From Tetraselmis striata (taxonomy: Eukaryota > Chlorophyta > Chlorodendrophyceae > Chlorodendrales > Chlorodendraceae): a stretch of 64,000 nt of DNA. The notes under the pieces were generated by a model. That model searched no databases. It was not told where the DNA came from and saw only the letters and a list, made by a program, of their open reading frames with translations. Of the stretch, positions 1-64,000 are shown one piece after another (position 1 is the first letter of the stretch; each line of letters opens with the position of its first letter). The stretch lies in NCBI GenBank assembly GCA_006384855.1, contig VCJN01001548.1:1-64000 (forward strand), read 5' to 3'. Position numbers and translations under genes: made by a program.

Positions 1-946
1 CAGACGCTGCTCCCTTGCGAAGGTTGTGTGAGGTCCAGGAAGTGCCGGCGGGAGGGGCAGCACTGACAAGACGGACGGTTGTAGACAACCAGTTCGACAT
101 TGTAACAGCAGTCCAAGGTTTTGACTGCTCGCTTGGGGTGGTCGCCCAGAAGTTTGTTTCGGCCAAGGCAGCAGTAACCAGGGGGACAGACTGTATTGTG
201 TCGATGAAGTGGTGCAGGAGACGTGCAATTCGGGGGTGCTCTGACACCGGAAGGAGAAGTACGCGCTTGTCGTCGGGTCCCCGTCGGCCAGCGTGGCCTT
301 TCTCGCGGTACACCTGCAGGGTAATGTTGTAATCGTCGACATGCACATCCCGCACTCGGCAGGAGACACCAATAAGTCCTCTGGCAAAGAACATGAAGTT
401 GACAACCGAGGCCGCGAGGGCTCGGAAATCGTGTTGGTACTATGGGGTGGGAGCAGACACAATCAGCTCGTCCTTTGTGACGAAGCGGTAAGCTACATCA
501 GCAGGCAGCGGAACTCGTAAAGGGGCGGCTTCCAGACGCCGCTGCCGCAGCATCAGCCCACGCCTTGCCGAAGTGAAGTGTAGGCTGTCCTTGGCGATTG
601 GGTCGAGGTTGTGCAGCTCGAAGAACGTGTTGATTCCAGACAAGTAGGGTTGGAGTGACTTAGCTCCAATGTGCCCTCGCTCGCCACTCCAGGCAACGTA
701 CCGGACGACAGTAGCAGTGGTCGCCTCCAGCGGGCTGATGTTCTCGGAGTCGTGGCAGAACTCCGCGAACTGAGACATTCTGTCGGCGTAGCTCTTGATT
801 GTCTGAGCGGTGAGGAAGCTGGAGAGCATGTCGAGTGTCCGTTGTCCTAGCTCGTCTGAGCCGAAAGCATCATGCAGTCGAGATCGCAGTGAAGCAGCCC
901 AATCAGATACCAAAAAGGCATGGAGCGACAGCTTCGGGCTCGTCAA
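1..946 (-). pseudogene. Tyrosine recombinase of copy A, decayed and cut
   Basis: An open stretch from 946 down to 440 encodes 168 residues. It looks like the N-terminal helical (SAM-like, core-binding) domain of a tyrosine recombinase: a helix with TIKSYADRMSQFAEFC, then SPLEATTATVVRYVAW and LQPYLSGINTFF. The catalytic half continues toward position 1 in shifted frames, with a VRDVHVDDYNITLQVYRE segment that matches copy B. Frame changes and the window edge make this copy non-functional as seen. In the family this enzyme would integrate a circular DNA copy without a DDE integrase. Confidence 0.65.
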
Positions 947-1469
947 TTACGTAAGTGCGTCGTTTTACCGACAGAGTTCCAGGGGTGCGACTACTGTTTG
1001 CAAAGTACTCGGCAGCAGCGGTTAGATTCCCGGCGGTTGGCCGGTAGTTGCTGGACGGGTTTGCAGTAGCATCAATACGGATTTGCGGGGCTAGGTTCAG
1101 GTAGGAGGGCCGCCCCGCGCGCCCTTCGCGCTCGTAGCGCATGTCACGCGCGTAACGTACACGCGCGAAGCTTGGTCGTTGCGAACCCGTTGTGACACGC
1201 AGTGTAACAACCGACGGACGCAGTGATGGAATGGTACGGGAGGCGGTTGGTTGTGCCGCCATGTGCAAGTGTGCGGATGGTTGAGCCGCACTCGGCTGTA
1301 GCTGTAAGAAGCGCCGTACCGAGGAAGGTCTTAAGGAAGTCTGTTTTGTGGGGGTCAGGTCCTGACACAGGGCGCTCATCTCGCCGTTGAGCTGCAAGGG
1401 TGCGTCTTGCGGCGGTCACCGAAAGGTGGCCTCGCAAAGCTCCAGCAGCTCCGACGAAAGGCGCCCCAC

Positions 1470-2385
1470 ACCGTCACTCGTGCTCACCTTCGCGGCCACG
1501 CCCGCGTCCACCGCCACGTCCTCGTCCACGTCCGCGACCTGCAGCTGCTGCCGCCACCCGAGCAGTAGCGGTTGCTTATTTGACGCTGTTGGCCACCGTC
1601 GCCTCGAAGACGCGACGCTCGTAGTCCCTCATGAGGTCCCAAAAAATCGCGGAACCCAGATGCTCAGAAGCAGGCTGAAAGTGCTGAGTTCGCAGCACGT
1701 TCAGTACACCTTGGTCACCGTGCACACGCTTGACCTCATTAAGCCTCCGTAGGAAGGCCAAACGAAAGCGAAACGCCTTGTCGATGGCTTCGGCGTGGTT
1801 CCGAGCTCTCGCGAGGTAGGGGGGGAAGTCATGATTTGCAGCAGGGACGTGAGGCAGCAGCTCGTCGAGAGCTACGAAAAGTGCGGCCATGTGGGCGCCG
1901 AAACACGACATCCATAGATACTCCTCCTTGGCCGGCAGACGCCGGTCATCCTGCTTGACGTAATCGTTCGTTCGGTCGGTGCTCAGGGGGAAGAGTCCAG
2001 GCACTCGGCTGACCGGTCGAACGGCCTCGTAACCAGACTCTGCCCTCTGCAGTAGTTTTGGCACCGCGAGGTAGTCATCCTCGTCACTCACGGATTTTGC
2101 TCCGACACGGCCGCTCTGGGCTAGCTCTAGCAAGTCGGGGCGCTCTGCGGCTCCCCCGCTGCCTGTCGGCTGTCCCGCGATGCGCTGCCCGGAACCGGAA
2201 CCATGTGCTCCTTCTCCATCAACAACGCGCTCAAGAGCCGTCAATTGAGCCACCGTTGTAGCAAGCTCGCGCAGTAATGTAGACTGGGCCTTCACGTCTG
2301 CGTGTAGCGACTCGAGCGTCGGCTCAACGACGGGTTCTTCTCCATCTGGCATGGTAACGCACGGAGGTACGGATGAGAATATCAC
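1470..2385 (-). CDS. gag-like ORF of copy A
   Basis: An open frame of 269 codons runs from ATG at 2385 to a stop at about 1576. The N-terminus has a short helical, possibly coiled-coil segment (residues about 25-50), a Gly/Ser-rich linker follows, and the C-terminal half is helical. After the stop the same frame continues into an arginine-glycine-rich tail (about 1575-1470), as expected of a nucleic-acid-binding gag tail, so the stop is probably a disabling mutation. Copy B has a related but more broken version (55902-55250). Function is inferred from position upstream of a recombinase and from composition; no capsid motif was recognised. Confidence 0.5.
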
Positions 2386-2465
2386 ACACGGGTGGTGAGC
2401 CGGGTGTGGTCTTGAACAACATGGGGTGACCTTGCTCGCAACAGGTTACGATACAGTTTTAACAT

Positions 2466-2649
2466 CGCTGCGTGGAACGCAGCGAAAACTATAAGATGGC
2501 AGGCTCGGCTGTTATGGTTGCTTTTATGTCTACTCGTGCTGCACCCAAAAAGGGCGCAACGACAGGTGCCTAGTTCCCGTACCATTGAGCAGCACTTGTC
2601 GCTGAAAAGCGGTTAGGTCAAGGGAGGAAACCCCATAAACTAGTTTAGA
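2466..2649 (-). repeat. Terminal repeat of copy A
   Basis: This segment matches the two terminal repeats of copy B (53480-53668 and 56006-56200). It opens with an 8-bp perfect stem, CGCTGCGT-GGA-ACGCAGCG, contains the shared text GCTTTTATGTCTACTCGTGC, and closes with the family signature GGAAACCCCATAAAC followed by TAGTTTAGA. Confidence 0.75.
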
Positions 2650-4880
2650 TCAATATCTCGCAGCCGTCGAATTCATCTCTCAGCGCCAATAAGCGCTGAC
2701 GCGCTGCTGATATAGACCTAATGATCACTTATTTTCGCTGTTCATTTGAATAGTACGACAATAGTCGCTAGTTGACATCAGTTCATTGGAGCACTGTATC
2801 GGGGTGCTATAGCGCCGCGCCGCGTACCTGTACTGATGTTGCTGCTATCTTCAAGATAACATTCATGGATGTGTAGTGATGCGCGCGCCGCATGTAGTGC
2901 GTCGCCGCGCGGTTCTGCTGCGGGTTCCGCTGGAGTAGTCGACGACAGCGCCGCCGTCGTTTTGCTTAGAGCCTACATATATGTGTTCTTGGGGTTTCCT
3001 TCCCCTCTTTCACCCTAGGTTATGCGGGTGTTGGCACATGCTGCCCGCAGCCTCTGCGCCACGCCAAATAATTGACGTTGCGGCCAGCACAAGCAATGTC
3101 GCTCGCATGTACGGGCAGCTTGGTGCTTTGAATTAATGCCTTAGTACGGCACTTTGCGTGCCGCACTCGGCAGAAACATCGGTCACCCATCAAATCTTAT
3201 AAAACCATCATCGTCCGATAGACGGGACAACTCTCTTAGTTTTGTGATGGCCTCCTGCCTGCACAACCCACCCTCATTTTTTCTTGTGGCTCTTTGCCGC
3301 AAGTCCCCGCCCTTTGCGTGTAACTAAGCATGCGCATTTTTCGGCCTATCTCTTTCGCCCGCCACCCTATGAAATTTCGTTGTAGTATCATGGTACCGGT
3401 AGTATCCCCTTCTATAATGTTCGCTGATAACTGCAAAACGGCCGTCGTAAAGACGATGCAAGGGTTTCAAATTTAATGCAGAGGGTAGAGGGGGGGGGGG
3501 GGGCTAACGAACCCGTACATTTACATGGCGGGAACGTACATTAAACCATTTTCCTTTGGGCATTTGCCCGTTATTAGCCCGAATTGATATCAAGTATGTA
3601 ATTCGCTAAGATTCCGTAGGCGCCGGATACCCCGCCACGCCCGCTGAGCGCGGACTAGTCGTCGTCGCATGCGATGGCGCCACCTTCCTTGGCGGAGCCG
3701 ACCAGCTCAGCTCACCGGCCGACAAGCCTCGCGTACGACGGCGCGCGAGATGAGGGCCTCTGTGACCCGCTAGGGAACAAACGAGTGAACATCCATTGAT
3801 AAGTTTAGATTGTGCGAGAGATGCCGTTCCGTGGCCGCCTGGAGTACTGCGGCGATGCACCTGCACCCCGGGTCTGTGAGTAAGGCCTCTCGCCCGTGTC
3901 ACCCGACCCACCATCGCCCGCGGTTGCGAGGCCGTCGCCGCCTGAGGGTGCCGCGTCTCGATATTGGCTTCCCGGACGCCTCTTCCAAGTAGTGGTTGTC
4001 TAACGATCCCGGTTGTGGCTATGGATCCCCACATGCGCGCCGCCACGACCCTCGTTGCCAGCGGTCGTGTTTCCACGTCGTCGCATCTAAAGATGCGGCT
4101 TGATCGGCGGTGCGAACCGCCACCCACCACCGCCCGCGGCCACGAGGCCGTCGCTGCGTGAGGAGGCGCGTTCGCATGTATATTTGCCCACAGCGAGGTG
4201 GACGTGCACGGTGTCAAGTGAATCCGGGCGGAAAGCTGCGAGTGCTCCACGGCAGTATCATGAAGGCATAGGTCAGCCGCCATTGATGGATGCGGAGGCG
4301 CAGCAATCACTACGCAAGGCGGCGCTGGCTCAGCGGAACAAGATGATGGTATATTTTGTCGACTTCGGAGCTGTGGCTACAGTGGCGGCGAAATATTGTT
4401 TTTGGAAGGGGCGGCACGGCCGCGCGCGTCGCGCTCTCCGCTTTACATGCAGCGATACGTATAATTTAACTATTATGGTAACGCCTCCCGATAGCTTCTA
4501 CAACAAATGAAGCAGCTCAAGAAGCGTTGCCCTCCAATGGGCAAACAACCGCAAGAGTGACGGAAGAGGAAGATCAAGCGACACTAGGTTTGGGTGTAAT
4601 GGGTTGCAGGGGTCGTAGGAGCCTCGGCTATCCCACTAGAAATGGTTAGGAAGCCTGCAAGATCCGGCTCAGTTCCGGCTTTTTAATCACTCGGATATCG
4701 ACATTCGACAAGACTGCCGTCTCGCCTCCACCCGCTCGTGCTCCTCACACCAGTGTCCGACCGCATCATGGCACCCAGCCCGAGTCGTCCAACTCTGGCC
4801 GAGGGAGACGCTCACCTCGGAATCAACCACAGCATCTCTGGTGGCTGAGCTGCGTCGTGTGGGGAGAGACGGACGCAATG
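2650..4880. other. Gene-free stretch with short repeats
   Basis: No coding region could be supported. It holds a G run at 3490-3503 and an imperfect direct repeat of about 50 bp (3904-3952 and 4119-4168, around the word CGCCCGCGG). The word CGGCCGTCGTAAAGACG at about 3439 recurs in altered form near 16241. The longer open frames here are composition artefacts or unrecognised element debris. Confidence 0.4.
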
Positions 4881-4887
4881 CGATTGA

Positions 4888-5196
4888 TTGGTTACGTCGT
4901 CTGCAAAGCGTTGCAGAAGTACACAAGGACATATTCGTGAACAATATAAGAACGACGGCGGCAAAGAGCTGACCATATTGACCCGTCATCTTTTGGGCCG
5001 AGAGCAGCTGATGGCGCTGAGCTCAGCCGACCAGACTCGCTATGCCGCGTCGTACGACAGCCTATTAAAGCGTAATTTTGGCAAGGGCCCGCCGCCAGGT
5101 CGGTGCGGCGCACCGCAGAAGGATGGCAAGCGTTGCTCGCATGCCCCGTCGGGTAACGCTCTGCACTGTGGCAACCGCAACGTCTACGGTCTATAG
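4888..5196 (+). pseudogene. Possible gag remnant with small Cys motif
   Basis: An open stretch of 102 codons ends in CGAPQKDGKRCSHAP followed closely by a third Cys (spacing C-x7-C-x9-C). Small zinc-binding motifs of the type CGAPTKxGKxC are known in short domains of uncertain function. It lies at the left of the DIRS-type remains and may be part of its gag. There is no independent evidence that it is expressed. Confidence 0.25.
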
Positions 5197-6196
5197 ATTC
5201 TGGCGAAGGACGTGGATGTCCGGGCCCCTCACCGATCGGTTCCGTTTCTTGCAGCTGCGGCAAGACACCGGACGAGCATATGGATAGTGATTTCCCAGAG
5301 GAGGTGGTGCGTTGCAAGTTTTGTGCCACGGGTGCTGTCAAGTCGTGTACTCAGATGCTCGAAGATTTCATGCTCACTGATATGCAGTAAAAGAACGTAC
5401 GCTCCATCTTCCTGTGTTGCGGCGCATTCACCATGGGGTCGCGCCGCGATAGCCACACCCACCCTCCCCTAGCGTCGTTCAGCATTTTTGCATGTCTGCC
5501 TCTGGTGTGCTACGACACTCGCATGGAGTGGGGGCTTCTACTCAGCCAGTGGGACCGAAGTCTTTATTACGATAGCGGTGCACAAGTCTTTCTTTCGCGA
5601 CCCGCATCATATGCCGCCAGCCCCGGGTGGACCGCCGACGTCTACAAACAGCCAAGCGACAGTAGCAGCAGGCACCCTCAGCGAGAGAACCGTCTCATGG
5701 TGTCAGCGCCGTGGAGCGGGAGCGAGATGCATTGCCGGCGGTAATGGAGTTGGTGCAAGGGATCGATACCCGGATGGAGGGTGTCGAGTAGTCTTTGGCG
5801 GGCCTTAGGCGCGCCGCGCCCATCCCACCAATGAACGCCAATTTCGTTGGAGCTCCAATACCCTACGGCCCCATGCGTCCGGCGGCCGGGCGTCATGTAA
5901 CGGACGTCACTGACCTTAACCAAGGTATGACCGCTACCTAGTAGCCATTAGACGACTTCAATTCCGCGGGCAAACCGCTCGCAGATCATTTGGAATTCAT
6001 TGGAACTAAGGCCAATACCGATCCGGTGGGCCGGCCCATTTCTTCGCCAGGGCATTACTTGCATACGGGTTATCCGAAGTAGGCTACACGGCTCGTGGCC
6101 AGGGTGAGAAGGGCCCGGCCTTCCTAGAGCTGATGAGCTACAACCGCGCAAATTGTCACTAGTCACCGTCACCAGCCTGAGACTTACTAGCGCAAC

Positions 6197-6586
6197 ATGC
6201 TAGTGTATCACGCTCGGCCCATAAGAGTGCGCGATGTGGCGTGGTTCGACCCGCCTACTCAGCTGGGTGCGCGTCGCCGCGAGGGAGTGGCGCGTGTCGT
6301 GGTTCGACTGAGATTGCTCTACGGCACCAAGTTGGCGCTCGAGGAGGGCCGAGCGCGACCGGGCCAGGAGCTGTTGTGGGACACGATTTTTAGTTATCTA
6401 TGCAACATGCACGATCTAGATTTTCGCCCGAAGGCGAACACTGCGTTCGGGCCGGATGGCGTCTTTCTGCAACATGCGGTCATGCGTCAACTTCATTTGT
6501 TCGATGCATGTGTGGCGCCACACTTCCACGACGGCTCACAGGGGGAGCTCAACCCCTTTCCGTGGCGCAAGAACAACATGTTGTAG
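6197..6586 (+). CDS. ORF of unknown function in DIRS region
   Basis: This 129-codon frame starts at ATG 6197 and ends with TAG. The composition is ordinary (Arg-rich N-terminus, then aromatic and hydrophobic helices such as ELLWDTIFSYLCNMHDLDF), unlike the low-complexity frames around it. After the stop the same direction continues with a Gly-rich linker and a Cys/His-containing stretch to about 6870. It is a candidate gag fragment by position; no family was recognised. Confidence 0.3.
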   Translation: MLVYHARPIRVRDVAWFDPPTQLGARRREGVARVVVRLRLLYGTKLALEEGRARPGQELLWDTIFSYLCNMHDLDFRPKANTAFGPDGVFLQHAVMRQLHLFDACVAPHFHDGSQGELNPFPWRKNNML

Positions 6587-7461
6587 ATTGAGCCGCGTGC
6601 TGAGCCAAGCCCGTCCGATGGTGGCGGCCTAAGCGGTGAAGCAGGAGGCAGCGGAGGGGGTGGCGGGCCGCCACAGCCTCCCCGCAAGCCGTGCTTTTTG
6701 TACGTCTCGGATCACCAAAACGCACGTAAGCATCCCGCCAACGTACCCATCACCCGGCCATGCCTTAGTTGTGGCCCCAAGCACGCCCGCGCTGGTCGCC
6801 TCAAGACAAAGTGCGTTTCACTCCCCATGCCCGGCTACCCGAGGGCGTCGCCGATCGAGGAATGAAGAGAAGGGGGGCTCTCCGAGCCCCACCGTGTCGG
6901 CTTTGATGTTAGTTCTCGCCGACTGCTTCGACGAGAAGAGGCACTACCGCTTCCCCTTCACCAAAAGGGTCGCAGCTGTGACCACAGTAGCGCCATGGGG
7001 GTGCGATGAGCGGGGAGACTATTGTCGCCGACCGGGACTGAGCCCGAGCCCGGGTTACCAACGGCTGGTGGCTTTGCAGTCAGCGTTAACGCTGGGGTTG
7101 TGTAACATTGACATTGCATCGCACTCTTCCGTGTCGCATGATGACACGACGCAACTAATTCGCAACGCGAATGTTTGCCGGCGGCGTTTTAAGACGGGTA
7201 GTACCGGCACCCAGAAGCGGCACTATGTTGAACTAGGCACAAGGGGGCATGACATATGCCGGCCATGCTTACACCTAACGTACCACCGTGCGCATCGTCA
7301 GAGTGCTAGGCGGCATGTTACGAAGTGCAACCGGGGAGATTGGAATCTGTGTACGATATTCATCAGCCTGCGGAGACATTTCTCACTTTCCAGCCGGCCC
7401 TTAACACCAGGCGAAGTACTGCCTATGTACTAAATCCGGGCGAGCTGGCGCGGCTCTGCTG

Positions 7462-8205
7462 GTGGTGATAGTGTACTCATGTGAAACGGTGGACCGCCCG
7501 ACGACCGGCCGACCCACCACCAAACATGAGGTCATCAATACAGCCACCATGGAGATCAACAGACCCGAGGAGCAACATAAGGCCGCGGTCGGCGCCGCTC
7601 TCGATGCGCTGCGCGGCCGCAAGACCCAACTTCCCAAGATCCGATCCGCCATCATTGCGGAACAAATCGCAGGCACCCGACTTCCACCGGCCGCCCGCCC
7701 CATGCTAACTTACGGCCAGCGCCCTCCGCGGCGTGAAGAGCAGGCTCCGCATGAGACTACCACAATAGCCAACAAGAACATCAACAGACCCGAGGAACAC
7801 CAGGCGGCCGAGGTCGGCGCCACCATCGATGCGCCGCGCAGCGGCAGAGCCGAACCCCCCAAGACCCCCAAGATCGCGACTACTCACCACCCGGCGCCGC
7901 ATACAACCGACCAGTCGGGGATGCACCACGGCCAGCTCCCCCAAGAGCTCCAGCCACCACCAACTACCCAGCTACAAGTGGCCCACGACCCGGCCGCGGC
8001 AGCCCCTCAAGCCACGGAGATGGACAGCGACAACTCGCCACCGGCAGTCGCGCAGCCGGCAACAACCGTCGATCCAGCCCCACATCCCGAGCCGGCTCCG
8101 CCAGCTGCAGCCCAACCCTCCACCGCGACAAGAGAGACCTTGGAGGCCACCAACCCCTCGAGCATACCCCCACATCCAGCGTACATGGCGTCCCGCCTAG
8201 CCTAG
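7462..8205 (+). CDS. Pro/Ala-rich ORF with internal duplication
   Basis: This 247-codon frame is rich in Pro, Ala, Thr and Gln. It contains a direct protein repeat of about 70 residues: INRPEEQHKAAVGAALDA near residue 32 and INRPEEHQAAEVGATIDA near residue 107, each followed by a PPK or LPK segment. It could be the disordered linker or gag of the DIRS-type element. The repeat is seen directly; the role is inference. Confidence 0.3.
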   Translation: MVIVYSCETVDRPTTGRPTTKHEVINTATMEINRPEEQHKAAVGAALDALRGRKTQLPKIRSAIIAEQIAGTRLPPAARPMLTYGQRPPRREEQAPHETTTIANKNINRPEEHQAAEVGATIDAPRSGRAEPPKTPKIATTHHPAPHTTDQSGMHHGQLPQELQPPPTTQLQVAHDPAAAAPQATEMDSDNSPPAVAQPATTVDPAPHPEPAPPAAAQPSTATRETLEATNPSSIPPHPAYMASRLA

Positions 8206-8557
8206 CTCGCGGCAGAGGCTCATCGCCCCCGCCGCCCCCCGCGCCGGAAGGCCCCCTTGCAGCCGCAGGTGGATCGTATGCGGAGGCTCCGCAGGCAAGG
8301 CACCCAACCCCAAGCTTGACGCACGCCTGCGACTATCAGCGACGCCACCCAAGAACTCCGGACGTTTCTAGCCGTTATGCCCGGAATGCATTTTTCGAAT
8401 TTACCAGCACTATTCCCCGCAAGTATTACAAACATTGTATCGCCCGACCCGCGGGCTTGGTACCGGTACATGCACGAGACGAAGTCATCATGCCATTAAA
8501 CGCAGTATACCGTGTCAAAAAAAACATACATATATTTTACAAATGGAGGGCACTGTA

Positions 8558-8558
<1 letters not shown>

Positions 8559-8587
<29 letters not shown>
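8559..8587. repeat. C homopolymer, about 29 bp
   Basis: A pure C run in a gene-free gap of the DIRS-type element. It is one of more than thirty G or C runs of ten or more bases in the window. Confidence 0.95.
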
Positions 8588-8589
<2 letters not shown>

Positions 8590-9184
8590 AAGCTAGCCGG
8601 CTCAGCGGTACATAAATACTGAGCCCCATATAGCTATTCCGGTTGGCTCCCCTCCCCCATCACACCTCCGTAGTCAGTAGCAGCAGGCGGGACGCATCTG
8701 GCTGCCCTAGCGTGCCTGCTGAGCTCTGGATGGGATGGATCTGACTTAGGTAGGGACATCAGGGGGGCGTTGCTGTCTTAGCTATAGCCCACTGGAAGGA
8801 GGAGGGGCTAGGAAACATTGGAGGATGGCCGGTAGCTTGAGCTGTGATAACATTTAGTGTTCCCCGCTGTGGTTAGAGATAGCAGGTCATGAGAGCAACT
8901 CAGTCTGAGCGAGTGGATGCAGCAGACTAGACGTTGTAACTAATTTTAATTTGAATTTCAATTTCAGCCCGCGATGCGGGTCAGTGTCGACGCTTTACTA
9001 GCATCGGAGTACGTTCCCGCAAATTTGAAAGACGCGCTGCAATCTGGGTACGCACAACGGTGGACCAGGCGACCTCCGAAGCTGCGGAAGAGGAATTGCC
9101 GATCTTGCCAAGAAGGTGGCGCTGCTGCCGGGAACCGATAGACCGGCAGCACTAGCATGGGTATGTTGAAAGCCCTTTGCAGTA

Positions 9185-9823
9185 TCAGCCCTGGATGGTT
9201 AGCGCGATCGCTTGCATCACCAAACATGACCCGTACAAGGTTCGAAACGTGTTCGATTTGCTTCGGTCCGAAGTAGTGAATCCGAACATCTCGCGACATG
9301 TGTGCAAGACCTCCTTTCCGATGTACTCCCGGGCATTCAACAGTTTGATTCGTTTGCGAAGTTTGACCTTACGGACGCATTCTACTGTTGGCCCACTTAG
9401 GTCGGCGACGCCAACTATGTGGTGTTCAAACATCCGGAGCCCGGCGAGTATTTCCGATATCGTTTTGCCACGATGGGCGTTCCGTCGTCACCGGCTTTAC
9501 AATAGCTATGGGCGCGAGTGATTCGCAAGATTTTGCTCGTTAAGGGCTTGAAATATTGTCGCCTGGGCAGTCATGAGGCCGACTATTCAAAACTGCGCAT
9601 GCCGGGGGCGTACTTAGATGATTTCTTGCTTATACTCTGCCGAACGCTTTCGCGGTGGCAACATCATATGATGTTTTACTCCGTGCTTTTGGTCCTCGAT
9701 GATTACGGCTTCCCAGTGATGAACGTAAAGACCGAGTGGCCGAGCATGAGAATGGAATATACCGGCGTGATGATCGATTCCGCGAGGGTCGAGGTGTCTG
9801 TCAATGCTCCGCGAGCGGCCTAG
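9185..9823 (+). pseudogene. DIRS reverse transcriptase, decayed
   Basis: Reverse transcriptase motif A is seen as KFDLTDAFYCW (about 9358), motif B as FRYRFATMGVPSSPA (about 9448) and the catalytic box as YLDDFLLI (about 9611). A thumb-side GFPVMNVKTEWPS follows at about 9709. The frame is interrupted by TAG after motif A and again after motif B, and the YLDD part sits in a frame open from 9518 to 9823. The family synthesises DNA from element RNA; this copy cannot encode a full enzyme. Confidence 0.75.
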
Positions 9824-10269
9824 TGGGCTGCAACAGCCCATCTTGTCGTCCACGAGTCCGCCCTAGCAGCGGAAGCGGTACCGCAGGGGCGTTGGGCCTC
9901 GGTCATCGGGAAGATGCAGTGGCGATGTGCCGTTTTACCCCAAGGGCAGGAATATTTGATGGAGTTGTGCGCAACGCGAGGCACGCTCCTCACCGGACCG
10001 ACGTCGAGCCCGACGGACGAATGGGACCCGGACGAACTGTGTTGTGTCGGTAACCCCGCCATCGCGGAATTGCGCTGGTGGTTGGACCTACTACACCGCG
10101 GGTGTGCGACGCCGTCTGATTGAGGCGTGCAGCCCGAGGACGTGGTACTCGCGCGACCGTTTCTCTAGGGCGATGATGGCCCGAGTGCGCTCTGGCACAA
10201 GTCGGTTTCACATTTACTGTGGCAATCATTGCATGAGACCCGACCTGAACCGAAGGCACCGGGGGTGCT

Positions 10270-10680
10270 GCATTTCGCGATTTCGAGGTCATTACTTCGG
10301 ACGCATCGTCTTTTGCGGGTGGTGCCTGGTGGCGTAATGAATGGCTGCATTACGGCCTTGCGCAACAACAACTAACGCGTACGAATCTCGGCGGGTCGTC
10401 GAATATGCGGGAACTATACGTGGTGCCACAACGAACGCGGTAAACGCATTTTGTTCCGTTTGGACAATGAATCAGCGGTCGGGGCGGTTAACAAGGGTGG
10501 TTCGCCGTACCCCCACATCAACATGTTGCTAATCGCGTTCCACAAATACGACATACGTACACTCTGCATGTATTGGCACGGCAAATTCCGGGTAAACACA
10601 ACGGTTTGGCGGACGGCGCCTTTCCCGGTTAAAGGGGCGGCTGGACGATCAAGATTGGCAGACGTTGCTCGCTAACTACC
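10270..10680 (+). pseudogene. RNase H domain of DIRS element, decayed
   Basis: The first catalytic region reads VITSDASSFAGGAWW (about 10290). It is followed by NMRELYVV and, after a frame change, LDNESAVGAVNKGGSP (about 10457), which fits the DN motif of retroelement RNase H. A YWHGKFRVNT segment near 10570 resembles the end of the domain. Internal stops show inactivation. It directly follows the reverse transcriptase remains, as in DIRS and Ty3-type elements. Confidence 0.7.
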
Positions 10681-10689
10681 AGCGGTTGC

Positions 10690-11340
10690 TCGCCGAGGGC
10701 GGGCCCTTTGACGTCGATGCATGCTCATACCCCCTCGGCCGCAACGCATACGGCGACGTCTTTTGGGCGGCAGTCGATTGATGTTTACTCTATCAGTGGC
10801 GACACCATCATGTTTACTGAAGCCCGCCGTTCGCGCGGATCAAAGCGATTCTCGATAATGTTTGGGCCGAGTTTCATGCGGTCTTCACCACGAAGCATGC
10901 CACATTCGTGCTGCCAACATGGTTTTCGGCACCGTGGAGGAAATTGCTCGTTGGGTCGCGCATCGTGGGCTATTTCCGGTAGGGCAAGGCCATATTTACG
11001 CGCCTGGACTGGCGCTTCGCGACGCGAGAGCAACCGGTGCCGCAGTATCGCGTGTTTCGCGGCCCCACTGAGTGCGTGGGGCATCGTGCTAGTTCATTTC
11101 CCCGCTGTGTTGTTGGAGGGCAGCGCCCGCATGACGTCGACCTGCCTCGCCTGACATGCAACCGACACGCAGGCTGCATATTGTTGCGCGGATTGTGGGA
11201 CGGCTTTGTGCGCGACATGCGCAGGGCGAAGAGACACCAGTGCGCCTGAATGGTCTATATGCACATCGTGCAGTTTGCCATCTGGAACCGCGGGTCACGC
11301 TGCGGGATGGACGAGGCCGGGGGAAATGGCGGACGATCTG
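10690..11340 (+). pseudogene. Module after RNase H (methyltransferase-like position)
   Basis: A segment reading FDVDACSYPLGRNAYGDVFW begins at about 10708, and ATFVLPTWFSAPWRKLLVG follows at about 10909 in another frame. In DIRS elements the region between RNase H and recombinase often carries a methyltransferase-like domain; assignment here rests on position and the F-D-V-D-A motif only. A distant counterpart is seen at 51190-51760 (TIDRFAAKENA, then PDVFAPGRLG). Confidence 0.4.
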
Positions 11341-11394
11341 AAAGCATAACGCACGAGGACGGCATCCAAGGAAAGTTGTGAGGCATCGCTGGCC

Positions 11395-12325
11395 ATTTTG
11401 CATCGGTTCTACATGGCCAGAGGTGTGTCACCCCTTCTTGCAACAATAGGACTGCTGCGAACATTTATTGAACACTGCATGTGTGACTTACAACACCAGC
11501 CTAAAACGGTAGGAGCTCGAATAGCCGCTATCAGTGACCGGCATGGGCGCCATCATCGGTCGTTGTCACGCGCCGGTTGGTAGTTGTCAAACCCGTGCCA
11601 TGAGGCGGTGGTCAGAGAATTGTTGAAGGTAGTGGCCAAGCGGGCTGCACGTAAGCCCGGCACACGCCTAGCACTTGCCTTGGGCGAATTCCGCAACTCT
11701 AAAGGCGGGGCTTCAACCTCAGCCGGTCATATGGTTTCCACCAGCGGTTATGCCTAGTGCTTCTAATACTAGGATGCCTGCGGAGGGGTTGCGGCTCAAC
11801 TTCGGATAAACTATCATACTTTCCAGGATGGGTCCATAATATTTGAGCCAGCCTCGGATGTGCAGATCTGCAGAGATGCGCGCTCCCCACATCCCTAAAT
11901 TCGCATCTGCGTTAGTGTCCATACAAAAATGTGGACAGTAGGCAAGAGGTTTTTGCATATATTCCATACGACATCGCATCATTACAGGTAAAACCGGTGC
12001 ATCTATTGCCAGAACAATCCCTGAAGGTATTCCGCCCCCCGGCGGGCGGTTACTTGCTCACACCACCGACTACACCAAGGTTGAGGCCGGCTACATTTTC
12101 TGGCAAGCCTTACTCTGGATTTTCAGTTGCATTTAAACAAGCATATGTCCGGGCGTATCCCGACGCGGCAACCTGCACTCCAGACTTGGCACGGGTTTCC
12201 AACCATCCAGGCCGGAAGTCGCTTGCCACGTGGTTGTGGAACGCATACTACTAGAGTCGGCGCTTGATCGCGGATGTGGGACATTGGGCCTGCACAGAAG
12301 CTGCGATGGATGCATATTTTGCATA
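11395..12325 (+). pseudogene. Tyrosine recombinase of DIRS element, one late stop
   Basis: An N-terminal helical part near 11440-11580 (LLRTFIEHCMCDLQHQPK) is followed by a conserved SAGHMVSTSGYA segment (about 11733). The C-terminal part keeps box II as NHPGRKSLATWLW (about 12202), then DVGHWACTEAAMDAYFA (about 12273) with the expected H/W and a nucleophilic Tyr. A single in-frame TAG at 12252-12254 separates box II from the Tyr. Upstream frame changes also disable it. The 11600-12060 part is duplicated in diverged form at 34620-35185. Confidence 0.65.
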
Positions 12326-13441
12326 GATGACGCATAAATTCTGTTGGTGGTTGCAATTTACAATTACAAGCCAACATTAATGGCCGCGTCGTGCATCGTG
12401 CGACACGCGCACTAAATCAACATCGTACCGTCGTGCCATGCACGAGTGCGCTGCATGAGCATGCACGGAAGAGTTTCGCCGGTGGAATATTTTCTTCACT
12501 GATGACGCCCCGTTGTACGCGCGCGCGTACACGCCGGCGTGACCCGCAGGACATGCGAAGGGTTAGTTTGGGGGCGCCCCGCCAACCACCATACATCATC
12601 ACTGGCTGAGCTCGATGGACGGTACACGGCGCTCCTCAATCTAGCTTTCCGGCGGCGACCTCGCTGCTGAGGACGCTACGTAATACGCGGCTGCGTACAC
12701 GTCGGCATACACTTGGCTGATCCAGCGGGTGTTAAAACGGGCGCGGTTTTCTACGGCGTAGCCTAAGAGTCTGTGAGTGGAGTATGTTAGGAGTCAGGTA
12801 TGAGGTATTGCATGCTCTTCGATAATACCGACTATCGATGAAGCTAGAACCTGCACTTCAGATTGGCTAAAAAAACTGTGCGGCAGGGGTCACTTCGAGC
12901 AAACACTGTATTGTACTGTGCTTAAATCTCAATTCAGCGTAGCCCAGCCCCTCCAAAAAGGCACAGTCTTCGAGCGACCTCCTGATGATGCGCGCTGTGA
13001 TTGTGTATCGCATCTATATTGCACGCGCATGTAGCCCCAACGCTAGACAAACTGCTTAAACACTAGGCACCGTAGGCGGACGGTGTATTTAGATTTTAAT
13101 TACATGGCTCCCGCGCTCGATGCTCGAAAAAGTGCACTTCCTTGTATATATGAAATCGTACACTTTCTGCAACGGTCACACATACACCCGTCTCCTCCCT
13201 CTACCCTCTGGTTTCTGGCCAGTCGGCCTGTCCTGGGGGCGAAAAAGGAACTGCCAATCCATATTAAGTGGCTGTGTTGCAGCGAAGGATATATATTTGA
13301 GACATGCAATCGAGTCTGGTTTGCCAAAAGGGTGCGGATGCTGTTTTACACGAAAAGGCGCCACTTAATGGCTAGGAAGGCTCAACGAAAGGGGGGGGGG
13401 GCGGAGGAGGAACATGTAAGGCGGAACGGAAAACGGGAGGG
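12326..13441. other. Gene-free stretch
   Basis: No gene or clear element boundary was recognised. The right part shares short words with other element edges, for example ATGCAATCGAGTCTGGTTTG near 13304, which recurs at about 13665 just inside element C. There is a short G run at 13391-13401. Confidence 0.35.
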
Positions 13442-13655
13442 CGCTGCCGAAGGCAGCGAGCTAGAAGATGGCAGGCGAGCTGCTGGTGGCTGTCCTAAGT
13501 AGCTCCCCGGCCGGGAACGCGGGGCTCGCGGGCGATGGGGCCGCCGTAGTGAAACCTGGTGGTACCGACAACTTGACCGGTTGAAACCACTAGCATTATG
13601 TACGGGTTGCACTAGGATAGTCAAATTGTTTTGAAGCCCTATCAACAGGTTAAGA
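13442..13655. repeat. Left terminal repeat of element C
   Basis: It opens with the stem CGCTGCC-GAA-GGCAGCG and ends in a decayed form of the AAACCC/GGGTTT terminus (about 13632-13655). It pairs with 15452-15667. Confidence 0.7.
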
Positions 13656-15137
13656 CCATATCAACCATGCAATCGAGTCTTGTTTTGCCAGTTCCACGCG
13701 GTTTGTTTCCGGATGCGAGCGTGGGCAATCGGCATGCGTACCGACTAGACGAAGGCGGAAGATGTCGTAGAGTTGTAGAGGCGTCTCGCGCCCAGAGGAT
13801 GTACATGAACCTCGATTGCGTCGCGGGCGCATAACATACGCGGGTGGGAGATGTTGGCGTCGGCGAAGGCGGAGCGACATAGGCCGGAAGCGTTGCGAAA
13901 TTAAGGCGGCGGCGTCTCCTGGCGGCGCCATGCAGCAGTTCCCGCCCGCCGTGGCGGCGCGCAGCAACAACCCGAATCAACCGTAGCTCAGCAGGAGCGG
14001 GCAGATAAGCGACGAGAGTCCAACAGAGCGGCACAGGTAGGAAGAGTACGGGCTGCGTGCGCGGGCGCGCGAGCGCGCCGCGTGCAGCCAGGTGAAGTAC
14101 GGTTCGTTGTACGCGACGCGACAGTAAGTCTGCACATGTACCGGCGGTGGATATAAAGAGGGGATGGGCATGTGCCGCCGCGCGACGACAACGGCGTACG
14201 GCCGCTGCCATTACCATCGGCGGTCGTCCCGCCGCCTTGCACGAGGGGCGGCACCTGGAACTCACAACGCATTGGGTCGCGGGCACATATGGGACCCGGT
14301 GTGGCCGCACCGCACCGGGTTTGATGGTTGTCGGGGTCGGTTGCCGGCGACGTCGCAAAAGACCCGCCGACTCGGTAAATCGTCGTTGCGGTTCTCGCTT
14401 CGCGGAGTGTAGCGAGGCGGCGACCTCACAAGTCGCAGACCTACGATGACGCCACAAAACGCATAGGTCGCGTGAAGTGGCGGAGCTGCCCCCCGGTGGG
14501 CAGCTTGTGATGTCAAAGGTGGGATGTCTTGAAGTCGGGAACGGGTTGGCTGGCGTAGAGGCTCTGACAAGCTACGCCGACCCTTAACCACTGACGCCAA
14601 TGTCGTCGGGATGAGGGTGATGTTGCAGTGACGGCCGGCGAAGCTCCAGACCCGGAGTCAAACAAGGGTAGTTTCGGGTACCACGAGACGTCGAGCACGC
14701 CGGGTGGTAGAGCCGTCCTCCGGCGGGCAGCTACGGGTTGTCGTTGCTTGTCATTTTGACGACGACGTTGCAGTACGAAAGGTCGGAAACGCTACGGATC
14801 GAGCCACGTACATGTTTCCTACTGCAACCACAACAAACGTTGCTACGGCACGGTTAAGGCGAGGGCAACGGGCCCTCTCAAAACACATGCGCATGAGCGG
14901 CGCCGTGTTGGAACGGACCAATTACGCGAGTAGTTCGGGAAAACCACAACGCGCGACGATCGTCGATGCCGCGACGCCTTGTGCTGCGCGGACACACGGA
15001 CCGAGTTGAAGTGTCTTGGAAGATGGCGAGCGCCCGTCCTATCGACACGGACGTCCTCCTCCGCCCGCGCCGATTTGTTGCGGTAGGCGGGAGCCCGCGA
15101 AAGCCCGTACTGCGACTCGGCTTCGGGTGTTGGGGTT

Positions 15138-15141
<4 letters not shown>

Positions 15142-15168
<27 letters not shown>
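15142..15168. repeat. C homopolymer, about 27 bp
   Basis: A pure C run inside element C, preceded by TTTTAA and followed by ACGGGACCCC. Confidence 0.95.
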
Positions 15169-15451
15169 ACGGGACCCCCTAGCTCTAATTCCATACCGTG
15201 TGCATCGCCACCCGAAAACTTCTCAACTGCAAAGCCAAGCATCCGACTGCGCGCAGGGAAGAACGGAAAGCGATTCCGCTCGCAAGAGTCAAGAAAATCA
15301 CACTTTTACCGAGAGGTTGTCCATCGTTGCCGCCGAAGATGTGGCGCATGTGTGTGGCATGACGACTCACAACCGGGGGAAGGGAACCTTGGTGCGGACT
15401 TGATCAGCGCCTCTAAGACCCTCGCGCACACAATAAGTATATATGCGAAGC

Positions 15452-15667
15452 CGCCGTCAAAGGCGGCGAGCTGGAGGATGGCATGCGAGCTAATAATAGT
15501 TGTCCTTAGTAGCTCTCTGGCCGGGAACACAGGGCTCGCGGGCGATGGGGTCGCCCGTACTGAAACCTTTTGGTGCCGGTAATTTAACCGGTTAAAACCA
15601 CCAGCAGACCGTAAGGGTTGCACTAGGACAAGTTAAATTGTCACGAAACCCCATAAACGGGTTTAGA
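15452..15667. repeat. Right terminal repeat of element C
   Basis: It opens with GCCGCC-GTCAAA-GGCGGC and ends with a perfect AAACCC-CATAAAC-GGGTTT inverted repeat. The opening stem differs in sequence from the left copy but keeps pairing. Confidence 0.7.
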
Positions 15668-16612
15668 TCCATACATACCGGTATTGCAGCGCAACAGCAG
15701 TACTGGTGTGAATCACAAAAAGGCCAATAGTAAGAAATCCACCGCTACAAAAGCAGGACTAAAAGATCAACACAACTCCTAACCAAAAGGTCAAAAAAAC
15801 AAGCCGCAGTGATTCGTTACCGGGGTACGTCGCGACTTAATTGGGGACCTGAAAAATATGTCAACGCGCGGATTGGTTGGCTGGTCCCGGCTCGCCAATA
15901 TAGCGACAAATCCTCGTCATTAGATAGCTAGATGGTCTGTCATTATAGCGACTATATGATTACGAGACCCGTACCCTGCACCTGATAATCCTTACCTGTA
16001 CCGGCAATCCTTTGATTTCCCTTATCAAAGGACTGCTTCCGTCGTACCTGTAGCGACGCTCCGAGGGCTTCACTGTTGCCAGTCCGGTACCGGGGGCGGA
16101 AAAAAAAGCCGCTTCAAAGCGGTAAGTAAGAATCATCAATAGTAACAAGTGCACAGCAGTAGGTCGCACAGCAGTACCTGTACCCTGTAGCAGGTGACGG
16201 CGGCACGTTACGACGGCATACACTGTAGTGCTGCCTAAACGGCCGTCGTAGAGACGCTGCAAGGGTTTCACTGGTGCCAGTCCTGTCCCGGGGGCGAAAA
16301 AACAACTGTAGTGCTGACAGCGTGCATGCCTGAAACCCTGCTGACGAAAGTCACCCCATCTGCACAACTCGATGTCAAATAAGCAGAGGGGGTGACTTTC
16401 TCACACAAACGGACCCCCCCCCCCCCCCCCCCCTCCCGCGCCTGCCCTCCGGACCCCCCGTCCCGGCTCTTCGTTTGCCGCATTCACCGCGCGTGGGGTG
16501 TGCGCAGTGCCGTCAAAGGCCCACCGGCGCAGTCCGCCTGCCTGACTCTAGGGGTTCGACGCGCTTGGCCTCCGCGCCCACACCCCTCGTTTGATCGACA
16601 CTCTCGCCCACC
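15668..16612. other. Repeat debris upstream of gene 1
   Basis: It contains a diverged direct repeat: about 16040-16100 and 16241-16300 share a CGT.G.AGCGACGCT.C.AGGG.TTCACTG.TGCCAGTCC pattern followed by GGGGGCG and an A run. A C run lies at 16414-16433. No TATA box can be asserted; the promoter of the next gene should lie within the last few hundred bases. Confidence 0.35.
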
Positions 16613-19600
16613 ATGGCGGAAGGCGATGCCGTCGAAGAGCCCCAGCGCTTCGTCATGCTGCGCATCCGGCGGCTGCTGGACTGCGAACTGTCGGGCGCGC
16701 AGGTGCATGTGAAGATCACGCTCACGTCGCACTGTGCGGTAAGTGGCGTGACACTCGCCTATGTGACATACATTACAAACATATCATACATAGGTATACC
16801 TTTGATAACAGGAACGGATATAACAAGCATAGCGTCCGTGACCCCCATACCCGCCCACGTAAGCTGAAGCCCTACCAGTAGCTGCGGCCCTAGTGGTGGA
16901 TGCAGCCTCCCGGTGTGGTCAGCAAGGCCACTCCTCCAGGCCGGCCATCCGCGCGGTCCCTCTCATCCAGGGCTGCGCGCTGCGCAGGGTGGGAAGGAGG
17001 AGACGAGCACGCTGAAGACGCCCAGCTTCCCGGTGGTGAATGGCACCTGCTGGCTGGAGTCCTGGCTGCGCATCCCGAGCGAGGCGACCGTGGCGCGGCT
17101 GGAGGTGCGCGTCAGCAGGCCAGGACAGCGCGCGGCCCCTGAGCGGCGGTTGAGGAACGATGGTTCGGGCGGGCGCTCTCACCTCACGCCCCCTCCTGCC
17201 CTCCCCCGACTTGTGCACGCAGGTCATCCAGACTGCCACCTCGTGGTACGGCACCCACTTCCGCATCGTCCCGCAGGAGCTGGGACACGCGGAGTTCTAC
17301 CTGCCCTTCCCATCTGACGAATGGACGCTGCAGCGGCTGGACCTCCGAAAGTTTTCGCTCCTGAATGTGCGCTGGACCACCTCCCCCTCCTCCCCACTCC
17401 CACTTCGCGCATCTCACAACACACAGCTGGTGCTGCCGGGCTGGATGCACACTAACGCAGCCACTGCACCTGGCAGGCCGCAGAGAAGCAGTTCAATGCC
17501 ATGATGGACCCCATTGGCGAGGAGGATCCCAGCACCCCTGAGCCGTTATACTCCGGGCCGGTGGCGGAGGCGATGGAGGATGGCCTGGGCGCTACGCGCT
17601 CAGTGGCAGCCGCGCAGGCCGTGCAGCAGAGCTCACGCTCGACGCCTAACGTGCCACGCCTTTCCATGATTCGCAACCTGTCGGTGGTGGGCTGCCCCCC
17701 CCCCCCCCCCCCCCCCACACACACACACGCTGATATGCTGCTGTCTGCAGCGCATGAGGGCGGGGGGGGGGGGGGGGGGGGTCAAGCTAAGGGGGGAATA
17801 AGAGGGGGGGTAGATTGCTCTCCTTAGCTGAGCCATGGATGCTCCCGCGCCTGCAGAAGTACCAGAAGATTGTGGAGGAATGGACCACCAGCACGGGTGC
17901 CACCCTGCTGGTGGATGCGCGTGTGACGGTGAGCCCGCTGTCCCCGCGCCCGCCCCCCGGACGCCCCTCCACTCGAGCTTGCCATCACCAGAGGGAGTGC
18001 CCCCCCCTCCCCCTCCCCGGCCATGCGCCATCGCATTCCAGCCTACCCACTACTTGTGCAGCCCACCCGTTGCTTTATTCCCACCAAATGTCATACAGAT
18101 GAAAGGCAGCTATCATTGCCATGAGGTGATGTGGAGTGGCAGGACATGTGCAGCCGCATGGGCACCATGATTGATAACGCAGCATGCATGTGGCGGGGAG
18201 GCACACACTACCACGTCATCAAATCATTTGACACCCCCTAATACGCCGCTTCCACCAAGCCTGACTGGGCCCCAGCTGACTTACTCCCCCTTCCCTGGGG
18301 CAGCATATGCACAAAGAACGGATAAACCTGGTTACGGATGGGTATTGTGAAACGCGGTGATGAATGCTGTATGTGGGTAGAGTTTTGCTTACCTGCTGAG
18401 CTGTGCCACGGGCTCCTGACTGCCTTGGCGCCACCAGGTGGAGGAAGTCAGCAGCGCCTCTGCCGCCGCGGAGAACGAGATTGAGGCGCTCACGCGGCCG
18501 CTGCACAGCTACGCGCACGGCGGCTTTATGGGCTCCGCCATCAGTTTGATGCAAGAGGAGCCCTGGACGCGCCGCCTGAGTCGGTTCGAGCCCGGCAACA
18601 GTGCACGCTGCGACGCGCTCTCCGCGCAGCCGGGCGCCACCGAGAAGCAGAAGCTCAAGCTGATGGCGTTCCTGGAGAACAGCCCCGTGCTGTGCGCGTA
18701 CGGGCTGTACCGCTCCGGCTGCCTCAGTGGCGGCGGCGGCCCCACCGCGATGGTGCCCAACCGGTTTGGGTATGCGCCGCTCGCGCTGGAGTGGGACCTA
18801 TGGGTGGACCCGACGACGCCGCAGGTCCTCTCACGCGCCACCATCGACCACGGCAGCGCCATCGACCTCGTCAAGCAGGCGCTGCTCACTGGCGCCGGCT
18901 GCGTTTCCATGGCCGGCCGCGTGGGGCAGGTAGGGGGCGGCCGCCTTGGGTGCTGATGCAATGGTGCTTTAGAAAACCCTAAACCTAAACCCTAAAAACT
19001 CAGGGGTGCTGATGCAAATGTACCATACTCAGGCAATTGCATGTCAATGATACCAGATATAACATACTGTTACGGCAGTTGAGCTTGTGCCACAAGCTCA
19101 ACTACCGTAACATTATGTCATATTTGGCATCGTTTACATGCAATTCCGTACACATTACGGCGCAGGGCCATATTGACGCTGGCAGAGCATGTGTTGAAGG
19201 ATGAGAATGGTCTTCTCCCCCCGGCAGTATGTGCTGGGAGGAGGAAGCACGTTCTTTACGTTTGCTGGCAGCTGGTTGAAGAGTCGCCCATATGCTGAGC
19301 ACTCACAAACTCTGTGCATAGAACCGCGTGCAGGGGGGGGGAGGGGAGGCAATGATGCGATGTATGAAGGTAAGCGGCGCTCGTGGCTGAGTTTTGCTCC
19401 TGTGATTTCTGCCCGGTGGACAGCGGCACATCTCCAGGCAGGGGCTGTCGCCGCCGGTGTGGCTGCGGCTGCTGGGCGAGGCGGTGAACGAGGCGGTGAG
19501 CGGGGATGCAAAGGTGCCGCTGCCTGTGGCGGAGGGGGAGCTGCAAGCGCCGCACTCTGCGCGCCTGCAGCTGTGGGTCGTCGGCGCCAAGGGCGCCCCA

Positions 19601-22600
19601 GAGGGCAGCGAGCTGCGGGTGACGGCGGCGGTGGCAGGCAACGAGTGGGGGCTGCCGAAGGTGTGCGCGCACCGCGCCGCAGCGCAGCCCTGGCCCGAGC
19701 CGCTGGACCTGTGGCCGCTGGCGCTGGGGAGCCTGCCCAAGGCGCAGGTGCACGTGCGGGTAGAGGCCCGCCCGGCGGGCGGCGGGCGCTGGCAGCTGCT
19801 GGGGGAGGCGGAGGTAGGGCTGGAAGCGTCGCTGGGGCGCCTCGATGGCGCCACGCAACGCGACTGGTCTGGCCTGCTTGGCCTCGGTGCCGGCGACGCG
19901 CAGCTGGACGTGCGGATGCATATGGCCGGGGTGCCAGCAATCGAAGCCTGGCGGTCCAAGCTGGACGTCCCCGACCATGCTGCCGTGGTGCCCCCCCCCC
20001 CCCCCCCCACACACACAAACACCCCTCCACCCCCTTTTCCTCTAGGAAGAAGCATTGGCAACAGTGATCGGCAGGATGGGCCCCACGATGCGCCCATTTC
20101 CTGTCCACTGTGGATTTGTCTCCAGTGGAAATGTGCGATGCGTGAATGCCGACTGTCCATCTCGCAATAGGAATCCAAGCAATCCGTTCTCACGCCCTTT
20201 TTGGCCGACACTAGTCCGTCCAGCTGTGAGCGCCATAGGCCGCGCACGTCCAGCCCCTTGCGGCAGCAACAAGTTGCTACTGTCTGCATGAGGTGCTGTG
20301 CTGCTTGAAGTGGGACCCACATCCAACAGGCGATGCTGCCACACAGTGTGTTGGCTATTCACGGCAGCAGTTGCTCTATGAAATGCTTGCCAACATTCCC
20401 TATGTTGGCGTTTGCACACAAGTCATGGATCCTATGGGATAGTGAGACGGCCACACGGACGAGGATTACATATGCATTATATATGAGCAAATGTATTACC
20501 TGTGTTGTATATGTATTTTACATGTATTACATCCATGTATCCATGACATATTTATCACATAATATATGTAGGTATATATGTAGTGCATATGTTATAGATG
20601 AGCATATCCCTGTGACAACCACTACCAATGTTAGCAGCGATGAAGCGGCAGATAGAGGTGCTGTGCCGAGCCACTCATCCCAGCCTGGCAAAGGTCGGCA
20701 TGCTTGCTGTGTTGGAGCACTTTAAGGCTAGGGAGCCCACGCAGGGCTGGTCGCGCTGACATCACGTGGCCGCCGCTGGCAGACCTGCATGGCGCTGCTG
20801 TCCCACCCGGGCGGCCTCTACCTGGACGTTAAGTCGGCCTACTCCACCGCTGCAGACATCGCGACTTTTGTGGGCTCCCTCACCGCACTCGGCATCACCA
20901 CCCAGGCAGTCTGCAGCTTTGTGCCCGCCCAGCTGCCGGACGGTTTGCCGAATGTGCTGTTCTTCCATGGCCTGTCCGGGCTCGAGGCAAGGCGCCCCCC
21001 CCCCCCCCCCCCTTCTCACACCCACAGGTGCATCTCTAATCAGTACATTCCTCAGGAGATCTCAGGATGTGATCGATAAAGGGTCCACCGATCACTGCTT
21101 CTTGGCTAAAGCCGAACCGCAAGTTGATGACATAAACTTTCATCGATGAGTTGGTCATGATGTGACAATCACATCTCTTTCATTTCTTTGATCAACGGAT
21201 GTGATCAATGTCTGGCATATCCATATCAGTAAGGCGTGTGTATCGTGCGCCCTTTTACCAGTGGTATTTAATTGATTAAGGGCATTGTGCTTGTCACGAT
21301 GACTGCAATGGCACGTTTTTTTAAATGAGATACAGGTAGCTGTCAGAGCTATACTCGCAGGTGACGTTGCTGAGTGCTGAGTTGCCGACGCGGTCATAAG
21401 AATTATGCTGCGAAGAAAGACCTGCCCTACTGGCCAGAGGTCAAATCTGAACGAAAGTGTATAGCAAACCTGTAGCGAATATTTTCATCGGTGGTATACA
21501 AGCTCACTTCGAGGCTTGTAATAATGGTTTTTATAGGTGAGCCAGCACTTGTAGTATTGATCAGGGCAACACTTGTGCAGAAACGATCCGGAAGTAACTC
21601 ATCATTGTGTCAGCGCAGCCGAGCAAGGCGTATCAAGCGCAATGGCCCCCACTGCTCTGCATCATGCCTGCACGTGGTATGCATTGGTCAATCTGCGCAC
21701 CAACTGCCGCCTGCCGCTTCGCAACAAGCAGAACGCGTGCGATGACGGCAAGCTGGCGCGTGGGCAGCGGGTGCTCTTCAACGGGGCAAGCTTCCTGATC
21801 GACATTTACGAGAACCCGGAGACCCTGGCGCACTACGCCAGCGCACCCAGCAAGGCATGCCGCCCCGCCCTTGCCTTTGCGTCGCCAGGAGAGGGCGGGG
21901 ATAACATGTAGATGCCTGATCCACGCCTCTCCAGCAGAGTGCGGTTTTGGCGGTGGTGTCACTCGGTAGTTAGAGAGCCACCGGCCGACCCGTGCAACCC
22001 TTGGCAACGCAGTCTTCTCACCGCTGGCTGGTGCGTTCGTGACGGCAGGCCCAGGGCGATCCCAATCCGCTGCCGCTCCTGGTGGACCCGGTCACGTGGA
22101 CGCGCTACCAGGCGCTGGTCAACCTGTACGGCGTTGTGGGCGGCATCTACATCCAGGTGCGCCAGGAGGCTGCCAGCTCGGCGCCGCCGGCTTGCATGAG
22201 GGCGGCCTGAGCGGCAGCAGCGTTAGTGACCACCTGCTTTGCCGCTGACTGTCCGACCTGGGGCGGGGTGCAGGAGCCAGACTGCAGCACCGCGTGCTGC
22301 GACGCGCTGACCCAGCTGGTGAACAAGCACCCGGAGATGTTCCCGCTCGGCTTTGCCTACGGCCACGTGCCTTCCGTGTCCCTCGGCTACCTCAGCCAGA
22401 CCGGGCGCGGCTTTGCGGCGCAGCAGCTGCTGGAGGAGCTGGCGGCGCGCGAGGCGCTCAGCAACAAGGTTGCCAGGCGGATCCAGGGCTTGGAGCACCG
22501 CGACGTGCGCCCTCCCCTTTGCCACCGTTCCCGTCCTCCGGGGCCATAATCAGAAGTCTTGCCGTCCTTGTGGAGGACCTATTGTCATCAACAGCAAACC

Positions 22601-23399
22601 TCAGGATCATTGCGTCACATGAATGAAAACACATACCGTACAATTAAAATATTGAACTGTTCTGCACCTTGGGGTCAGCATGTTGGTGGTGTATTCGTAG
22701 TGTATTCTAACTTATTTCTCCGTTTTGACAGTTTTTCCCCTTCGCAGGAGGGGGGGGGGGGGGGGGTCTCGAGAACGTTATTTATCTGTAGACCGTTTGT
22801 GTTTTGAACGGGGGGGGGGGGGGGGGTCGAAAACTTTATTTACCCGCGGACCGTTTGTACTTGAACGGTATGGAAATGTAATGTTGAATGCAGTTGAAAT
22901 CAATATAACAAATAAATAATAAAATGCAACTGCCAAAATTCCTTCACTCATTAGTTTGCCGTCCTATTCTATGTTAGCGTCTGTCGTCAGTTAACGCTTG
23001 GTCAGAATACAAAGTCTGTGTAAACCATTGCATAGCCGCCGGGAGACCAAAAAAACCGGCTTGCATGGACCCGTGTGCGGCTACCATAGTAGTGCCTTGC
23101 ATACTGCCTAAACGTTTGCGACCACGCCTGGGTAGGGAAGGATTGCGAGCTGGGCCCAAGGGTGGTGGGGGTGGGGCGTTTCTACCCGGCAGCGAAACCT
23201 CACATGGCTCGTGGGCGTTGCTCAGTTGCCCTAAAGCTCTTTGAACACAGTGGCGCCTGGCCATTGGGCTGCCGCCGTTTCTGCCCGGGTTCGCCGCCTA
23301 CCCAGGATCCATCTCTCGAGATGCTTCCGCGACGGGCTGCCTTGAAAGGAAGCTGATGCGCATATCTGAGGCAGGGATGCATATTGCACGGCCTTCCCT

Positions 23400-23453
<54 letters not shown>

Positions 23454-26400
23454 CCTTACATGGAGGTGCTGGTGGTTTTAGGACATCACCTCCTTCTGAT
23501 TGGGGAAACAGGGGATATGCCTTGGTGCCGTTTCTTAACAATATGAAATGGGACAGGTCTTGCGCGCTTCTGCTGCCTACCCAAGTACATTCCGAGATGA
23601 GCGCACGGCCCGGGGCTTTAGTAAAGAGTGTCTGAACCCCCTTTTAAGTGGGAGTTTTGCACGACGGCGTAGGGCCACTGGCCGCCGACTAGCAGTGAGG
23701 AGCGGACTGGCTCAGAAAGGCTCGTGGAGTCCCTTCCATGCCGAGGGCAGCTGTCATCCGAATAACCTCTTGGGGTGTCAGCATCTGCGCTCCCAATGTC
23801 CTGCCCATCCCGCTGATCTAGATCCCTTACCTTTGGTCCACGTTGGTGCCCCCGCCGATGGAGGTCACTTGGAGGCGGTTGGCTGCATAAATGGCGCGCG
23901 CAAGTGAGGTGGGAAGGGCGTGCGGACAAGGTAGGGGGTGCTAGGGACGGGAAGCTGATCCTCCCCCTCCCCTTGCTGATTGCACCCCCTTGTTCCTTTG
24001 GGCAGAAACCGCTGGTGGTGACCAAGGCGTGGGCGGATCGGCTGCTCAATGGCCGGGCACTGCTGCGGCCGCGGGAGCAACGGCTGCTGCTGCAGCTGCT
24101 GGCGGACGTGTCCCCGGTAGAGGCGCTGCCTGACGTGGTGGCCCACATGGGTGGCGTGGCCGTGATGGTATCGCGGTTCCTGCAGCACTATGAGGCCGTC
24201 ACGCCGTTCAGCCAGCTGGAGCTGGGCTACAACAGCAGCTGCGGCGTGCCCATGCTGCGCCTGCTGCGTGACCACTGCGTGCTGGCGGCGCTGCCGCCGG
24301 CGGAGAAGGTGCAGCTCGCGGCGCACCTCGCGTCCAACGCCGCCTTTGGCAAGGGCGCGCAGTTCTGGCTGCAGCGCATGGCCGTTCGCGCATCGCTGCA
24401 CAAGCTGGCGCGCGAGGGGCTGGCGTGCCTGTGGGAGAGCGCCAACATGCGCGAGGCCGCCGCCATGGAGGAGGCCCTCGGCGGGCCAGACACCCTGGCG
24501 CTCATGCTACGCGGTCACCTGCACCTCAGCCGCAGCTACCACCGCCGCGTCCTTACGGTGCGCCCACCTCCCCCCCCCCCCCCCCCCCGGGCATGATTCG
24601 CACCCTGTATCTTCAGTACACCATTCTGCTGCCCCAGACGCACTGATGCCCCAAAAGAGCTGGGCACCCCTTCACAGAAGGAACATATGTTTCCATAGTC
24701 GGTCCTGCATCAGACCGCAGCCTTGCGGCGTTTATGCGTACCGGGCGAGTGACCATACACTGGGATCTCTTCCAGCGCTGCCTGTGTTCCAGCGTGCTTG
24801 GGATGCTGTGTCCTTTGATACGATACAAACAGCTGCATAGTGATGTTGCCTACGTAATTAAATCCTATCCGTTTGGGAATCGTCTTCCTGAAATCACGCT
24901 CATGGAATTTCGAAGATGACAGAGGGGGGTTGGGGGGAGGGGAGGTCTTCTTTGGCACGCTCGCTGATAGCTCTGCATAGTGATCATGAAGCTTTTTCGG
25001 AGGTTGCTAGTGCCGGAGCTCGTCCTGGCATGGACTGCTAGTTGAGCACGTCAGACCTTTCGCGAGTAGATTACCCCCCTTGTACCTAGAAGCATAAAAC
25101 GCTGGCTCTGTATTTCAACTTCACCAGCTCCGTACGGAGGTGTCACCTGTGACGTCATATGGAACTGACTGATGATCCTACTATCAATGTCGCTTCGCGC
25201 AAGTACGTTCTGTGTACGCGTACCGTATTCCCAAATCAAACGGGTTGGTTCTTGCATGATACCGATCAATAATGATGCAGAGTTGGTTGATTACCGCCGG
25301 ACTGTACGGTCAGTACTCGGGCCGCTTTTAGACGGCATGTGTTGATCTCATATAGTACTGATTTTAGCGATGGCTTTCTTGTTCCTGGCCTTGTGTAAGT
25401 GACATGAGTACTCGTCATCGTGCTGATGTACCGCACGGACACAAGAGTATCCCGTACACCTACGGGTGCCTGTCCGTGCTGGGGAATAATAGCGGAATGG
25501 CGGTGATTCGAACTCACCAGTCCATTAGGATCGAAGTTCGGCAATTAGAATTGAAGAGAAAAGGCTAGAAAATGTGTTGATAATTTGCTTTTCCTGAGAG
25601 GAAACTGTCGATGAGTATATTTAGTTAGTGGGACTGCGAATCGATCTCGGATAGCACTATGGACATTGTTTGATAATGTATTGCCCATTTTTCCAAGAAA
25701 AGTAAATGTACATTGTTTGAAAATATATGGCAATACAGGGATGCGGACCGATGTACGACAATCATGTTACATAGGATTCCTACACATGCGTTCTTAGTGC
25801 GATGAGTCCGACCGTCCAATATATTGTCGTGGTAGAACCAGTACTCAAGTAATCAGGTTTATTTTAAGCTGTACCATACCGGTACCGTGTAACGTTTATA
25901 TTGCAAGCGGTACCGTATCTTACCGTACCCGTACCACGCTAGAAGGGTGGCAGATTTTATCACGGCCAGCTGAGACACCGCCGTTTAAGGTTAAGTGGCA
26001 CCTACGCGCTAGCATAACATGTTTGGCGGCCATCAGTAAACTTAGCGTCAAATAGAATGCAGCCCCCCTAGTTGTGCATACACTGGAAATCTTTGAATCT
26101 ATGAAGTTGCCCCCGGGCATTGGCATTACACACCCACAGTGTCCATTTCTCACGAAGATATCATTTCGATTGAAGTACCTTCAGATATATACTTCGAAAC
26201 TGTGTATGTCGGGGCTTCCACGGAAGCGCGCCGGGTGGGAAGCTTCCAATCGTTTTTTTTTTTTTCAGGGGGGGGGGGAGGGAGGGAGGCTAGCATGAGC
26301 GGGAGGCGGTTGTCAGTTTGACCTTGCCGGCAGCCCAACGCCCCCCCGCGACTAACGCGCAGCTCCTGCCTGGGCAGGTGCGCGAGATGCACCAGAAGCA

Positions 26401-26833
26401 CCCGCTGGCGCTGCTGTACTCCACTCCCGGCTTTCCGTACTCCGCGCTTCCGGGCCGTGAGGCGTCGCCGATGGAGATGAAAGCGGTGCTGCACACGCGC
26501 GATGTGCCGCCAGGCCAGGCCTTCTGGAAGTCTTGTGTGCCGTTGACCAACACGGTGGCCATGCTCGTCGCCGGGCTGTGGATGTGCCTGTGCTCCTGCG
26601 GCCTCTCGTCGCTGATGCTGGTGCGCGTGTGCCTGCCGTGGTGCGACACGCGCAAGCTCAGCGCCGTCACCCTGATGTTGCTCTTGTGCGCCATCGGCTT
26701 CACTGTTTTCGTCCTCATGCTCGGTACCCTCGGGCTCGCCGTCTGGTTTGACCCCGAGTTTGGCGCGGTAATCATCGCGCAGAATGTGCTGGAGTCCTAC
26801 ATGGGCGTAACCACCATCAGCTTCGCGCCATAG
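16613..26833 (+). CDS. Large multi-exon membrane protein, C2-like domains
   Basis: The function is unknown. I place exons at about 16613-16738, 16988-17104, 17223-17366, 17477-17683, 17857-17928, 18438-18929, 19424-19984, 20783-20986, 21624-21854 (edges weak), 22049-22156, 22274-22504, 24006-24557 and 26378-26833. Every junction is phase 0 and the sum is about 1,166 residues. The start ATG at 16613 has a good context (CACCATGG). Residues about 12-125 and the first half of exon 7 look like C2-type beta sandwiches, for example ARLQLWVVGAKGAPEGSELR. Exons 8-11 read like a compact alpha/beta, possibly TIM-barrel, region (GGLYLDVKSAYSTAADIATF; FPLGFAYGHVPSVSLGYLS). Exon 12 is helical and Leu-rich. 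Exon 13 has two membrane helices (around TNTVAMLVAGLWMCLC and AVTLMLLLCAIGFTVFVLML) and ends in TAG. It may be a membrane-anchored lipid-related enzyme or receptor; that is inference from architecture only. Confidence 0.7.
17695..17716 (+). repeat. C run just after a 5' splice site
   Basis: A run of 22 C, followed by a short (AC) repeat, starts 11 bases after the exon 4 donor of gene 1. Comparable runs follow the donors of exons 7 (from 19991), 8 (from 20995) and 12 (from 24570). A G run lies farther down this same intron at 17762-17781. Confidence 0.9.
18969..18998 (+). repeat. Interstitial telomere-like repeat
   Basis: The text AAAACCCTAAACCTAAACCC, followed by TAAAAACTC, contains three degenerate units of the plant-type telomere repeat (CCCTAAA) within an intron of gene 1. 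It is too short to be a telomere. Confidence 0.7.
19035..19145. repeat. Long near-perfect hairpin inside an intron
   Basis: Arms of 55 bp (19035-19089 and 19091-19145) pair across a single unpaired base, with about 8 mismatches scattered along the stem and a perfect apex (GAGCTTGTG/CACAAGCTC). It lies wholly in the intron between exons 6 and 7 of gene 1 and is AT-richer than its surroundings. It could be a small-RNA precursor or a tiny foldback (MITE-like) insertion. Confidence 0.85.
20457..20610. repeat. AT-rich island in an intron
   Basis: About 150 bp of TATATG, TGTATT and ACATAT words stand out from the GC-rich background in the intron after exon 7 of gene 1. No gene is visible. Confidence 0.5.
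22750..22870. repeat. Tandem pair of G-run units
   Basis: Two units of about 60 bp each begin with 17 G, continue with TC.GA.AAC.TTATTTA.C and end with GACCGTTTGT...GAACGG. They lie in the intron after exon 11 of gene 1 and show local duplication of a G-run-bearing segment. Confidence 0.75.
23402..23452. repeat. (GT)n(GA)n microsatellite
   Basis: About nine GT units pass directly into about sixteen GA units, in the intron between exons 11 and 12 of gene 1. Confidence 0.95.
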
Positions 26834-27997
26834 ATAGTCTGCGCGGCAACTCCCCCCCCCCCCCCCCCCCCCTCCCCCCCCCCCGCCCCACAGCCAAAGC
26901 CCTGAAGTATTGGCTGACAGCTTTGGGCAGTCGATTATCACGTATTGCCACTGCTGGGCCACTGTAGCAGGTCGACCTGAGTGCGGAAAGACGGCAAGGT
27001 AGGTTAACTGTAACCCACTCCAATTTCAACCCTCCCGCCCCCCCCCCCCCCCCCCCCCCCCCCGGCCCCCTACCCCGAATGCAGTCATGCGTGCCCTGAT
27101 GTGTTCCCAGGTTTGTCATCGTCTCGATATAATCGGCGTCGTCACCGTCATGCCGTTCTATAATCGCAACGGGTGTGACACCCCCCTCCCCCCCCACACA
27201 CATTCCCCGGGGGGGGGGGGGGGGGTGGGGGGTTGATCGCCGCCGGCTTTATGCCCTAGCTGCTGCTGCAGTTGTTCCGCAGCAGCCCCGCAGCCAGAGT
27301 CTGGAGGTACTGGCCTCAAGCTGGGAACAAAGGCAGGCAGAGAAGGAGAGAGAGAAAGAGAGAGGGGCGCGGGGGGGGGGGGGGGGGGGGGGGGGGCGGG
27401 GGCATATCCATTACATGATGATATAAAGGTTCCGGTGGAGGAAGGGCCTCAAACATGACTGCAGGGCAGTAAAACCCTCTGCGGGCAGATTAAGGTACTA
27501 TAGGGTCATGCATAACCATGGAGCCGGGGGATAAAAGCAATAAGCTGACCACTTGCTTGGACAGTATTCAAAATTGTACCACATGGCCGAGGGCCTGCCC
27601 GTGCAGCCGTCCGGCACCGGCAGTCCCCGCGTGCGCTGCGAGCGGGGCGCAGCATGTTCCTGCTGTCACGTGGCGGAGGGGCTGGCGGCCCAGGTTGGGC
27701 GAGACAGCTCCTAGCCCCGCGTCTTTGCCCCCATTGCGCGATCCCGCGGCGGACGGCTTCGCAACGGACGCCAAGCCCAGGCCTCCGCCGCTGCTACGTG
27801 CATCCGGGGCCCGACCAGGACAATCCAGGTGTCCCGCTCGCATGCTCACCCCTTCCTTCGCAACGTCAAAGCAGCCAGGCGGAGCCGTGCCCACTGCCGC
27901 GCCGCTATGCTGTCTCCCTTCGCACTGTTTGCGCTGACACATGCATCAATGCGCCCCCCCCCCCCCCCCCCCCCCTCGCCGCCTGCGCAATGCTGCG
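26834..27997. other. Intergenic gap between convergent genes 1 and 2
   Basis: About 1.1 kb between the two stop codons. It is crowded with homopolymers: C runs at about 26852-26884 and 27038-27063, G runs at 27209-27225 and 27371-27396, a GA-rich patch near 27335-27365, and a C run ending near 27975. No further gene was recognised. Confidence 0.6.
27009..27013 (+). terminator. TGTAA polyadenylation word for gene 1
   Basis: TGTAA lies 176 bases after the gene 1 stop codon. This is the standard polyadenylation signal of volvocalean green algae, at a usual distance. On the other strand a TGTAA at 27415-27411 could serve gene 2. Confidence 0.55.
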
Positions 27998-30180
27998 CTA
28001 GCAGCTCCTCAGCTGCGCAAAGAGACCGCCTGCTGCGCAGTGAACTCCACGGGCGGCCTCCTCTGCACAAGGGGGAGGCACGCGTGCCAGGTTAGCCCTG
28101 GGCTCCTGGGATATAATACCTGACGCCCTACCCACTTTAGCAGCTGGCTGCCACGGACAGCAAATCTGACTAGTAACAGTGAGAGATGACGTTGGCCAAG
28201 GGAGGAGGAGGGGGAGAGAGGAGGGGGGGGGGGGGGGGGGGGGCAGCGTTTCCGAGCTGGCTGCGTGCCTTTGTTGATTCGGGCCGCCTCAGCCTGGAGG
28301 TCCTCCACAATAGTGCGCACCGTCCGGATGGAGATGCCTGACATTTGCCGGTCGGGCGCACACGCAGGCGCAGCCTGGGTCAGCATCATGCCCATCCTCC
28401 CACGCGGACAGTCCCAAGCCAAGTTGGGAGGTAGTGGCCACGGGTGGGGGGGGGGGGGGGTTCCGGGAGGATCGGCTCGGCGCACCTCGGAGCAGGCGGT
28501 CGAGCGGCGGGGGCGCGTGCGCAGGCGCCACCGACTGGCTGAGCGTTATGACAGTGGAGCGGGGGCGGCGCAGCGGCCAGGCCCCTGCCAGGGAGGCCTG
28601 CAGCCCTGCCCATGGCGGCGCCGGGCGGCTCCGCTCCCCGGTGCCACTGATGCGCTGCATCGCACCCTCGTAGGCCGCCGGGGAGTAGGGCTCCAGCCGC
28701 CACGAGCCTTGGAAGTCCTTCATGACGCCCCGCCTGGCCAGCTTGAAGTCCAGCTGCACTCGCGGGGCGAAGCAGTGAGGCAAGCCCATGTGCAAGGCGG
28801 CAGTCAGCCTCCCAGCGGCTTGCTGGTGGGAATTCGGCCAGAATCCATCTAAGTCACCGAGGCTGTGGCGGGCTTCCCGGCGTGGGCCCCCCTCACCGTG
28901 CATGCCTTTGGGTCCTCCTCCACCAGCAAGCGTGTGCTGATGTGGCCCCTTCGTAATGTCGAGTACGCCATGCGGCAAGCCGTCAATGAGCGGAGTCCAG
29001 AGAGGAGCCAGCCAGGCGGTTTGGGAGGGGGGGGGGGGGGGGGGGACATGCATGACACCACTGTGCGGAATGTCTGTCTACCGCACTGCAACTATTGATC
29101 ATCCCCCACCTGAAAAGGAGGAAGCGCCAGTCCGACACCTGCTCCACCTCTACAAGCCGCTTGTGGCCAACTCGTTTCACAGTGCGCCTGAGCGTCTCAC
29201 CCTGCGAGCATCCGGTGACACAGTCCTCCTCAGCGGCTGCTACGTGTTGATGGCGCGAGAGCCGCCCCATCAAACTGAGCGCGTGCTCAGGGATTTGTGG
29301 GTGCTCGCGCGAGCATCAGAATGATCGAAGGGACGTGTGTGTGTGGGGGGGGGGGTGAGAGAGACAGAGACAGAGAGAGGGAGAGGGTGAGTCAGAATGT
29401 GATAAGGTGTGTTCTGAAGAATGGGGCTGCACCGGGCCACTGATCAGCAGCAATGACCAACAACGCGGGGCTGTCGTGTGCAAGGTGCGATTCACCGTAC
29501 GTCTGCAGCGTGCGCCTTATCCACGTGCACGCATCTATCATCAGCTGGACCACTCCCCGCGTTTGGCTTGTGATCTCATCAATACCTGTCAAGGTGGTGG
29601 TGATAATCCAATCCATTATATACACAGTGTAGCAGCAGCATCTGGAAAGGTACGAGTACGTGCGTCGGGGGTACGCCAACCAAAGAGCGCCGCCCTGCAG
29701 GACCCGACGTATCCTCTATATCACCCCGGTCTCGCAATGCCCCATCCAAAACCCTGCGCTTTTGGATTGGTGTCGGCTCGATGCTTCCATGAATGTGAAA
29801 CACTGTATGAGTAGTCGTACCCGTATTCCCACCTTGATGGTGCGGAACACGCGCTCGTTATGCGGGTCCACCAGGATGTCGAAAATCTGCCGCGGGGACA
29901 AGTCGACCTTGGCGACCAGCTCCACCTTAAGGAGGAAACCCGCCGGCTGCGTCACGACTACGAAGGTCGTTCCGTCCCGAAACTTCTGGCTCGGTTCGCT
30001 AGCGTCTGTCGACTCCGAAGGCGCATTAGAAGGTGACATGCCGACTCGACCGCCGCCCGCCGTTCCCGCTCGCGCCCAGCCTCTGGTTCGCCGCCGGGCA
30101 CTCGCGGGCGCTACACAGCAGTTCCACCGCGCGCGTCTGCACAGATTGCCGGGCACTATCTGGGTCCCCGCGGGCCTCAA
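27998..30180 (-). CDS. SRPBCC/START-like lipid-binding domain protein
   Basis: Six minus-strand exons are proposed: 30180-29833, 29201-29110, 28948-28897, 28753-28532, 28374-28269 and 28062-27998 (the last two less certain). They give about 294 residues. The joined frame follows the SRPBCC (START-like) pattern: VELVAKVDLSPRQIFDILVD and NERVF (helix and first strand), KRLVEVEQVSDWRFLLF, STRLLVEEDP, then ARRGVMKDFQGSWRLEPY near the C-terminal helix, and SIRTVRTIVEDLQAEAARIN. Plant and algal members of this family usually bind lipids or other hydrophobic ligands. The first 47 residues are basic and Ala/Arg-rich and could be an organelle transit peptide; a shorter start at 30039 is also possible. 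The intron after exon 5 would use a GC donor. The gene converges on gene 1. Confidence 0.65.
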
Positions 30181-30363
30181 GTTTGCTTACGTACTTCCCG
30201 GCAGCAGCGAGGCGGCGCTGCTCGCGCCTGCTCCGCACTAGTCCGCGCCGGGCGGGTCCGCTAGTCTGTTTCGCTACCGGTACCCGTGCCAGGTATCCCT
30301 ATACCTGTATGTGTCGGCCACCGATGCGGCGGGGGAGCAGAGGAGGTGATGATTCAACTACCA

Positions 30364-30600
30364 GGTAAAGTAAAGTAAAGTTCGCCCCGGGACATCGGCC
30401 GAGGCCGCCCCAGCACTTGATTTCTCATAGCGCCAACTGCAGTCGTAGGTCTGGCATAGCCCGTGGACCATTGCCTCATTCGAACCCCGGAAGAGCTAAT
30501 GCATCAACCGCGGGCGAACCCAGGACACGCCGGGACGATACTGCCGAAAATACATCGGCCAGGAGTCGACACCCGGACTTCTCTCGTACGAGATGAGTCC
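30364..30600 (-). repeat. Dispersed SINE/LINE-tail-like repeat, copy 1
   Basis: About 230 bp is shared with 58106-58340, including GCCCCAGCACTTGA, CTGCAGTCGTAGGTCTGG (TTGCAGTCGTAGGTCTGG in copy 2) and ATTGCCTCATTCGAACCCC (last part slightly altered in copy 2). Its left end has three TAAAG units (30366-30380); read on the minus strand this is a short tandem tail, as in many non-LTR retrotransposons. No coding region was seen. Confidence 0.6.
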
Positions 30601-30623
30601 CGGGTTGTATATTATGTAGGAAA

Positions 30624-30714
30624 CCCCGCCTGCGGCGGGGGCGAAAACCCCCGCCTGGGGCGGGGGTTGGGGGGGTGAGGGGTCTGGCGGGGGGGGGGCC
30701 GCCCCCCCCACCAG
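30624..30714. repeat. Cluster of GC-only hairpins
   Basis: Three adjacent inverted repeats: CCCCGCC-TGC-GGCGGGG (30624-30640), a perfect 10-bp stem AACCCCCGCC-TGG-GGCGGGGGTT (30646-30668), and a longer imperfect G-run/C-run stem at about 30684-30714. Confidence 0.8.
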
Positions 30715-30789
30715 AAAAAAATTCGAAAGTGCGGTCTCAAACAAGCATTTTCGCTTTAGGTTTCGCCATTCTGGCTCCCAAAATGCAGA

Positions 30790-31095
30790 TTAAGGCATTA
30801 AGTTCGGGTTTTCAGCCAAATACGCTCGACGAATCTCGTCCCCCTCCATGCTCGCCACGAAACTGCGCTTGGCCACCTCGGCCTTGCGCGCTTTCTCCTT
30901 GCACTTGAATTTACCATTCTTGTTGAGCTTGAGATGATCCATGACCTTGTCCCTGCGAGAAACTCGTGAGGGCAGTGGGGGCAACGCCACCGATTCGTGT
31001 CTGGATCGTGGCGAATATCCTCCAGTCGCCCAGGGCGACCGCCCCCATCGCCCGGCATGCGCGCTGCGCCGATCGAGTGGCGACGGTCTAGACAA
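30790..31095 (-). pseudogene. Zinc-finger-like fragment, element-derived
   Basis: In the minus direction, one frame gives TNRWRCPHCPHEFLAG (a C-x2-C pair). The neighbouring frame continues with KVMDHLKLNKNGKFKCKEKA and ends in a stop at about 30790. Together this suggests a frameshifted C2H2-like finger followed by a basic tail. No family was recognised; a transposon origin is guessed from the surroundings. Confidence 0.25.
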
Positions 31096-31867
31096 CTCGC
31101 ATGCTAGAGGGGGGGCGGGGGGGGGGGGGGGGGGGGTTGCGCCAACGTGTTATGATAGTATCTATTGTTCGTAGCCCCGTAGAGATCGCTGTGTGGGCGA
31201 GCTGCGACACCTGCTGGGCCTGGCGGGGCCTGGGCTGCGACACGACTGCTGCTACGGTGGTACCCGGTACGCGGCTTATCGCGCTGCTCCCCCCCCCCAG
31301 CTGGCGCTGTTCAACATCATACATGCTAGCGCGCCCTGCTCCACCTGCAGTTGGACTGCGCCCGGGCGGTGGGACGCTGGGCAGTAAAGCAGAAAGTACT
31401 CGACCTACTCTTGGACAATGCAACTGGACTGCACGGAGGGGTCTGCAGGCGGCAGGCTCGGTCTGTAGGCCCCTAGCGCAGTCCAGTTTACAGATCCAGG
31501 GGGTTCAAATTAGTGTTCAGAGGGGTGTTCAAGGGGGCCAAAAGGCTTCGGGTGTGTATCGGTTTCATTACGCCCTTCAATGGCTGCCTGGGCCGGGGCT
31601 GGGCGTGACGGGGCGCCGGGAGGTGGGGTTCTGGGGGGCCGGGGGCCCTCGAGCGGAGTTCGTTATTGGGCGCCAAAGAAATTATATCATTATTAAGGAT
31701 TAATTACATTATTATTGGATATATTATATAGAAATTACGTACATATACAGCTTAGAATGCAATATGAGCAGCGCCCGCCCCGGCGCGGGTCCTCTCGTGG
31801 ACATTCCTACATAATATACTCACTCTCGCCCCCCCGCGCCCCCCCCCCCCCCCCCGCGCTCCCCCGT

Positions 31868-31960
31868 CCTCGAGAACCCCCTGTTTCCCCCAAGGGTTCT
31901 GGAGGGCTCCAAAAACCCTCCTGCCCAGCGCATGCCTATACTACATAATATACAGCCCGG
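31868..31960 (+). repeat. Dispersed repeat family 2, copy 1
   Basis: It shares the block CCCCCAAGGGT.CT..GGGG..CCAAAA.CCCTCCTGCCC and a following CATATACTACATAA-like text with 57815-57900. It is probably an end of an unrecognised element. Confidence 0.55.
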
Positions 31961-32020
31961 GAGACGACCGCTCAACCGAGCGGATGTAAGGATAATTGTA
32001 CCACACAAATCCCCACGTGG

Positions 32021-32144
32021 GTACAGGCACCCAGTGCCTGGTGTGTTTCGCGCGGTATCCTTAAAGTAGATGGTGCTTCCAGGTACAGGCACCCAGTGCC
32101 TGGTGTGTTTCGCGCGGTATCCTTAAAGTAGATGGTGCTTCTAT
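32021..32144 (+). repeat. 62-bp unit duplicated in tandem
   Basis: Two nearly identical units (32021-32082 and 32083-32144) each contain the perfect inverted repeat CAGGCAC-CCA-GTGCCTG and the text GTGTGTTTCGCGCGGTATCC. Confidence 0.9.
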
Positions 32145-32509
32145 GCCCGCATTAGGTCCGTGGTTGGATCCCGCGGAATGATGCGTATATGATATGATAT
32201 GACCGCATGTTGGACGACCCGGCCAATGCGGATCGCCACCGAATCCAAGCCGAAACGTTGCTGGGGGAGATCCTCTAGCCAATAGAGGGGGGGGGGGGGG
32301 GGGGAGTGTAAGGACCACTCAAATCCCCACCCCGGTGGTTGGGCGCCAGATCATTCTGCCCTCGACGGAGCACAACCCCGTCACTGTTGACCTATAGGCG
32401 ACGCGCTCATGAATCTCCCGGCGCCTGGAGACGCTAGCTGACGTGTACAGCACGACGCTATCGCAGATGCCTTCCGCGATCATTGTGTTCACGACCTATT
32501 TAGGTATCG

Positions 32510-32963
32510 TTGTATGGCTTGTTCCAGCAGGCAGTGCCTCTAGGCAACACCGTACCCCGGGATGAACTCATCAAGGACCTAGTGCCGGACGCGGAGCTCT
32601 CCCTTCCTGCGTTCAACGTCGTGACCGGGCGCTATGATCCCCGGAGCTTGAAGTCCACGCTGCTGGAGTTCAAGACTTTGCGGTACGGGGTCAAGTACAC
32701 TGCAGTGCCCCGGGCCACGGCTGCGGATCGGTTTGAGCGCTCCCTGTTGGGCGACATACAACGGGGGTTAGCAGCGCGGGATGCGGCGTGGCACAACACG
32801 GAGCCCGGACAGAAGACATCCTGGACATGTCGGAGTACACGGGCATGGTCTTCGGCACAGTGGGTGAGGTGAGCAAGGGGGTGCGCCGCACAGTCCGCGG
32901 TATTGCATGCTTGGCTGCGGATCGGGGTGCCCTCTCATCGCGGGGCACTCGGTGCACCACCCG
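32510..32963 (+). pseudogene. Element ORF fragment with E-F-K nuclease-like motif
   Basis: A frame of 120 codons contains SLKSTLLEFKTLRYGVKY, and after a shift the text continues with YTGMVFGTVGEVSKGVRR. Similar E/D-F/V-K-T segments followed by a GxVFGxxGExS stretch occur, as I recall, in transposon-encoded proteins of algae and other protists, and may be restriction-like endonuclease remains. The assignment is tentative. Confidence 0.3.
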
Positions 32964-33287
32964 GGCTCACCAGGAGGCCTTGCTCGCAAGAGATTTCCTC
33001 GGGGTCCTAAGCTTGGTGGCCGCTCGCTCGAGAGCGCGCTCGCTGCCTCATCAGACGGCGCAGATTCGTCTGCCGTCCCGTTGCTGAAGCTGCACAGCAC
33101 GTCCGAGGATCACCCACACACACACGTGCACGCGTGGCCCGGACTCTGAACCGCGTGCGCATCACTCATCCATCCCGCCTCATGCGGGATGCGGGCCGCT
33201 TTTAGGCGGCTTGATGCGTTATTGATTTTCTAGTACTACTTTTAGCAGTAGGTGGATTTGTTGCTGCCCTTTTTGTATTTCACCCAC

Positions 33288-34150
33288 CAAGCGGGGCTTC
33301 GCGCCGGGGGTTTGTGGAGGTGCCCCTACCTCTTGGGTTGAGCCTCGTGCGGGATGCGGGCCGCTTTCAGCCGTCTTGTGCTGATCTTTCAGGTCTGCTT
33401 TTGGCGGTACATTTGTTACTATTTTTCCAGAGCAGTGTGAATTTTAAAAACAGATCAAATCTACAAGCCGCGTAAAAGCGGACCGCTGAATACTGGTGTG
33501 CATTACAAAAAAGCCAGTAACAAACCCACACGCTAAAAGCAGTATCATTAAAAGATCAGCACTACCGGTACCCGTACAAGCCGCCTGAAAGCGGCCCGCA
33601 TCCCGCACGAGGCCGCGCCGGTCGGGCCGTTCGTCAGGTCTATGGGGCGGGCACGGCGCGAAACGCCAAGCCCGCCGCGTGTACCGGAACCGGACGCCGG
33701 ACGCCGTCGTTCGACCGTCGCCCGTCCGTCGACGGACGCCGGGCCCCGGGTCGGCGGACGCGGGGCTGTATATGTGAGTGACATGAGGCGGCTACACCAT
33801 ACGGGTTTTAATATTAATCCTTGAACCATAAGCAGCAGTAAAAACGCGCTGCGGTACCGCGTTATTTCGGCGTATCAGACGAATATCAAGCGTGCCTGGG
33901 CTAAAATACACGCGCGTCCATTCAGAAAGCAGCCGTACTCTTACCTGTACCGTGAAATCAAACGACCAAATACCGAACGTATAACGTTAATTTTCGATGA
34001 CGCAGCACACACGGAGGAGGGAGGAGGAGGACATTCGTGATTTTTGTAATATGTTGTAATTCATTATTGAATTTCAGCACCTGTGTTTTCAGATACTGAC
34101 AGAGGTTCATTGAAGAATGTACTTTTACTTGTTCCAGGTTGTTCTCGCGC
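33288..34150 (+). repeat. Left inverted-repeat arm of the transposon
   Basis: It contains a nested palindrome: CCTCGTGCGGGATGCGGGCC near 33351 and its inverse near 33594 (CGGCCCGCATCCCGCACGAGG-type), so the arm itself can fold back. A third, unpaired copy of this unit lies just outside at about 33177-33285. An inner part (33834-33966) is matched at 37313-37443. Confidence 0.75.
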
Positions 34151-34540
34151 CGTTTTTGGGTCAAATTCAAAACTGATCAGACCATGTTGCAAGATTTTTC
34201 AAGCTCCTCATGTACCTTTTTGGTCCAAAACAAAAAGCCCTAGGGGTGGTGATATAGGGTTTTCAAAATCTCTAGGGTTTGATGTATTGTTCTGAAACCC
34301 CAGTTTTTGGGGATGGACCAAAATGTCTGGCCATGCCCACAGGGTGCTTTGTTATATCCCCAAGCCATATGCACAATGGCCAAAAAGTGGCGCGAGAATA
34401 ACCCAAGATGTCATTCTGATAAACAAGGGTTTTATTAGGGCTACAGGATTTTGAAACTGCTGTAATATACTGCGATAATTTGCCGAAAATGCCAGCCGCG
34501 TGTTTTGCGAATTTATATGCAGCGCGGATACCTTACGAAG

Positions 34541-34541
<1 letters not shown>

Positions 34542-34572
<31 letters not shown>
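34542..34572. repeat. C homopolymer, about 31 bp
   Basis: A pure C run just left of the recombinase fragment inside the transposon. Confidence 0.95.
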
Positions 34573-34574
<2 letters not shown>

Positions 34575-34619
34575 GTTGTTGTTGCTGCTGAGACGACATG
34601 CGCTGCCACAGCTCTATAC

Positions 34620-35185
34620 TTCCCACAGCCAGGAACGTCAGCATCGCTCGCCGTCACACGCTGGATGGACGTTGGCAAATCCGTGCAAGGAAGCGGCTGC
34701 CAGGGAATTATTGCGTGTGCGTGGTGCCCAAGCGGGTTGTGCGCAAGCCCGGCAAACTCCAGGCACTCACCTTAGACGAATTCCGCAATATTTACAGGCG
34801 AGTTTCAACCTCAACCGGTCATATGGTTTCCACCAGCGGTTATGCCTATTGTTTTTGGAACCTAAGCTAACGGAGGAGAGGTGCTGCACCGCAGCTTCGG
34901 ATAAAATACCATATCCTCCCAGGTGGGTCAATAGCATTTCATCCAACCTCGGACGTGCGAATCTGCAGATGATATGCACACCCTCCACATCCGTACATTC
35001 ACATCGTGCGTTAATGTCGATAATAATGTAGAAAGCAGGCAAGCAGCTTTTGCTTATATTCCAAATGACATCACATCATTACATGCCAAACCGGTGCAAC
35101 TGCTAGAACAATACCTGAAGGTATTTCGGTCTCCGATTGGCGGTTTCTTGCTCACTCCACCAACCACACCGGGGTTGACGATGGT
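34620..35185 (+). pseudogene. DIRS tyrosine-recombinase fragment inside transposon
   Basis: DNA and protein are related to 11600-12060. The conserved text STGHMVSTSGYAYCFW (about 34817) matches SAGHMVSTSGYA in the DIRS copy, and KPVQLLEQYLKVFRSPIGG (about 35089) matches a segment at about 11990. Stops and frame changes abound and the C-terminal catalytic boxes are missing. It ends where the transposase remains begin. Confidence 0.6.
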
Positions 35186-35203
35186 GATAGCTGCAGGTGC
35201 AAC

Positions 35204-36480
35204 ATGCCACTGCTCAGAAGCGGGCAGGGCGAGAGCGCTTTCAAGGCATTTGCAAGGTCCAAGCGTATTTGGGTAGTGAACGACATGATGCCGCTGTACA
35301 AGAAGGGCAAGGGCACTGGCGAGATGGCTTCAGCTTTCACTGGCGAGTTACTTGGCTGGGGGCTCAAGCTCCCACCTGCTGCACTAGAGAAGATCAATGC
35401 CTGGCGTGCTGAGTAGCTCCCGCCACGGCCGCCTTTGGAGGCGGGTTCAGGGCTCATGTACCTGCGGTACAGCACATGTGTGTGGTGGACATACGACAGC
35501 TTCGCTGAGCAAGTGGAGGCAATGATGGATTGCTACAAGGTACTCTTCCCCGAGTTTCAAATTTGCATGGAGGTTGATCACAGCCAGGGCCATGCAAAAT
35601 AAAGGGTGGGAGCGCTGTGTGTCACCGACATTAACTTGAACTGGGGCGGCAAGAAGGATCCCATTCGTCTTGGAGAAGGGTCCTGGGTGACGAATGATTG
35701 AGTCTGCAGTCAGCCTGCGATGATGACAGAAATACGGAAGTGCGCTGCTCCATTGCGTTATTGTGTTGCTGCATGTATATATATTGATTCGAGCAAACGT
35801 GCAAAGCACAATCCTTTACATGAAAACTGCTGACTAACGTGACACTCGATTGTATGCTGGCCCTGGTGGCACTGTCACTCACCACGATTGCCGCGTTTGT
35901 GCTATCACTGTTCAACACTTCGTTTTCCCAGAGCATCAGTCAGGTGCTCCGCCATCTCCACCTCTTTGGTACCACCCCGATGCCCCGCCATTTGACATCA
36001 CCGGCACTAACATCACCGGCCGAGGTAGTGGTGACACAGCCTGGATATGTGGGCAAGAACAAGGGGATCAAGCAAGTTCTGTGGGAGCGCGGTCTGTGGG
36101 AAATTGGAATATGGCTTGAGAGCGCTAATAGGTGCTAGCCAACCTTGAAGACTTCAAGTCGGAGAAGTCTGCGTTGGAGGAGCTAGTCAAGGGCACATTC
36201 TTCTCATGAGCCCGAAAGATCACCCTGAGCTTGCTGGCAAGAGCGTGGAGTACGCCTGGGGAGCTGCCAAGCTGCTCTTCCGCAAGATCAATGACTGCAA
36301 GGTGAAGAACATGCACATCAACATCCTTCGAGTTATGGACACCGACTACCTCACGTTTGAGAGATGCCGCAAGTTTGCAAGGAAGGCACGAGACTAAAGG
36401 AACGCCTACGAGTACTGCAAGGTGGGGCTCGAGCAGGTGGAAAGGATAAAGAAACACTCGAAGGCTCATCGTTGCACGAT
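35204..36480 (+). pseudogene. DDE transposase, multiply interrupted
   Basis: Segments follow one another in the order of a DDE transposase family common in fungi, oomycetes and algae: MMPLYKKGKGTGEMASAF (about 35289), CMEVDHSQGHAK (second Asp, about 35566), INLNWGGKKDP, GYVGKNKGIKQVLWERGLW (about 36043), then HPELAGKSVEYAWGAAKLLF (catalytic Glu region, about 36220) and RCRKFARKARD. In-frame stops occur at about 35414 and 35600 and there are frame changes near 35850 and 36205. Not functional. Confidence 0.65.
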
Positions 36481-36954
36481 GCACCAGACACGGGTTTCTT
36501 GATGCGCACCTTGGACATCGACATCCCACAGACGGGCGCGCCCGCGCGGACTGCCGTCCGGAGCACCCAAGCCGCCCTCGATCGCCGAGACAGCGCAGCT
36601 GAGGCACCGACGTACAACGGCTGGGTATTGGTGACTGACTGCACAGCTCTGGGCTGCGTGCACAAAGTGGTGAATGCGCCATCCTGGGCTGGTACGACCC
36701 GCCGAGCTGCGCGGCGACGCGCGCTGCGGAATTTATTTTCCGGAATTTACATTATATCGAACAGTATTCGCATTATCATTTGTAATTAAAGCGACATCGC
36801 CAATTAATAACCGCAAAAGGGGGCGGTCTTTGCCTTTTTCCTGAGAACGAATGGGGACCAAACTCGAGAATCCCAACGGACAAAAGTTGCCTTTGCAGGT
36901 GGGCTTTCAGGCGCAACTTGTTCGACTTCATTCTGTTAAGTATCGGCGTCAAAA

Positions 36955-37443
36955 AGTCTGGCACAAGTAAAAGTACATTCTTAAGTGAACCTCCCCTGAA
37001 CCTCCCCTTAAGTACACCTACAGGACAGGCACTTGTGCCATACCTGACCATATAGAAACAGGTACGTGTCCATATGTGTACTTTGATGCCCCAAAATCAC
37101 TCGTTCCCCTACCTCTTGGGTTGAGCGGAGGAAAAGGAGGACCGCGTCCGAAATCGTCTGGAATACGAGAGAATCGATAGCGGTTGCAATACGGTTTTAT
37201 GACGGATTTTTAGGCGTCCTCCGTCCGTCCGTCCTCCGTCTTCCGTCCGTCCGTCCGTCCTCCGTCATACGCGCTTCGTGTATGAACCGTCATACGTTCG
37301 GTCTTCGCTCGTTTGATTTCAGGGTACAGGTACGAGTACGGCTCATTTCTGAATGGACGCGCGTGTATTCTAGCCCAGGCACGTCATATATCCGTCTGAT
37401 ACGCCAAAATAACGCGGTACCGCAGCGCGTTTTTACTGTTGAA
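36955..37443 (-). repeat. Inner part of right inverted-repeat arm
   Basis: Read in reverse, 37443-37313 matches 33834-33966 closely (CGCGCTGCGGTACCGCGTTA and the ACACGCGCGTCCATTCAGAAA block), and 37005-36955 matches 34096-34150 (AAGAATGTACTTTTACTTGT). Between them lies a (CCGT)-rich patch at about 37216-37265. Confidence 0.75.
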
Positions 37444-37513
37444 TCAGCAAGCGAGACGTGCCCGCCTCTTTTATTCTTACAGCGACTAAACGGTGGTCAA
37501 AGTATATGCTTTA

Positions 37514-38958
37514 AACTACTTCCATGAGCAGGCAGGTAGGCAGTGGGCAAAGGGAGGCACAGCCAGTTTTGCCAAATGACCAGTGTCGGTGAATTACATC
37601 GGCGCTGAGGCCTGGCAAGACAACAAGGATGGGAGTGGAGGGTGGGTGTTGCGCAAGAAACAGCAAAAGGGATGGACTGTGCCGAGTCCGTGTCCCGCCT
37701 AAATAGCCAGTGCTGTCGAAGGGTATAGAGCTGCTGCCACCAACCCTCCGGTGCCGGGGATGCCGGCGGCCGATGCACGAATCTGCGCAGGAAGATTCCG
37801 GAAATTTCCGGAGCATCGTGGCGCCGATTGCACACGGCCGACAAAGGCTGGCACCGCTATAGGATTGGGGCATCACTCGGTTGTCGTTTTCTAACCTCAG
37901 TTAATAATTAACAACGATTAAACTACTTCCATGAGCACGCAGGTAGGCACTGGGCAGAGGGAGGCAAAACCAGTTTTGCCATGGAAGCCGAAGGCCACAG
38001 CGGCCTGGCGGCGCGCGCTTCCCACGTGCCCGCTAGGCCGGTGTTTGAGAACAAAACAACACACCGACGGCTGCGCGGCCCGGCCACACGAGCGGCGGCT
38101 GTCTCCACGCTCCCCGTCCATCGCGTGTGCGCAAGCTGAGGACGCTCCACTTGCCGAATAACGAGCACGGCTCGCGCGACGCATCGGAAGCGCCGCGCAG
38201 CCGATCGTGCAGGCGAAAGCGGGACGCCATGCTAACGCAGGGACCGCAGTTAGTGTCGCGACGACACGCGCAAGAAGATGCGATTCGGCCCCCTCTCCAA
38301 CGTCTTCACCACGAGGCGCTCGAGTAGCGCTCCAGTGACACGTCGCGCGCAATAAGGTGGCCATTTATTTCAGAAGAAAGCTCCGGCGGCGCCACACGTC
38401 GGAAGCCGTAGAAAAAAAACCGGAAGATCATCGTTCGACGCGCCGGGATGTCAGCAGGGTAACAACTCGGGTGTCGTCTCGCGCAAGGGTGACGGACTCC
38501 CGCCACGCCGAAGGCAAGCAGAGGTCGGAGGATCCGGGTTGCAAGCACCACGGACGGCTGATACCACAGGGGCATCGGACGTCACGCTGGCGTGCGAGCA
38601 GCGCGGGGCCGGCGCGCGATGGGAAAAGCGCCGGCGTGCCACGACATACGGGCCGGCGCGGCTGGCACGTCCGCTCTGCGCGATTGGGCGGCCCATGAAC
38701 AACCTAGCAGCGGAACGCCATCGCTGCGGAGGTTTAACGTGCACCGATGATGCCGAGCACACGGTTCCTCACGGCGCAGAGCACCGTGCGATTGTCTGTT
38801 GCGCAAGCAACAGCAAAAGGGATGGACTGTGCCGAGTCCGCGTCCCGCCTAAATAGCCAGTGCTGTCGAAGGGTCTAGAGCTGCTGCCACCAACCCTCCG
38901 GTGCCGGGGATGCCGGCGGCCGATGTACGAATCTGCGCAGGAAGATTCCGGAAATTTC
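37514..38958 (+). repeat. Duplicated segment, one copy with 815-bp replacement
   Basis: 37514-37575 repeats at 37920-37981, and 37646-37806 repeats at 38797-38958 with only a few differences. In the first copy 70 bp separate the two blocks; in the second, 815 bp of unrelated GC-rich sequence (37982-38796) stand in that place. The pair forms most of the extra DNA in the right arm of the transposon. Confidence 0.8.
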
Positions 38959-38999
38959 GGATTCCGGATGCTGTAAAAAGGGGATGCCGCGGTGCGGGG

Positions 39000-39513
39000 G
39001 CAGTCCGCCGACCCGGGGCCCGGCGTCCGTCGACGGACGGGCGACGGTCGAACGACGGCGTCCGGCGTCCGGTGCCGGTACAGGCGGCGGGCATGGCGAT
39101 TCACGCCGTGCCCGCCCCGTACACCTGACGACCGGCCCGATCCGACCTGCGCGGCCTCGTGCGGGATGCGGGCCGCCTGTAGGCGGCTTGTACCGTATTG
39201 CTGATCTTGTAGTGCTGCTTTTTTTTTTGGGGGGGGGGGGGGGGGGGTAATACAACTTTTAGCGGTGGGTTGTAATGCACAGCAACAGTAGTCAGCGGCC
39301 CGCTTTTACGCGGTTTGCAGATTTAATCTGTTTTACAAATTAATACATCTCTTAAAAATACATTACTGACAAATCTAACGCTAAAAGCATTATTACCCGG
39401 AAACAACAGTATTACAAGATCAACAATACAAGCCGGCTTAAAGCGGCCCGGATCCCGCACCAGGCTCAACCCAAGAGGTAGGGGCACCTCCACAAATCCC
39501 CGGCGCGAAGCGC
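39000..39513 (-). repeat. Right inverted-repeat end of the transposon
   Basis: The reverse complement matches 33288-33760 nearly throughout, including the text CCCCTACCTCTTGGGTTGAG and the GTCGACGGAC-centred palindrome. A run of T followed by 19 G (39220-39247) is an insertion or expansion relative to the left arm. Confidence 0.8.
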
Positions 39514-40987
39514 CGCTTAGTGCAGATAGATTTTCCCAGGATGGCATCACTGTGGTGCATGATGAGGGGGGGGGGGGTGAAATTCTTACGTAGCACACCG
39601 GTGCCAAGGTGCATGCTAGAGTTAAAATGCCCACTATACTTGGGTGCAGTCCACCCCAGCGCCTTCAAATGCCGTGCACTGTGAATGGCAAAGCAGATGC
39701 GGTCCATTAAGTCGTAGTCGGATTAGCCTCCCAGCCTCGGAACCCTTGCTGATGCTGGTCGATCAGCACGGCTAACATGTTGGTGGCCCACTAACTCGCC
39801 CTCGCACGCTGCCCTGTTCTATTCTCATTATAGGCGGTGCGTGGGCGCTCAGAGCCACCACGCTGCACGAGCGTCAGCCCATTCGCCAGCCTCATCTCGC
39901 GCCCCACGCCCGCCCGATGCTCAGTCGCGCCTCCCTGCCACGCAAGTTGGCTGGCCTCGGCACAGCGCCGGTAATTAGCGGTGCCCATAAGCGCGCGGCG
40001 CCCCGCCGGTGGGCCTTTGCCACGCGGATCAGTTAGGGAGTGGCACGCATCGGGCAGGCCACGCCTGGGGCATACACCGGGAGGGGGCTGTGCGCGTGGC
40101 GCCTCAGCGGTGGCGGGTGCTGGGTTGGACTTGGGCCCGAGGCGGGAATGCAACCCACTCACCCGTTGTTCTCCCCTGCCCCAACATACCATCGCTGCAC
40201 TCGCCGCCAGGCAGAGTTCAGCACCTGCGCACCGCTGTTTCGTCCAACCACCGCCCATACATCGAGTAAAATCTACTCATATACACACACGCGTCTATGC
40301 CTACGGATACGCGTCACCTGTCTCTTTCCCTCTCTGTGGCTCTCGCTCTTTCCCTCTCTCCCTCTCTCGGTATGTCCATCTCTCTCTCACTCTCTCTCCG
40401 TTTGTCCATCCCTCTCCCTCTCCCTCTCCCTCTCTCTCTCGCGCGCGCGCGCGCGCATTGTAATTGCATCATGGCGCCTGTGTGTATGGTGTCACCCCAT
40501 TACAGGGCTCAGTCATTGCAATATCCCGCTTGGTCCTGGCAGAGCAGCTCCACGCTCGTTGGCCGGGCAAAACGCCGATATGCGTCCAAGAGGTCTTGGG
40601 CGGGTCCGGGGCCGGGCCTAGGCATCCGCTGGCGGGGCATTATCTCCTTCATCGACCGGATCGCCCATCGCCGCTTCCATCAGCGTCCGTGTGTTGATCT
40701 GCACGTACGTCGGCGTAGGCGTAGAGGACCCACTTACCCGTCTCTGTGCCGGGGTTGATGAGCATGTTCCGTCGCCGATGGGGGTGAGGGCAGTGGGGCG
40801 CAGCGCATCTGACAATGCCATCGGCGGGCGCGCATCGGGGAACGCCAGTGTAAACCACCCAATATTCGTTCCTACGACCGTACCGCCTTCATGACCGGCG
40901 TGTCAGGGTCACCCTCAGGGTTTTACTTCTTCCAATTGGCCTTGCTTGTAATGGTCGCCCAGACGGCTCGCCGTGGTGGTGGGTACA
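39514..40987. other. No supported gene; pyrimidine microsatellite
   Basis: Several open frames exist on both strands (for example minus 40258-39791, 155 codons), but none has a recognisable motif or splice pattern. A (TC)-rich low-complexity tract at 40318-40440 passes into (CG)8 at 40441-40457. Confidence 0.4.
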
Positions 40988-41040
40988 GGGCACATTTTTG
41001 AGTCAAGACGGTCCAATTCCTGGACTCAAAAATGTGTCCC
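40988..41040. repeat. Perfect-arm hairpin
   Basis: GGGCACATTTTTGAGTC (40988-41004) pairs with GACTCAAAAATGTGTCCC (41023-41040) around an 18-base loop; only one G-T-type mismatch is present. Confidence 0.85.
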
Positions 41041-41433
41041 CCCCACGTGATCGCTTAGGCTGGGATATGTACCCATTTTTCGGTCACATTTCAGGTGCAA
41101 TGCAATACTATACGAGAGTACTAGAAATGGCACATCGGCGTGTCCTCTTCGCGCCCTCAATCGCGTAAAGTACTATCCGCCTCACCTTGGAAGATTGCGG
41201 ACGCGGGGGCATGGCGACTGCGTTTCAAGCGTTTCAAGCCTGGAAATCGAGCCTCACTCGCGCAGAGAAGACGCCCCGGGCCTACGAGTCTATCGCCGAC
41301 CTCAGAGATTGTGTTCGTCGCAACGAGATGCTACCTCTGAACCCTGCTGACAGCGACGCGGCGTTGGGGCGAGATGTCGGCGCAGGCGGCGGTGCGGGCT
41401 TCGCGTCCCGAGATGAGGGCTCCTTAGGCGGAG

Positions 41434-41906
41434 ATGCGGGTCGGGGAGGCGGAGATGCGGCACCGCCACGTGAAGATGTGGCCCTGCGACTCCCACCAGC
41501 GGCACCCGAAGGCGCCTGACGGCTTGACGTGGCTTCGCGTTTCGGCTTAGGCGCCTGGAAGGGGTCGTCGTCCTCCAACTCTTTCGCCATCTTAAAGGAG
41601 GAGTCGGCCCACGCTTCTTGGAATGCTTCTTGCGCAGCTTATTGGGCTACAAGCTGCTGCTCTTGCCTCCATAGGTGGAAATGCGGGTCGGGGAGGCGGA
41701 GATGCGGCACCGCCACGGGAAGATGTGGCCCTGCGACTCCCACCAGCGGCACCCGAAGGCGCCTGACGGCTTGACGTGGCTTCGCGTTTCGGCTTAGGCG
41801 TCTGGAAGGGGTCGTCGTCCTCCAACTCTATCGCCATCTTGAAGGAGGACTCGGCCCACGCTTCTTGGAATGCTTTTTGCGCAGCTTAATGGGCGACAAG
41901 CTGGTC
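41434..41906 (-). repeat. 247-bp tandem duplication with acidic/basic ORF
   Basis: A unit beginning ATGCGGGTCGGGGAGGCGGA occurs at 41434 and again at 41681, almost unchanged. On the minus strand each unit encodes MAxELEDDDPFQxPKPKREA followed by a Ser/Ala/Gly-rich tail, so the duplication also duplicates a potential protein segment. Confidence 0.75.
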
Positions 41907-42233
41907 TTGCCTCCCGTGCTCAATGCACCGTGCGGGCGCTTCGTCGCACTCGAAGGCTGAGGCTCACTCGGCGGCTTGGCAGTCTCCGAGGGACCAAGTC
42001 TGCTCGGGGGAGGGGCGGAGCTGCTCGAAGCTCTATCAAGAGACCTGCTGCAGCGCCGTTTTGGGAGCCATCTCCGCCGGACCCCGGTGGCGGTGGTTGA
42101 GATGCGGTCGGCTTGGTCGACGACCGTAAAGTAGCGGTCGTCGACCAAGACGGTGGAGGGTAAAGAGCCGGCTCGGCAACCTTCCATTATGAGGATTTTT
42201 ATGACAAAAAGGGGATTTAATTGCCCATATGCT

Positions 42234-43112
42234 TTACAATACTATACAGATTGCAAGGCAGTACCACTAATGCCTGATATTTGCTCGCGGCACGCCGCAG
42301 ATTGCTGCAGCGCTGCACCGCAGATGCTGCCTTTAGGCATGCTTCTATTGCCTAGATGGCTGCAAACCATTTCGTATGCGGGGCTGCATGGCATAGAAGG
42401 GATGTGAACACGCACCGGCTTGACGATACTATACGGACTGCAAGGCAGTAGGGCTAATACCTCATATTTGCTGGCGGCACGCCGCAGATTGCTGCAGCCA
42501 TTTGCCTGGATGGCTGCAAACCATTTCGTATGCGGGGCTGCATGGCATGAAAGGGATGTGAACACGCACCGGCTTGACGATACTATACGGACTGCAAGGC
42601 AGTAGGGCTAATGCCTGATATTTGCTGGCGGCACGCCGCAGATTGCTGAAGCGCTGCACCGCAGATGCTGCCTTTAGGCATGTTTTAATTGACTAGATGG
42701 CTGCAAACCATTTATTAGTATGCGGGGCTGCATGGCATAGAAGGGATATGAACACGCACCTACTTGACGATACTATACGGACTGCAAGGCAGTAGGGCTA
42801 ATACGTTATATTTGCTGGCGGCACGCCGCAGATTGCTGCAGCGCTGCACCGCAGATGCTGCCTTAAGGCATGCTTCAATTGACTGGATGGCTGCAAACCA
42901 TTTATTAGTATGCGGGGCTGCATTGCATAGAAAGGATATGAATACGCACCTGCTTGTCGATACCATACAGATTGCAGGGCAGTAGGGATAATACGTTATA
43001 TTTGCTGGCGGCACGCCGCAGATTGCTGCAGCGCTGCACCGCAGATGCTGCCTTTAAGCATGCTTTGATTGCCTAGATGGCTGCAAACCATTTAGTATGC
43101 GGGGCTGCATGA
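42234..43112 (+). repeat. Five-copy tandem array, about 155-190 bp units
   Basis: Units start at about 42234, 42422, 42577, 42767 and 42956, each with CGATACTATACGGACTGCAA-type text, GGCGGCACGCCGCAGATTGC and GGATGGCTGCAAACCATTT. The second unit lacks an internal 34-bp block (the GCGCTGCACCGCAGATGCTG region). Spacing and divergence rule out a CRISPR array. Confidence 0.85.
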
Positions 43113-43125
43113 ATCACCAACATGC

Positions 43126-43305
43126 GCCGAACGCGGCGCGTTGGCGCCCCGCTGCGCCGGCCGCGGCGCGTTGGCGCCCCGCTGCGCCAGCCGCGGCGCG
43201 TTGGCGCCCCGCTGCGCCGGCCGCGGCGCGTTGGCGCCCCGCTGCGCCGGCCGCGGCGCGTTGGCGCCCCGCTGCGCCGGCCGCGGCGCGTTGGCGCCCC
43301 GCTGC
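43126..43305. repeat. Six exact 30-bp repeats
   Basis: The unit GCCGGCCGCGGCGCG followed by TTGGCGCCCCGCTGC is repeated six times with one- or two-base differences. The period is divisible by three and all six frames are open, so the open frames here are not evidence of protein. Confidence 0.95.
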
Positions 43306-43474
43306 GCCAACGGTTTGTGCGGTTTGTGAAATCGACGGACAGGAGTCGATTAAACTCTTATCTGCGGTTGAGAATGATTTGTTGTGATACTTGATTATGA
43401 TTAATGAGGTATTGTCCAATGAGCTATGGCAGCGAATTTCAAGCTGCATGAATCCCTTGTCAAGGACCAGACAC

Positions 43475-44735
43475 GAACCCACGTTGCTTGCCGAGGTGCT
43501 CCGAGAGATGCGCCCTTAAAGTCGCCGAATCTCTTCCGACGACCAACCACAAGGCGCGTCCGTTGGTGTCGGGGTTTCTTGGGTGCTTTGGCGCGATGAG
43601 AAGTACACGACCCGCTGTCAACAGGCTGTCGAGGTAGTCCATTCGCGGCAGGGGCCTTTGCGTCATGTAGGTGCTCGGAATCTGCACGCGATAGATTACC
43701 GCCTTGGAGGCCGCCAGCAGCTATAGGAGCAAATTCAGGTGAGTGAACCAAGGCGACATGGCAACGACAAAGGGCTCCTTGCCTAGGGCAGCGTTACAAG
43801 AGCTAGGGGCGACAGTACACGGGTTTGTACACGAGAGATGCGGGCGTTCACCTGCCCCCACTGCGGAGATGCGGGTAATCCCACCCTTTACGGCGGTCAA
43901 TTCGATCTCTCCACCCTCCGCATCTCTTGCTCGCCAGTCGTGCCACCGGTGGCCTCAGCCACCGCTGCTTTGACGTCCGGGAGGACGTACCTGTCGTCCC
44001 CAATGTGGGCCTCCGGGTTCCAGTGCCGCGTCTCTTTCGCCGCCGTCATGGTTCTCGCCGTCTCGCATACACGAACCCACGTTGCTTGCCGAGGTGCTCC
44101 GAGAGATGCGCCCTTAAAGTCGCCGAATCTCTTCCGACGACCAACCACAAGGCGCGTCTGTTGGTGTCGGGGTTTCTTGGGTGCTTTGACGCGATGAGAA
44201 GTGCACGACCCGCTTTCAACAAACTGTGGAGGTAGTTCATTTGCGGGCGGGGCCCTTGCGTCAAGTAGGTGCTCGGAATCTGCACGCAACAGATTTCCGC
44301 CTTGTAGGCCGGCAGCAGCGGTAGGAGCAAATTTAGGTGAGTGAACCAAGGCGACGTGACAACGACAAAGGGATCCTTGCACAGGGCAGCGTTACAAGAG
44401 CTAGGAGCGATAGTTCACGGGTTTGCACGCGAGAGATGCGAGCGCTCATATGCCCCCACTGCGGAGATGCGGGAAATCCCACCCTCTACCTGTAAATTCT
44501 CTCCACCCTCCGCATCTCTTGCTCGTCAGTCGTGCCACCGGTGGCTTCAGCCACCGCTGCTTTGACGTCCAGGAGTCCGTACCCGTCGTCCCCAATGTGG
44601 GCCTCCGTGTTCCAGTGCCGCATCTCTCGCCGCCGCCATGGTTCTCGCTGTCTCGCATACACGAACCCACGTTGCTTGCCGAGGTGCTCCGAGAGATGCG
44701 CCCTTAAAGTCGCCGAATCTCGTCCGACGACCAAC
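43475..44735 (-). repeat. About 595-bp tandem unit, two and a part copies
   Basis: Units begin with GAACCCACGTTGCTTGCCGA at 43475, 44073 and 44663 (offsets 598 and 590). On the minus strand each gives a frame with KRFGDFKGASLGAPRQATWV. The word GAGATGCG and its reverse CGCATCTC recur many times within and around the units. Confidence 0.85.
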
Positions 44736-45210
44736 TTCAAGGCGTCGACAATTGTCACATCTCGCCCCCTCCTGACGGCAGTGAGTGGCGCGCAGCAATT
44801 GAGAAAAATGATGAGGAGCAGCCCCCCCCCCCCCCCCCCTCCCCCGCCACGCTGTCGACATTGGCAGGACCCGAGCCGTAGTCCGGGTCTGCCATGACGA
44901 GGGCTTTTGCCGGGCCATTTTACCAGGGGACGAGATTCGCATCTGCCGGTGAGCTTCTTGGACATACTCGTTGCAAATCCCCCGCAACTCGTTGTACACA
45001 AGCCGGTGGTCTTCAGAGGCCAAGATGGCCCGCATGTTCACCGTGCTGCCTCTCGCCCCTGCCCCTCTCTTACAGTCTGAGGTCATCGGGTATCGCGGAT
45101 CATGCATGATGTGTTAGAGGTCGTTGGCAGACAAGGACGAAAACACGAAGCGGGTGGGAAACGGGGCGGGTGTCACCACTCATGTCGAGATGCGCGACGG
45201 CGAGGTGCGC

Positions 45211-45888
45211 TTAACGCAGCCCACGGCGCCCTGATGAGAGATGCAAGCGAAGATGCGAGTCCGCGTACCGTTGGAGTCGCTCCTGGGAGAGGGACCAAAG
45301 GTGGCACACCTTGAGGCTTGGGGGGTCAGGCTGAGGCTCGCCGTGAGGCGAAGGCTGCGAATCTCCGGCCCCGGGCCATAGCGGTCCGCTTCCATGTTGC
45401 CCACCGCCCGGCTGCATGGGCCTCATGGGCTGAGTCGTGGGTATTGGCGCCTGAGACGCCCTCCTGCCGGAACGCAAGTGCATCTGCGGAGAATCTTGCG
45501 CCATGGGGGTCACTAGCAGTGTGTCGAGAGCCCTGCTCGTTGGGTCAAAGCCAAGTGCAGCCGCAGATGTCCCCGCCACGCACAGAACTGTGCAAGCGGG
45601 CAGATGTGCGTTTTGCTCTGCGAGGACGGTCTGCCATGCTTTTGTGCACCGAGAAGCGTTAAGATGCCTCAAAGAATTAAGCGCGAGGGAGCTTGCGAGG
45701 GGTAGATGAGTGGGAAGCACAGTGGCGGCGTAGCATTCGAGGCCAGAAAAAACGGTTGGTGTGGAAGGGTAGCGACGCATCTGGTCAAAGGGCGGTGGAC
45801 AGGCGTGTAGTACATAGTGAAGGTTCATTTCACTGAACAGAACCTCGTACAATGTTGGCAAGAAAAGGAAGCCAGTTTCACAGTACAT
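45211..45888 (-). CDS. Gag-like ORF, unknown
   Basis: This minus-strand frame of 225 codons contains MAQDSPQMHLRSGRRASQ, of the QMxLRSGR type often seen near the start of retroelement gag proteins, then a Pro/Gln/Gly-rich stretch and a GEPQPDPPSLKV segment. The true start may be the internal Met of MAQDSP. No enzyme domain follows in the window. Confidence 0.3.
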   Translation of the reverse strand: MYCETGFLFLPTLYEVLFSEMNLHYVLHACPPPFDQMRRYPSTPTVFSGLECYAATVLPTHLPLASSLALNSLRHLNASRCTKAWQTVLAEQNAHLPACTVLCVAGTSAAALGFDPTSRALDTLLVTPMAQDSPQMHLRSGRRASQAPIPTTQPMRPMQPGGGQHGSGPLWPGAGDSQPSPHGEPQPDPPSLKVCHLWSLSQERLQRYADSHLRLHLSSGRRGLR

Positions 45889-45905
45889 TCGTACAGTGTT
45901 AGGCT

Positions 45906-45971
45906 GGACTCAAATTTGCACCCCCCAAAAGGGGTACAATATTGAGTTAAGGGGGGTGCAATTTTGAGTCC
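45906..45971. repeat. Hairpin with 21-bp arms
   Basis: GGACTCAAATTTGCACCCCCC (45906-45926) pairs with 45951-45971 with one mismatch around a 24-base loop. AAATGTGCCC and TTTTGACTCAA follow at once and echo the left hairpin at 40988-41040. Confidence 0.85.
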
Positions 45972-46244
45972 AGAAATGTGCCCATTTTGACTCAATAATC
46001 GCCCTTTTTCCCGTGGTGGTGACATCGTCGCCAGCATGGTACCTCATGGTGGAGATCGGCGGGTGGACATGCGGAATGCCCAATGCGAGACAACGCACCG
46101 CCGTCATATACGGCACTGGCCCACCGTGCCCGATACTTATGCTGTACTTTAGGCCCACATGACCCCCGAACAGGTGGATATGATCACATGAGCCACTGTC
46201 ACATGTGGCTGGACGCCCCGGGGATACTCTAACCGCAAGTAGGA

Positions 46245-46270
46245 CGCGCGTACTAAATTTAGTACGCGCG
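46245..46270. repeat. Perfect 26-bp palindrome
   Basis: CGCGCGTACTAAA is followed directly by its exact reverse complement. It lies between the tandem-array region and the non-LTR retrotransposon remains. Confidence 0.95.
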
Positions 46271-46565
46271 CTAGACGAGTAGGAGGACAACTGTCCACGT
46301 ATTATAAGTACTACACCACAAACTCACGTACATTCGAGACAATGCCCGCGTTTTATCAATTGTGCCGACACATGTACTTTGCGGTGCATCGCTATAGCGG
46401 GTGCTATTATGCGGTTGTGTGGATTTGCTTGTAGTACCTGGTAACATTCATTTTATACTGCGCAGGCTAGTAGCGACTATTATCATGTGCTGCAACACTT
46501 CTTTCTACTACCGTTCCGAAATGTTCCGCACACTGCTCGAGGACCGCCATGGTTGGTAGCCTCTG

Positions 46566-48823
46566 TTGCGTTCGGCGATCATGCTTTATGGTCAAGAGTC
46601 CAATCTGTACGTTTTCGACGGCTCCCAACCCAGTCCCTCTCTCCGAATTCCAAGCCGTCGAGGGGTCCGCCAGGGTTGCGTCCTCGGCCTCATCATGTTC
46701 GCCGCCGTCGCTGCCCGAGTGTATGCTCGCATCGCCGCGGCTGCCCCCAGTCACTCAGTGTTGGCAGCCTTCTCTGACGACGCCAACTTGGTCGGCACTG
46801 GTCACGGACTTGCGCTTGCTACGTGGGTGGTCCCGTCCGCTTTTCGCCGCCGTTGGGTTAAGCGTCACCATTCGCAAACGACAGGCGTGTTGTCAGTTTG
46901 GCTCTTCGTCCCCGTTCGGCGCCCTTCCTTTTGGGCGTTTGTTGAATGGTGTTCAGCCTCCTCGACCGGAATCCGGGTGCTTGATGCCCCTGTGGGCTCG
47001 GCCATTTTCGCCCGGGACGTGTTGGACAAAACGGTCGAAAAATTTCACCAATTTGGTTCCCGGCTTATCGGTTTGGCCGACCACTTCCACTCCCACGCTG
47101 CTACTCGTTTGCTGCAAGTTTGCGGCCGTCGTTTCGGCCACCACCTCCGCTCCACGCCTCGGGGCTTGGGTAGCTCTGAGGGGTATGGCGACACTATTAC
47201 GTCCTTCCTGGAAGATGCAGACGCCGCCGCGTTTTAACGCTCGCCGGCATTTGGGGTGTTTGCCTCGACCTCTTGGATACGCCCTCCATGCGCACGCCGC
47301 TGTCCCCCCCGGTCCAATTTGGGGTCCTCGGCATTGGCGATAATGTGGTCTCCCACATCGGCGCTGCCGCCCTTTTGGTTGGCCAAGCTGTGACTTTCCT
47401 CCGTGCTCAACACGCCACCCTGAGCGACGCCGGCGCGTTCCTGTCCGAGCCGTCAGGTGTACCCGGCCCTCATAGCCGCCACCTCGTTGGGGCGTCCTCG
47501 ATTCACAAGGCTTTGGCCACCCAGCGTTGGAGCCCGATGCCGGCGGCAACGTGTCGGCGCCGATGTGGGTTGTCGAGCTTCGCGCTGCTCATACCCGTGT
47601 TGTTGACGAGTGTGGAGACGCGGCGCTCGAGGGTCTAGCGGGGCCGTTGGCCTCTGCCCTAAAGATGCTCCCCTCCAAGCGCTCTCACGTTTCCCGTGCC
47701 GACTGCTCGGCCGCTGGGGCTGAGCCGGCGTCTGCGATGCGCTCGGCGGCCGACCTCCAAGCTATCCCGCATTACTCGGACTTCCCCTTGCACTCCATGC
47801 GGAAAGTCCAAGAAACCCCGAGCCACCGCATTCACACGGTCCGCTTCGCAAAGCTTGCTGCGCGTATGCCTACAGGCGGCCCTGACAGTAACCGCTTCCG
47901 GGGCCGCCTCTTACGCGCTGCGACAGCGTTCCTAGTGACTGTTCCTCCAAGTGAGGGTCGCCCTGGTGAAGTCCGTGAGCGTTCCCCTGAGTACTACGAT
48001 TCCATGTTCCGCGTTGCCGCTTGCCGCCCATTTGGCCTTCCGGCGGCTCCTGTCCTCTCCCTTGGCGAGCCATGCCCTTGTGCTTTTTGCTCCTTCTCGG
48101 TACATACAAGGCATGCTGGCCCGTTTTGATGAAGTTGGCGTGGAATTCACTCCTTCAGCTTGGGCGGTCGCGTACGCTGATCACGTGGCACGTGGCTCTG
48201 GGTTGGGCAGTGATCACGAGTGGGCGGCACATGGCCTTTCCGACGTGTGCCACGACGTGAAGTCCGCCATGGGCGTGGGTGTCCAGATCCTCACGGACCC
48301 GTCGGTGCTTGTTTCTCTTCCGAAGGGCAGCGACGGCCGGCCGGCCGATGTTGGGCTTTTTGGGTATGGTGGTATCCGCGGGAACACGGTTGCTCTCGAT
48401 ACCACCATTGCCCCTATCCTCGGCATGTCAAGCTCGGATCCAATGACTGCATTGCGGGATGCAGAGCGCCACAAAATCCAAAAGTATGACGAGGGTGTCC
48501 GAAACGCCGCCGGCATGCTTCGCTTTGTTCCTTTCGCCGTTTCCGAGTTCGGCTCGCTGGCCCCGCACGCTGAGGCCTTCTTGGTGGAGCTCGCGAAAGC
48601 TAGCCACACACACACACACTGGCCGAAAAATCTCCAGCTCGTGTCTGCGTGGCGCCGCCGTTTCTCCTTGCTCATCAACATGGCACATGCAGATAACGTT
48701 CTTGGCGGGGTCGCGGCCGCGCGCACGGCACGTGATGGTGCTCCTGCGCATGCGTCGCGTCGCTCCTCGGCATGTGTTGCTATGACCCGGGTCATTGGTT
48801 GCAAGCGTACTCGCCGCGGGTGA
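46566..48823 (+). pseudogene. Non-LTR retrotransposon: RT plus endonuclease region
   Basis: The reverse transcriptase part (46566-47237) shows SRRGVRQGCVLGLIMFAA (about 46650) and the catalytic AFSDDANLVG (about 46767), both typical of LINE-type enzymes. The message continues in two other frames (47527-48129, then 47951-48823), ending in a segment with DGRPADVGLFGYGG, VALDTTIAPILG and HKIQKYDEGVRNAAGMLRFV. That order (R-P-A-D, A-L-D-x-T, K-x-x-K-Y) matches, as I recall, restriction-like endonuclease regions at the C-terminus of some early-branching LINEs. At least two frame changes make it dead. The 3' end may reach about 49080. Confidence 0.65.
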
Positions 48824-50673
48824 TGGCCTACCCCGGGGCGGTGGTCCCCATTGGTTTCATGTTCCCCTTTCGGTCTTTCTGGTCGTTCCTTGACTTCAGT
48901 GCTTCCCTTGACCCTTTGGTTCCTGGCAGCTTGGCGACTTCGTGGTTCCCTTGGCTCTTCCTTGGTTCTTGGCTCCCTAGCCTCCTACTCGACCTTGCTT
49001 TCATGCTTATGTCTCTCTTTCGCTGGCAACTTTTCATAGTAACTGTTCGTTCTGTTTGTAGTGCGCATATGTAAAAGCCCTTATGTAAAAAGGGGCGTAA
49101 TTAACATGTGCTGCCGGATCCTTATGCTGTAGTGCATACGAGTATGATTGCGTCACCCGCCTGAAAGGAGTTATGACGTGCTTGCCAGGCTGGCGTCCTT
49201 GCGGCACACATGACGCCCCGGCGCTACGATTTTTGCCCGGACTCCACAGGGGCGTCATGACTTTGTTACACGAGGTTCCTCCGCAACATATGTTGGTTAG
49301 CTGTCGCGGCGGCGAGCGGGCGGCGGCTGCGTGACGGCCGGTCCACCGTCTATGTAAAAAGACTTCCCCATCGCCGCGCGGCCTCATGCAATGCCTCGCA
49401 AGGCACCATCAAACACTCCTCTCTCACCCCCCCCCCCCCCCTCTCACCCCCCAAGCGGCAGCTACAGTCCTGCCGTGGTCTTCAGTCGCATTCGCCATGC
49501 CAATACCGGTCTGATGGCCCGATTGAAGGCCGGACAGACGGCAGCAGCCCGTCGTTCCGTCGCAGGATGCGATGTCACCCTCGACGGCGTGCTGGCTATT
49601 ACCACGGCAGTCACGGCTTGATCAGCGTGCCAGCATGCTCAAATGCCGAGCAGCGGTCAAGCATGTGGACAAGAGCTCGCCGCACTTGTGCAATCGTCGA
49701 CTGCGCCGGCGGATCATGCTGACAACTGTGCTGCAGAACCGCCAGCGCAGCCGAATGTGCCGGGCAGCGCATCGTCGGCAAGCGAGAGCTGCTCTGTCCC
49801 TCCTGCCCCGTCTGCTCGTCCGACCGGCAACAAAAAGCTGCCCCACGGCCCCTTGTTGACTTTATGTATGTCATCTTATGCATTACTTCCTTCTTGCAAC
49901 CGTCAAGCGCAGCATCGAAAAGAGAGGTCAGCGCGAGATCCGGCCAGCAATGGCCGACACAATGGCCGAGTACCTACGGGGCGGGCGGTTCTCGTAGGGG
50001 CGGCGGAGGCTGCCCCACAGTAATCCACCCCGAAGCACCGTCCCGAGCGCTACGGACCCAAGCCCGTCATACTCCTCCCGATGTTGACCACCTCCGCACG
50101 GTTGCTGCGACATTCCTCGGCCGACATGCCTCAGCCGCGGTCCGCCGATGCTACCTGCATCTCGCCCGCCTGAGCTCTTGCGTTAGGATCCCCAAGGGGG
50201 ATAGAGGGGGACATGCATGCATGCATCACCCCCCCCCCCCTCCCCCGTCCGCGTGTCGTCGCTCCGTGGTGGGCAGGCCGATCTTGCTCGCCCACACGCC
50301 TCTTGCCTCCGCGCAGCGCACCTCGTCGTTGTAGTCGCCCGTCCAGGGTCAGACCGAGATGGCTGCTACCCGACTCCTCCAGCTGCTACCCGACTCCTCC
50401 CGCTGCATGGCTGCGACTCCCTCAGGGCGCTCCGGCTCCTGTCTCATGGCTCCTAACAAGTCGCTGCCATACCCGGCCTCTCCGCCCCCCAACGCCCGCC
50501 CCGCCTTTACGCCGGGCTCGCCGTCTTCTCGCCCTCGCCGCCCTCGCCCGTTCTCAAGGGGCGGCTGAGGTTTCCCGGGTGTTCCGAACGGGTCGACCGC
50601 ACAGCGCCCCCGAACACTTCGTTGTACTAGGCCGGGATTCGAGTGATTCATTGGTGGGACACATACGGGTAGT

Positions 50674-50706
<33 letters not shown>

Positions 50707-51189
50707 CGCATGATATTCTGCAGGTCGGTCGCGGGTCGTGCCGAGGGACGAGAACACGATTTTATTTCGAACATGCATCGCGAGTATGCTTCCCCTGTCC
50801 GAATCGTACAGACCCCCTCCGCACACGTAGGCGGATCTCGGAGAGGCGGACGCAAGGCCGAGGTCGTACAATAATTATTTTTATTACCAGGCCCCCGTAT
50901 GTACAAGGCTGCTATCCGGCGGCGCCAGCAGGCGCTACCGGGACGACGAGTATTATTTGAAAAGCCCGGCGAAGGGCTCCCCGGTCGTCGCAGGATCCAA
51001 GGACCCGCCACAACCGGCCGCTCCGCTCAGCCCCCTGCCGCATCCAGCCGGGAACGGGTCTTAGGGGCTACTTGCGCCCACCACGTGGAGGTGGGGGTGA
51101 TGCCGCCGGGCATGCCGCACTTAGGATCCTCCGCGCCTGGTGGGAGCGCCCACCAGGAGCGCCCTTGCTCATGACAGAGTTGCGGAAAC
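48824..51189. other. No supported gene; retroelement-like debris
   Basis: Frames such as 49391-49621, 49643-50023 and 50213-50713 are Pro/Ser/Arg-rich and may be remnants of a gag, but no motif supports this. C runs lie at about 49427-49441 and 50228-50239, and a 31-bp G run at 50673-50703. Confidence 0.35.
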
Positions 51190-51760
51190 TGTGGTTCATC
51201 TTCGACACCAAGGCATATCCATTCGCACGCGCAAGGTCAGGACCACGGCGAACATCTGCGGCAACCGAGTCAACGCGAGATCGACTACGACGACCAGGCG
51301 TTCAACCTCCGCCACTTCGACCACCTCGAAAACATTTGGGGTCGCTACACCATCGACCGCTTCGCTGCGAAGGAAAACGCGCGTCTCCTGCGCTACAACT
51401 CCCGGTAGCGCGAACCCATGCAGTGAGGCCACCGACAGCCTGCGCCTTTTTGACGGCGCATGGCGATGTGAGCACAACTCCCCCCCCCCCCCCCCCCCCC
51501 GGGGGCCTCATCGACTATCTCGTCATCAAACTCCACATCACCGTCGCGGCAGCCACCGTTATCGTGCCCTACTAGCTGGGCAGGAGCCGGCACCAACGCC
51601 TTTCGGAGATGGCGTCCCAAGTGGCTGTCTTCCCACCCTCCCCGGACGTCTTCGCGCCCGGTCGCCTCGGCGTGCGCGACGGCGTCGGTCCTCCCAAGTG
51701 GCCCATGGTCGCCTTTCGGCTCCCAATCCGGGCTCGGTGCCACAACACTTCCCGCGGTAA
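51190..51760 (+). pseudogene. Retroelement module after RNase H, fragment
   Basis: One frame near 51270-51400 reads REIDYDDQAFNLRHFDHL and then WGRYTIDRFAAKENARLL. After a C run, 51505-51750 reads GGLIDYLVIKLHITVAAATV and PDVFAPGRLGVRDGVGPPKW. This resembles the segment that follows RNase H in DIRS-type and related retroelements (TVDRFA...N, then an alpha/beta part). Stops interrupt it. No reverse transcriptase was found next to it. Confidence 0.45.
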
Positions 51761-53479
51761 CCCGTACAACATTTCGTGATCCGAATAAGGTATGAATAAT
51801 CAGTCTGCGAGCCGCACCCCCGCGCCGCGGGATCTGCGTCGCCGCCCAAGGTAGTACCCGCCCGGCACTGCGGGCGGCGCATCATGCATCTTCTAGCACA
51901 CCCTCGTCCAGCCCACAAGCTCCCGCCCACCCCGTAGCCCTACCTCCTGCCCCCTTCGAGGACACATGGCGATCATGGCTGGCTCGGGGCGCGTGCATGT
52001 CCCGGGACAGCGGCTAAGAGGTCCACCCTCGCGACTGCCGCCCGATTGACCACTCCCATAAGGGATTCGCGTTTTGCAAACACCGTACGTCATGAGGGCC
52101 GAGACCGCTCAGATAGAAAGGCAGGTTAGTCAAAATAGAAGGCTTAGAAGTGTTTTTTGTTCCCTAGCTCGTCCGACCGAGCACGTGCCATCGGTGCGAA
52201 GTTTATGGTGGGGGCGGCGCTCAGATCGGTTGTTGCGGGGTCGCCATGGAGATCCCGCATCCCGCCGTCTGCGCGGCTGTAGCGCTCACGCGCCGCCCAC
52301 CATCGCCGCAAAAACAGGTACTGCCGGCGCTAAGGGCGGCCTCAGTTTCCGTGCGTGGTTGGCACTCGGGGGCTTGCTAGAGGCTAGAGCATGGGCAATA
52401 GGCCGCGCGATGTGCGCGTCGCGCTGCCGCAGGTGCACACTGTACCAACGGCGCAAACCGCATATCGGATCATAAATTCGGTCAGTTTTCGCAATGTGGT
52501 AAGGGTTACCGCGGGAAGTGATGTGCGCCCGGCCCCAGCTTCCTAACCGCCCACCGGCTGCCCCTCGGGCTGGCCATCGCCCTCCCGGGTTGTGCCCTAA
52601 GATCGAGCTAGAAAAACCACACATCCCCTTCCTTGTGAAATGGTTACCAGTACAAGTAGCGGTTCCTTCTGCCTGGCGTGCACTGCGCGCTTTCGTCTGC
52701 GACGCGCCAATCCATGTGGCACGCATGCGACGCGCGCAGCTACACATCGTTACACGTACGGGCGTGGACTGCGGCAGTGCGGACCCACCACGGCACTTGA
52801 ATTATACGTAGGAAACTGCCGTGACAAAGCACTGTCAACCCCAACACTACATCGCTGTGAGTCGGCCCCTCTTGAAATAGTATTCTGTAAAGCTAGCGGA
52901 CTCTCTGCTGTGCCCATCTTCCATCTTTGCGCCTCGCCTACCATCTGCCGGGCCGCGTCCATCCCTCTCTCCCTCATTTCGTGCTTTATGCCCTTGCGGG
53001 TTGCCGACATGCTCCCGCCTTAGAAAACAATGCAACACAAGCCAAGGCGCCTTTTCGGCAGACCACGCAGCCCCTCCATTTAAAACTCGTCGGGAATTGC
53101 CACGCCCGGAAGTTAGCAGAAGTACTGTGAATGTACTATTTCAGTTATCTGAATCTCACGGGCCATGGTATGTGATTGAATTCTGCCCGGGAGCCACGTG
53201 GCACGCCAATTTGTTTTGGGTCCTTGGTACATCTTGCCCGCATTTTTTACGTTTCCGTGAAGTGTAGTTACCGGAAGGGCATCAGCGATAACTAGCGCGC
53301 GTCGTATCGAACGGGTCGTCTACCCGGCGGCGGGTATTAGATTGAAAATAATTTCACAGTTGAGTCTGGAATTGCCAAAAAGGTCGCGCATGTTGTAGTA
53401 CACCGTCAAGAGCCGAAATTGGCAAGAGGGTGTAGTGAAAACGTGGAGGGAAAACGGGGTCGGGGGGGGGGGGGGGGGG
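51761..53479. other. No supported gene
   Basis: No motif, splice structure or clear repeat could be assigned. The word GTTGAGTCTGGAATTGCCA near 53356 resembles text just inside the terminal repeats of the gag-YR family. A run of 18 G (53462-53479) directly abuts the terminal repeat of copy B. Confidence 0.35.
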
Positions 53480-53668
53480 CGCTGCGTGACACGCAGCGAT
53501 ATTGGAAGATGACACGCTCAGTTGTTATGGCTGCTTTTATGTCTACTCGTGCTGCACCCAAGAAGGCGCAAAGATAGGGGAACTAGTAACCCGTACACTA
53601 AGCAGCACCGCGGTAGCCGAAAAAGCGGTTAGGAAAGATGCAATGGAAACCCCATAAACGAGTTTAGA
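53480..53668 (-). repeat. Terminal repeat of copy B, left
   Basis: It opens with the 8-bp stem CGCTGCGT-GAC-ACGCAGCG and ends GGAAACCCCATAAACGAG followed by TTTAG. It aligns with 56006-56200 and 2466-2649. Confidence 0.75.
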
Positions 53669-53689
53669 ACATTTTAAAGTTGAGTGTGG

Positions 53690-54840
53690 TTTTGCCAGTG
53701 GGGAGGGAACGGAGAGAGCGGTAGATTGACGAAGAAGGGGTCGCGCCTAGTCACGAAGGGGGCACCGGGTCGGCCACCGCTGCAGAGTCTTGTTGGACTT
53801 GGAAGTGGCGGAGGGGTGCGATGTGACCGAGGAAGAACCACGTGCCATGCGAAGGAGGGATGTTGGGGTCGATGTAGTCCAGAACGATGTCGGAGTTAGT
53901 GGCCCAGCCGCCTTGGTAGCGGATGTGGGACAGTGGGGCTCCGATGGCGTTTTATAGCGGCATATGCTGCTCCCTTGCGAAGGCTGTAGTGTGAGCTCCA
54001 GAAAGCGCCGGCGAGGGGAGACAGCACCGACAAGATGAACGGCCGTAGAGAGCCAGTCCGACATTGTCGCGGCATTCCAAGACTTGGAATGCTCGCTCGG
54101 GGTAAGCGCCCACAAGTTTATGTCGGCCAAGCAAGGCAACATGGACCAGGGGGGCAGACAGTACGTGGTCGACTAGCGCGTCCCTTCTCGCGGTACACAT
54201 GCATGGTGATGTGGTACTCGTCGAGCTGCACGTCCCGCACTCGGCAGGATACGCAGGAAGTCCCACGGCAAAGCACATGAAGTTGAGGGCTCGGAAGTCG
54301 TACTGACACTCGGGGAGGGGAGCAAACACAATTAGCTCCGCGCGCTCGACAAAGACGTAAGTTAGCGACATTATCAGGCGGAGGGACTCGCAAAGGGGAA
54401 GCCTCCGCGCGGCGTTGCCTTAGCAGCAAGCCACGACGGGCGGCAGCAAGGTGCAGGCTGACCTTGGCGATGGGGTCGAGGTTGTGTAGCTCAAAGAATG
54501 TGTTGATTGCTGACAGGGATGGTTGTAACGACTTATACTCAACGTGACCCCGCTCACCAATCCAAGCGACGTACCGGACGACAGTAGCAATGGTGGCCTC
54601 CAACGGGTTGATGTTCTCGGAGTAGTGGCAAAACTCCGCGAACTAAGACAGTTTGCCGACGTAGCTCTTGAGCGTTTGAGCAGTGAGGGAGCTGTAGAAT
54701 AGGTCCCAGCTCGTCTGAGCCAAACGCTTATTGCATACGAGACCGGAGTGAAGCAGCCCAAGGGGCGACAAGTTCGTGCTCGTTAATTCTTTAAGTACGG
54801 CGCTTGGTCGGCGGAGTAAAACATGGGGCCGGTTCATGCT
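53690..54840 (-). pseudogene. Tyrosine recombinase of copy B, frameshifted
   Basis: The N-terminal helical domain is seen in pieces between 54840 and 54420, the SCRVRDVQLDEYHITMHVYRE segment at about 54250, and a C-terminal part reading APLSHIRYQGGWATNSDIVL then DYIDP (about 53940-53860). The latter fits the end of the catalytic domain in retroelement recombinases (hydrophobic-GGW-x-S...DYI). Several frame changes separate these parts. Confidence 0.6.
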
Positions 54841-55249
54841 AGCAAAATATTCGGGGCGGCGATTAGATTGCCGGCGGTTGGCCGGTAATCGCTGGACGGA
54901 TTGACAATAGCTTCAGTACGGGCTTGCATGGCAAGGTTCAAGTAGGAGGGCCGCCCCGCGCGCCCGTCGCACTCGTAGCGTCTGTCACGCGCGTAACGTA
55001 CACGTGCGAAGCTTGGTAGTTGCGAACCAGGTGTAACAACCAACGAACGCCGCCGCGATGAAATCGTACGGGAGGCGGATTGTTGCGCCGCCATGTGCAG
55101 GTGTGCGGATGGTTGAGTCGCACTCGGCTATAGCTGTAAGAAGAGCCACACCGAAGAAGGTCTAAATGAAGTATGTAAGGTGGGAGGGTCCGGTCCGGAC
55201 ACATGGCGCTCATCTCGCCGTTGAGGTGCTGGGGTTCGCCGTGCGGCGG

Positions 55250-55902
55250 TCACCGAAAGGTTACCTCGCAATGCACCAGCAACTCCGACAAAAGGCGCCC
55301 CACACCGTCACTCGAGCTCACCTTCGCGGACGCGCCCGCGACTGCCGCCACGCCCACGCCCACGCCCACGCCCACGCCCACGCCCACGCCCACGCCGGCG
55401 TCCTGCGAACGATGCTGCCACCAGAGTGCAACCATGTGGGCTCCGAAACACGACATTCAAAGATACTCCTCCTAGGCCGGCAGACGCGGATCATTCTGCT
55501 CGAGCTACTCGTTCGTCAAATCGGTACTCAGGGGAAAGAGCCCATGCACTCCGTTGACCGGTCGAACGGCCTCGTAACCAGACTATGCTCGCTGCAGTAG
55601 CTCTGGCACCGCGAGGTACTAGTCGACCTCGTCACTCACGGATTTTGCTGGACACGGCCGCTCTGGGTGCTCTAGCATGTTGGGGCGCTCTGCGGCTCCC
55701 TGGCTGCCTATCGGCTGTCCCGCGACGCGCTGCCCGGAACCAAAGCCATGCGCTCCGTCTCTATCAACAACACAGTCACGAGCCACCACTTGAGCTAACC
55801 CTCTTGCAAGCTCACGCATCAATGTAGATTGGGCCTTCATGTTTGCTTGTAGATATTCAAGCGTTGGCTCAACGCCAAGTTCTTTCCATCTTGCATGGTG
55901 AC
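55250..55902 (-). pseudogene. gag-like frame of copy B with RG repeat expansion
   Basis: It is related to 2385-1470 of copy A (EPTLEYLQANMKAQSTLMRE versus EPTLESLHADVKAQSTLLRE). Downstream, a (GCCCAC)n microsatellite at about 55345-55396 lies where copy A has its RG tail; on the minus strand it would encode a pure Arg-Gly or Gly-Val repeat depending on frame. Confidence 0.5.
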
Positions 55903-56005
55903 GCACGGACGTCCAGATGAGAATTTCACATACGGCTGGTGAGTCGGGTGTGGTCTTGAGCAACCTAGGCTGACCTTGCTCGCAACATGTTGCGAGCCAA
56001 TTAAT

Positions 56006-56200
56006 CGCTGCGTGTAGCGCAACGAAACTGGAAGATGGCAGGCTCAACTGTTTAGGCTCAACATACGGCTGCTTTTATGTCTGCTTTGCTGCATCCAAGA
56101 AGGCGCAACGACAGGGGAACTAGTAACCCCTACACTAAGCACCAACGGTAGCCGGAAAAGCGGTTCGGAAAGGAGGAAACCCCATATAAACGGGTTTAGA
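56006..56200 (-). repeat. Terminal repeat of copy B, right
   Basis: It matches 53480-53668 with a few differences and ends in AAACCCCATATAAACGGGTTT followed by AGA. Its opening stem (CGCTGCGT/GCGCAACG) has partly lost pairing. Confidence 0.75.
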
Positions 56201-56766
56201 ACATTACAGCCCCGTACAGTCGCGGGGGTCGTAGTACCCGTAGTCGTGTCGCCACTTTCGTCCCCGCCATATTGCTACTAATACTACAGCGACTAGTCGC
56301 TACCCGTACTTTACCCGTGCTGATGATGCTGATGATGAGATCTGCTGCTGGTGCCGATGAGCGCAGGGCGCGCTGGCGGCCGGCGGGTGTTTTTTTCGCA
56401 CCCGGGCGGACAGGACTAGTTGGCAAAAGTTGTGAAACCCTTGCTGTATGGCAGGGTCTCTACCATCAGCGGGCGGGCGGGGCGTATTTTAAAATATCTA
56501 CGATCTATAGTCGCTACGGCAGCACCCCAACGCCACGACACCGCAACTTGTCTCATTCATTTCGTCTTGTCGCTACCCTGTACATCTGCTCATCTGCGGC
56601 GGCCAGTCTTAGGCAAGGAAACTGGGCAAGCGTGGCACGCGGCACCACGACAAGAAGCGCCCGTCAACCCCAGGCCAAGTTTCAAGCCGTATCGTGAGCT
56701 TGTATCGCGCCGAGTCAGTCGTCGGAAGGCGGCGGATGAAATAAGTACCTGTACGCCGTATATTGC

Positions 56767-57231
56767 GTGGACATGATATCCGTACGACCTAACAAGGACG
56801 CCCGGGCGGCAGTTGGGATGGCAGCTGGGAGAAAGCAGGGGTATCAGCCCAGCACGTCCCTGGCAATGGAGGTTCAGGCCAAGACTCCTGCCACGCACTG
56901 GAAAGCCGGCCTCGAGGACCAGTTCGTATTGAAGGAGGCCTGGCTGCGGGATCTGAACCGCAAGGCGAAGCGCGAAATGGGCGTCCAGGCGGGCGACACT
57001 TACACTCCGGCGGACGAGCTGTTCCTCTCCCACAGCTCACGCCAAGCGAACACGCAGGAGCTGAAGCGCAGGGTGGTATGCGCGCTGAGTGCCGTCAATC
57101 CGGTGCGCAGCCGCCCCTCAGTCCGTCCTGAGCTCCCGACTGCCCCAGCGTCCGATGACTTTACCTTGCAGTTTCGGCTACTCGGGAGCTGGCTGCTGCA
57201 GAGCCACGTGCGGATGATTAGCGCTCAGTAG
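56767..57231 (+). CDS. ORF of 154 codons, unknown
   Basis: ATG at 56767 to TAG at 57231. The composition is protein-like (charged helices such as QFVLKEAWLRDLNRKAKREM), without low complexity. It sits between two patches with related inverted words (GCTACTAATACTAC... near 56273 and ...TAGTAGTAGCG near 57250), suggesting it belongs to a small element. No family was recognised, and no splice signals mark it as an exon. Confidence 0.3.
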   Translation: MDMISVRPNKDARAAVGMAAGRKQGYQPSTSLAMEVQAKTPATHWKAGLEDQFVLKEAWLRDLNRKAKREMGVQAGDTYTPADELFLSHSSRQANTQELKRRVVCALSAVNPVRSRPSVRPELPTAPASDDFTLQFRLLGSWLLQSHVRMISAQ

Positions 57232-57814
57232 TCGCTAGTAAGGATTTTTAGTAGTAGCGCCGCAGACATAGTGACTGGTCGCTAGATGAGACCTACGGTA
57301 CGAGTACCATCCCCGCCGTAGGTAAGCGCGCCCCCCCCCCCCCCCCCCCCAAAAGCGCCGGTTACCTCTATCATTGTTACTACAGGCGTCAAATAAGGTA
57401 ATGAACGGGTGGATCTTTATCCGTGCGCAGGCTGCACGCTGCCTGCATGTCGCCAAACCGATTACTGCCCTGTAGTGGGCATATATCCTCATCCCGGGTT
57501 GTTCAACCCCCGTCTTTATGGTAAATATCATGTGTTTGGGATTTATATCTCTATCTCATAGCGTAGTCGTTACTTTTTCATATTACAATATAGTCGCTAT
57601 ATCTGGACACCCCGACCGGCCGACCCTGCCTTGACGTCGCAGACCTGCTGTTACCAGCACGCCGTCAGCCATCAGGACAGGTTTCCAGTATCTGGTACAG
57701 TACTCTAGAGGTCTGCAACCCGCCCTGACTGGCCGGGCGCGGGCGCCGCACAGCCATAGTAGTGGCCAGTCGCTCAGAGCCCCAGACCCCCCTCTGGACA
57801 GGAGCGCACTGCGA

Positions 57815-57900
57815 AAAACCCCCATATCACCCCCAAGGGTACTTTGGGGGACCAAAACCCCTCCTGCCCCGGCAGGCATATACTACATAAAAAACAACCC
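57815..57900 (+). repeat. Dispersed repeat family 2, copy 2
   Basis: It matches 31868-31960 in the same orientation and ends with CATATACTACATAA-type text. A C run of 21 bp lies upstream at 57330-57350. Confidence 0.55.
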
Positions 57901-58105
57901 GGTCCTCATCTTCCCTCGTGAACTAGCTGCCCCTACCAGTGGCACAATGAATGCGGTGGCGTTTGGTGGACATGTACACATTTAAATCTAGCATTGGTGA
58001 AATGCTACATCTTGCCGGATGTGAATGCGCTGCATCGCATCCATGCGGTATGCTTCTAGGGTTACATAGGGTATTTATGTGCCCTACGCTGCAAAAATGC
58101 GCGGT

Positions 58106-58340
58106 GATAAAATTAAGTTAAGTTCGCCCAGGGTCTTGGGCCGAAGATGCCCCAGCACTTGACCTCGTGCGCCAATTGCAGTCGTAGGTCTGGGATCGCT
58201 ATTAGATCGTTGCCTCATTCAAACCCCGAAGGGCAGACCGTTGCATCACCCGGGTAAACCGAGGACGCGGGCCCGGACGTTATTGCCCTGAAATGCCGGG
58301 AATGATCTGGGGACCTCCTGAGTAGGAGAGACCACCGCTC
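58106..58340 (-). repeat. Dispersed SINE/LINE-tail-like repeat, copy 2
   Basis: It is a counterpart of 30364-30600 at roughly three-quarters identity by eye, including GCCCCAGCACTTGACCTC and GCAGTCGTAGGTCTGGGA. The tandem tail at its left end is degenerate (AAATTAAGTTAAG). Confidence 0.55.
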
Positions 58341-59308
58341 TAACGAAAGTGCGGTCATGTTGCGGGTATCTTGCGTCGCGAGCCCATGGCCATAGCCGCG
58401 CTTGGCGTATACGCTTCAAAAATCAGCAATACCCGCACAATATTGCGCGCTGGGAAAACGAAAATTGCCGATTTAGGGTTTTAAATCCTAAGACCGTGCA
58501 GTCCATAAGGTGATAGTGTGGCTGTAAACTGTGTGTGGTACTGTTACTTAGCCGCACCCGCACCCGTGCCCGCTAAGTCCGCGCAGAGTCAGTGCACCGT
58601 GGTCCGCGCGCGGCGGGGTTGCTTCACCACAAGGAAATGTGCCTACGGTGATCGAACCTGCGCCGAGAGGGCGCACGTGTACGGGGAGCGCCGCTTAATC
58701 GCTCAGGCCGCAGCCTAAAAGTAACAATGACGCTTTGTTTTGTTCATATACCCGGTACTGAACGGTTCGCTGCACCGCGTGAGGCACCGATTTGAAGTTG
58801 AGCTGTTAAACCCCGTTTCTGTAGTGTACGAGTACTTGTGTGAATATATGCATAGCACCGCCACACCTGCCGTATTTGTCGCGCACATAATTCACATGTG
58901 CTATTATGTTCTAAGCAAGCATTTTGTAAGGATATAACATATGTACTCACTATATGTGTAAGTTGATATACAGCCTTCAAGCGACCATTCCTAGTTAAGC
59001 ACTACGCAGCATGCATGATGTCAACCAAGTCTTTGTTCGCACGATCCCTACTAGGCATGGTAGCACCTAGGTAACCATCTTCCACAGGGTGTACTACCCT
59101 GACACTGCAAATACCCCGTGAAGTATCGATGTGACATAGTTGCTCTTAGTTTTCGCTGCTCTCGGCTTGGGTGCATGTTGCTGGGGCCCTCAAACTCCTG
59201 CTGCAGCGGACTTGTCTGGCCGCGCTTCGTAGCGCACTTGTCAAGGGGCGGGCTCACGCGCTGATGAAGTACTCCCCCCCCCCCCCCCTCTCCCGTCATG
59301 TTTCTCAG
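58341..59308. other. Gap upstream of TIR exons; expected first exon not seen
   Basis: In none of the three forward frames did I find the F-I/L-S-Y-R/S type beginning of a TIR domain. A C run at 59275-59288 and a pyrimidine-rich tract lead into the 3' splice site at 59307-59308. The gap therefore appears to be intron or 5' flank. Confidence 0.5.
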
Positions 59309-62300
59309 GACTGCAGCCCGGGCTTCACGTACTGGGCTGACTTCCTGGACCTGGCGGCGCGTGGGCCGGTGCCCTGGCGGCAGGAAATATTTGAGGGCGT
59401 GCAGCGCTGCGCCAAGTTTGTGGCCATCATTGACTCCGCCTACCTGCAAAGCTACAACTGCTTGCAGGTGCGAAAATGTCGAACTCTCGAGTCTCCTTGC
59501 CATGGCCGGGCGGGTCTTGACGTCTCGACCCCGCCAGGTTCCGCGGCACTGTCCCCACCCCGCGATCGATCGATCAGCGCGCTGCACCTCACAGATTTAT
59601 CCCAAGGTTTGAAATACTCATATCCTGATTGATTGTGCGTACTGCTGGCGCCGCCTCGAGCGCCCCGTGATTGGCAGCTCCGCGCGATGTGCACTTGGCA
59701 TACAGCTGTGTGCCGCACACCCTTGAGTGCATCTGACACAGACGACGCTCCTCCAGGCTCGCCCCGCTAGTGCCAATCTCGTGATAATCGAATGGAGAGC
59801 TGGGACTGCTGACAGCAACTATGTAGCATTGGGCAGCTTCTGTCATGTCTCCCGCAATTGATCACCCGCTGTTTTTTTCCGTGCAGGAGCTCTACTGCGC
59901 CATTGTCACCAAGAAGCCCATCATTCCAATCCTTCTCGATGATGTATGGGCTCCCACCTTGCCCACTTCCCACCCTGGCCGTGCGTTTCCTCCAGCATGG
60001 CCGGCAAGGGCAGTCTTGCAGGAGTGCTTCCCACTTTGCCAGCGTCATGTTTACCAACTGCAATCTGCGTCAATGTGTCGCCAGGCTGCCATGAGGCTCC
60101 TCACCCATCCACAGGCCGCAAACGTGGCTTGGGATGCGCCTGATAGCCAAGAGCTGCGGAAACACGAGGTGCGGCTTGATCAGCTCTGCTGCTCGTGAAT
60201 TGTATACAGCCTGTCAAGGGAATGCGATGCCCCCCATCTTTGCAGTGCTCGGTAATTCCAATTGTTCACAGCTGCACTTGGCTGGACGGTGCTGCAGGGA
60301 TCAGACATCTTCAATGGTGACCTTTTCACGAAAGAGACCCTGAGGGAGATCTATGAGCACCTGTCCAACATAAACTTCTGCTGCTACCGGAAGTTCGATG
60401 TAGAGGTCATGGGTGACGGGACATGCCTGAGGAACGTGCATCAGTTTGTGGCGCGCGACATCCCCTATCTCAAGGTGCCCCCCCATCCACCCCTCACCCC
60501 TTGCAATGCCGTGTTGGTCGATGCCAATCCGCGTTTGCTGACTCCATGCTCATCGTCTTGCGTGCATGCTTGTTGGACACCCCCAGGAGCATTCTGAAAT
60601 CACACAGAGAGCCCTTCGTTGGATTGCCCATGGCAAGCGCAGTACAGCGAGCTTGCTGCTCCAGGGGGACGACATTCAGAAGTGGTCCATCTGGAAAGAA
60701 CAAGCCCTGAAGTATAAGCAGGAGCCAGAGCCTTCGCCTCTACTGATAGAGTTCATCAAGGCGTCGCGCCGCTACTCTACAACCCGTCGCCGCATGCTGA
60801 CTGCTTCAGCTGTGGTGATGACCCTGCTGATTATGGTTGGGGCTGTGTGCTCTGGTGTCATGGCGGTTATTGCTGCAGGGCACGCAAGCAGGGCGGACCA
60901 GAAGAGTGTAGAGGCAAGTGTTGCCCAGATGTTGGCTGAGGATCAGCGAGCCATAGCGGAGGAACAGAAGCTCAATGCAGAGCGTGAAGCAGCCAAGGCC
61001 CTCCTGGAGTCGGAGAGATCCAAGCTGCTGAGCCGCCGCACGGCAGCAAGCTCCCTGCTCTCTGTGATAGGCACACACATCAGCGGGTCGTGGGCCAATG
61101 AGGACGTGAAGCTGATGAACGTGGTGCTGTCCAACTTCACGGGGGAGCAGATGGAGGCGACTGAGGCGGCCGCAGCCTCCAAGTTGCTGGACATGACCAA
61201 GCTTCAATTCATTTCCAGAGGGGTCAGGCAGCCCCCTTCCCCCTGCGTGTCCCCAACTCCATCACTCCATGCGGCGCTTGTCTCCTGGGTTATGTGGTAT
61301 CTGTGATAGTACTCATGCCAAATAGACAGAGAAATAGAGCGAGCCACCATAGACTGTGTGGAAACTGCCCCTTTGACCTGTTGCTCCTTCCCGCGCCCCC
61401 TAAATCTTTTCTGTCCTGACACGGCGTAGGTGCTCAACTATGGTCATACTCATGTCCCTCACACGCTCTCCTGGAGCAAAACTACCCAACGCCTGGTCAC
61501 CCTGAGCGACGACGCCTTGATGAGCCTCGAGGCGGATAGCTACACGCCCCTGGTGCTGGCCCGGTTCCAGGGTGTGGAGGGCGCCAACGTAACCACGTCA
61601 GCCATCAGCAAGGATCACGCCATGCTGGCTGTGGGCGTGGAGAGCAGTGTGGTTGTGATGGACATCAGGGACATGGCGCGGCCAACACCGCACGCCGTCC
61701 TGCGCGCGTCTTCTGCGGAGGTCACTACTCTCGCGTGGGCCGGTGACCGCAGCCTCCTGGCAGTGGGCAGTGCAGATAGCCTGCTGCGCCTGTGGCGGTA
61801 CGACTCGGCTACGGGGAGCTTTGGCGCAGGGCCAGCAGCAGTGCTCCCCCGCCAAAAAAGCCGCATCTCATGCGCAACATTCTCCGACCCGCTCGCGTTA
61901 TTTGCGGTTGGGACTGTGCATGGCGTTGTGTCCAGTTTTGAGGTGCGCTTTGATGAAAACGGGACACTTGTGGCTGCGCCTACTGGCTACGGGACAGGGT
62001 CCGTCTACGGCGGAGTCGGCCGCATAACCGCACTTGCCTTCTCCTCCGCTGTCGTTTCCGCCAGCTCACAGGACGGAAGGGACTTCCTGGCGGTGGGGGG
62101 CGAGGACGGGGGTGTGAAGCTCTACTCCGTGCGGTATTTGGACTGGTTAATGTTCCACAATTTCAATTACATGGTGATTGCAGGCCACAGTGGCGCCGTG
62201 ACGACGCTGATGTGGTCTCCTGACAACTCCCGCCTGGCCACCGGCGGTGCGGACGGCGCGGTGCTTGTCTGGGCCAGCGACATCGGCTTTGAGCTCCCTC

Positions 62301-64000
62301 AGGCGGTGCTCGACCTTGGCGACGCCGGCATCACTTCCCTGACATGGGGGTTATCACCAGCTCTGGGCGAGCAGCTGCTGGCAGCCACTTCCGACGGGCG
62401 GATCCATCCTTGGGTGGCAGGCCGCGACTCACTGCCACTGCGGGAGGTGCCAGTGATGCAGGGCGCACTGAGTGAGGCGGTCAAGATTGCGGCGCTGGAT
62501 TACACTATGCCGGGCTATTCCTGGTCTCTCTATAACAGAGGGGGGGATCGTGTGGGGCAGAATTCTGGCAACGTTGTCAGTTTTGGCGTCCCTGGTGCGC
62601 CTGAAGCTGCCCCACTCACGCCTGTATCTGTCAACGTGGTGGCGTGGTCCCCAGACGGGGCGCTGCTAGCGGTGGCTGGGGACGACGGGCATGTTGCCAT
62701 CATCTCCAACGCCGACGTGGCGGGAGGCATGGATCCTAGCCAGGCGCCTCCCTCAGGGCCGGTCGCACCGCTCGTCACCCTGCCAGCCCACACCGGCGCG
62801 GTCACTGCCCTGGCATGGTGTCCCAAGAGTCGGCTGCTGGCCTCTGGTGGTGCGGACGGCTTGCTGGCGGTGCTGGATCCGATGGCCAATGCCACAGACG
62901 CGCCGCCGCTATTATTGCAAGAGCAAGTCGGCGGCGTGACGTCTGCAGCCTGGTGGCCGACCCCTGTCGACGTGGCGGGCTCGTTGAGGAGACACGTGCT
63001 GGCCTCTGCGGCTGCGGATGGCATGGTGCACATGTGTCGCCTGCATATTGACATGGCAAGCCGCGCTACAACAGTCACGGACACTGTGCGTCTATGGGAG
63101 GGAGGCGCCGTGAGCTCGGTGGCCTACGCGCCCAGCGGCGCGAGGCTACTCAGCGGGCATGAGGATGGCGCCATTCGCGTTTGGAAGGTGGACACGGAGA
63201 CGGGCATGGTGGCGCAGTCAGCCGAGCCAGCGCAGGTGCTGTGGCATGCGGGCGGCAGCCCAGTGATGGGGTTGTCGTTTGCCACCAACCTTATGGCATC
63301 TATCAATGCCGCCAATGCGGTGCAGCTATGGGATGCGGCTCCAGGAGATGCGCCGACAAGGCTGCTACAGGTGACGCCTCCCGTCCCACGGCCTGTGCGC
63401 AATCATCCAAAGAATCCATCAGCATGTCATCATGTGCAGATACAGCATGACACAGACTTGCGATGTCTTGCTGAGAATACCGGCGGTGGGCAGAGGTTTC
63501 AAGAGAATAAAAATTCTCAACGGTGATGTGCTGAGAGCGCCCGGTTGCAAACGCAACAAAGCTATCGTTAAAGGAATCGTTAAAGCCCGATTGGTTGCAT
63601 CGCTGAGACCCCTAGAAGTTGTTATGTCATTGGCACGCTTTGTGTGGCGAACAGTGGCATGTAGTCATGGACCTGCCATTTCCGAGGCAGATTGATTGGC
63701 ATCTTTCAAATCTTGGCCCTAAACCTACCGACCCATACCACTGGACGCCAATATTACATCAGCAGCTTTCACAACACGTCATACCAAAGCGCTATTTGCT
63801 CCGAAACCAACTATCTCGAACGCCTTGCTTGGACCCACCATACCACCTCTGATGTCCCGATACCTTGCGGGGGCTGTCAAACACCAGGCACTGATCATGA
63901 AGATGCGGGTGCGGACATGCAGGTCCTGGACAGCTTTTCCATTCACACCCCCGGCACGGACGTGGCGCTGGCTCCCGACGGCCACTCTCTGGTTGCGGCC
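59309..64000 (+). CDS. TIR - membrane helix - coiled coil - WD40 protein, partial
   Basis: Exons are placed at 59309-59467, 59887-59943, 60085-60168 (start could be 60115), 60298-60474, 60587-61222, 61430-63370 and 63923 onward, all phase 0; about 1,044 residues are visible and both ends are missing. Exons 1-2 form the later part of a TIR domain: VPWRQEIFEGVQRCAKFVAI, then SAYLQSYNCLQ|ELYCAIVTKKPIIPILLDD, with the Glu of the C-x-x-EL motif as first codon of exon 2. TIR domains with this Glu cleave NAD+ in plants, animals and bacteria. Exon 5 begins EHSEITQRALRWIAHGKRST and contains EPEPSPLLIEFIKASRR, very like the linker of bacterial TIR-WD40 proteins; then come a membrane helix (SAVVMTLLIMVGAVCSGVMA) and a coiled coil. 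Exon 6 holds about eleven WD-like repeats (for example TTLMWSPDNSRLATGGADGA) and exon 7 continues them. A membrane-anchored sensor with an NAD-cleaving head is the likely reading. Confidence 0.8.

Follow-up and report, generated by a model that had tools for sequence, protein, structure and literature searches.

How did a gene with the domain order of a bacterial TIR protein come to lie, split by introns, in the genome of a green alga, and what might its product do? What is known of TIR proteins in eukaryotes comes largely from plant TIR-NLRs, animal Toll-like receptors (TLRs) and SARM1. The stretch we analysed, referred to here as the window, comprises the first 64,000 nucleotides of the Tetraselmis striata contig C1252. 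There, an intron-bearing gene encodes a TIR domain, a helical linker, one membrane helix, a coiled coil and a long WD40 array. The reading we favour, and think probably right, is that this nuclear gene specifies a TIR receptor built to a bacterial plan and anchored in a membrane, with TIR inside and WD40 outside, which would cleave NAD and serve most plausibly in defence.

Eight exons of the gene fall inside the window (Table 1); spliced together, they give an uninterrupted reading frame of 1144 codons. The original prediction had both the gene and its TIR domain begin at 59309; an upstream exon, holding the first part of the TIR, moves both starts back across a long intron. From 59309 onward at least six phase-0 introns had been proposed, and six with GT-AG borders do separate the seven exons running from 59309-59467 to 63923-64000+, which by themselves give 1034 stop-free codons. 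Several of the exon junctions recur in a paralog on contig C175 and in the annotated gene P0003. Exon ends were picked by eye so as to keep phase 0; the start codon of exon 1 is a proposal. Beyond the window the gene continues to about 65.28 kb of C1252, with a Cys-rich tail. At about 64.07-64.09 kb, just past the window's end, its frame shifts relative to the C175 paralog; a sequencing error and a real frameshift are indistinguishable here, and the copy could be damaged. Ten further open frames in the window match no Pfam family at E 0.001, and neither the Rfam scan nor the tRNA scan gave a match there.

Table 1. Features of the TIR-WD40 gene within the window (within motifs, a slash marks an exon junction)
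Feature	Position	Strand	Description
Exon 1	56773..57102	+	N-terminal region and first part of TIR; motif ADELFLSHSSRQANTQELKRR from 57010; donor GTGCGC, phase 0; aligned with P0003-P0007
Intron 1	57103..59308	+	2206 bp, CAG at end; place matches an intron of annotated gene P0003
Exon 2	59309..59467	+	TIR core; ends at the NCLQ/E site
Exon 3	59887..59943	+	TIR; conserved glutamate first (SYNCLQ/ELYCA...PIIPILLDD)
Exon 4	60115..60168	+	TIR-linker junction
Exon 5	60298..60474	+	Helical linker begins (LSNINFC..., ...DIPYLK)
Exon 6	60587..61222	+	Helical linker (EHSEITQRALRW...PEPSPLLIEFIKAS), membrane helix, coiled-coil-like helix (coiled coil by eye)
Membrane helix VMTLLIMVGAVCSGVMAVI	60815..60871	+	Model residues 336-354; Kyte-Doolittle mean 2.48; K/R 4 before, 2 after
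Exon 7	61430..63370	+	WD40 array, 647 codons
Exon 8	63923..64000	+	Further WD40 residues; runs off the window end

The gene belongs to a multigene family in Tetraselmis. Besides the window and C175, the assembly holds family members at 25 places on 24 contigs. The C175 comparison covers exons 2-6, the paralog's exon 1 lying outside the DNA examined; identity is 94, 74, 65 and 71% for exons 2, 3, 4 and 5, and 72% for most of exon 6. Exons 2, 3 and 5 match whole, flanked by AG before and GT after, while exons 4 and 6 match partly, with GT after. In P0003 (contig C687), mapped over its first 760 residues and for phase-0 introns only, with the badly mapping last piece set aside, four introns occupy the same alignment positions as here and another is offset by no more than one residue. 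Both the TIR/linker exons and the WD40 part are under purifying selection: against the C175 paralog, dN/dS is 0.127/0.636 = 0.20 over exons 2-6 (321 codons) and about 0.41 for WD40 exon 7. The faster change of the WD40 part fits an arms race, and also relaxed constraint. The published model of the C175 paralog, P0002, lacks the TIR exons, which are located upstream of it; records of Tetraselmis sp. GSL018 and T. astigmatica carry TIR, helix and WD40 in a single ORF. A contaminating bacterial gene was considered, and is ruled out by the introns common to paralogs, the 224-Mb assembly and the relatives in other Tetraselmis.

Every element of the predicted domain order is present, as judged by Pfam, Kyte-Doolittle analysis and, for the coiled coil, by eye. 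A Pfam profile search places the segment at 59309-59943 in the TIR fold family, as had been proposed: TIR_2 reaches 39.3 bits for the 361 residues that exons 2-6 encode and 36.8 bits for the joined protein without exon 1 (cut-off 28). In these exon-2-onward sequences the match begins only at profile position 24, and exon 1 extends the domain. WD40 is recognised in the joined protein at E 4.7e-37. Within the 361 residues TIR_2 is the sole Pfam family above cut-off, with no NB-ARC, NACHT or other STAND NTPase; neither ARM nor SAM is among the four families found in exons 2-6, nor among the 25 listed of 40 for the joined protein, all of them models of TIR_2, of propellers or of WD40. With its TIR at the N terminus, and no NLR-type NTPase, ARM or SAM in exons 2-6, the protein differs in layout from NLRs, TLRs and SARM1, the lines outside which the original prediction had placed it as a candidate. 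No PADLOC model matches its first 366 residues at E 0.001; the same search did pick up ThsB, along with other TIR models, in the TIR of the protein P0048, and HEAT-ARM_XIII in the WD40 part of both P0048 and P0044. The C-terminal tail of the window gene and of its paralog has no Pfam match above cut-off; EB falls below it on the C175 tail (E 0.23), and the window gene's tail gives nothing relevant. By eye only, this Cys-rich tail looks WSC- or EB-like.

The idea of a eukaryotic gene with bacterial architecture held up when profiles were compared. A profile of eight Tetraselmis-type sequences, the metagenome proteins P0005 and P0006 among them, aligned with five bacterial units at an hhalign probability of 99.6 (E 1.5e-23, 197 columns) and with the seven units of a second bacterial alignment, which has one sequence in common with the first, at E 2e-19 over 202 columns. 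By profile, and not merely by domain order, the TIR and linker of the window gene are homologous to the bacterial module. The cyanobacterial protein of Tolypothrix sp. PCC 7712 (WP_264267989.1) exemplifies the bacterial type, with the same domain order and, in the alignment to the set of five, a collinear TIR and linker. It has both TIR and WD40; Pfam lists WD40, and TIR is not among the 25 listed of its 42 families. Its WD40 repeat profile finds a single match on the window protein, at -1.3 bits, although Pfam recognises the WD40 there; it is thus for TIR and linker, and not for the propellers, that homology with the bacterial protein is established. In the bacterial type, too, the helix follows directly on the linker, the charge bias is the same and a C-x-x-E motif is kept. 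The window gene differs in its introns (at least seven), its N-terminal extension and its TIR signature, YWADFLDL..GPVPWR.EI; it and its paralog add the Cys-rich tail, and in its relatives the loop after the TIR is longer.

Carriers of the bacterial type are cyanobacteria, and also Chloroflexota and Bacteroidota; among the proteins, 76 of 123 combine the unit with a helix and at least three WD40 matches, as do 50 of 84 open frames. Of the groups named in advance, cyanobacteria are borne out, whereas actinobacteria offer only a weak linker match (16-18 bits) in an nSTAND1-WD40 protein of Streptomyces sp. NPDC050856 (P0016), similar in its linker-helix-WD40 layout but with an NTPase in place of the N-terminal TIR. 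Two peptide patterns drawn from the Tetraselmis-type profile matched 21 stretches in prokaryote genomes, and since none is a relative we name no donor lineage. In viral contigs, too, the profile found no relative. A bacterial origin of the gene, followed by its expansion in Tetraselmis, is probable.

The same assembly contains a divergent, intronless copy in an NCLDV-like stretch, C613. Open frames of at least 250 codons cover 31-93% per 10 kb of C613 against 0-8% in the window's first 60 kb; given this low cover and the introns, the idea that the window gene is itself virus-borne is unsupported. In the tree the C613 copy is sister to the eight others (support 84/92). This order of viral-type and host copies is tentative: three alternative topologies were not rejected (p-AU 0.418, 0.099 and 0.512), and the C613 row has an unusual letter make-up. 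The C613 protein has no relative in the viral contigs. Capsid family PF16903 gave one match, on contig C2306 and none on C613; PF04451 gave none, and neither did its control.

Which way would the receptor face? All ten Tetraselmis-type and viral-type sequences have more lysine and arginine on that side of the helix which carries the TIR. Of 117 bacterial sequences, 107 show the same bias, 2 the opposite and 8 equal numbers (6 of the 123 were not counted). In the nine sequences other than C613, N-x-S/T sites number 5 before the helix against about 10 expected, and 42 after it against about 30; the C613 copy has no such bias (1 versus 0.7 before, 2 versus 2.2 after). These two biases suggest a cytosolic TIR and an outside WD40, an inverted Toll receptor, the charge rule being a tendency and the glycosylation-site bias a modest one that comes from related proteins. 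An outside location fits badly with the WD40 part, since eukaryotic WD40 propellers are mostly cytosolic. TLRs have an LRR ectodomain and a C-terminal TIR. If the predicted topology is right, the window protein would share with Toll-like and IL-1 receptors a single pass, a cytosolic TIR and an outside sensor; it differs in its opposite orientation, in having WD40 for LRR or Ig and in keeping the C-x-x-E glutamate.

That glutamate, which we take to be the equivalent of the SARM1 catalytic residue, is retained in 9/9 aligned copies, C613 included, and it is what suggests that the window protein may cleave NAD and signal by doing so. The Tetraselmis-type profile reaches PDB TIRs weakly (E 0.0029 and 0.19), the better match being Cat1, a NAD-cleaving CRISPR-associated effector; the bacterial profile reaches Cat1 at 1.1e-13, SARM1 at 1.7e-8 and AbTIR at 5.6e-8. 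With SARM1, the TIR-NADases and Cat1 the window protein has in common a TIR whose glutamate belongs to the same motif (as aligned for Cat1), and it differs in being membrane-anchored with WD40 and in having no detected ARM or SAM.

Under our preferred reading, the TIR and linker would sit in the cytosol and a single signal-anchor helix would cross the membrane, leaving the coiled coil, WD40 propellers and Cys-rich tail on the far side, at the cell surface or in the lumen of the secretory system. The WD40 ectodomain would bind a ligand, a surface or a partner, and this binding, or its loss, would gather the TIR domains. Clustered TIRs could then cleave NAD+ through the conserved glutamate to yield a cyclic-ADP-ribose-type signal; high activity would exhaust NAD and cost the cell its life, defence being the most plausible purpose. 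Besides the trigger and the defence role, the topology, the NAD cleavage and the acquisition from bacteria are what we infer.

The receptor might instead sense stress, nutrients or cell state, or recognise self, its TIR products being ordinary second messengers with no part in immunity or death. The bacterial unit is also joined to CHASE2 and, going by Pfam numbers, to CHAT, TPR and LRR, and a large family of diverging sensors would suit many ligands. We nevertheless consider this unlikely: the bacterial TIR effectors characterised so far act mostly in defence, and the WD40 dN/dS fits an arms race, if also relaxed constraint. Rather doubtful, too, is an enzyme-inactive TIR that does no more than associate with other TIR domains, in the manner of TLR/MyD88, beside a WD40 platform in the cytosol facing an endomembrane. 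WD40 domains are usually scaffolds, and the PDB matches of the bacterial profile include TLRs, Toll-related receptors and MyD88 (the TLR and MyD88 TIRs being non-enzymatic), but the glutamate is retained throughout, the best PDB match is Cat1, and the charge bias places TIR, not WD40, in the cytosol. Finally, misjoined neighbouring TIR and WD40 genes, or a decaying copy, would account for the frame change beyond the window and for P0002 without its TIR exons, yet are very improbable in view of the single ORFs in GSL018 and T. astigmatica, the introns common to relatives and the purifying selection.

Algal proteins with TIR and WD40 have a precedent in the red alga Chondrus crispus, whose TIR-NBARC-WD40 protein has, according to one report (PMC9806590), an NB-ARC ATPase between the two, which exons 2-6 of the window gene lack. 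Known so far in Tetraselmis only, the membrane-anchored TIR-WD40 family of this marine green alga would represent another path into eukaryotes for defence-type modules of bacteria. The copy in the NCLDV-like stretch ties the receptor family to virus-host exchange. More speculatively, and we hold this only tentatively, Tetraselmis may have expanded inverted Toll receptors from bacteria, each with a cytosolic NAD-cleaving TIR and an outside WD40 sensor, for cell-autonomous antiviral or antibacterial immunity, while the alga's giant viruses carried a catalytically equipped version, having either brought the receptor in or captured it as a decoy or effector in the conflict. With a small TIR, a known glutamate and a DNA virus of T. 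striata, TsV-N1, already reported (PMC10120064), the family is directly testable.

The window covers positions 1–64,000 of contig C1252, from a 224-Mb Tetraselmis striata assembly in 2903 contigs, and the gene lies at its far end. The original prediction of an intron-bearing gene encoding a TIR domain, linker, membrane helix and WD40 region was confirmed and extended. The seven exons of the original span have GT–AG borders and, with their ends chosen in phase 0, join into 1034 codons free of stops. Pfam's TIR_2 scores above its cut-off, which upholds the reading of the first segment as a TIR, but the match begins only at profile position 24, and the start proposed at 59309 had to be abandoned. 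Comparison with the relatives P0003–P0007 located an exon 1, 2.2 kb upstream, which supplies the start of the TIR and brings the model to 1144 stop-free codons inside the window. A search with the paralog added the further downstream exons. Outside the window, between WD40 residues, the frame shifts relative to the paralog P0002; this counts against the gene and may be a sequencing error or a real frameshift, the sequence or the locus being at fault. The Cys-rich tail matched no Pfam family above cut-off; by eye, it resembles secreted Cys-rich modules. Intron 1 contains two poly-C runs.

Coordinates of the window gene, its surroundings and related features elsewhere in the T. striata assembly
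Feature	Location	Strand	Remarks
Exon 1	C1252 56773-57102		
Poly-C runs in intron 1	C1252 57324-57350 and 59267-59293		
Seven exons of the original span	C1252 59309-64000		
Additional exons	C1252 63.9-65.3 kb		
Frame change	C1252 ~64070-64090 (L133)		
Cys-rich tail	C1252 64549-65282 (L133)		57-68% conserved with paralog P0002
TIR-linker-helix-WD40 frame	L014 = C613:98500-108000, frame 2645-5764	minus	intronless, 1040 codons
Series of WD40-region matches	C2379 ~93-187 kb		

Contig C175 carries the paralog, which encodes the T. striata protein P0002 (98–100% in its four main pieces) and matches exons 2, 3, 4, 5 and most of 6 of the window gene at 65–94% identity. Exons 2, 3 and 5 match entire between AG and GT, exons 4 and 6 in part. 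The two genes differ by dN 0.127 and dS 0.636 over 321 codons of exons 2–6, and by dN 0.299 and dS 0.736 over 640 codons of the WD40 exon. P0003, annotated on contig C687, has introns at places homologous to those of the window gene (LSRVRE|, FNCVM|E, SYD|G and DLPYLK|E) and another, ILDQE|A, at most one residue from its counterpart, in a comparison whose mapping script was restricted to phase-0 introns; one extra intron after the helix is missing from the window gene. That TIR and WD40 belong to one gene is borne out by P0044 (Tetraselmis sp. GSL018) and P0045 (MMETSP0804, T. astigmatica), records we take to be transcriptome-derived, in each of which a single open reading frame holds TIR, helix and WD40. 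Because of the paralog, the introns in common with P0003 and these one-frame relatives, we regard the window gene as real.

It has many relatives at home. Residues 78–390 of P0004, searched against 5.8 billion proteins with the best 8000 candidates by common words scored, gave six matches at E ≤0.01 including the query: five from Tetraselmis and the metagenome protein P0006 (P0005, used in our alignments, is likewise from a metagenome). P0003 matched the T. striata genome at least 50 times, in at least 25 places on at least 24 contigs (39 of 398 candidates scored), with C175 and the window additional; these are lower bounds of places rather than counts of intact genes. Several places match in the linker part only, and two pairs with equal scores may be alleles. 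Among the 13 TIR_2 matches in the genome, compared with a Tetraselmis-type profile except for the second C200 match, those on C613 and C1973 are family members, C1973 yielding the protein P0007 almost letter for letter. The C2273 match reached at most 8.5 bits, locus L003 matched weakly (E 0.0004), and the other eight loci of L001–L010 gave no match at E 1. A second TIR type, with FLSHDW/FLTHDW motifs, occurs in five of these ten loci (L002, L003, L008, L009 and L010). The WD40-region matches on C2379 are to P0002, many with in-frame stops, and suggest a tandem WD40 gene array. In P0043 (Tetstr1 448137), a TIR-WD40 model is fused to an N-terminus listed with PF02899 and PF13495, presumably recombinase-type domains; the fusion may be a model error or reflect a mobile-element neighbourhood.

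The C613 copy has TIR_2 at 46.6 bits, a helix at residues 296–314, WD40 matches and, by eye, a C-terminal YGxL...DL motif similar to that of the host proteins. In its surroundings (L017–L026; 110 kb in eleven pieces, 48.5–158 kb), frames of at least 250 codons fill 31–93% per piece, compared with 0–8% in the window's first 60 kb, the C613 coverage being inflated by overlapping frames on both strands and higher G+C. Pfam families were recognised in five of ten frames scanned. One frame encodes a helicase and two encode D5-type primase-helicases, of which one has an AEP_C962R domain; a photolyase and an mRNA capping enzyme with three domains make up the rest. By these genes, the stretch is NCLDV-like, and it may be either integrated or part of a co-assembled virus; capsid searches were of no help here.

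Where did the design come from? With tblastn, the TIR-linker part of P0007 found one weak match among plasmids (E 0.6, in the linker region), a Kovacikia minuta gene annotated as a TIR protein, with three TIR-linker units and CHASE2. A search with its unit brought up Bernardetia and Tolypothrix PCC 7712, the latter with a protein of TIR-linker-helix-WD40 architecture. Profile against profile, the eight-sequence Tetraselmis-type alignment matched five bacterial units at E 1.5e-23 over TIR and linker, and a second alignment of seven units at E 2e-19 (Tolypothrix common to both). The bacterial type is abundant, with 1395 proteins at E ≤1e-10 (best 120 of 1395 listed); in species genomes, it accounts for 477 of 593 pattern stretches among the matches listed, and the titles of the 79 loci kept mention cyanobacteria as well as Chloroflexi or Anaerolineae. 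A helix follows the last linker in 118 of 123 bacterial proteins (P0046–P0168), with at least three WD40 matches as well in 76; helix and WD40 occur in 50 of the 84 open frames from the 79 loci, WD40 being scored throughout by a profile of 13 Tolypothrix repeats. Since that profile gives only -1.3 bits on the window gene's WD40, we read common descent for TIR and linker, not for the propellers, and to this extent the bacterial character originally proposed is supported. In an unrooted tree, the eight Tetraselmis-type rows and the C613 row group together against 41 bacterial units (100/99); these were chosen for diversity from 145 and are biased to Tolypothrix relatives, which keeps the tree from pointing to a donor. 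Scans of prokaryote genomes and viral contigs with the Tetraselmis-type profile, by two peptide patterns each, found no relative. On the evidence of bacterial kinship, the family was likely acquired from bacteria.

What might the protein do? A C-x-x-E in the TIR, in the region we take to hold the catalytic glutamate of NAD-cleaving TIRs, is kept in 9/9 aligned copies; the best PDB match of the Tetraselmis-type profile, Cat1 (E 0.0029), spans it. The bacterial profile matched Cat1, SARM1, AbTIR and TIR-APAZ along with TLRs and MyD88, so kinship of fold alone cannot pick enzyme over scaffold. In all 10 Tetraselmis-type and C613 proteins, and in 107 of 117 from bacteria, the flank of the helix facing the TIR has more lysine and arginine than the other; by this charge bias, the TIR is predicted to be inside and the WD40 region outside. 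N-glycosylation sites, summed over nine proteins without C613, number five before the helix (about 10 expected by shuffles) and 42 after it (about 30 expected), a hint only, because the nine are related and the C613 copy has no such bias. Charge bias, glycosylation sites and Cys-rich tail together would describe a single-pass receptor, its outside sensor changing faster and its cytosolic enzyme conserved, in the opposite order to Toll. For the window gene's product, we infer NAD cleavage, a ligand and a role in defence. As a whole, we lean toward a membrane-anchored TIR receptor of bacterial design, with an NAD-cleaving cytosolic TIR and an outside WD40 sensor.

In titles and the beginnings of abstracts on algal, bacterial and cyanobacterial TIR-WD40 proteins, on giant-virus TIR and NAD, and on the Tetraselmis genome and transcriptome (PMC10120064, PMC9806590, PMC8195603, PMC10907252 and PMC7159879 included), we found no description of the Tetraselmis family. 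The bacterial type was already known; what appears new is the bacterial TIR-linker-helix-WD40 receptor type as an intron-bearing multigene family of a eukaryote.
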